Below are positions 1 to 33,548 of a stretch of 33,548 nt of DNA, piece by piece. The translations under genes and the position numbers were made by a program. A model generated the notes under the pieces. That model worked only from the letters and a program-made list of their open reading frames with translations. It was not told the DNA's origin and made no database searches. The number at the start of each line of letters is the position of its first letter. Position 1 is the first letter of the stretch. Source of the DNA: Candidatus Hebobacteria bacterium (GTDB taxonomy: Bacteria > Armatimonadota > Hebobacteria > Hebobacterales > Hebobacteraceae); assembly GCA_029821885.1 (NCBI GenBank), contig JALGXV010000006.1:1-33548 (forward strand), written 5' to 3'.

Positions 1-3000
1 ATCTCCGGGTGATACAGCCCGTCCCCGTAGCCCGTTGTGATGCTCTGCTCAGCGATGGATTCGACCTCTGAGAAGGCCCAGAAGTTGAAGAGGATATCCT
101 GGAAGCTGTGCCAGAGCTGGAGGATGGTAAGGCCCCAACCGGCGTCCGTCACATAGGCATGTCCGGCCAGCTCAGCGATATCGCTTGCCCAGCCAGGGGT
201 CTCGTAGTAGCCTACCTCCACGGGGCCCGTAGGGACGGTGAAGTCCACCAGCACGATCCCTGCATCTCCGTCGGCCAGGAGAGCCACGTCGCTGCCGAGA
301 ATCGCTACAGACTCCGCATAGCCGGCGGTGTCGAATGCACTCACCTCGAGCGGACTGCCAGGCGCTGATATGTCGATTATCCGGAGGCCTGCATTCCCAT
401 CGGCCACGCAGGCATAGTCCCCAGCAATTGCGACCCCCCGAGCCTGTCCGGGGGTGTTGTAGAAGCCGGCCTCAGACGGATCGGAGGCGCTCCGCGAGAT
501 GATCTGGATGCTGTCCGCGTACCCGAAGTCGCCGGTGCTGCTGTCCACCAGTCTGAACCTGATGGCGAAGTCCGGATTCTCGTCCGACAAGCTGCTGAGG
601 TCATGGCTGAACTGGTGGAGTAGCCCGTTCTCCTCGGGGTCGTCCTGCCCAATGCGCTTCAGCAGGTTCCAGCCCCCCCCATCATACCACTGGGCCTCGA
701 CCGCGGCCGAGGGGCTCGTGATGGTGGCCGCCAGGTAGTAGGAGAGGGTGATCTTCCCATAGCCCACTGTCGAGACGGTTCGCTCGATGCTGCCGTCGTT
801 GCGCAGCCGCACGCTGTAGGTCCCTCTCCGGGGCGTGCCAGCGTACCACTCAGCCGTGCCACCTACTGTCCACCCCTCGAAGCCGTCCTCGAAGTCCTCC
901 GAGAACACTGTCACGTCCGGGGTCCTGATCGGCGAGAGGTTGACCAGCCGCAGACCCGACTCGCCGTCGGCCACACAGGCGAAGGGATCACCACCCAGGG
1001 TGGTGGTGGCGACGTCTGCGCACCATCCGGGAGTGTTGAAGCTCCCCTTCTCGAACGGACTTGTCGGCAGAACCGTGGAGACAACCGAGATCCCCTCGTC
1101 GCCGTCCGCGACGACTGCGTAGTTGGCCGCTCCTATCGTGCAGGTGTCTACGGCCAGCGGCGAACCGGAGGTCTCCTCGAAGCCGATGAGGTTGGGATTC
1201 GTCGGGTTGGTGAGCCCGACAACAGAGAGCCGGCCGCCGTAGTCTGTCACGTACCCGTAGCTGCCACCCACCGCGATATCCGTGACGTCGCCAAGGCCCT
1301 GGGCCGCGTTTACCAGCGCCGGGTCGGAGGCTTCATCGGCGTCACTGACCTGCACGATCTGGATGCCGGCGGTGCGAGCAGCTATGTAGGCGAGCACGGA
1401 ACCGTCGGATTGGCCCACGACAGCTAGCTTCTCGCCGGCCGACGGGCTCACTCGATTGGCGAGCTCTGTGTAGGGCGGAAGTAAGTCGACTACGACCAGC
1501 CCGGACTCAGCATCGGCCACATAGGCATAGCCGCCGGCGACCACGAGGTCCGAGGGGCCCGGGACCGACGGTGTGCCACAGGAGGTCACAAAGGCCGGGT
1601 TCGCGGGATCGCTGATATCGACGACGGCCACTCCGTAGCCGCCGAGACTCAGGTAAGCGTACTGCTGGTAGACCGAGACGCTGTGCGCGGAGCCGGAGAG
1701 CGGGAGGGTCGCGATCGTCGCCGGGCTGCTTGGCGTGGTGATATCGATTATCTCCAGCCCGGCATCGCCGCTTGCCAGGTAGATGTAGCTTCCAGCGTAA
1801 TCGGCGCCCCACGAGTATCCGGAGGTCGGTACGGAGGCAATCGGTCCTGCGGGGGTCACGGCATCCACGACCTGCAGCCCCGCCGAGCCGTCCGCGACGT
1901 AGGCGTAGTTGCCGGACAGCGCGACATCGTTGGCCGAGCCAGGAGTGTCAATGGTCCAGAGCACGGCGGGCGCACTGGGGCTACTGATGTCACAGCAGAC
2001 GAGGCCGGCGTCTCCCGCGGCGACGTAGGCGCGGTTGCCAGACACATTCACGCCAGCTGGGTGTCCTGGCGTCCCCACCGATCCCGCCCCGCAGCCCGGG
2101 CCGGTCGTGTTGACAACCACCAGCGCCCCGTCCCAGTCGGCCACGTAGGCAAAGTCCCCCTGGACGTCAACATCCATCGCCTGGGCTACGCTATCGCACG
2201 ACCAGAGCAAGGAGGGGTCCGTGGGATCGACCACGTCGAATGCCAGGAGCCCGCCGCTTCCGTCCGCGATGTAGGCGACTGTGTCCGGCGCAGCGACTGC
2301 CTCCGCGTTGCCGTCCGTCTCCCCTCGGCCCACCAGCGTGGGTGCGGGGACGGTGGCGACGTCAATGACACGGAAGCCTCCCGAGTCATCCGCCACGAAG
2401 GCAGCGTCGTTCGCCACCGCGACCGCATATGCTCGGCCTGGCGTGTCGTGGGAGTCGATCGCTACGGGGTCTACGGGGTCAGTGATGTCGACCACCTGCA
2501 AACCGGCCGTTCCCGCGGCCAGGTAGGCGTAGTTGCCGTCGACGAAGACTCCTCTGGCGTTGCCGGGCAGGTCGAGCGTGGCGACGCCGCAGTCCGGCGC
2601 CAGCGGGTCCGTGATGTCGACTATGCGAAGCCCTTCCTGTCCGTCGGCCAGATATGCATAGCTGCCGACCAGCACTACGCCGAGCACACGATCGGAAGTG
2701 CTGCAGGAGGCGACTTCGGCCGGAGCAGCCGGGTTCGAGATATCAATCACGACCAGGCCGGCGAAACCGTCGGCCACGTAGGCGTAGCTGCCAGACACAG
2801 CGACCGCCCACGCATAGCCTGCCGTGTCATAGGTGCCCTGCTGGATTGGAGCAGCGGGCGTGCTCACGTCGATGACGCAGAGGCCGGCCGCGTGATCCGC
2901 GACGTAGGCGTAGTTCCCCGACACGGCGACCCCGTAGGCATAGCCCGGCGTGTCTACCGCCCCGACTTCCTCGGGCGCTGCCGGGTTAGAGACGTCCACA

Positions 3001-3308
3001 ATGCGCAGCCCGGCGTCCCAATCGACGATGTAGAGGTAGCCGCCCGAGACGGCGACTCCCTCGGCCGACCCAGGCGTGTCGACGACGGCCACCTGGATCG
3101 GGTTGGCGGGATTGGAGATATCGAAGACCGAGAGCGCGCCCCCGGCCGCGACATACGCATAGCCGCCATCGACGGCGACGTCGTGGGGGACACCGTGGGC
3201 CAGCGCTCCAGCCACCTCCAACTCAAACGCGGCCGGCGCCGCCGGCGCCAGGACTGCCACTGAAAGAACCAGAGCGAGGCCGAGCGAGAGTGGCTTGGGA
3301 ACGGACAT
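1..3308 (-). CDS. Secreted LVIVD-repeat beta-propeller protein with C-terminal SLH domain (3' end cut by window edge)
   Basis: The minus-strand frame is open from ATG 3308 to the left edge (1102 complete codons) and no stop is reached. An AAGGAGGA ribosome site precedes the ATG. Residues 1-27 form a signal peptide (MSVPKPLSLGLALVL, then an Ala-rich cleavage region). The rest is about 21 repeats of roughly 42 residues with the LVIVD pattern (YAYVADGxAGLxVIDISxPxxP, then a DTPG turn), counted by eye. Between the 18th and 19th repeats, about residues 790-935, sits a non-repeat domain starting FSEDFEDGFEGW that resembles MAM/jelly-roll modules. The last visible residues (FWAFSEVESIAEQ, then TTGYGDGLYHPE) begin an SLH repeat, so the protein is probably held on the S-layer or cell wall polymer. 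LVIVD repeats usually form propellers; the ligand is unknown. It follows another SLH protein on the same strand but has its own promoter. Confidence 0.9.
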   Translation of the reverse strand, partial: MSVPKPLSLGLALVLSVAVLAPAAPAAFELEVAGALAHGVPHDVAVDGGYAYVAAGGALSVFDISNPANPIQVAVVDTPGSAEGVAVSGGYLYIVDWDAGLRIVDVSNPAAPEEVGAVDTPGYAYGVAVSGNYAYVADHAAGLCVIDVSTPAAPIQQGTYDTAGYAWAVAVSGSYAYVADGFAGLVVIDISNPAAPAEVASCSTSDRVLGVVLVGSYAYLADGQEGLRIVDITDPLAPDCGVATLDLPGNARGVFVDGNYAYLAAGTAGLQVVDITDPVDPVAIDSHDTPGRAYAVAVANDAAFVADDSGGFRVIDVATVPAPTLVGRGETDGNAEAVAAPDTVAYIADGSGGLLAFDVVDPTDPSLLWSCDSVAQAMDVDVQGDFAYVADWDGALVVVNTTGPGCGAGSVGTPGHPAGVNVSGNRAYVAAGDAGLVCCDISSPSAPAVLWTIDTPGSANDVALSGNYAYVADGSAGLQVVDAVTPAGPIASVPTSGYSWGADYAGSYIYLASGDAGLEIIDITTPSSPATIATLPLSGSAHSVSVYQQYAYLSLGGYGVAVVDISDPANPAFVTSCGTPSVPGPSDLVVAGGYAYVADAESGLVVVDLLPPYTELANRVSPSAGEKLAVVGQSDGSVLAYIAARTAGIQIVQVSDADEASDPALVNAAQGLGDVTDIAVGGSYGYVTDYGGRLSVVGLTNPTNPNLIGFEETSGSPLAVDTCTIGAANYAVVADGDEGISVVSTVLPTSPFEKGSFNTPGWCADVATTTLGGDPFACVADGESGLRLVNLSPIRTPDVTVFSEDFEDGFEGWTVGGTAEWYAGTPRRGTYSVRLRNDGSIERTVSTVGYGKITLSYYLAATITSPSAAVEAQWYDGGGWNLLKRIGQDDPEENGLLHQFSHDLSSLSDENPDFAIRFRLVDSSTGDFGYADSIQIISRSASDPSEAGFYNTPGQARGVAIAGDYACVADGNAGLRIIDISAPGSPLEVSAFDTAGYAESVAILGSDVALLADGDAGIVLVDFTVPTGPVEVGYYETPGWASDIAELAGHAYVTDAGWGLTILQLWHSFQDILFNFWAFSEVESIAEQSITTGYGDGLYHPE

Positions 3309-3586
3309 TCGCGTTCCTCCTTGAGACCAGGTGATGACACTACGCGCCCGGTGGCCTGTTCCCCCATGCCCACGCGCAGGACATCGCTGTCTGCGAATGT
3401 ATCAGAAATCGGTGGCCTCGTCAACGCTGCGACCGAACGCACGGCGGGCCGTTCGGCCTCGCCAAGGGGGCACTCGCGCATGGCTGGGCAAGCTTCCCGC
3501 CAGCTGTCTCGGCTCTCCATGCGCCCCACGCTCAGCGGCTCGTGGCAGGGGGCGAGAGGCATCCAGCTCCTGGAGACTGACGGTCC
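3309..3586. other. Intergenic gap between two SLH protein genes
   Basis: A 278-base gap. Apart from the promoter at 3396-3424 and the ribosome site beside 3308, it holds a 7-base inverted repeat CCGAACG/CGTTCGG (3433-3439 and 3450-3456) with a 10-base loop and no T run. I see no convincing terminator and no gene. Confidence 0.5.
3396..3424 (-). promoter_or_regulatory. Sigma-70-type promoter of the LVIVD/SLH gene
   Basis: Minus strand shows TTGACG (3419-3424), a 17-base spacer and TACATT (3396-3401). The -10 lies 88 bases upstream of ATG 3308, inside the gap after the upstream SLH gene. The -35 matches 5 of 6 consensus bases and the -10 matches 4 of 6. Confidence 0.55.
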
Positions 3587-5113
3587 CTACATTGTGTCGA
3601 CGAACGCGCGTGAGATGAACACGGCCATCTGGTCGCGTGTGCACACGTACTCAGGATGGTAGCGACCGTCAGGATAGCCGCCCGTGATTCCTTCTTCTCG
3701 CAGGTACTGGACGTGCCGTCGAGCCCAGAACTCGCAGTCAACGTCGGGGAAAGGAGGAGAGTCGCAGGGCGGGTCGGGCACGTTGTCCTCGCCTCCGCAC
3801 ATCGCACGCGCGATGAACACGGCCATCTGGTCGCGCGTCAGGTCGATCTCCGGGTGGTAGTTGCCGTCCCCGTAGCCCTGAACGACGCCCTCAGCGCACG
3901 CATACTCTATGTGCCGGTGGGCCCAGTGGGTCGACGGAACATCGGGGAACGTAGCATCGTCCGGCGCCGGCGGCACATTCGACTCGCCGCCGGCCAGAGC
4001 GCGGGCGATGAACACGGCCATCTGGTCTCTGCTCACGGGATAGCGTGGCTGGTAGTGTCCATCGGGATAGCCCCCGACGATCTCCGCCGCGCAGCACTCC
4101 TCGACCTCCGTGTAGGCCCAGTGCTCGCAGCGGATGTCCGGGAACGTGTGAGGGTGGTGGAGGCACTGTACACCCCCTCCGAGAACACCCGAAATCGCTT
4201 CTGGGTTCCCGGTCCCGTCGTAGGCGTAAATGATTCCGGAGAGATCGCCATAGCCGCCCCATGTCGCCTCGAAGCCCGTGCCCATATAGAGCCGGTCACG
4301 GCCGTCTGCAAGCATCGCGATGATGCTGTTCGGGGCGCTCCATAGCGGGGCCACCGACTCAGTGCCGTCCATGCGCCAGAGCTGCCCGTCGTCGTAGCCA
4401 AGGTGTAGGTATCCCTGGAACTGCTCCAGCTCCCAGAGGTCCCACTCGCGGTAGTCCAGGACGAGGCCCCAGTTCCTCCCATCAGTGGTGCGATGCAGGC
4501 GTCCGAGCCAGGCCGCAGCGTAGATTCCCTGCCCGTACTCGGAGAAGTCCCAGATACAGCTGCCGGCGAGCCAGGCCGGGTCGCACAGGTTGGCCCCGTC
4601 GAAGCGGGCGATGTTGTCCTCTAAGATGTCGCCCAGATACAGGTAGTCGTCCGTTCCCACCCAGAGGGCGCGCACCCCCGTCCAGCTCTGGTAGTCCACC
4701 ACACGGGTCCAGGAGGCGCCTCCTTCGTAACGATAGAGCCGGAACCCTTGGGCGACCGTGCCTGCGTACAGCTGCCCGTGGTAGACGGCCAGGTCGCAGA
4801 CCATCTCATCGAGGCCTGCCCCAACCAGCGTCCACTGGCCCTCCCCGTCGTGGCGGTAGACACGTCCCTCGAACCAGTCGGCGGTACAGCTGATTGTGCC
4901 GGCATAGAGGTCACCCTCGTACTCCTCAAGGCACAGCACCGCTCCAACGAAGTCGGGCGAGATGGCCTGCCATGTCGTGCCTCCCTGGTACTCCCACACC
5001 CGAGCGGGGAAGCACGTCCCAGCCCACACCTTGGGGTCTGCCTGCGCCGACAGACACGCGCATAGCAGCACCGCTACCATTAGAGGCGTGGATACACGAA
5101 CGGTTGCAGACAT
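3587..5113 (-). CDS. Secreted propeller-like protein with three C-terminal SLH repeats
   Basis: A 508-residue protein. ATG 5113 is chosen over the in-frame ATG 5131 because GGAGGT lies six bases before it and the signal peptide (MSATVRVSTPLMVAVLLCAC, then LSAQA) then starts cleanly. Residues about 30-310 contain repeats of the type LYxGTxxxxFxLYRYEGGxSWTRV, as in WD/kelch-like or sialidase-like propellers; I do not recognise a named family. Residues about 325-508 are three SLH repeats, each ending in RDQMAVFIARA or RDQMAVFISRA, which would bind a secondary cell-wall polymer. The SLH repeats carry cysteines (FPDIRCEHWA, PPFPDVDCEFWA) that are also seen in the glycosidase at 23222. It probably acts outside the cell as a structural or binding protein; substrate unknown. 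Confidence 0.85.
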   Translation of the reverse strand: MSATVRVSTPLMVAVLLCACLSAQADPKVWAGTCFPARVWEYQGGTTWQAISPDFVGAVLCLEEYEGDLYAGTISCTADWFEGRVYRHDGEGQWTLVGAGLDEMVCDLAVYHGQLYAGTVAQGFRLYRYEGGASWTRVVDYQSWTGVRALWVGTDDYLYLGDILEDNIARFDGANLCDPAWLAGSCIWDFSEYGQGIYAAAWLGRLHRTTDGRNWGLVLDYREWDLWELEQFQGYLHLGYDDGQLWRMDGTESVAPLWSAPNSIIAMLADGRDRLYMGTGFEATWGGYGDLSGIIYAYDGTGNPEAISGVLGGGVQCLHHPHTFPDIRCEHWAYTEVEECCAAEIVGGYPDGHYQPRYPVSRDQMAVFIARALAGGESNVPPAPDDATFPDVPSTHWAHRHIEYACAEGVVQGYGDGNYHPEIDLTRDQMAVFIARAMCGGEDNVPDPPCDSPPFPDVDCEFWARRHVQYLREEGITGGYPDGRYHPEYVCTRDQMAVFISRAFVDTM

Positions 5114-5382
5114 CGATGCACCTCCAGCCATCAGAATGGCCCTGCCTGGGCCAGTTGTGTATATCGGTAGCCTCGACTCAGATAGAAGGACTCAGCGCGA
5201 GAGGTGCGATGCTGCGCAAGGAGGCTCGTCCCTTAGTCAGCCTTCGACTCCTCTGGCCTCCAGGCAGGCCGGCTAGCGCAAACACACCTGCATTATAGCC
5301 TAGGAGGGGCGAGTCCTTCTAGTGACCATGGCCGCTGGCAGAAGCACAGCGGAAGGTCGACTGGGTGTCCGATTGGAGTGTA
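5114..5382. other. Intergenic leader between the polymerase gene and the SLH gene
   Basis: A 269-base gap, presumably the leader of the SLH gene at 5113. It contains a perfect 11-base inverted repeat TAGAAGGACTC (5183-5193) and GAGTCCTTCTA (5311-5321), a hairpin at 5300-5322 (CTAGGAGG/CCTTCTAG, one G-T pair) and a hairpin TGGCCC/GGGCCA at 5137-5153 just before the ribosome site. A perfect TATAAT reads on the minus strand (5292-5297) but has no -35 partner. No gene is apparent. Confidence 0.5.
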
Positions 5383-8300
5383 TTAGGGCATGAAGCCCTG
5401 AAATCTGCGGCCAAGCACCACCGTCCCATATCTGCCGCGTTTCTGCAGAATCCCGTCTGCAATTAGAGCGCTGTTGGAGAATATGACTTTCCCCCATTGC
5501 TTGTAGATGCGCTCGAAGACAGTCACTTCAATCAATCCTGTTTCATCTTCGAGCGTGATGAAGACAACGGTCTGGCCGCTCTTGATGGGAGGACGCTGTC
5601 GGGCAATCACAATTCCCGCCACTCGGACGCGCCGGCCGTCTGGTAGAGAGTCCAGTTGAGATCGGTTTAGCACGCCCATCTTGCTCAGGCGCTCGCGCGC
5701 GAAGGAGAGCGGATGCCGCGTGACGCTTATTCCCGTCATGGCCAGCTCAGAGGCCGCTCGTTCTCTTTCTGTTGCTGGGGGCAAGCCGATGACTTCATTC
5801 CCTCCGGGATCATCGGCGAGGAGCGGGAGCTGGCCTCCAAGCCGATAGTTTTGGTCGCGAGGGCGGGCGCCGGTGGCAGTCATCTCGTTGAGTTGCCAAA
5901 GGAGCTCTCGCCGCGGTCTTATGGAGTCAAACGCTCCCGCCTTGATGAGGCTTTCCACCATCGGCCGCGCCAGGCCCGTGCGGGCACAGAAATCCCTGAG
6001 AGAACGAAACGGGCCGCTATTCTCGCGGGCTGTGAGAAGAGCCTTCAGCCCGGCCGCGCTGAGGCCGTACACTTGGGCGAGCCCTACGCGAATCGCCCCT
6101 TCCTCGACCCAGTAGCGGTCGCGGCTCTTGTTGATGTCGACGGACCGCACCTCGACCCCGAAGTGCTTTGCCTCGTTGACGATGACCTCGGGAGGATAGA
6201 ACCCCATCGGTTGGTTGGAGAGGATCCCGGCGAGGAACTCGGCCGGGTAGTGGGCCTTCAGATAGGCAGTTTCATAGGCGATAATGGCGAACGACGCGGC
6301 GTGGGCCTTGCAGAAGCCGTAGGCGGCGAAGGCGGACAGGCCGCGGAAGGCCTCTTCCGCAATCGCTTTCTCGATGCCGCGCTTGTGACACCCGTCGAGG
6401 AAGATATCGCGGATCTTCGCCATCTCCTCCGCCGAACGATCGTGGGTCATGGCGCGCCGGAGAGAGTCCGACTGTCCGAGAGTGAAGCCGGCGAGCGCGG
6501 TCGCCACCTCGAGCACTTGCTCCTGGTAGAGGATGACGCCATAGGTTTCCTCGAGCGCCGGCTTGACGGAGGGATGGAGATAGACAGTCGGTTCCTTGCC
6601 ATGGCGTCGGGCGAGGAAAGGGCCGATCATGTCGGCCTGCATGGGGCCGGGCCGGAAGAGAGAGATGTTGGCGATGATGTCGTCGAAGCGGGTGGGCTGG
6701 AGGCCGGAGAGCAGCCCGCGCATGCCCGGGCTTTCAAGCTGGAAAACTCCGACGGTGCGGGCGGAGCGCATCAGCTCATACGTCTTCTTATCATCCAGCG
6801 GGATGCGGTTGAGATCGGGCGCCCGGCCGCGCGTCTCGCGGATGATGTGAAGCGCCTCCTCGATGGCGGCGAGGTTGCGCAGCCCGAGCATGTCCATCTT
6901 CACCAATCCGAGCGCTTCGATATCATCCTTGTCGAACTGGCATACGATCACTCCCTTTGCAGAGACTTCCAGCGGCGTAAAGTTGGTTATGGGATCCCGC
7001 GAGATCACCACTCCCCCGAGGTGGACGCTCAGGTGGCGGGGGAATCCATCTATCGCCTCGCAGATGTCGAGCAGTTCTCTCAAGCCGGCGGCGTCGAACC
7101 CGGAGCCGCGCAGCTCCGGCAAGTTGGCGATGGCCTCGCGGATGCGGCCCGCCGGGATGTAGGGCATCGACCTGCTGATGCGGTCTATCAACTGCTCCGG
7201 CATCCCCAGGGCTTTGCCGACCTCGCGGAGGGCGGAGCGGGCGTTATAGGTGTTGACGGTGGCCACCATGCCGGTGTGCTCCGGCCCATATCGCTCCGCC
7301 ACGTACTCGATCATCTCGTCCCGCTTGCGGGAGTCGAAGTCGATGTCTATATCCGGCATCTCGCGGCGCTCGGGATTGAGGAATCGCTCGAAGAGCAGTC
7401 GCGCAGCGAGGGGATCGACCTGGGTAATGCCCAGCACGTAGCTGACCATTGAGTCGGCGGCCGAGCCGCGTCCGGCGCACCGGATGCTCCGCTCCCGCGC
7501 TTCTTCGACGATGTCCCAGACGACGAGGAAGTACTCGCAGAGACCGAGCTTGCGGATGATGTGCAGCTCGTGGTGGAGTCGAGCAGAGATGGGCGAGGTA
7601 GGGGAGGAGCGCAGGCGCGCTGCGGGAACGCGATAGCGCTGAGCCGCCCCCTCCCAGCAGAGCCATTCCAGCAATCGCTTGGCCGGCTTTCCCTCTACTT
7701 CCTGATCCGTCTTGGGCCACCACCCCGGCCGTTGTTGGGCAGGAGCTTGCCTCCTGCTCTTCCCGATGTTTCGGGAGCTTGCTCCCGAAACCGTCCCTAT
7801 CCCAGGCGCGTAATCCCGCATCCGGAAGTGTGGGAAGTGAAGCCCCCCCAGTTCCAGATCGACTTCACACTGCTCGGCGATGCGGACCGTGTTGGCGATG
7901 GCCTGTGGATAAGAGGCGAACTCTTCCATCATCTCCCGCGGTGACTTCAAATAACGCTCCGCTCCGCGCCGGCGGATGAGGTGCCATTCATCCCGCTTCG
8001 TCAGCGTCTGGATGCAGACAAGGACATCCTGAATGGCCGCCTCCTCCGGCGTGAGATAGTGGACGTTGGCGGTGGCGACGATGGGCGCATCCATCTCCTC
8101 CGCGAGGTCGGCCAGGCGGGCGATGTGAAGTCGTTCGTCTTCATCCGGCTCCTCGCGGCACAGTTCGATGAAGAAGCGATCAGGGCCGAAGATATCCTGA
8201 TAGCGGCGCACCGCGCGCCGCGCCGCGTCCATGTCGCCGCGTCGCACTGCGGCCGGAACTTCGCCGAAGCGGCAGCCGGAGAGTGCGATCACGCCCTCGG

Positions 8301-8715
8301 CACATTGGGCAATGGTCGAGAAGTTGCAGCGCGGCATCTTCCGCCACTGCGCGCCGGTGGCGCGGGTGTTGGGCACGGGCTCGATGGGAGCTTGTTCGCC
8401 CGCCGCCTCCCGCAGCACGCGGAAGTGCCCCGCGGTGGCCATCCGGCAGAGGTTGGCATAGCCGACCCTGGAGGTGGCCAAGAGGGGGAGGTGGTGGCAG
8501 CCTTCGGTGGTCAGCTCGACTCCCAGGATGGGCTTTATGTCGGCCTCCTGCGCGGCCTGGTAGAAGCGCACCGCGCCGTAGGTCCCATCGTGATCGGTGA
8601 CCGCCACGGCCGGCATACCCAGCTCGGCCGCCCGCGCCACCAGCCGGTCCAGACGGCAGGTGCTGTCCAGAAACGAGAAGACGCTGTGCACGTGCAGATG
8701 AACGAACGAAGGCAT
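5383..8715 (-). CDS. dnaE2: DNA polymerase III alpha-type polymerase, error-prone (DnaE2/ImuC-like) class
   Basis: A 1110-residue C-family DNA polymerase. The PHP domain starts at residue 1 with HLHVHS and TDHD, so its metal ligands look intact. The catalytic palm has the PDIDIDF signature near residues 454-460 and the third aspartate in KMDMLGLRN near 608. The fingers, helix-hairpin-helix region and a C-terminal OB fold follow (RVRVAGIVIARQRPP, then FITLEDETGLIEVTVF). The overall length and the RQRPP/LEDETG end resemble DnaE2/ImuC error-prone enzymes, which copy past DNA damage, more than replicative DnaE1. No imuA or imuB is in the window. GGAG precedes ATG 8715. Residues about 309-326 are encoded by two palindromic repeats and look like an insertion. 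A palindrome in its promoter suggests damage-inducible control. Class assignment is moderately sure; polymerase identity is certain. Confidence 0.93.
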   Translation of the reverse strand: MPSFVHLHVHSVFSFLDSTCRLDRLVARAAELGMPAVAVTDHDGTYGAVRFYQAAQEADIKPILGVELTTEGCHHLPLLATSRVGYANLCRMATAGHFRVLREAAGEQAPIEPVPNTRATGAQWRKMPRCNFSTIAQCAEGVIALSGCRFGEVPAAVRRGDMDAARRAVRRYQDIFGPDRFFIELCREEPDEDERLHIARLADLAEEMDAPIVATANVHYLTPEEAAIQDVLVCIQTLTKRDEWHLIRRRGAERYLKSPREMMEEFASYPQAIANTVRIAEQCEVDLELGGLHFPHFRMRDYAPGIGTVSGASSRNIGKSRRQAPAQQRPGWWPKTDQEVEGKPAKRLLEWLCWEGAAQRYRVPAARLRSSPTSPISARLHHELHIIRKLGLCEYFLVVWDIVEEARERSIRCAGRGSAADSMVSYVLGITQVDPLAARLLFERFLNPERREMPDIDIDFDSRKRDEMIEYVAERYGPEHTGMVATVNTYNARSALREVGKALGMPEQLIDRISRSMPYIPAGRIREAIANLPELRGSGFDAAGLRELLDICEAIDGFPRHLSVHLGGVVISRDPITNFTPLEVSAKGVIVCQFDKDDIEALGLVKMDMLGLRNLAAIEEALHIIRETRGRAPDLNRIPLDDKKTYELMRSARTVGVFQLESPGMRGLLSGLQPTRFDDIIANISLFRPGPMQADMIGPFLARRHGKEPTVYLHPSVKPALEETYGVILYQEQVLEVATALAGFTLGQSDSLRRAMTHDRSAEEMAKIRDIFLDGCHKRGIEKAIAEEAFRGLSAFAAYGFCKAHAASFAIIAYETAYLKAHYPAEFLAGILSNQPMGFYPPEVIVNEAKHFGVEVRSVDINKSRDRYWVEEGAIRVGLAQVYGLSAAGLKALLTARENSGPFRSLRDFCARTGLARPMVESLIKAGAFDSIRPRRELLWQLNEMTATGARPRDQNYRLGGQLPLLADDPGGNEVIGLPPATERERAASELAMTGISVTRHPLSFARERLSKMGVLNRSQLDSLPDGRRVRVAGIVIARQRPPIKSGQTVVFITLEDETGLIEVTVFERIYKQWGKVIFSNSALIADGILQKRGRYGTVVLGRRFQGFMP
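7739..7757. repeat. Palindromic repeat unit inside the polymerase gene
   Basis: GCAGGAG (7739-7745) and CTCCTGC (7751-7757) are perfect inverted arms around a 5-base loop. It shares the GGAGCTTGC core with the neighbouring palindrome at 7768-7791, as in REP-like elements. Confidence 0.7.
7768..7791. repeat. 24-base perfect palindrome inside the polymerase gene
   Basis: Arms GTTTCGGGAGC (7768-7778) and GCTCCCGAAAC (7781-7791) pair perfectly around TT. It is read in frame in dnaE2 and, with the 7739-7757 unit, encodes a stretch rich in Ser, Arg and Gln between conserved polymerase blocks. Confidence 0.85.
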
Positions 8716-8735
8716 ATCGCTCTCCAGCAGCCTCT

Positions 8736-8764
8736 AGGGTAATGCAAACAGACGTTTGCGTCAA
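8736..8764 (-). promoter_or_regulatory. Promoter of the error-prone polymerase gene
   Basis: Minus strand shows TTGACG (8759-8764), a 17-base spacer and TACCCT (8736-8741). The ATG at 8715 is about 20 bases beyond the -10, giving a short leader that includes the GGAG ribosome site. The -10 is a weak match (3 of 6), as is common for regulated promoters. Confidence 0.5.
8744..8759. promoter_or_regulatory. Candidate operator palindrome (possible LexA/SOS box)
   Basis: GCAAAC-AGAC-GTTTGC is a perfect 6-4-6 palindrome that fills the spacer between the -35 and -10 of the polymerase promoter. The N4-spaced form resembles Gram-positive LexA boxes (CGAAC-N4-GTTCG) without matching them. The position would let a repressor block RNA polymerase. 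Assignment to LexA is inference from the target gene. Confidence 0.5.
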
Positions 8765-8779
8765 GAGACGAACGGTGTG

Positions 8780-8808
8780 TGGACTCCCAAGCCCGGACGC
8801 CCTACCAT
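8780..8808 (+). promoter_or_regulatory. Possible promoter of the alkylation repair gene
   Basis: TGGACT (8780-8785), a 17-base spacer and TACCAT (8803-8808), each 4 of 6 to consensus, lie 38 bases before ATG 8846. Weak support. Confidence 0.3.
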
Positions 8809-8845
8809 TGGCGCAGCAGGTGCCACTACGGCGAGCCAGGGGATC

Positions 8846-9529
8846 ATGCGATATCGCGAGATAATGGCGCTTCTCAAATCCCACTACAAGCCCGAGAACA
8901 TCGAGGGCATGGCCCGCTTTGGCATCATCTCGAAGAAGGCGTACGGCGCTCCGATGCCGGAGCTGCGGAAGCTTGCCCTGCAGATCGGCAAGGATCACGA
9001 TCTTGCTCAGCGGCTCTGGGCCTCCGAGGTACTCGACGCGAGGACGCTGGCGGCCCTCATCGACGACCCGGAGCAGGTGACCGAAGAGCAGATGGAATCA
9101 TGGGTGGTCGACTTCGACAACTGGGCGATCTGTGACACCTGCTGCGGGAGCCTGTTCGACCGCACGAAGCTCGCCTACCGCAAGGCGGCCGAATGGAGCA
9201 AGCGGGAGGAGGAGTTCGTGAAGCGGGCCGCCTTCGCGCTCATGGCCTGGCTTGCGGTTCACGACAAGAATGACGATGACCGCCGCTTCACTCGCTTCTT
9301 CCCTCTCATCAAGCGCGAGTCGCGCGACGAGCGGAACTACGTGAGGAAAGCGGTCAACTGGGCGCTGCGACAGGTCGGGAAGCGGAATGCCGCCCTCAAC
9401 CGCAAGGCGATCGCGCTGGCCGAGGAGATGCGCGAGATCGACTCCAGAGCGGCGCGCTGGATCGCTGCCGACGCCTTGCGAGAGCTCCGAAGCCAGGCCG
9501 TCCAGAAGAGGCTGGCGCGTCGTCGGTAG
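8846..9529 (+). CDS. AlkD-like DNA alkylation repair protein (HEAT-repeat glycosylase family)
   Basis: A 227-residue protein starting MRYREIMALLKSHYKP. ATG 8846 is preceded by AGGGGAT. The frame extends upstream to a TTG at 8756, but that lies inside the operator of the divergent gene, so the shorter form is preferred. Sequence blocks YKPENIEGMARFGI, WASEVLDARTLAA and FDNWAICDTCCGSLF match the DNA alkylation repair (COG4912, AlkD) family. These proteins fold as an all-helical HEAT-like solenoid and excise N3- and N7-alkylated purines. The aspartate in NWAICD matches the conserved acidic residue of the family. It is divergent from the error-prone polymerase, which suggests a shared damage-response locus. 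The substrate is not provable from sequence. Confidence 0.88.
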   Translation: MRYREIMALLKSHYKPENIEGMARFGIISKKAYGAPMPELRKLALQIGKDHDLAQRLWASEVLDARTLAALIDDPEQVTEEQMESWVVDFDNWAICDTCCGSLFDRTKLAYRKAAEWSKREEEFVKRAAFALMAWLAVHDKNDDDRRFTRFFPLIKRESRDERNYVRKAVNWALRQVGKRNAALNRKAIALAEEMREIDSRAARWIAADALRELRSQAVQKRLARRR

Positions 9530-9602
9530 ATGCTCGGCGCTTTCTGTGCTCTCGACGCGCCCTCTCTCGTGCTAGTATTGTGCTGACGCGACAAGGCTAG
9601 AG

Positions 9603-10493
9603 ATGCGAGCGGAGCCGACGAAGTCGGAAAAGCCAGTGAGCGAGAAGCCACGTTACCCCTCTCGGCGCAAGTTCCTGCGCCGAGCGCTCATCGCCGGCGG
9701 AGCCACAATCGGCGCGAGCGCCCTCTGGTCAGTCTTCGGCGAGCGGGCCTGGCTGCAGGCGCGGCGGGTGCCCGTATCAGTGCCCGATCTGCCAGCGTTC
9801 CTAGACGGCTTCACGATCGCTCACCTCAGTGACCTGCACCGCGGCCCCTTCATCTCCGAAGAGCATATCCGAGAGGCGGCGAGACTGGCGATGGCCTATA
9901 CGCCTGACATCGTGGTGCTGACGGGCGACCATGTCTCATTCAAGGCCAAGTATGCGAAGAGCGCGGTGTCGGCGCTGTCCTCTCTCAAGGCCGAGTACGG
10001 GGTCTATGCGGTCCTGGGGAATCACGAGTACTGGACGGACGAAGTCGGCCGCGTGACACAGACCCACCGCGACGCCGGGATCACGGTGCTGATCAACGAA
10101 GCTGTCGGGATCGCCGTGGGTGGGACCCCGTGGTGGCTGTGCGGGATCGACGATATGTGGGAGGGAAAGCCCGATCTCGAGCGCACACTCGCGGACGTGC
10201 CCGACGAGATCTTCAAGATACTGCTGTGTCACGAGCCGGACTATGCAGATGAGGCGGCGAAGCATGGGATTCCGCTTCAGCTCTCCGGCCACTCCCATGG
10301 GGGACAGGTGCGCCTCCCGGGCAAAGGCCCACTTGTGCTTCCCGCCCACGCGTGGAAGTATCCCTACGGGCTCCAGCGAGTCGGGTCATCGGGCACTCAG
10401 GTGTACACGACTTCAGGTGTCGGCGTAACGTTTCCGCCGATTCGGATCAACTGCCGTCCGGAAGTGGCTATCATCCGGCTGACGAGGGCCTAG
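9603..10493 (+). CDS. Tat-exported metallophosphoesterase (YkuE/YaeI-like)
   Basis: A 296-residue calcineurin-like phosphoesterase. The N-terminus has a twin-arginine export motif (SRRKFLRRA, about residues 20-28) and a hydrophobic stretch (LIAGGATIGASALWSVF), so it probably folds in the cytoplasm and is exported. The metal-binding blocks are in order: HLSDLH, GDHVS, GNHEYW, HEPDYAD and SGHSHGGQ. YkuE/YaeI relatives are exported or membrane-associated phosphoesterases, some active on lipid or UDP-sugar-lipid phosphates. A TAGTAT at 9573-9578 could serve as -10, but its -35 is poor. It follows the AlkD gene by 73 bases on the same strand. Confidence 0.9.
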   Translation: MRAEPTKSEKPVSEKPRYPSRRKFLRRALIAGGATIGASALWSVFGERAWLQARRVPVSVPDLPAFLDGFTIAHLSDLHRGPFISEEHIREAARLAMAYTPDIVVLTGDHVSFKAKYAKSAVSALSSLKAEYGVYAVLGNHEYWTDEVGRVTQTHRDAGITVLINEAVGIAVGGTPWWLCGIDDMWEGKPDLERTLADVPDEIFKILLCHEPDYADEAAKHGIPLQLSGHSHGGQVRLPGKGPLVLPAHAWKYPYGLQRVGSSGTQVYTTSGVGVTFPPIRINCRPEVAIIRLTRA

Positions 10494-10509
10494 CGCGCGT
10501 GAACTGAGA

Positions 10510-10875
10510 ATGGCGGCCAGACAGAACGAAGACGAATCATTCATCGGCGAACCGATCGTACCCAAGCCGGGAACGTTCGACACCCCAAGGATGGCCACGG
10601 GCGAACCCGGGCTGCCGCGCGTTTTCAGGTGGCGGGGTGCCGAGTACACAATCGCAGGCGTGATGGAAACCTGGCGCAGTCAAGAGCCCGGCGTCGGGAT
10701 GGACAGGAAGCATCTCTACGTCCGCAAGCACTTCTACCGAGTGAAGACGACGTCGGGCGAGGTCATGACACTCTACTTCGACCGGAAGCCCCCCTCCGGC
10801 CGCGGGAAGAGCAGGCAGCGCTGGTATCTCTTCTCCATATCGACCGCCGGGCCTAGCCGACCTTCAGCAGGTTAG
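10510..10875 (+). CDS. Small conserved protein resembling DUF6504
   Basis: A 121-residue protein. The core (FRWRGAEYTIAGVMETWRSQ, then KHFYRVKTTSGEVMTLYFDR and RWYLFSI) resembles the DUF6504 family: a small beta-rich domain with conserved Trp and Tyr-Arg positions and no known reaction. No signal peptide or membrane segment. It begins 16 bases after the phosphoesterase stop, so the two are probably co-transcribed. Its last 23 bases overlap the end of the convergent PPC-domain gene. The family call is from memory of the pattern and is tentative; the gene itself is well supported by its fit with neighbours. Confidence 0.6.
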   Translation: MAARQNEDESFIGEPIVPKPGTFDTPRMATGEPGLPRVFRWRGAEYTIAGVMETWRSQEPGVGMDRKHLYVRKHFYRVKTTSGEVMTLYFDRKPPSGRGKSRQRWYLFSISTAGPSRPSAG

Positions 10876-11290
10876 CCCCTGACTCCGGGTCGTAGGCCCG
10901 CTCCGCGCTGACATCGACCAGTTCAGTGATGATCACCTCGAGCACGAGGTAGACCGACATCCCGGCCCGGGGGCACCCCACCAGTGCCGAGTCGCGGCGG
11001 CCAATGCCGGCGTGGAAGTGCAGGGACGGCTTGCCTTCCTGAAGGAAGACCGTGCCGACGCCGACGAGTTCCCGTGCATCGTCGAACTCCTCGTAGTGCG
11101 GCACGACCGTACCTGTGGGATGCTGCGGGCCGGTGACGACCTTCCCCTTGCGGATGCCACCGATGGCGAGGACGGAGGCGGCCTCTATGCTCTCTTTGTG
11201 AGCGATCTCCTCGACGACGTCATATATGGACTCGCCGTCCTCCAGGCGAGCGACGAAGACGCGGCCGGTGCGACCCTGTGTGTACTCCAT
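10853..11290 (-). CDS. PPC-domain (DUF296) protein
   Basis: A 145-residue protein that is essentially one PPC domain (plant and prokaryote conserved, DUF296). Blocks are VARLEDGESIYDVVEEIA, SVLAIGGIRKG, PHYEEFDDARELVG, LHFHAGIGR and YLVLEVIITEL. The two His-rich segments (PHYEEF and LHFHAG) are the predicted metal-binding set of bacterial PPC proteins, which form trimers; some bind DNA, but most bacterial members have no assigned role. GGAGAGGT precedes ATG 11290. It lies 69 bases downstream of the EF-hand membrane protein on the same strand and may share its transcript. Its 3' end overlaps the convergent DUF6504-like gene by 23 bases. Confidence 0.9.
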   Translation of the reverse strand: MEYTQGRTGRVFVARLEDGESIYDVVEEIAHKESIEAASVLAIGGIRKGKVVTGPQHPTGTVVPHYEEFDDARELVGVGTVFLQEGKPSLHFHAGIGRRDSALVGCPRAGMSVYLVLEVIITELVDVSAERAYDPESGANLLKVG

Positions 11291-11359
11291 GGTGACCTCT
11301 CCAGTGTTGGCGTCGAGTTGACTGGCAGAGGGACAATTCAGGAGGGCACTGCGTAAGAC

Positions 11360-12820
11360 CTACCTGCCGGGCGGGCCCTCGCTCGCGGGAGAGCGACGCG
11401 GACGGCGGCCGGCTCGCCGATCTCTCTCACTTGTGCGCTGCCGCGCGCCGGCGCTGCGGCTGTCCCGCGTCGCACGCATTCCCCGCCCTCGGCTCTGCCG
11501 GGGCTGCGCCCCGGTCGCGCTCGGCTGGCGTCCCCGTCGAGAGGGGGATGCCGCGCGAGGCGCGGGAGTGGCTTCTCGCTCGACGGTGGCAGGAGGTCGC
11601 CGACCCGTCCGTTGCACGGCCTCGCCTGGTCCCATCCCCACGACGATTCGGCGTTCGCGCGGGTAGCCGAAGGTGTTCATCCCATACGCGGCAATCCCGC
11701 TGACGAGTCCGGCGACCAGAAGCAGGGTGGCCGCGAAGCCCAGGTAGAGAAGACTCGGGCGGCGGTGGCAGGCGTGGATCTCCCGCGGCCAGAGAGTCCA
11801 ACGGACGATGCCAGCCACGGGGATAGCGACTATCCCCACTCCGTACAGCCAATCGGGAGGCCGAAGATCGCCGACTGCGACATAGACGAGTCCGACCACA
11901 GCGGCAGTGGCGCAGGCGCGAGAGAACCGGTGCTGCCGCAGCGCGCCGTAATCGTTCGTGGCCTCTCCGCAGACGGGGCAGGGCGCGGCGGCGAGCTGCG
12001 AATCTTCCCTGAAGCGGCGCTGAAGCTCGAGTCCTTTCCCGTAGCGGCGGATGCAGACGGCCGTGAGGATGAGCAGCGCAGCCCAGCCGATCAGCCCTTG
12101 CCACCACGGTTCAGGCTCCGTCTCAACCAGGGCAATCGGACCGACCGAAACCGGCGAGCGTAGACCGGCGAAGTACTCGGTCGGTACAGGCACGGAAGTC
12201 GTCGAGCCGCTCACCACCTGGCCGAAGAACCTCAGTCCGCGCCGCCACGTCTCCCACCTCAGGTAGTCGCGCAGCGTCGGGTACGGCATTTCGAGGTAGG
12301 CCCCGGCTTCCTCCCACAGGGCCTCGTGTTCCTGGTCCCGCTGGGCCAGCGCTGTCGCGAGGGCCTCCCGACGGAAGTCTCTCGCCGTCGTGGTCCGCGG
12401 CAGCAGGCCAACCTCGTGGCTTGCCTCCACCAGCGGATCCAACTCCACGTCGAGCGCGCTCCCCTCGACCTCGGCAGGCGTCAGGCCGGTACGCTCCTCC
12501 AGTGCGGCCGACTCGTCTCTGTCCAGCCTCCCGTCCTCATCCTCGTCGAAGCGCGCCAGCAGGGCCGTCTGGAGGCGCTTCTTCTCCAGATGCTGGAACG
12601 CCCTCGCTTCGAGACGGGGGCCGAACTTGGCCCCCTCAATCCCCTTGATCGCGACCACGACGAGGTCGCGGATCATCGGGCGGAAGACCCCGTACACCGG
12701 GTGTGCGAACACGAGCAGGATGATGACGAGGCGCAGCCACACGTACCGCCGGCGCCAGTAGTTGAACCAGCGCCACGTGAGAGAGAAGTTGTCCTTGATC
12801 CGCCGTGCGATGCCGCCCAT
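11360..12820 (-). CDS. Membrane protein with EF-hand motif, zinc-ribbon-like knuckle and Arg-rich tail
   Basis: A 486-residue protein, not a family I recognise. ATG 12820 is chosen because a GGGGGAGG site and a promoter lie just upstream; the frame runs on to 13069 but overlaps the MsrAB start region. One membrane helix (VWLRLVIILLVFAHPVYGVF) is at about residues 27-46. Near residue 86 is an EF-hand-like loop (DEDEDGRLDRDE) suggesting calcium binding, then a helical soluble segment. A second helix, a CPVCG knuckle with nearby His, and three more helices follow to about residue 395. The last 90 residues are very rich in Arg, Ser, Ala and Pro and probably disordered. Function unknown; regulation or sensing at the membrane is speculation. 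Confidence 0.7.
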   Translation of the reverse strand: MGGIARRIKDNFSLTWRWFNYWRRRYVWLRLVIILLVFAHPVYGVFRPMIRDLVVVAIKGIEGAKFGPRLEARAFQHLEKKRLQTALLARFDEDEDGRLDRDESAALEERTGLTPAEVEGSALDVELDPLVEASHEVGLLPRTTTARDFRREALATALAQRDQEHEALWEEAGAYLEMPYPTLRDYLRWETWRRGLRFFGQVVSGSTTSVPVPTEYFAGLRSPVSVGPIALVETEPEPWWQGLIGWAALLILTAVCIRRYGKGLELQRRFREDSQLAAAPCPVCGEATNDYGALRQHRFSRACATAAVVGLVYVAVGDLRPPDWLYGVGIVAIPVAGIVRWTLWPREIHACHRRPSLLYLGFAATLLLVAGLVSGIAAYGMNTFGYPRERRIVVGMGPGEAVQRTGRRPPATVEREATPAPRAASPSRRGRQPSATGAQPRQSRGRGMRATRDSRSAGARQRTSERDRRAGRRPRRSPASEGPPGR

Positions 12821-12853
12821 TGCCTCCCCCAGGCCAGGTGGTTCGCGTTCCTC

Positions 12854-12883
12854 ACCATATTGGACGCGGCCCGCCGCCGTCAA
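12854..12883 (-). promoter_or_regulatory. Promoter of the EF-hand membrane protein gene
   Basis: Minus strand shows TTGACG (12878-12883), an 18-base spacer and TATGGT (12854-12859). The start codon at 12820 is 34 bases beyond the -10. It also supports the downstream start, since the longer frame would place this promoter inside the coding region. Confidence 0.45.
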
Positions 12884-13053
12884 GTTCTCGGCGCGCCTGT
12901 TGGCGTGTTTGGCGGCCCCTGGGCCGTACCCAAGCGGAAGGGGGCCTCGGACACCACGCTCTTCCTGTAGTGTGCCGAGTTCGTACCGCCTTCGGTTCAT
13001 TGTGGCTCTCGCCAGACAGGGCCCTCGCTTTGGCCGGACCCGGGGAGGGCACG

Positions 13054-14154
13054 ATGAGAACAGTGGCACAACACTGCTTCAGATTGGCGGTCAGCATGTC
13101 AAGGTTCTTGCTGGTCATCCTGACGCTGCTCGTGGGTGCAGTTGTTGGCTGCACCCAGAAGGGATACTCAATGTCTCAGACTGGAAGGGGGCCCTCGATG
13201 GAGGTTGCTACCTTTGGCGCCGGCTGCTTCTGGGGTGTGGAAGCTGCCTTCAGGGGCCTCCCTGGGGTCACGGCCACACGCGTTGGCTACGCAGGAGGCC
13301 AGGCGGCACACCCGACCTATGAGGAGGTTTGCTCTGGAGGTACCGGACATACCGAAGTGGTGGAAGTTACCTATGACCCGGACCGAGTCTCCTATGGCAG
13401 GTTGCTGGACACCTTCTGGGAGCAGCACGACCCGACGGCCCAGAGGAAGACTCAGTACCGCTCGGTGATCTTCTACCACGGTTCCGCGCAGCGCGATGCG
13501 GCCGTGAACGCGAAAGAGAGTCTGGCCGAAGCCGGCAGATACTCGCGCCCCATGGCGACCGAGGTTCTCCCCGCGCCCACCTTCTACCCGGCCGAGGAGT
13601 ACCACCAGCATTACTACGAGAAGCGTGGCCTCGCGAGCTGTCCAGCGGCCAAGCCGACGCAGGCTGGAGGCAAGGTCGGTGAGTCCGCGGCATCTGCAAC
13701 CGTCCGCGTGTTCAACGTGGAGGAGGGTCAGTTCATCGACACAGAGCCGGTCCTGAAGTCCGATGCTGAATGGCGTCGGATTCTCCCGGACGAGCAGTAC
13801 CAGGTGACGCGCGGGGGCGGGACAGAGCCGCCGTTCGCGAACGCATATTGGGACAACCATGCTCGGGGGATCTATCGATGCGCGGACTGCGGCAACGATC
13901 TGTTCGCCTCGGAGACGAAGTTCAGGTCCGGAACCGGCTGGCCCAGCTTCTGGTCGCCGGTGGCGGAAGAGAACATCGAAACGGTTGCTGACACGAGCCT
14001 CGGCATAGTGCGCACCGAGGTGCGTTGTCGGCGCTGCGGCGCGCATGTGGGCCACGTGTTTGAGGACGGCCCCCCACCTACCGGACTCCGCTACTGCATG
14101 AACTCTGCGGCGCTGCGATTCGTGCCCCGCGCCGAAGCGGTGCCGGCTGGCTGA
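13054..14154 (+). CDS. msrAB: Exported MsrA-MsrB fusion, methionine sulfoxide reductase
   Basis: A 366-residue fusion that reduces both S- and R-methionine sulfoxide. ATG 13054 follows GGGGAGGG; ATG 13096 is an alternative. A hydrophobic segment (FLLVILTLLVGAVVGC) ends in a lipobox-like VVGC, so Cys33 may carry lipid. MsrA is at about residues 50-200 with the catalytic GCFWG motif (Cys58) and the GYAGG and FYPAEEYHQHYY blocks. MsrB follows at about residues 245-360 with the zinc CxxC pairs CADC and CRRC, SGTGWPSF, and the catalytic Cys348 in RYCMNSAALRF. The A-then-B order is as in PilB-type fusions, but the thioredoxin-like domain is absent. It likely repairs oxidised envelope proteins. It diverges from the EF-hand gene and shares a 233-base upstream region. 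Confidence 0.93.
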   Translation: MRTVAQHCFRLAVSMSRFLLVILTLLVGAVVGCTQKGYSMSQTGRGPSMEVATFGAGCFWGVEAAFRGLPGVTATRVGYAGGQAAHPTYEEVCSGGTGHTEVVEVTYDPDRVSYGRLLDTFWEQHDPTAQRKTQYRSVIFYHGSAQRDAAVNAKESLAEAGRYSRPMATEVLPAPTFYPAEEYHQHYYEKRGLASCPAAKPTQAGGKVGESAASATVRVFNVEEGQFIDTEPVLKSDAEWRRILPDEQYQVTRGGGTEPPFANAYWDNHARGIYRCADCGNDLFASETKFRSGTGWPSFWSPVAEENIETVADTSLGIVRTEVRCRRCGAHVGHVFEDGPPPTGLRYCMNSAALRFVPRAEAVPAG

Positions 14155-14188
14155 GGGTGTTGGGGGGTGCGGATGGGCATCCTTGCTT

Positions 14189-14203
14189 CGGGCGGTGCGC
14201 CCG
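14189..14203 (+). terminator. Possible terminator hairpin after msrAB
   Basis: CGGGCG-GTG-CGCCCG is a perfect six-base stem with a three-base loop, 35 bases after the msrAB stop. No T run follows, so intrinsic termination is uncertain. Confidence 0.3.
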
Positions 14204-14317
14204 GGAGAGAGTAGTCTGACCCGAGCGGGCGCTGGTGGAGGTGCCCGCAGGCCAGCGCCGAAGGGAACAGCGTCGGCTGCGACATGATCGGCGTCAAGGG
14301 CGCGGGGGTGTTGCAGC

Positions 14318-15178
14318 GTGCGGGAGACGAGTTCCCCGGTGTCCTCGCGATCCAGGTCCATATTGTTTCTGGTCATCGCCGCGGTTCTCTGGAGCACCAG
14401 TGGCGTGTTCCTCAAGAGCATGCCCTCGGTGCACTGGCTGGCCATTGCTGGCCTTCGTTCGCTCTTCGCAGCTCTCATCTTCCTGCCCGGACTGGCGCAG
14501 CCCCGGCCGCCCCTAAAGAAGCTCCTTGCTGCCGTGGCCCTCTACGCCGCGCTGGTAAGCACGCTCATGGGCTCGATGCAGCTCGGCACGGCCGCGCAGG
14601 GGATCTGGCTGCAGTATGTCGCGCCCGCGCTCGTCGCCCTCTGGGCCTGGCTGGTGCAGCGGCAGCGGATCAGGCCGGTGGAGGCGGCCGCGGCCGCGCT
14701 GACCGTGGTCGCCGTCTTCCTCATAGTGACAGGGGGCAGCGGCCGCGCTCATCAGCAGTCAGTTGTGCTCGGCGTGGGGAGCGGCTTCGCCTTCGCCGCC
14801 TTCATCATGCTCCTCAAGAGCATGGGAGACACCGCTCCGGCGAACATCTTCTTCTGGACCAACATCGGCACGGCCGCCATCGTTCTGCCGGTGGCCCTTT
14901 CGGTGGGAGTCCCGATTGTGCCTGGCCCTCGGGAGGTCGCCCTGCTGGCCGCAATGGGGCTGTTCCAGCTGGGCCTTGCCTACTACTTCTTCCAGTGGGC
15001 GCTCGCTAAAACGAGGGCCGTGGAGGCCTCCCTAATCATCCTGCTGGAGCCGATCCTGAACCCCATATGGGTCTACCTGGCTATGGGGGAGGTGCCGTCT
15101 CCGAGAGTGATAGCCGGCTGTGCGCTCATCGCGCTTGCACTGGTCGCAATGGCGGCGTTTCCGAACAGCCGCCGGTGA
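14318..15178 (+). CDS. EamA-family (DMT) membrane transporter
   Basis: A 286-residue integral membrane protein with about ten predicted helices arranged as two EamA repeats. The first begins ILFLVIAAVLWSTSGVFLK and the second VLGVGSGFAFAAFIMLLKSM. The second repeat includes ALAKTRAVEASLIILLEPIL, the usual A-x-EP helix of the family, followed by GEVPSPRVIAGCALI. EamA proteins export or import metabolites and amino acids; the substrate cannot be inferred here. The start is a GTG after GGGGGTG; nothing upstream in frame is better. It stands alone between msrAB and glyS, with a 163-base gap before it. Confidence 0.9.
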   Translation: MRETSSPVSSRSRSILFLVIAAVLWSTSGVFLKSMPSVHWLAIAGLRSLFAALIFLPGLAQPRPPLKKLLAAVALYAALVSTLMGSMQLGTAAQGIWLQYVAPALVALWAWLVQRQRIRPVEAAAAALTVVAVFLIVTGGSGRAHQQSVVLGVGSGFAFAAFIMLLKSMGDTAPANIFFWTNIGTAAIVLPVALSVGVPIVPGPREVALLAAMGLFQLGLAYYFFQWALAKTRAVEASLIILLEPILNPIWVYLAMGEVPSPRVIAGCALIALALVAMAAFPNSRR

Positions 15179-15219
15179 GGAGGGGAAGGGGCTGCACTCC
15201 CGCGGGCGGCGGGAAGGCC

Positions 15220-15248
15220 TTGACGGGTCTCCGCAGAACTCTCACAAT
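15220..15248 (+). promoter_or_regulatory. Promoter of glyS-dgt
   Basis: TTGACG (15220-15225), a 17-base spacer and CACAAT (15243-15248), 60 bases before the glyS ATG. The leader is short and shows no T-box-like structure. Confidence 0.5.
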
Positions 15249-15307
15249 TCCCAAAGACGCGCACCCGCAGTTGAAGCCGAAGTCCATGTTGTGAGGTCTA
15301 GGATCAG

Positions 15308-17416
15308 ATGCCGCGTTTTGTGTTCGAAATCGGAACTGAAGAGATTCCGCCGCGCTTCTTCCCTCCCGCGCTCGCGCAGCTCGGGGAGGATGGGCGTCGG
15401 ATGCTGGAAGCCCTGCGATTGAGCTTCGGCGAGCTGAAGGTGTACGGGACTCCGCGGCGGCTCGTCCTGATCGTGGAGGGGCTGGCCGAGCGACAGACCC
15501 CTCACACCAGAGAGGAGCGCGGCCCCGCCAAGCGGGTGGCGTTCGATGGGGAAGACAGGCCGACGAAGGCGGCCCTCGGCTTCGCCCGGCGGCACGGCCT
15601 CTCGCCGGACGACCTCGTCGTGAGAGCGACGGACCAGGGCGACTACGTCTTCGCCGTGGTGCACGAGCCGGAACTGCCGGCGCGAGAAGCTCTGGCCGGG
15701 GCTCTGTCCGATCTCGTCACCGGCCTGACGTTCCCCAAGACAATGCGCTGGGGCACCGGCGCAATGAGGTTCGGGCGGCCGATCCGGTGGCTTCTCGCGC
15801 TCGTGGGCGACGAGGTCGTCGAGTTCGAGCTCGAGGGCCTGCGCAGCGGGCGAGAGACGCGGGGCCATCCGGTGCTTGCGGATGGAATGCACTCTGTCCC
15901 GCGCGCTGCAGACTATGAGGACATCCTTCGCAGCCATTCCGTGATCGTGAGCCCGGAAGAGCGCCGCGCCGAGATTGCTCAGCGTGTCGGCGCGATCGCT
16001 GAGTCGGAGTCTGCCCGCGTCGTGGATGGAGGCCTGCTCGACGAGACCACTTTCCTCGTCGAGTATCCGACCGCCGCGCGCGGCGCCTTCGATCCCGATT
16101 TCCTTGGCCTCCCTCGCCCTGTCCTCATCGAGGAGATGCAGCACGTCCAGGCCTACTTCCCGCTCGAAACCGAGAAAGGGGAGTTGCTCCCCAAGTTCGT
16201 GGCGGTGCGCGATGGAGGGGAAGACTCCCTGGAGACCGTGCTGAGTGGTTGGGAGAGTGTGCTGCGGGCGAAGCTCATCGACGCGAGCTACTTTTACCAG
16301 CAAGACCTCAAGCGCTCGTTGGCCGAGCGAGTCGACGACCTCAAGGGCGTCGTCTTCCAGGAGCGACTCGGCAGTGTGTTTGACAAGGCTCAGCGTGTCC
16401 GCGCCGTGGCCGCGGCCGCGGCCGACCAGGCAGCGCTGTCGGCCGAGGAGCGGGAGAGACTGGACCGCGCAGCGGCGCTGTGCAAGGCGGACCTGACGAC
16501 AGAGGTCGTGCTTGATCTCTCCAACCTGCAGGGAGCGATGGGAAGGGAGTACGCGCTTGCCTCCGGTGAGCCCGCACAGGTCGCGGACGCCATCGGCGAG
16601 CACTACCGCCCTCGGTCGGCGGACGACGCACTGCCCGAGACCAAGCTTGGCCGACTGCTGGCCGTGAGCGACAAGCTCGACACCTTGGCGGCGCTGTTCG
16701 CCGTGGGCGTCGTTCCCAGCGGGTCCGCCGATCCGTACGGCCTCCGCCGGGAAGCTTACGGTGTCGTCAACATCCTCATCGCGGCGGGCGAGGCGAAGCA
16801 GGAAGAGCGGTTCGCCCTCTCGCTGTCTTGCTTGCTGGGCGCGGCTGTCGAAGCCCTGCGCGGGCAAGCCGATCTCGACCGGCCGAGAAAAGAGGTGGCG
16901 ACCGAAGTGATGGACTTCATCCGCGAGCGGCTCTCCGTGTATCTCCGCGGAGAGGGCATACGATACGACCTAGTGGATGCGGCGCTCGCGGTTGGGATCG
17001 ATGACATCAGTCAGGCCGCGACTCGGGCACAGGCCCTGAGATTCGCCGCGGCCTGGGACAGAGCGCCCAAGCCTCCCGTCCCATTCCTCACCACCGTCAT
17101 CGCCTGTACCCGCCCCATGAACATCTCCAAGGACTTCGAGGGCGGCGAAGTGAACCCCGACCTATTTCAGGAGCCGGCCGAGAAGGCACTGTGGCAAGCA
17201 TATCAGAGGGTGGCGTATCAGGCAGACGCTGTTCCTCTACTGGGGCTCTTCGAGCTGATCGCCAAGGAACTGCGCGAGCCGATAGACCGCTATTTCGATG
17301 ACGTGCTGGTGATGGCGGAGGACGAGAAGCTCCGCCGCAACCGTCTGGTCGTGTGCTGGCACCTGTCGCAGCTCTTCAGTCGGATCGCTGACTTCTCGCT
17401 CGTCGTGCAGGACTAG
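15308..17416 (+). CDS. glyS: Glycyl-tRNA synthetase beta subunit
   Basis: A 702-residue protein matching the usual length of GlyRS beta. It begins MPRFVFEIGTEEIPPRFFPP, the diagnostic start of the family, and continues through VYGTPRRLVL, TFPKTMRWG, RFGRPIRW and LEEMQHVQ-like blocks. The C-terminal third contains the HD-like region (SDKLDTLAALFAVG) and the DALR anticodon-binding region ending PIDRYFDDVLVMAED. It works with the alpha subunit (GlyQ) in an alpha2-beta2 enzyme that charges tRNA-Gly. GlyQ is not encoded anywhere in the window, although the two are usually adjacent. The dgt gene follows after 16 bases, so the two probably share the promoter at 15220. Start ATG 15308 has AGGA upstream. 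Confidence 0.96.
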   Translation: MPRFVFEIGTEEIPPRFFPPALAQLGEDGRRMLEALRLSFGELKVYGTPRRLVLIVEGLAERQTPHTREERGPAKRVAFDGEDRPTKAALGFARRHGLSPDDLVVRATDQGDYVFAVVHEPELPAREALAGALSDLVTGLTFPKTMRWGTGAMRFGRPIRWLLALVGDEVVEFELEGLRSGRETRGHPVLADGMHSVPRAADYEDILRSHSVIVSPEERRAEIAQRVGAIAESESARVVDGGLLDETTFLVEYPTAARGAFDPDFLGLPRPVLIEEMQHVQAYFPLETEKGELLPKFVAVRDGGEDSLETVLSGWESVLRAKLIDASYFYQQDLKRSLAERVDDLKGVVFQERLGSVFDKAQRVRAVAAAAADQAALSAEERERLDRAAALCKADLTTEVVLDLSNLQGAMGREYALASGEPAQVADAIGEHYRPRSADDALPETKLGRLLAVSDKLDTLAALFAVGVVPSGSADPYGLRREAYGVVNILIAAGEAKQEERFALSLSCLLGAAVEALRGQADLDRPRKEVATEVMDFIRERLSVYLRGEGIRYDLVDAALAVGIDDISQAATRAQALRFAAAWDRAPKPPVPFLTTVIACTRPMNISKDFEGGEVNPDLFQEPAEKALWQAYQRVAYQADAVPLLGLFELIAKELREPIDRYFDDVLVMAEDEKLRRNRLVVCWHLSQLFSRIADFSLVVQD

Positions 17417-17432
17417 GATCGGACCGGCGCAG

Positions 17433-18491
17433 ATGGCGACTCCGAGAGAGGAAACGGAGAGGATCGAGCGAGAGACGCTGTCGCCCCACGCGGCGAAGAG
17501 CGCCGAGAGCCGCGGCCGCGGTCGACCGGAGCCGCCCTGCCCCATCCGCACGGTCTTCCAGCGGGACAGGGACCGGATCACCCACTCAAAGGCCTTCCGG
17601 CGGCTCAGCCACAAGACGCAGATGTTCATCGCGCCGGAGGCGGATCACTACCGCACACGGCTGACCCATACTCTGGAAGTGTCCCAGATCGCGCGGACGA
17701 TCAGCCGGGCTCTGCGCCTGAACGAGGACCTCGCCGAGGCGATCGCGCTGGGCCATGATCTCGGCCACACGCCCTTCGGCCATGTTGGGGAGGCTGCGCT
17801 GGACGCTGCCTACCGGGAGTTCGACCCATCTGCCGGCTTCCAGCACGCGGAGCAGAGCCTCCGTGTCGTCGAAGTGCTGGAGAAGGACGGCCAGGGGCTG
17901 AATCTCACGCACGAGGTCAGAGACGGCATTCGCGGGCATAGCAAGGGTATGGAGGACCTCCCAGGAGACCGAAGCGGCGTGCCGAGCACCGCCGAGGGAT
18001 TCGTGGTGCTCTATGCTGACCGGCTCGCATACATCAACCACGACATCGACGACGCCATTCGCGGCGGGCTGATCACCGAGGCCGAGCTGCCTGCGGAAGG
18101 CACAGCCGTGTTGGGGGATACACATTCCCGCCGCATCACCACGATGGTGTCGGATATCGTGGCGCAGAGCGAAGGGGGCCCGGAGATCGGCATGAGCGAT
18201 GAGATTGAGGGGGCCACCAACCGGCTGAAGGACTTTCTCTACGAGCGTGTCTACCAAGTGGCGGCCCTGACGGCGGGCGAAGGCGAGCGTGTTCGTGGCC
18301 TCGTCATGCACCTCTTTCGCTTCTACATGGGGAATCCCGGCCAGGTGCCCGGCGGGGCCGAGGCGAGCGGCGAGGGCACCGAGTCACTTGCGCGGCACGT
18401 CTGCGACTACTTGGCCGGGATGACAGATCGCTTCGCCGCGCAGCAGTTCCAGTTCCACTTCGTGCCTCGAAAGTGGCGGGGCGCGGACTAG
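17433..18491 (+). CDS. dgt: Deoxyguanosinetriphosphate triphosphohydrolase-like protein
   Basis: A 352-residue HD-domain enzyme. The HD metal ligands are visible as His79 (RLTHTLEV), His108-Asp109 (ALGHDLGHTPFGH) and the downstream Asp of YINHDIDD. Other family blocks are FQRDRDRITHSKAFRRLSHKTQ and AGFQHAEQSLRVVE, and GMEDLPGD replaces a more common GxxLxG form. Such enzymes hydrolyse dGTP or other dNTPs to nucleoside and tripolyphosphate, tuning the dNTP pool; the exact nucleotide is unknown. The short length is typical of the type-2 subfamily rather than the 500-residue E. coli form. It is 16 bases after glyS and likely co-transcribed. The ATG is preceded by a weak ribosome site, consistent with coupling. 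Confidence 0.93.
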   Translation: MATPREETERIERETLSPHAAKSAESRGRGRPEPPCPIRTVFQRDRDRITHSKAFRRLSHKTQMFIAPEADHYRTRLTHTLEVSQIARTISRALRLNEDLAEAIALGHDLGHTPFGHVGEAALDAAYREFDPSAGFQHAEQSLRVVEVLEKDGQGLNLTHEVRDGIRGHSKGMEDLPGDRSGVPSTAEGFVVLYADRLAYINHDIDDAIRGGLITEAELPAEGTAVLGDTHSRRITTMVSDIVAQSEGGPEIGMSDEIEGATNRLKDFLYERVYQVAALTAGEGERVRGLVMHLFRFYMGNPGQVPGGAEASGEGTESLARHVCDYLAGMTDRFAAQQFQFHFVPRKWRGAD

Positions 18492-18581
18492 GGGTGACAC
18501 GGCGCCGGCGGCGCGCCCGCGACTTTCGCCAGGGCCACGTGTCCGAGACAATGTAACTCTTGTGCTGTCCCGGAAGCGGCA

Positions 18582-20513
18582 GTGCCCCCTCATCCTGTGA
18601 TGGCTGGCATGCTGAGAAGGCGCGGTCTCATCCTCGCCGCGCTGCTGTTCGCCTCGTGCGCCCGACTGGTGTTCGGGGGCGTCAGCGCGGAAGCGGCCTC
18701 CCCGCGCGTCGGGCGAGAGCCGGAAGTCCAGCTGCATTCCCTCGACGACGGCTCGCTGGAGGTGATCGGCGGGACCTACCGCGCCCTCATTGGCTCCGAC
18801 GGGAACCTCCATTCCCTACGCGTCGGCGAAGTCGAAATGTTGGACGACCAGACAGCGATCTCGCTCGGCGGATTCTTCTATGCAGGTGGCCCGCGGAAGC
18901 TGGGCGAGAAGAGGCACCACTCAGCCTTCTCCGTTGAGGTGACTGACGGCACCTATGCCGCGCAGTATCGCTTCTCGCGGGATGAGGTCACCGTGTTGCT
19001 CACGAATAGCGCCACCAAGCCAGTGCCCTACTTCGTCGTCCTCTCTCCGGCCGTCCGGATAGCCCGCAGGGCCGATGGGACGGAGGCGGCGGCCGTTCCC
19101 GCGGACGAGCGCTGGGGTGCGGTGCGGTTTAGCACCGAGAGCGGGGCCTATCTTGAACTCCGCGGTGGCACGCGCGTGTGGGGGCCTTGGCTCGGCCGGC
19201 AGGTGTGGGAGGTGAGCCAAATCCCGCCGGGGGGACGGCGGGAGATCGGCTTCCGCGCTGGCCGGGGCGAGCCGCCCAAGCCCACGCTGGAGCAGCTCGT
19301 CGGGGTGCGGGCGGCGCTGTCGCCGGAGGACGGGCTGTATCCAGCCGGCAGGCCCATTGAGATGGCCGTCTCCTTGGACAACCGCTCTGACGGTGATGTC
19401 GAGGCCGCTCTCTCGGTTGAGTTGTCTGCGACACGTCAGGATGTCGTGATCTACAATACGTCGCCGGTGGAACTCCCGGCGAAGCAGGTGACGGAGAAGC
19501 AGTTCTTGTGGCAGATGAGCGCGCCGGACTTCTACGCCATCAACGTCACGGCAACGGCGGGTGACCGGGAGGTCGGCGCCGCGCGCGTCGTTGCTGGCTA
19601 CATGCCCGAGGACATCCAGCCGAGAGTCTCGCGCCCGGCCGGCTTCGATCAGTTCTGGCGGCGGGTGTTGGCCGAGGTCGGCGCCGAACCACCGGAGTAC
19701 CGAATGCGCCGCGACGACCGGCGCTCGCGCCGTGGTATTGAGGTATGGGTCGTCCAGTACAAGAGCGTTGCCGGTAGGACTATCCACGCGTGGTATGCCA
19801 TGCCCGCTCGTGCTCGGGGCCGACCGGGCATTCTCTATCTCTCCGGCTACGGAGCGCGGCCCATAGACCCGCCGGTCGGGCTGGCCCACCAGGGTTGGGT
19901 GGTGCTGGCCATCGACGTGAGGGGGAATCCGGTGGACCGCGTCCGCCCGCGGCCTTTCGAGGACTACTGCACGGAAGGGATCGAGTCACCCGATGGCTAC
20001 GTCTATCGCGAGATCGTAGAGCACGCGCTGAGCGCCCTCAACTTCCTTGGCTCGCGTCCGGAAGCCGATCCCGATCGCGTCGCGGTGGTCGGAGTGAGCG
20101 AGGGCGGCGGCCTCGCGATATTGTTGGGGGCTCTCTCTCTCCGCGTGCGTGCCGTCGCCGCCGATGCTCCCATGCTCGTCGACTTCCCACTCTCGCTGCG
20201 GGCGGCTGGGTGGCCCTACACGCAGATCGCTCGCTACCTGCACGAACGGCCCGAAGCAGCGGAAGGGGCGGCAAACACAGTGGCTCACTTCGACGCCGTG
20301 AACTTCGCTCCTGACGTCCGCTGTCCGGTGCTCCTCAGCGTCGGCTTTCTCGACGAGGTTTCGCTTCCGGCGGCAGTGTTCGGGCTGTATAATGTGCTGC
20401 CTGGGCCGAAGGAGATCCAGGCTTTCCCGGACGCGGGGCACGAGGGCGGAGGCGAGAAGTTCTGGTTCTACCGGCTGCAGTGGCTGCGCGAGCAGCTCGA
20501 GACAACCGAGTGA
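18582..20513 (+). CDS. Secreted CE7-type acetyl xylan esterase/cephalosporin-C deacetylase-like hydrolase
   Basis: A 643-residue protein. An N-terminal signal peptide (LRRRGLILAALLFASC, then an Ala-rich cleavage region) indicates export. Residues about 35-340 are a beta-rich region with no clear family. From about residue 350 comes an AXE1/CE7 alpha/beta hydrolase: RPAGFDQFWRRVLAEV, then GRTIHAWYAMP and the nucleophile motif GVSEGGG (Ser506). Asp591 (in FLDEVSLP) and His620 (in AGHEGGG) complete the triad, numbered from GTG 18582. CE7 enzymes remove acetyl groups from xylo-oligosaccharides and similar esters, so a role in polysaccharide use with the glycosidase at 23222 is plausible. ATG 18600 and ATG 18609 are alternative starts. 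It follows dgt by 90 bases. Confidence 0.87.
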   Translation: MPPHPVMAGMLRRRGLILAALLFASCARLVFGGVSAEAASPRVGREPEVQLHSLDDGSLEVIGGTYRALIGSDGNLHSLRVGEVEMLDDQTAISLGGFFYAGGPRKLGEKRHHSAFSVEVTDGTYAAQYRFSRDEVTVLLTNSATKPVPYFVVLSPAVRIARRADGTEAAAVPADERWGAVRFSTESGAYLELRGGTRVWGPWLGRQVWEVSQIPPGGRREIGFRAGRGEPPKPTLEQLVGVRAALSPEDGLYPAGRPIEMAVSLDNRSDGDVEAALSVELSATRQDVVIYNTSPVELPAKQVTEKQFLWQMSAPDFYAINVTATAGDREVGAARVVAGYMPEDIQPRVSRPAGFDQFWRRVLAEVGAEPPEYRMRRDDRRSRRGIEVWVVQYKSVAGRTIHAWYAMPARARGRPGILYLSGYGARPIDPPVGLAHQGWVVLAIDVRGNPVDRVRPRPFEDYCTEGIESPDGYVYREIVEHALSALNFLGSRPEADPDRVAVVGVSEGGGLAILLGALSLRVRAVAADAPMLVDFPLSLRAAGWPYTQIARYLHERPEAAEGAANTVAHFDAVNFAPDVRCPVLLSVGFLDEVSLPAAVFGLYNVLPGPKEIQAFPDAGHEGGGEKFWFYRLQWLREQLETTE

Positions 20514-20601
20514 CGGGTGCGCCGAGCGTGGGGCCGCCCGCAGGCTCGGGGTCTTCTCACCTGCGACGTGAACGGCCGGCCCGGGGCTGAGAGGACGACG
20601 C

Positions 20602-21495
20602 GTGGCAGAGGAGACTTCCGCAACACTTGACCCCCTGGTTCCGGCGCAGCTTCGACTGCTCTTCCGCGGCCACGGGTTCCGGCCGCAGCGGCGACTGGGA
20701 CAGACATTCCTCGTTGACCGCAACATCGCCCACAAGATCGTGCGAGCGGCCAGGCTCACTCCCGAGGAGCAGGTGGTCGAAGTCGGCGCAGGGGCCGGCG
20801 CCGTCACAGTGCCTCTCACGCATGCTGCGGGCCGGGTGCTGGCACTCGAGGTCGATCCCAGGCTGGTGGCCATCCTTCGCGAGACCGTGGGGGCCGCGGC
20901 TGAGATCGTTGAGGGCGATCTTCTCGCTCTGAACTGGGAGGAGGTCCTCAGTCCCCGCCGCTCCGGAAGTTGGCGCGTGGTCGCGAATCTCCCCTATGCC
21001 ATCACCGGCCCGGCCATCCTGAAACTGCTGGAGGGGGCAGGCTGGTTCTCGCGTATGGTGATCATGGTGCAGGAAGAGGTCGCGCAGAGGCTGCTGGCCC
21101 CGCCCGGCGACCGGCAGCGCGGGCTCCTGACAGTGCTCGTCGAAGCGGCCGCCGAGGCCTCGTCTCTCGGCCGCGTCTCACGCACCTGCTTCTTCCCGCG
21201 GCCGCGGGTCGACTCGGCCATGCTTGCACTGGACGTTAGGAGACCCGAGATGGTGCCGCCTGCGTTCGCCGATTGTTTCCGGAAGCTCGTCCGGGCGGCC
21301 TTCTCATCGCGACGCAAGACACTGGCCAATGCCATCTCCCATGCGTACAGACCGGAGCTGTCGAAGCAGGAGGCGTCTGGGCTGCTGTCGCAATGTGGCC
21401 TTGACCCATCGCGGCGAGCCGAGACCGTAAGTGTCGAGGAGTTCCTGCTTCTCGCGAAGGGCCTCACGGCGAAGAGGATGGACGCGGCACAGTGA
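20602..21495 (+). CDS. ksgA: 16S rRNA dimethyladenosine transferase
   Basis: A 297-residue Rossmann methyltransferase that dimethylates two adjacent adenosines near the 3' end of 16S rRNA during small-subunit assembly. Motifs run in order: RRLGQTFLVD, VVEVGAGAGAVT (SAM-binding motif I), ALEVDPRL, VEGDLL and NLPYAITGPAILKLL (catalytic motif IV). The C-terminal part has FFPRPRVDSAML and RAAFSSRRKTLANAI, as expected for KsgA/Dim1. The start is GTG with GAGAGGA upstream. The gene overlaps ispE by four bases (GTGA), so the two are translationally coupled, a pairing common in bacteria. Confidence 0.96.
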   Translation: MAEETSATLDPLVPAQLRLLFRGHGFRPQRRLGQTFLVDRNIAHKIVRAARLTPEEQVVEVGAGAGAVTVPLTHAAGRVLALEVDPRLVAILRETVGAAAEIVEGDLLALNWEEVLSPRRSGSWRVVANLPYAITGPAILKLLEGAGWFSRMVIMVQEEVAQRLLAPPGDRQRGLLTVLVEAAAEASSLGRVSRTCFFPRPRVDSAMLALDVRRPEMVPPAFADCFRKLVRAAFSSRRKTLANAISHAYRPELSKQEASGLLSQCGLDPSRRAETVSVEEFLLLAKGLTAKRMDAAQ

Positions 21496-22397
21496 GTGGC
21501 TTGAAGATAGAGACGGCGGCCAAGGTAAACCTGTGCCTGCGCGTGCTGGGGCGACGCCCGGACGGGTACCACGAAGTGGAGACGGTGCTCCAGACGGTGG
21601 GCGCCTGGGATACGGTAGTGCTTCGCGACGAGCAGGACGGAGCGATAGGCGTGCGAGCTTCACCTGCGGATGCGCCCCAAGGCGAGGACAACCTCTGCTG
21701 GCAGGCAGCGCACCTCCTGGCCGGCCACATGAACGTCAGGCGCGGTGTCTCGATAGTCGTCGAGAAGACGATCCCCATGCGGTCCGGACTCGGTGGCGGG
21801 AGCAGCGACGCGGCCGCGACGCTGGTCGGTCTCGTCCGTCTGTGGCATCTCGACATCTCGCCGGAGGATCTCGCAGTGGTGGCGGTCGAGCTCGGCTCCG
21901 ACGTCCCGTTCTTCTTTGAGGGCGGCGCCCGCCTGGCGCGGGGACGCGGAGAGCAGCTGACACCATGCCCTGAGCTTTCGGCCTGGCTCGTCGTCGTCGT
22001 GCCGGAGCAACGGGTCCCCACCGCACAAGCGTACGCGGCGTTGGGACGAGGGGTGACCAGAGGGCGACGCCGCGGCCCGAGCCGTCCAGTGCAGCGCCTG
22101 GTCGAAGCGCTCGGGAGGGGGGATCTCGCTGCAGTGTCCGGCTCGCTGCACAATGACTTCGAGAAGACGGGCCTGCCGGGGGTCGCTGACGCGCTGCGCG
22201 CAAAGGACGATCTGCTCGCAGCCGGCTGTATGGGCGCAGCGATGTCTGGCTCCGGGAGCGCCGTCTTCGGGATTGCGGGAGGCCGCGCGGAGGCAGAGCG
22301 CATCGCCGCCCGAGTGCAGGAGAAGTGGCCGTGGGCGAGAGCGGTGCCGACTGTACCGTCCGGCGAGGGCATCAGGATTGCAGAAGCGGAGATCTAG
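21492..22397 (+). CDS. ispE: 4-diphosphocytidyl-2-C-methyl-D-erythritol kinase
   Basis: A 301-residue GHMP kinase. It phosphorylates CDP-methylerythritol in the MEP isoprenoid pathway. The N-terminal AKVNLCLRVLGRRPDGYHEVETV block and the ATP-binding PMRSGLGGGSSDAAAT loop are diagnostic. The third GHMP motif AAMSGSGSAVFGI is near the C-terminus. Its GTG start overlaps the ksgA stop. A nucleotidyltransferase gene starts five bases after it. Confidence 0.95.
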   Translation: MSGLKIETAAKVNLCLRVLGRRPDGYHEVETVLQTVGAWDTVVLRDEQDGAIGVRASPADAPQGEDNLCWQAAHLLAGHMNVRRGVSIVVEKTIPMRSGLGGGSSDAAATLVGLVRLWHLDISPEDLAVVAVELGSDVPFFFEGGARLARGRGEQLTPCPELSAWLVVVVPEQRVPTAQAYAALGRGVTRGRRRGPSRPVQRLVEALGRGDLAAVSGSLHNDFEKTGLPGVADALRAKDDLLAAGCMGAAMSGSGSAVFGIAGGRAEAERIAARVQEKWPWARAVPTVPSGEGIRIAEAEI

Positions 22398-22401
22398 CGA
22401 T

Positions 22402-23169
22402 ATGGTCGACGCGGTGGTTCTTGCCGGGGGAGAGGACCGTGGCGAGATCGCGCAGGAGACGGGTGTCAGCCACCGTCCGCTGCTCGAGGTAGGCGGTCGG
22501 CCGATGATCCAGCGCGTCCTGGCGGCGCTGCGAGGGGCCGTTTCCGTTCAGCGAGTGGTGCTCGTCGCGCCGGACGCAGTCCAGGCGGTCGTTGGCGAGG
22601 AGGCCGTCGATGAGCGCGTCGACGCGGGCGACTCCTTCGTCGACAACATCGAGCGTGGCATCGCCGCGACATCATCGGCCGTGGACCTCGTCCTGGTCAT
22701 CACGGGCGATCTTCCTCTGCTGACTCCGGCCGCCGTCAACGACCTGGTCCAGCAGTCGCTGACGTCGAGGCGGGACATCGCCTATCCCATCATCCCAAAG
22801 GAATCGTGCGAGCGGGCCTTTCCCGCGGCGAAGCGAACCTATGTCAAGGTGAGGGAAGGTGTCTTCACCGGCGGCAACGGCGTGGTCGCCGCCCGGGACT
22901 TCTTCGAGCACCGGCGTGAGCTCATCAGACGCCTCTTCGAATCGCGGAAGAACCCGGTCAAGCTCGCCTCCATGTTCGGGCTCGGCTTCGTGCTGGGCCT
23001 GCTGACGGGACGGCTCTCGGTGCCCCAGCTCGAGGCCCGCGCGGGCGAGATCATCGGCGGGCGGGTCGCCGCCATCATCTCGACCTATCCCGAGCTCGGC
23101 TTCGACGTCGACAAGCTCGATGACCTGAACCTGGCACGTCGCGCAGCAGAGACGTTCGGTAGGACTTGA
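22402..23169 (+). CDS. MobA-like nucleotidyltransferase-family protein
   Basis: A 255-residue protein of the NTP-transferase (GT-A-like) fold. It starts MVDAVVLAGGEDRGEIAQET. The normal signature (LAGGxGxRM with a following Lys) is degenerate here: no Gly-x-Gly-x-Arg appears, though PLLEVGGRPMIQRVLAAL is present. The TGDLPLLTPAAVNDLV metal-binding segment and the closing FDVDKLDDLNLARRAAE match MobA/IspD-like sequences. A hydrophobic segment (FGLGFVLGLLTGRL) lies at about residues 193-206. It sits directly behind ispE, so an IspD-like role is tempting but not supported by its motifs. The true substrate, and whether the loop is active, are open. Confidence 0.75.
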   Translation: MVDAVVLAGGEDRGEIAQETGVSHRPLLEVGGRPMIQRVLAALRGAVSVQRVVLVAPDAVQAVVGEEAVDERVDAGDSFVDNIERGIAATSSAVDLVLVITGDLPLLTPAAVNDLVQQSLTSRRDIAYPIIPKESCERAFPAAKRTYVKVREGVFTGGNGVVAARDFFEHRRELIRRLFESRKNPVKLASMFGLGFVLGLLTGRLSVPQLEARAGEIIGGRVAAIISTYPELGFDVDKLDDLNLARRAAETFGRT

Positions 23170-23203
23170 GCGCGCCAAGCGCCGCCGCTTGCGCGAGGCG
23201 CGC
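23170..23203 (+). repeat. GC-rich nested inverted repeat after the nucleotidyltransferase gene
   Basis: Outer arms GCGCGCC (23170-23176) and GGCGCGC (23197-23203) pair perfectly. Between them AAGCG and CGCTT form an inner stem around CCGC. It lies in the 52-base gap before the glycosidase. It could terminate or insulate transcription, but no T run follows. Confidence 0.45.
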
Positions 23204-23221
23204 CGACGCGCAGGGAGGGGG

Positions 23222-26041
23222 ATGGTTGTGAGGCGAGGTGTTGCTGTTGTAGCGGGCGTGTGTCTGCTCGCAGCGTGCGCGGCAGAGACCTCGGTGGCAT
23301 GGGCCGCGCAGGTCGAGCAGAGCGCCCAGGTTGTGGGCCAGTACGAGAAGCTGGAGCTCACGATCGGATATCTGCGCTTCCACGACGTGGGGTGGGACAA
23401 CTGGGCTCTGGGCGAGATCGAGGCCTGCGTTGAGGCGGGAATCGTCCGCGGGTGCCCCGATGGCTCTTATCGACCTGGGGCAACGGTTGACCGGGCCCAG
23501 ATGGCTGTGTACATCGCGCGGGGGCTGGCCGGCAGCGATGACATGGTACCCGCAGGACCGGCGACAGCGACCTTCTTCGATGTCCCCATCGATCATTGGG
23601 CGTTCGCTCATATCGAGTACGCCGTGAGCGAGGGGGTCGTGCAGGGCTTTGCAGACAGCCTGTACCGGCCCGAGGAGGAGGTCGACCGGGCACAGATGGC
23701 GGCCTTCGTGGCGCGGGCGATGGCCGGTGGGGAGGCCGCGGTGCCTGACGCAGGATGCACTGAGCCGCCCTTCAGCGATGTGCCCTGTGACTTCTGGGCG
23801 CGCAAGCATGTCCAATACCTCGTGGCAAACCGTGTGACCGGTGGCTATGGAGACGGGACTTACCGGCCGGACACAGCCTGTAGCCGGAACCAGATGGCCG
23901 CGTATATGGCGCGCGCGTTCGGCAAAGGCGGAGCCGACCTCAACGTCTTCGATCCGGAGCAGATCGCGATGGATGCGATCTTCACCGCACCGTCGGGGGA
24001 GTGCATTGAAGTGCCCGGGTTCTACTATCGGCCCTACCAGCGGCTGCGCTTTGCGGCGGGGGAATCGGAGTGGGAGGTGGTGCAGGCAACCGGGGGCGGG
24101 GTGTTCAAGGTACGCTTCGCCTGGGCGGAGGTGGGAGACTACAGCTACGAGGTCGTGGCGACCAGCGAGACCGAGTCGAGGAGCCTGGGCACGGGCACAT
24201 TCGCGGTGGCTCCGTCGGACAAGCCGGGGTATCTGCGGATCAGCGAGGCGGCGCCCGGCTACTTCCAGCATGAAACGGGAGAGCCCTACTTCGCGATCGG
24301 CGAGAATATGTCTGTGATGTACGGCTTGGGCACGTACAACTACGAAGCCTGGATGACGAAGCTGGCCGAACACGGGGGCAACCACGTACGGGTATGGCTC
24401 TGCTACCACATGAGCCTCCTTGATCTGGAGCATCTGCCGCGTCGCCAGGGCGACGGCAATGGCCTGGGACGGTATGATCAGGCGGCGGCATGGCGGGCGG
24501 ACTACGTGCTGGAGCTGGCCGATCAGCTCGGCATCAGAGTGATGCTGACCGTGGAGACCGCGAATTCGGTGAACATGGACCGGGCTGACGGCGCGTGGCA
24601 CAGGTCGCCGTACAACCAGGCGAACGGCGGGCCGTGCCACGAGCCGATGGACTTCTTCACCGATGAAGAGGCGAAACGCCTCTACCGGCAGCGTCTCCGC
24701 TATCTGGTCGGAAGGTGGGGATACTCCACCTCTGTGCTAGCCTGGGAGCTCTGGAACGAGGTGGATGGGGCGACAGGCTACCTCGACGATGTGGCGAGCG
24801 TCGCGGGATGGCACGAAGAGATGGGGGCGCACCTCCGATCCGTCGACCTGTGGGCACATCTCAGAACGACCAGCTGCGGATGGGATAGGGGCGGCTGGGA
24901 GATGAACGACGTGGCGGAGATCGACTACGTGCAGTCGCATCTGTACTGCGCCCACGACATGGCCGGCGCGATCCACGAGGCCTGCGAGGACGATGCCCAA
25001 TACGGCAAGCCCTACTACCCGGGTGAGTTCGGAGTTGGCGAGGAGGACAAGTGGAGCGATCCGGAGGGGGTCGCCTTGCACAACGGTGTGTGGGCGGCGA
25101 TGCTGTCCGGTGCGGCCGGCACGGCGATGAACTGGTCGTGGAATGTCGTCGATGAGTATGACCTCTACCGTCACTTTGCGGCTGTGGCGGCCTTCGCCTC
25201 GGACGTCGATTGGGTGAGCGAGAACTACCTGCACGAGTCGATGATGCTGGAGTATCCTCCCGGCGAAGTGCACTACACCTCGCTGCGGATCGAGCCGACG
25301 GGTGTGAGCTGGCATCCCGAGGACCGGCCCAATCAGCCTACGGGCTGCGATCCGTGCAACAGGGGCCCCTCCAGCTCCGGGTGGGTTGACAACAGCGCGC
25401 TCAGTCAGCTTCAGCACGGAGTGGTGGAATGGCCCGACTTGCACAATCCAGTCACGTTCTGGGTCGGTTATCCAGCGCCGGGCGCTTTCGAGGTAGAAGT
25501 CGCCGCGGTGTCGGGGTCCGGCGGAGCCGCATTGGATATCTCGCTCGACGGGACCACGGTGCTGAGCACAGACTTCCCGGACGACCTGCCGGACACGCAT
25601 GCACCCATGCACCAGTACGACGGGGTCTACAGCATCGATGTTCCGGGCGGCGAGCACGTGATCGTCGTCGAGAATCCAGGCGCGGCCTGGTTCCACGTCG
25701 GTTTCTACCGTCTATCGAACTACGTGACGGAGCCGCCACTGCGGGCGTTGGCTCTGAAGAACGAGACCAGCGCACTGCTGTGGGTGCAGAACACGGGGCA
25801 CACGTGGTGGGCTTGGCTTCAGGGCTGGGACCCCGAGCCTGTGGGTCAGTGCAATGTGAGGCTCACTGACTTGGCGCCGGGCACCTACGAACTGGAGCAG
25901 TGGGACACCTACACCGGAGAGGTCGCCGACCGGTGGGTCGACCAGTGCACCGACGGCACGATAAGCCTGACGACCCCCGACGGGTTGTTGTCCGACGTCG
26001 CGTACAAGGTGAGGCTGGTGGAAGCACAAAGCGGGCACTGA
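23222..26041 (+). CDS. SLH-anchored DUF5060/GH5-like glycoside hydrolase
   Basis: A 939-residue secreted protein. The signal peptide VVRRGVAVVAGVCLLAACA is followed by three N-terminal SLH repeats (about residues 50-238; RAQMAVYIARG and NQMAAYMARAF ends). Next is a DUF5060-like beta domain (about 245-335) and a TIM barrel (about 350-660). Glu513 in ELWNEVD is the likely acid/base and Glu602 in PGEFGVG the likely nucleophile, the clan GH-A arrangement of cellulase-type GH5 enzymes. A C-terminal beta-rich region of about 270 residues follows. It probably degrades a beta-glycan at the cell surface; the substrate is unknown. The third SLH repeat carries Cys residues matching the protein at 3587. 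ATG 23222 has a GGGAGGGGG site very close; GTG 23228 is equally good. Confidence 0.88.
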   Translation: MVVRRGVAVVAGVCLLAACAAETSVAWAAQVEQSAQVVGQYEKLELTIGYLRFHDVGWDNWALGEIEACVEAGIVRGCPDGSYRPGATVDRAQMAVYIARGLAGSDDMVPAGPATATFFDVPIDHWAFAHIEYAVSEGVVQGFADSLYRPEEEVDRAQMAAFVARAMAGGEAAVPDAGCTEPPFSDVPCDFWARKHVQYLVANRVTGGYGDGTYRPDTACSRNQMAAYMARAFGKGGADLNVFDPEQIAMDAIFTAPSGECIEVPGFYYRPYQRLRFAAGESEWEVVQATGGGVFKVRFAWAEVGDYSYEVVATSETESRSLGTGTFAVAPSDKPGYLRISEAAPGYFQHETGEPYFAIGENMSVMYGLGTYNYEAWMTKLAEHGGNHVRVWLCYHMSLLDLEHLPRRQGDGNGLGRYDQAAAWRADYVLELADQLGIRVMLTVETANSVNMDRADGAWHRSPYNQANGGPCHEPMDFFTDEEAKRLYRQRLRYLVGRWGYSTSVLAWELWNEVDGATGYLDDVASVAGWHEEMGAHLRSVDLWAHLRTTSCGWDRGGWEMNDVAEIDYVQSHLYCAHDMAGAIHEACEDDAQYGKPYYPGEFGVGEEDKWSDPEGVALHNGVWAAMLSGAAGTAMNWSWNVVDEYDLYRHFAAVAAFASDVDWVSENYLHESMMLEYPPGEVHYTSLRIEPTGVSWHPEDRPNQPTGCDPCNRGPSSSGWVDNSALSQLQHGVVEWPDLHNPVTFWVGYPAPGAFEVEVAAVSGSGGAALDISLDGTTVLSTDFPDDLPDTHAPMHQYDGVYSIDVPGGEHVIVVENPGAAWFHVGFYRLSNYVTEPPLRALALKNETSALLWVQNTGHTWWAWLQGWDPEPVGQCNVRLTDLAPGTYELEQWDTYTGEVADRWVDQCTDGTISLTTPDGLLSDVAYKVRLVEAQSGH

Positions 26042-26333
26042 GGGCTCGGCCCGCCTGTGAACTCCGCGCAGTCTGCCGTCTGAGCGGCCCTGGTTCTTGG
26101 GGCCGGCCCCACCTCGTGTGGTGCTTCCAGCATTACCCTCTGCATGCCCTATCATGGGCCGGCTCAACTCGCGACGCTTCTCGATGGCGCGATCGCGCAC
26201 GCTTGACATGGGCTGACCGACGCACCTATACTCGCGATGGGCGATGTCACAGCGCAGCGATGGCGCTGCCGCGAGGAAGTGTGCGCCGATTGGGCGAGTT
26301 CCCGGGCAGCGCCGAGCCGTCGGAGGGCGGCCC
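26042..26333. other. Intergenic gap after the glycosidase
   Basis: A 292-base gap. It holds a 12-base perfect palindrome GGGGCCGGCCCC (26099-26110), the promoter at 26203-26232, and the leader of the zinc-ribbon gene. No gene or T-rich terminator is seen. Confidence 0.5.
26203..26232 (+). promoter_or_regulatory. Strong sigma-70-type promoter of the zinc-ribbon/PHP genes
   Basis: Perfect TTGACA (26203-26208), an 18-base spacer and TATACT (26227-26232). It supports GTG 26334 as the start of the next gene, because ATG 26244 would lie only about five bases from the expected transcript start. Confidence 0.7.
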
Positions 26334-27038
26334 GTGGCGAGTGTATCGTGTCCGAACTGTGGGGCCACTAACCGAGATGGCGGGCGGCTGCTGGCCCGGT
26401 GCCGGCAGTGCCGCGCGTACCTGGCGGCATGCAGATATTGCAGATTCTACGACCTGCGACTGATGGACTGCACCCACCCGGCTCGGCCCGAAGAGCTGCG
26501 GATCACCGACCCGTCGGAGAGCCTCAACTGCTCGGACTTCACTCGCGTGGCCGGCGCGGTGGGCCGCCCGAGTCTGCGGGTCCTACGCACGGGCGTCATA
26601 GCCGCGATCGTCGTGCTGGCGGCCCTCTTTGCCATTATCGGCGGCTACCAATCAGCCACCAGCACCGGGCCTTCGGTCCTGCTGCGGACCACCGTGAGCT
26701 CGACCTCGGAGCTCAACTTCGGCGAGGGAACATTCGATGTCAGGGTTTTCGTCCGCAACGAGGCCGACTACTTGGCCCGCGATGTCCAGGTTTTCGTCTC
26801 CGGTCCCAGCATCGTGGACCTCAGCTGCGAGTGGACCGACCCGCCCGAGGCCTATGACGAAGGGCCGGGACGCTCCGTGTGCGGCTGGATTGGCAATCTC
26901 GAGCCGGGCCAGATCGGGTCGGTGGTCTTCCACTTCCGACCTCGGCAGCCGTGCCAGATCAAGCTCACGGCCCAGGTCACAGCAGCCAATCTGGAAGGAC
27001 CTAAGCGTATTGTTATTGCGGGGGAAGTCCTCCCTTGA
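26334..27038 (+). CDS. Zinc-ribbon protein with one membrane helix and a beta-rich domain
   Basis: A 234-residue protein, not named. GTG 26334 has GGAGG seven bases before it, whereas ATG 26244 has no ribosome site. Residues 1-70 hold a dense set of Cys pairs: CPNCG, CRQC, CRYCRFYD and a further CT and NCSDF, forming a zinc ribbon plus a second Cys-rich knuckle. A single helix (TGVIAAIVVLAALFAIIGGYQ) is at about residues 85-105. The rest, about 130 residues, is a beta-sandwich-like region (VFVRNEADYLARDVQVFVSG, then EPGQIGSVVFHF), like the CARDB/DUF11-type extracellular folds. It probably faces metal or RNA/DNA inside and a ligand outside; function unknown. The PHP gene follows after 37 bases. 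Confidence 0.75.
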   Translation: MASVSCPNCGATNRDGGRLLARCRQCRAYLAACRYCRFYDLRLMDCTHPARPEELRITDPSESLNCSDFTRVAGAVGRPSLRVLRTGVIAAIVVLAALFAIIGGYQSATSTGPSVLLRTTVSSTSELNFGEGTFDVRVFVRNEADYLARDVQVFVSGPSIVDLSCEWTDPPEAYDEGPGRSVCGWIGNLEPGQIGSVVFHFRPRQPCQIKLTAQVTAANLEGPKRIVIAGEVLP

Positions 27039-27075
27039 CGCCCCCGCATATCTTGCATAGTGGAGTTCCCCGCTG

Positions 27076-27915
27076 ATGGCATCTATTGATCTGCACGTAC
27101 ACACGACCGCCTCCGACGGAACCCACACTCCCACTGCGGCCGTGCGAGAGGCCCTCGCCAAGAGCTTGTCAATCCTCGGCATCGCCGATCACGACACCAC
27201 CGGCGGTGTTCGGGAGGCCGAGGAAGCAGCTCGCGGCACAGGCCTTACGCTCGTGCCCGGCGTAGAGCTCAGCGTCGGCGCCGAGGAATACGAGATCCAC
27301 GTACTCGGCTACTTCGTCGACGCCGAGCACACTGGGCTCCAGGAGGTCCTCTTCCGTCTCCGCAACGCGCGCAACCTCCGCAATGAGCGGATCGTCGCTC
27401 GCCTCCGCGAGCTGGGTGCGCCGGTTGATCTGGAGAGAGTCAAGGCGATCGCCGGCGATGGATCCGTCGGCCGGCCGCATATTGCGAAGGCGCTGGTGGA
27501 GGCGGGGCATGTGGCCTCGGAGGGAGAAGCCTTCGGGCGCTTCCTGGCGAGAGGGAAGGCCGGCTACGTGGGGCGGGATCGACTCACCCCTGGCGAAGCC
27601 GCGGAATCGATCCGCAGCGCGGGGGGAATCCCCGTTCTCGCCCATCCTGGGAAGCTCGGCTCGCGCCGCAAGATCGAGGAACTCCTCGAGATGGGAATGG
27701 AAGGGCTCGAGGCCTTCCATTGCGACCACGACGAGGCGCGAGTGCGGTTGCTTCTCTCCATCGCGGACGAGAGGAACCTGCTTGTCACCGGAGGTACCGA
27801 TTCCCACGGCCCGGACTCGGACCGTCCGGTCGCGATTGGGAGTGTGGAGGTGCCGGATTGGGTGGGGGAGCAGCTGCTCGAACGAGCCCCGAGCGGCTGG
27901 GCGGCGGCCTCGTGA
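27076..27915 (+). CDS. PHP-domain phosphoesterase (RNase AM/YciV-like)
   Basis: A 279-residue PHP-family enzyme. The metal-binding blocks are IDLHVHTTASDGTHTP at the start, GIADHDT, VPGVELS, RPHIAKAL, LAHPGK, FHCDHDE and TGGTDSHG. This order matches the COG0613 branch, which includes YciV/TrpH, a 3',5'-nucleoside bisphosphate phosphatase and 5'-to-3' exonuclease. Cytoplasmic, with no signal peptide. A TTGACG at 27035-27040 lacks a good -10, so the gene is probably read from the promoter at 26203. Its stop overlaps the next start by four bases (GTGA). Confidence 0.92.
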   Translation: MASIDLHVHTTASDGTHTPTAAVREALAKSLSILGIADHDTTGGVREAEEAARGTGLTLVPGVELSVGAEEYEIHVLGYFVDAEHTGLQEVLFRLRNARNLRNERIVARLRELGAPVDLERVKAIAGDGSVGRPHIAKALVEAGHVASEGEAFGRFLARGKAGYVGRDRLTPGEAAESIRSAGGIPVLAHPGKLGSRRKIEELLEMGMEGLEAFHCDHDEARVRLLLSIADERNLLVTGGTDSHGPDSDRPVAIGSVEVPDWVGEQLLERAPSGWAAAS

Positions 27916-28427
27916 GCGAGCTTGTAGAGGGAACTGCCGAGGCTCTTCGCGGCCTGCCGCCAGAGCTGGCCGTCTTCATCATCTCCGCGCTCCCCATCTT
28001 CGAGATTCGCGGGGGCGCGATAGCCGGTCTGGCCCTATACGGGATGCCGCTGACCGATGTCCTGCTCTTCGGCTTTCTGGGGAACATCGCGTCCGTGACT
28101 CCGCTGCTGCTCTTCCTGGAGCCAATGACTCGCTGGCTCCACGGGAACAGGCTGGCCGATCGGCTCTTCCACTGGCTGTTCGAGCGCGCTCGCCGGAAGG
28201 CCGACCAGGTGAATAGATGGGGGCCGCTCGGACTGGTTCTGTTTACGGCGATCCCACTGCCGGTCAGCGGCGCTTGGACGGCGACCTTAATCTCGATCCT
28301 GCTGGGAGTTCGAAGAGGGCGTGCGATTGCGTCGATCTACGCGGGGATCATCATCGCGGGTGTGGTCGTGTCTGTGGGGACGCTTGGGGGAATCGCGTTC
28401 ATCAGGAGGCTGACGGGTACGCCGTAG
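27912..28427 (+). CDS. Small multidrug export-like membrane protein (COG2426)
   Basis: A 171-residue hydrophobic protein with about four or five membrane helices. It has the family's FIISALPIFEIRGGAIAGL opening, a helical cytoplasmic loop (FERARRKADQVNRWG) and an AIPLPVSGAWTATLISILLG motif, as in the COG2426 putative small multidrug export proteins. The GTG start overlaps the PHP stop, so translation is coupled. The cargo is unknown. The frame is open further upstream, but only as a shadow of the PHP gene. Confidence 0.85.
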   Translation: MSELVEGTAEALRGLPPELAVFIISALPIFEIRGGAIAGLALYGMPLTDVLLFGFLGNIASVTPLLLFLEPMTRWLHGNRLADRLFHWLFERARRKADQVNRWGPLGLVLFTAIPLPVSGAWTATLISILLGVRRGRAIASIYAGIIIAGVVVSVGTLGGIAFIRRLTGTP

Positions 28428-28486
28428 AGCGGCGCATCTCGTGTGAGCGGCGGGGCCAACGGGGGAGCCGCGCGCCAGGGCGGCCG

Positions 28487-29140
28487 CTACTGCAGCACCC
28501 TCTTCGTCGTCTTGAAATGGAGCTTGGCGAGGCGGCGGAGGAGGCCCTCTCCGCCCCGTTGGTGGAGTTGTCGGGCGACGGGGACGACGTGGGTGGCCCC
28601 GCGGGGGAGCGCCGTGCCCACCTCCTCGGAGAGCCTGTCCAGGGCCCTCACGAAGGCGGCGCGAGCCAGGATCGAGGCCGCAGCAACGGCCGAATCGTCC
28701 TCGGCCTTAACGCGCTGCTGCAGCTCTATGGTGCGGCCGCGCTTCATCAGCGACTCCCTCAAGTAGCTCTCGTCGCCGAACTGATCGGTGACTGCGAGCC
28801 CGCACTCCACACGCCCCAAGACGTTCTCGATGGCGCGCGCGTGGGCCCAGGCAAGGAGTAGGTTGAGATTGCCCATCTCCGCTACGAGTTCGTTGTATCG
28901 AGGCGGCGAGATGACGACGACCTCGAAGGCCGGGCAGATCTGTTTGACGGCCTTCTCGAGCTCGCGGAGTCGGGGGAGGCTCGAAATCCGCTTGGAGTCC
29001 TTCACCCCGGCCTGGGGCAGCCTCGTCAGGGCCACCTCGTCAGCATAGGCGGCGGCCACGACCAGGGGGCCAAAGTAATCGCCCTTCCCGGCCTCATCCG
29101 TGCCTATGTGCGGTACGGGGCTGGCATGGCGCTGTGACAT
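28487..29140 (-). CDS. rnhC: Ribonuclease HIII, short form
   Basis: A 217-residue RNase H2/H3-type enzyme that cuts RNA in RNA-DNA hybrids. The N-terminal GTDEAGKGDYFGP block (residues 13-25) is the RNase HIII signature and supplies catalytic Asp and Glu. VKDSKRIS and the VTDQFGDESYL region provide the further acidic residues, and AEDDSAVAAASILAR follows. Typical RNase HIII has an extra N-terminal TBP-like substrate-binding domain of about 80 residues; it is missing here. ATG 29140 was taken as the start. A TTG at 29197, just beyond the stop of the upstream TPR gene, would add 19 residues. Neither has a good ribosome site. It is the last gene of the ABC operon. Confidence 0.88.
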   Translation of the reverse strand: MSQRHASPVPHIGTDEAGKGDYFGPLVVAAAYADEVALTRLPQAGVKDSKRISSLPRLRELEKAVKQICPAFEVVVISPPRYNELVAEMGNLNLLLAWAHARAIENVLGRVECGLAVTDQFGDESYLRESLMKRGRTIELQQRVKAEDDSAVAAASILARAAFVRALDRLSEEVGTALPRGATHVVPVARQLHQRGGEGLLRRLAKLHFKTTKRVLQ

Positions 29141-29202
29141 TGGGTCCGCGCGGCCTGCGCCTCGGGGCCGAAGCGGGCGCGAGCCTTCTCCGGGCAAGGA
29201 TG

Positions 29203-30165
29203 CTAGATGCTCGTGGCTTCGGCCGGGGGGCGGCTCTCACCGGGGGAACGGCTGCTCCCCGAGGACGGCTTCATGGGATGCCCGTAGGCCGAGCAGAATT
29301 CGCTCCCCTCGGGGCTGGGCAGGCCGCAATGCGGGCAGACGTCCCAGTAAGGGTTGTCGGGGTAGAGGTAGAAGTCGACGGAGCGCTGTGCCCGGGCCGT
29401 GTTCTCTCTCGCAATGATCTCGCGATGCTTGTCGCGGTCCTCGAGGTGGTTGTCGGTGATCCAGAATCTGTAGTTGTCGGAAACGATGACTTGGTGCTGG
29501 ACATCATCGGGTGAGTACGGATCCGTGTGGCGATTCTTCGCGTACTCCAGCGCCTCCACCAGCCGTGGGATGTCGAGCGTGCGCTCGAAGCACCGGTAGT
29601 AGAGGCGCGTCGTGTAGGACTTCGCCTCGGGGAACTGGTCGGCGCGGTAGAAGTACTCGGCTGCCCGGTGCATATCATGCGCGCGGTCGAAGAGCGTCCA
29701 TCCGAGCTCGAAGATCATCTCCCAGTTGTCCGGGTTGGCGTCGACTGCCCCCTCGAGGGCCCTGATGCCGCCGTCGAGGTAATAGCGCTTATCGACCTTC
29801 GTCTCGGCCTCCGCGTGCAGGTTGTAGGCCAGATGCCAGCCGTACACCTGCCAGGCAAGGATGAAGTGCGGGTCGAGTTGGGTGACGCCGTCGAGCAGCG
29901 AGGGTAGGGCCCACCAGTTGCCGCCGTGCCAGTCCCGCTCGACCCTCAGCCAGAGCATGTCTGCCGCAACCGTGCGGAACCCGCCGAGGGCGGCGATCAC
30001 GGCCGGCATCGGACCAACGTTGATCGCACTGGCGCGCCTGGTCTTGCGCTCCGGGTCGAACACGTGCGGCCGGAGCTGATGGATCGACTCCTGCATGGGA
30101 ACCGTCATCAGCAGCAGTCCAAGCGCCAACAGCAGCGTCAGATTACGGCTTCGCCGATCAGTCAC
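29203..30165 (-). CDS. TPR-like membrane protein with C-terminal zinc ribbon
   Basis: A 320-residue protein. The N-terminal helix LTLLLALGLLLMTVP (about residues 9-23) anchors it; the rest appears helical with tetratricopeptide-like segments (GGIRALEGAVDANPDNWEMI, then FELGWTLFDRAHDMHRAAEY). A C-terminal zinc ribbon CPHCG with a following CSAYGHP may bind metal. The GTG start (30165) is seven bases after the permease stop. Proximity suggests it works with the ABC exporter, perhaps as an adaptor or assembly factor; this is inferred from position only. No close named family is recognised. Confidence 0.78.
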   Translation of the reverse strand: MTDRRSRNLTLLLALGLLLMTVPMQESIHQLRPHVFDPERKTRRASAINVGPMPAVIAALGGFRTVAADMLWLRVERDWHGGNWWALPSLLDGVTQLDPHFILAWQVYGWHLAYNLHAEAETKVDKRYYLDGGIRALEGAVDANPDNWEMIFELGWTLFDRAHDMHRAAEYFYRADQFPEAKSYTTRLYYRCFERTLDIPRLVEALEYAKNRHTDPYSPDDVQHQVIVSDNYRFWITDNHLEDRDKHREIIARENTARAQRSVDFYLYPDNPYWDVCPHCGLPSPEGSEFCSAYGHPMKPSSGSSRSPGESRPPAEATSI

Positions 30166-30172
30166 TGGATCT

Positions 30173-31063
30173 CTACACCTGCCGATCGTTGAAGAATACC
30201 GAAGCGACCAACAGCACAACGATTATGTACAGGATGCCCACACCGGCGGCGTCGATACCTGCCTTGTAGCTCACCTGCATGAAGTTCGAAACCTCGTGCC
30301 GGAAATCGAAGTTCTCCAGCGGCGGCACGAGCCAGTAGAACATGGTGAAGAACCACTTCGTGGAGACCGTCTCGGCCCCGGCGGCCAGGTCGTGTATCTG
30401 GCTCTGGAGGCTTCCGATCGCCCAGATGATGAACGATGCGATGACGGTCATGGCCGTAGACGAGACGGTCGAGATGAGCACGATATAGGCGGAGAGCACC
30501 GCCACCGCGAAGTAGCTCATCACGGCGGCAAAGACGACGTTGGCGAGGTTGGGCTCGAAGGTGGAGTATGTCAGATCGGGAACGAAGTGGTCCATCACGA
30601 GAAGAACCGCGACGAGCACGACAGTCATGATCGTCATGATCGCGGCGAGTATGATGAGAGCGCCAAGGTACTTGCCAAGCACGAACTCGAACCGCCGCAC
30701 CGGCTTGGACAGAACGGCGTAGACGGTTCGGGTCTCCAGTTCCTGGGGAATCAGGAAAGCGGCCACGAAGATGGCAAGCAGGATGCCAAAGACGGTGATC
30801 GCCGATAGGCCGCCGCTAATGATCATTCGGGCCTGTTCCCTCGGATTCAAATAGGAGAAGACGGTCATGGAGAGCAGGATGAGCAGCACCAATACCACCA
30901 CGGCCTGCACCACGCGCCGGCGCCGCGCCTCGGCGACCGTGATCTTGGCTATGCGCCACGTGGAGGCCCCCCCGTGCCCCATCGCGGGTGCCCAGAGCCT
31001 GTGGGTGATCGCCAGCACGACGATAGCTACGAGCAGCCCGATCCCGAAAGCCAGCTGGCCCAT
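30173..31063 (-). CDS. ABC-2 type transporter permease
   Basis: A 296-residue membrane protein with about six or seven predicted helices, beginning MGQLAFGIGLLVAIVVLA. The stretch LIPQELETRTVYAVLSKPVRRFEFVLGKYLGALI is the typical ABC-2 (ABC2_membrane_2) cytoplasmic-to-helix segment. Further helices include IMTIMTVVLVAVLLVMDHF and AGVGILYIIVVLLVASVFF. Its start codon overlaps the ATPase stop by one base (TAATG), so the two are coupled and form one exporter. The cargo is unknown. Confidence 0.92.
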   Translation of the reverse strand: MGQLAFGIGLLVAIVVLAITHRLWAPAMGHGGASTWRIAKITVAEARRRRVVQAVVVLVLLILLSMTVFSYLNPREQARMIISGGLSAITVFGILLAIFVAAFLIPQELETRTVYAVLSKPVRRFEFVLGKYLGALIILAAIMTIMTVVLVAVLLVMDHFVPDLTYSTFEPNLANVVFAAVMSYFAVAVLSAYIVLISTVSSTAMTVIASFIIWAIGSLQSQIHDLAAGAETVSTKWFFTMFYWLVPPLENFDFRHEVSNFMQVSYKAGIDAAGVGILYIIVVLLVASVFFNDRQV

Positions 31064-32028
31064 TAGTGCACTTCCTCCCCGGCGTCCCGTTCGGGAGCGT
31101 CCTGCCGGATAGCCCGTACGAAGACGTCCTGCAGGGTCGGCCGGGGGCGATGCACTTCGGCGACTCGTCCGCCTGCCTCACGCACAGCATCCAGCACCGA
31201 CCAGAGCCTATCGCTAGACTCGTGCCCCATGCGTACCACGTCGCCCTCCACGCCGAGGACCGCGGAGTGGGCCGCGACCCGCGAGGCGCCTTCCGGGCTC
31301 ATGCCGCTTGCCGTTATCACGATCTCGGTGGGGTCTCCCGCCAACTCGGTGAGCGTCCCCTCTGCGACGAGCCGCCCGCGGTACATGATCCCCACGCGGT
31401 CGCAGACTTCCTCTACCTCGGCCAGGAAGTGGGAGCAGAGCAAGATCGTCTTGCCGCGACGCTTGAGCTCGTAGATGAGCTCTGTCATCTGATGGCGGCC
31501 CGCCGGATCGAGGCCGGAGGTGGGCTCATCGAGGATCAGGAGCTCGGGATCGTTGACCAGCGCCTGGGCGAGCGCCAGCCTTTGCCTCATGCCTTTGGAG
31601 CACTCCTGGAATGGCACCCTGCGGTTCGCCTGCATGCCTACGAGAGAGAGCAGCTCGTCCACCAACTCCTTGCGGCGCCGCCGGGAGTAGCCAAAGAGCC
31701 CGGCATAGAAATCGAGCAGCTCTTCCCCGGTGAATACGTCGTACAGGTAGGCATCCTCCGGCAGGAATCCGACCCTCTCACGTACCGCCAGGTCCGCAAC
31801 GTCGCTGCCGAAGATGTTGACCTTCCCGGAGGTCGGGAAGATGAGACCGAGGACGATCTTGAGCGTCGTCGTCTTGCCGGACCCGTTGGGTCCGACGATC
31901 GAGTAGGTCTCGCCGCGCCGAACGCCCAGAGTCAAGCTGTCGACAGCCTTTGTGCCTGCCGGTGCAAAGAGAGATCGATAGACCTTGCTGAGGCCCTCGA
32001 TCTGGAGTACGATCTCGTCACTAACCAC
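31063..32028 (-). CDS. ABC transporter ATP-binding protein
   Basis: A 321-residue ATPase of the DRA/CcmA-like group. Visible motifs are Walker A GPNGSGKTTT, Q-loop-like region FLPEDAYLYDVFTG, the signature region CSKGMRQRLALAQALV, Walker B LLILDEPTSGLDP and the switch histidine in LLCSHFLAEVEEV. A C-terminal extension of about 90 residues (MSPEGASRVAAHSAVLGVEGD onward) is typical of this subgroup. GTG start with AGGAGG upstream. It leads the minus-strand operon ATPase-permease-TPR protein-rnhC, read from the promoter at 32133-32162. Confidence 0.95.
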   Translation of the reverse strand: MVSDEIVLQIEGLSKVYRSLFAPAGTKAVDSLTLGVRRGETYSIVGPNGSGKTTTLKIVLGLIFPTSGKVNIFGSDVADLAVRERVGFLPEDAYLYDVFTGEELLDFYAGLFGYSRRRRKELVDELLSLVGMQANRRVPFQECSKGMRQRLALAQALVNDPELLILDEPTSGLDPAGRHQMTELIYELKRRGKTILLCSHFLAEVEEVCDRVGIMYRGRLVAEGTLTELAGDPTEIVITASGMSPEGASRVAAHSAVLGVEGDVVRMGHESSDRLWSVLDAVREAGGRVAEVHRPRPTLQDVFVRAIRQDAPERDAGEEVH

Positions 32029-32132
32029 ACGCCGCCTCCTGCCGCCGCGGTTGGCGCAGTCGGAACTGGAGAGCCCGGGGCACGGGCAAAAGCGGGGCGA
32101 AGAGCTCGCGCCCTTCCCCCGCTGTCAGCTCA

Positions 32133-32162
32133 AGTATATCGGCCTGTCTGCCGCAGTGTCAA
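32133..32162 (-). promoter_or_regulatory. Promoter of the ABC transporter operon
   Basis: Minus strand shows perfect TTGACA (32157-32162), an 18-base spacer and TATACT (32133-32138), giving a leader of about 100 bases to GTG 32028. The same TTGACA-18-TATACT layout precedes the zinc-ribbon gene at 26203. Confidence 0.65.
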
Positions 32163-32255
32163 GCAGGCTCGGGCCTGGGAGTGCCTCGGGGAGGAAGCGG
32201 CGCAAGGACCGGCGAAGCCATACGCGGCCGGGGAGCCCGGCACGGAGGGCGATGC

Positions 32256-33548
32256 ATGGGGATAGTGAGCGCGGACTTCGGAGGGCGGCGCCTGAGGCGA
32301 CGCATCCTGTGGTGGGCGGTGCTGGCTCTGCTTGTCATCACTGTCTTCTGGTGGCTTCCCAGACTGGTCTTCCTGTACACGCAGTGGCTCTGGTTCAAGT
32401 TCGACGTGCGGTTCGTGGACGTGTTCTGGACCGTGCTTCGCACTCAGATCGGCCTGGGGCTGCTGTTCGGCGCCTTCTTCGCCATCTTGGTGCTCGGGAA
32501 TGTCGAACTGGCCCGCCGGCTGGCACGCCGCACCATCTGGTACGAGGAAGAGAGCGCCTTGCGCCAGCGCATCGCGGAGGTCATGGAGTACTTCGCGAGT
32601 CGCTATCTATACCTCGCCCTGGCGGCCTTCATCGTCGTCATAGCCTACGGAGTGGGCGTGGACGCAGCGAAGGAGTGGAACAAGTATCTGCTGTTCCGCC
32701 AGGGGCTTCCCTTCGGCGTCAGCGATCCGATCTTCGGCAGGGATGTCGGGTTCTACGCCTTTCGTCTGCCGTTCTGGCGCTACCTGTTGCAGTTCCTCAA
32801 CTTGACTCTGATGACGGCCTTCGTCTTGTCGGCCGCCGCTCACTACCTGGACAAGGCCATTCGCGTGCTTCGCGGCGTCCCCGCCTTCGCTCCCCACGTG
32901 AAGATTCACCTGTCAGTGTTGCTTGGCCTCATCCTCATCTGCAAGGCCATCGACTACCGCATCGACGCCTTCCTCCTGCTCTACTCGGACCGCGGGGCCA
33001 CCTTCGGGGCAAGCTACACCGACGTTCACGCGCAGTTGCTGGCCTGCAACGTCCTGTTTGTGATAGCACTTGCGTGCGCTGCCGTCATGTTCTTCAGCAT
33101 GTACACCCGAGGTCTCTGGTTGCCGCTGGCCGGGATCGGCTTCCTGGCGCTCTGCTCGTTCCTGCTCGGGACAGCGTACCCTTACTTTGTTCAGCGAGTA
33201 CAGGTTGAGCCGAACGAGTTCGAGAGAGAGAAGGAGTACATCGCTCACACCATCGCCTTCACACGTCAGGGCTTCGGGCTGGACCGGATAGAGACGCATC
33301 CCATGCTCACGATCGCGCCACTGAACATGGAGGCCGTCAGGAACAACGTTGAGACGGTGGAGAATGTGCGCCTCTGGGACTACCGGCCCCTGCTCGACAC
33401 GTTCCAGCAGCAGCAGGCCCTATGGCCGTACTATCGCTTCAGCTCGGTCGACATCGACCGCTACTGGATCAACGGGGAGTATCGGCAGGTCATGCTCGCC
33501 GCCCGCGAGCTGTGGCGGCCGGGACTACCCGAGAAGGGGTGGCAGAAC
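32256..33548 (+). CDS. UPF0182-family integral membrane protein (3' end cut by window edge)
   Basis: At least 431 codons, open to the right edge. ATG 32256 has GGAGG seven bases upstream. Six or seven helices lie in the first 300 residues (ILWWAVLALLVITVFWW, LYLALAAFIVVIAYGVG, LSVLLGLILICKAIDYRID, ACNVLFVIALACAAVMFF and others). A soluble domain then begins. VQVEPNEFEREKEYIAHTI and the VRLWDYRPLLDTFQQQQ and SSVDIDRYWI motifs match UPF0182/COG1615. These proteins are usually about 900 residues; about half is visible. Function is unknown. It diverges from the ABC operon with a 227-base gap. Confidence 0.92.
   Translation, partial: MGIVSADFGGRRLRRRILWWAVLALLVITVFWWLPRLVFLYTQWLWFKFDVRFVDVFWTVLRTQIGLGLLFGAFFAILVLGNVELARRLARRTIWYEEESALRQRIAEVMEYFASRYLYLALAAFIVVIAYGVGVDAAKEWNKYLLFRQGLPFGVSDPIFGRDVGFYAFRLPFWRYLLQFLNLTLMTAFVLSAAAHYLDKAIRVLRGVPAFAPHVKIHLSVLLGLILICKAIDYRIDAFLLLYSDRGATFGASYTDVHAQLLACNVLFVIALACAAVMFFSMYTRGLWLPLAGIGFLALCSFLLGTAYPYFVQRVQVEPNEFEREKEYIAHTIAFTRQGFGLDRIETHPMLTIAPLNMEAVRNNVETVENVRLWDYRPLLDTFQQQQALWPYYRFSSVDIDRYWINGEYRQVMLAARELWRPGLPEKGWQN

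Follow-up and report, generated by a model that had tools for sequence, protein, structure and literature searches.

Which regulator, if any, acts at the perfect palindrome GCAAAC-AGAC-GTTTGC that lies ahead of an accessory DNA polymerase gene in the window, i.e. the whole 33,548-nt stretch of DNA analysed here, from a little-known sediment bacterium of the Hebobacteria? On the minus strand, a -35 box TTGACG (8764-8759) is followed by the spacer CAAACGTCTGTTTGCAT (8758-8742), a -10 box TACCCT (8741-8736) and the leader AGAGGCTGCTGGAGAGCGATATG, which carries a Shine-Dalgarno-like GGAG and runs up to the ATG of dnaE at 8715 (Table 1). The outer base of the palindrome is the final G of the -35 box and its remaining 15 bases lie within the 17-nt spacer. 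The initial annotation had described this layout correctly to the base, and the distance to the dnaE start codon, given there as about 30 bases, measures 28 nt. Comparison with the genome of origin and its relatives makes it very probable that the palindrome is the SOS/LexA operator of this Armatimonadota lineage. Perfect palindromes of the 6-N4-6 form number 17 in the window, so rarity was dropped as an argument and the case for an operator rests on recurrence.

Table 1 Features of the window and related sites elsewhere in the genome of origin (G000)
Feature	Position	Strand	Remarks
Accessory C-family polymerase gene (DnaE2-like), 1110 aa	5383-8715	-	PHP, polymerase, finger, HhH and OB domains
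dnaE promoter, sigma-70-type, TTGACG-17 nt-TACCCT	8736-8764	-	Palindrome in spacer
Predicted LexA operator GCAAACAGACGTTTGC	8744-8759	.	Recurs at dnaE orthologues and at lexA
alkD-like DNA alkylation repair gene (PF08713)	8846-9529	+	ATG at 8846; divergent from dnaE
YaeI-like phosphoesterase gene	9603-10493		Same direction as alkD
DUF6504 gene	10510-10875	+
Box ahead of lexA	C202:17854		About 60 nt ahead of lexA
Box ahead of yneA-like LysM gene	C202:17664		Gene divergent from lexA
Box ahead of TIGR03916 radical-SAM gene	C349:1769		-35 TTGACA overlaps right arm
CAAAC-N4-GTTTG within methyltransferase gene	C140		Rejected as operator
Dispersed repeat	C3:1681, C6:815, C8:7131, C40:3111 and 3235, C49:351, C215:1303
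Dispersed repeat, further sites	C344:1373, C402:6548, C247:3027, C21:2497

The exact word CAAACNNNNGTTTG (CAAAC-N4-GTTTG) occurs five times in the 3.79 Mb genome of origin, where about 1.2 matches are expected at its GC content; GCAAACNNNNGTTTGC, with up to one mismatch allowed, finds the same five places, and the reversed-pattern control gave 0 matches in this genome. Four of the five lie in promoter regions, namely those of lexA, the yneA-like gene, dnaE and a repair-linked radical-SAM gene, and at the observed density the chance of a match in a given 150-nt promoter is 0.02%. Across nine genomes, 31 exact matches stand against 4 for the reversed control. Two checks that the initial annotation had named, for a similar palindrome upstream of lexA and for its conservation upstream of orthologous polymerase genes, both came out in favour of an operator: the lexA promoter carries the box in each of the seven family genomes, this one among them, in which lexA was found, and dnaE-orthologue promoters carry it in all four that could be read (G000-G003), a count that leaves out G006 because its contig starts inside the gene. 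In these four promoters the arms are kept around the minus-strand cores GTCT, ATAT, GCCT and GGAT. The 17-nt spacing is likewise kept in G001, G002 and G003; the -35 and -10 boxes are kept in G001 and G002 and weaker in G003 (TTGATG/TAGGAT). Beyond the family, NNAAC-N4-GTTTG boxes stand at lexA in most other Armatimonadota classes examined.

Several matches were set aside. The fifth exact match lies within a methyltransferase gene, and such matches, found in four genomes, are coincidental, since the protein motif encoded there is conserved, which is why they recur in relatives; the word alone is thus not proof of an operator. One-mismatch matches like CACACAGYTGTTTG, which are scattered over many contigs, belong to a dispersed repeat family, and the match before secA in G005, together with other coding-region matches, has an unconvincing promoter context. 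The repeat in the genome of origin contains CATAACGGGTGTTTCGGCGCCACAAACAACTGTGTG, inflates the number of one-mismatch operator matches and is probably a MITE- or REP-like element. A further point against the operator reading is G004, which carries a copy of the dnaE promoter and operator nearly identical to that of G003 (L190, G004:C359:2154) with no dnaE in the 2.1 kb downstream; the gene may have been lost, or the promoter may serve another transcript.

The box closely resembles the Gram-positive LexA (DinR/Cheo) box GAAC-N4-GTTC, consensus CGAACRNRYGTTYC, with which it shares its length, the N4 spacing, the AAC-N4-GTT core within an inverted repeat and its location in the lexA and yneA promoters. 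It lacks the GAAC/GTTC half-sites: here position 4 of the half-site is A/T rather than G/C in both arms (CAAAC, GTTTG), a change that is nearly fixed in the Hebobacteria family, where the box often has an outer G/C as well (GTTTGC). The initial annotation had noted N4 spacing as in Gram-positive LexA boxes with different half-sites; the spacing stands, but the half-sites differ by one base only (CAAAC versus CGAAC). By sequence, the box is a lineage variant of the Gram-positive box, altered at one base per half-site, and not an unrelated motif. In Clostridium difficile, LexA boxes of the form GAAC-N4-GTTT, such as that of lexA (AGGAACAAATGTTTGC), are bound in vitro, and GTTTGC halves occur (PMC4234289). 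One arm of those boxes is identical to the GTTTGC half-site found here, but the other stays GAAC, whereas in the Hebobacteria family the GTTTG type is usual for both arms.

Could the palindrome then serve another repressor that shares the same damage genes? Inverted repeats of similar spacing are the targets of many HTH regulators, yet the presence of the box in the promoter of lexA itself in every lexA-bearing relative, as for an autoregulated repressor, and its match to the known Gram-positive LexA core make such a repressor very unlikely. That the palindrome arose by chance, or is a hairpin, and plays no part in regulation is scarcely credible: perfect palindromes of this form are common enough in the window to allow it, but they would not be expected to recur at four damage-linked promoters with a reversed control of zero, nor to conserve their arms while the core drifts, and the lexA and dnaE orthologue promoters speak strongly to the contrary.

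The divergent alkD gene noted in the initial annotation is real, and an operator lying between two genes, one of them the repair gene alkD, might mainly control the latter and its operon, to which the phosphoesterase and DUF6504 genes possibly belong. (A DUF6504 protein is also annotated beside dnaE2 in Shinella.) This we consider extremely improbable, as the site lies inside the promoter spacer of dnaE and as in G002 a DUF6504-like gene stands directly opposite dnaE in alkD's place, while dnaE, site and promoter stay. Since the alkD neighbour is not conserved, the operator is assigned to dnaE, although LexA may control dnaE and alkD jointly.

The reading as a LexA operator, with the GCAAAC half-site that the initial annotation had suggested for an uncharacterised lineage, is thus supported by recurrence at lexA itself and at several other damage genes (yneA-like, dnaE, imuB-like and TIGR03916). 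From the observed recurrence, position, arm conservation and gene identities, we infer LexA binding, repression, damage induction and a mutagenic outcome. A LexA dimer would sit on CAAAC-N4-GTTTG between -35 and -10 and keep RNA polymerase off the dnaE2-like gene, and it would repress its own gene via the same box. Upon DNA damage, RecA filaments would promote self-cleavage of LexA and free the operator. The same repressor would also control the yneA-like division inhibitor, an unlinked ImuB-like operon and the TIGR03916 radical-SAM gene.

The polymerase of the window is a second DnaE beside the replicative DnaE1 (C64). The OB domain (1030-1095 of 1110) is the last in the protein, which thus has no C-terminal tau-binding domain; absence of this domain is a criterion for DnaE2 (ImuC) (PMC3919608). 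In a tree, the organism's own DnaE1 groups with E. coli DnaE1 (100/100) and the window DnaE falls outside that group; with the root placed on the DnaE1 branch the tree fits monophyly of the window DnaE and known DnaE2, its deep forks being weak and its root arbitrary. The best annotated plasmid match is a Thermomicrobium error-prone polymerase (38.6%). The term error-prone-type, used in the initial annotation, agrees with the tree, the missing domain and this match, but the protein scores just under the NCBIfam error-prone cut-off (PRK05672, 884.8 versus 939). As the DnaE1 model is likewise not reached (PRK05673, 977 versus 1002), DnaE2-like is the safe name.

A likely partner is encoded elsewhere in the genome (C61), where a second Y-family gene lacks the catalytic acidic residues (HVRVHG for HVDMDA, GHE for IDE), as in ImuB. 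It follows a small gene with the promoter TTGACC-TGAGAACATTTGTTTGC-TATAAT, and in G000-G003 the 17-nt spacer of this operon promoter contains AGAAC-N4-GTTTGC. In G007 and G010, a Y-family gene adjoins an accessory dnaE, also with a box. LexA-regulated imuA-imuB-dnaE2 mutasome cassettes, including split forms, are known (PMC3919608 and references there). The genes described here are like them in the accessory DnaE without a C-terminal domain, the catalytically dead Y-family partner and the LexA-type boxes at both, but they are spread over two loci, with imuB behind a small DUF6504-like gene. They look like a split cassette, and dnaE2 and imuB would then form a split, LexA-controlled mutasome.

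The repressor itself (205 aa, C202) is well above the TIGR00498 cut-off (231 bits versus 111). It is built of the usual two LexA domains and, read by eye, keeps the Ala-Gly cleavage site and the Ser/Lys dyad; LexA of G001, from the same genus, is 95% identical. Its recognition helix is SSCTVQRHL, of the group type CTVQ[RK]HL. At lexA loci with a C[ST]VQ helix (21 loci, 27 boxes), T occupies half-site position 4 in 46 of the 54 halves and C in 5, whereas at those with other helices (78 loci, 114 boxes) the counts are 131 for C and 91 for T. The CTVQ[RK]HL helix thus goes with T at position 4 in these sequences and might itself account for this base, though the C[ST]VQ group is a single phylum and shared descent may explain the link. 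Perhaps, across much of Armatimonadota, the helix changed from SSSTVHxHL to SSCTVQ[RK]HL and with it the operator half-sites, from GTTCG to GTTTGC. The outcome would be an SOS regulon specific to the lineage, with the split dnaE2/imuB mutasome among its members and the TIGR03916 protein as an SOS effector, a wider scenario for which we find the case evenly balanced. A search of the open-licence literature found no described SOS system or LexA paper for Armatimonadota. The box would offer a ready motif to read SOS regulons across the phylum, and helix and operator together a small, testable case of how the two may change together.

The predicted regulon members come from selected stretches, a list that is not exhaustive and does not individually cover the uvrA, uvrB, recN and ruv promoters. 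Opposite lexA, the yneA-like LysM gene reaches E 9e-12 on the YneA model with a score of 44.8, below the cut-off of 60; its promoter has a box beyond the -10 and a second, weaker one in the spacer. This recalls the divergent lexA-yneA pair of Firmicutes (cf. sosA, PMC6851548), likewise a small membrane LysM protein opposite lexA with LexA-type boxes between, but here the pair is found in Armatimonadota and the model score is below cut-off. The TIGR03916 "putative DNA modification/repair radical SAM" gene (L278:1827-3077, G000:C349; 312 bits versus a cut-off of 343) has a LexA-type box overlapping the -35 in G000, G001 and G003. This promoter evidence suggests an SOS role for the uncharacterised family and would tie it to the DNA-damage response. 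The gene recA is usually a LexA target and was among those named in the initial annotation, but here the prediction fails: no LexA-type box was found at the recA promoters of the family (L279, L220-L225), where recA closely follows an upstream gene; recA may not be LexA-controlled in the Hebobacteria family. The dinB promoter has no box.

The predicted operators take one of three positions. Those of dnaE, imuB and a CBM9/DUF5916 gene lie in the spacer, those of lexA and TIGR03916 cover the -35, and that of the yneA-like gene is beyond the -10; judged by established LexA biology, all three positions are compatible with simple repression by occlusion of RNA polymerase. An architecture search for TTGAC-N(1-6)-RAAC-N4-GTT returned dnaE, imuB and the CBM9/DUF5916 gene in the organism's own genus, and little else that was convincing. 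The latter encodes a secreted protein (L299, G000:C316:5022; L298, G001:C75:50420), and its SOS-type promoter, TTGAC[AG]-TGAGAACAT[CT]TGTTTGC-TATCGT, is almost identical to that of imuB.
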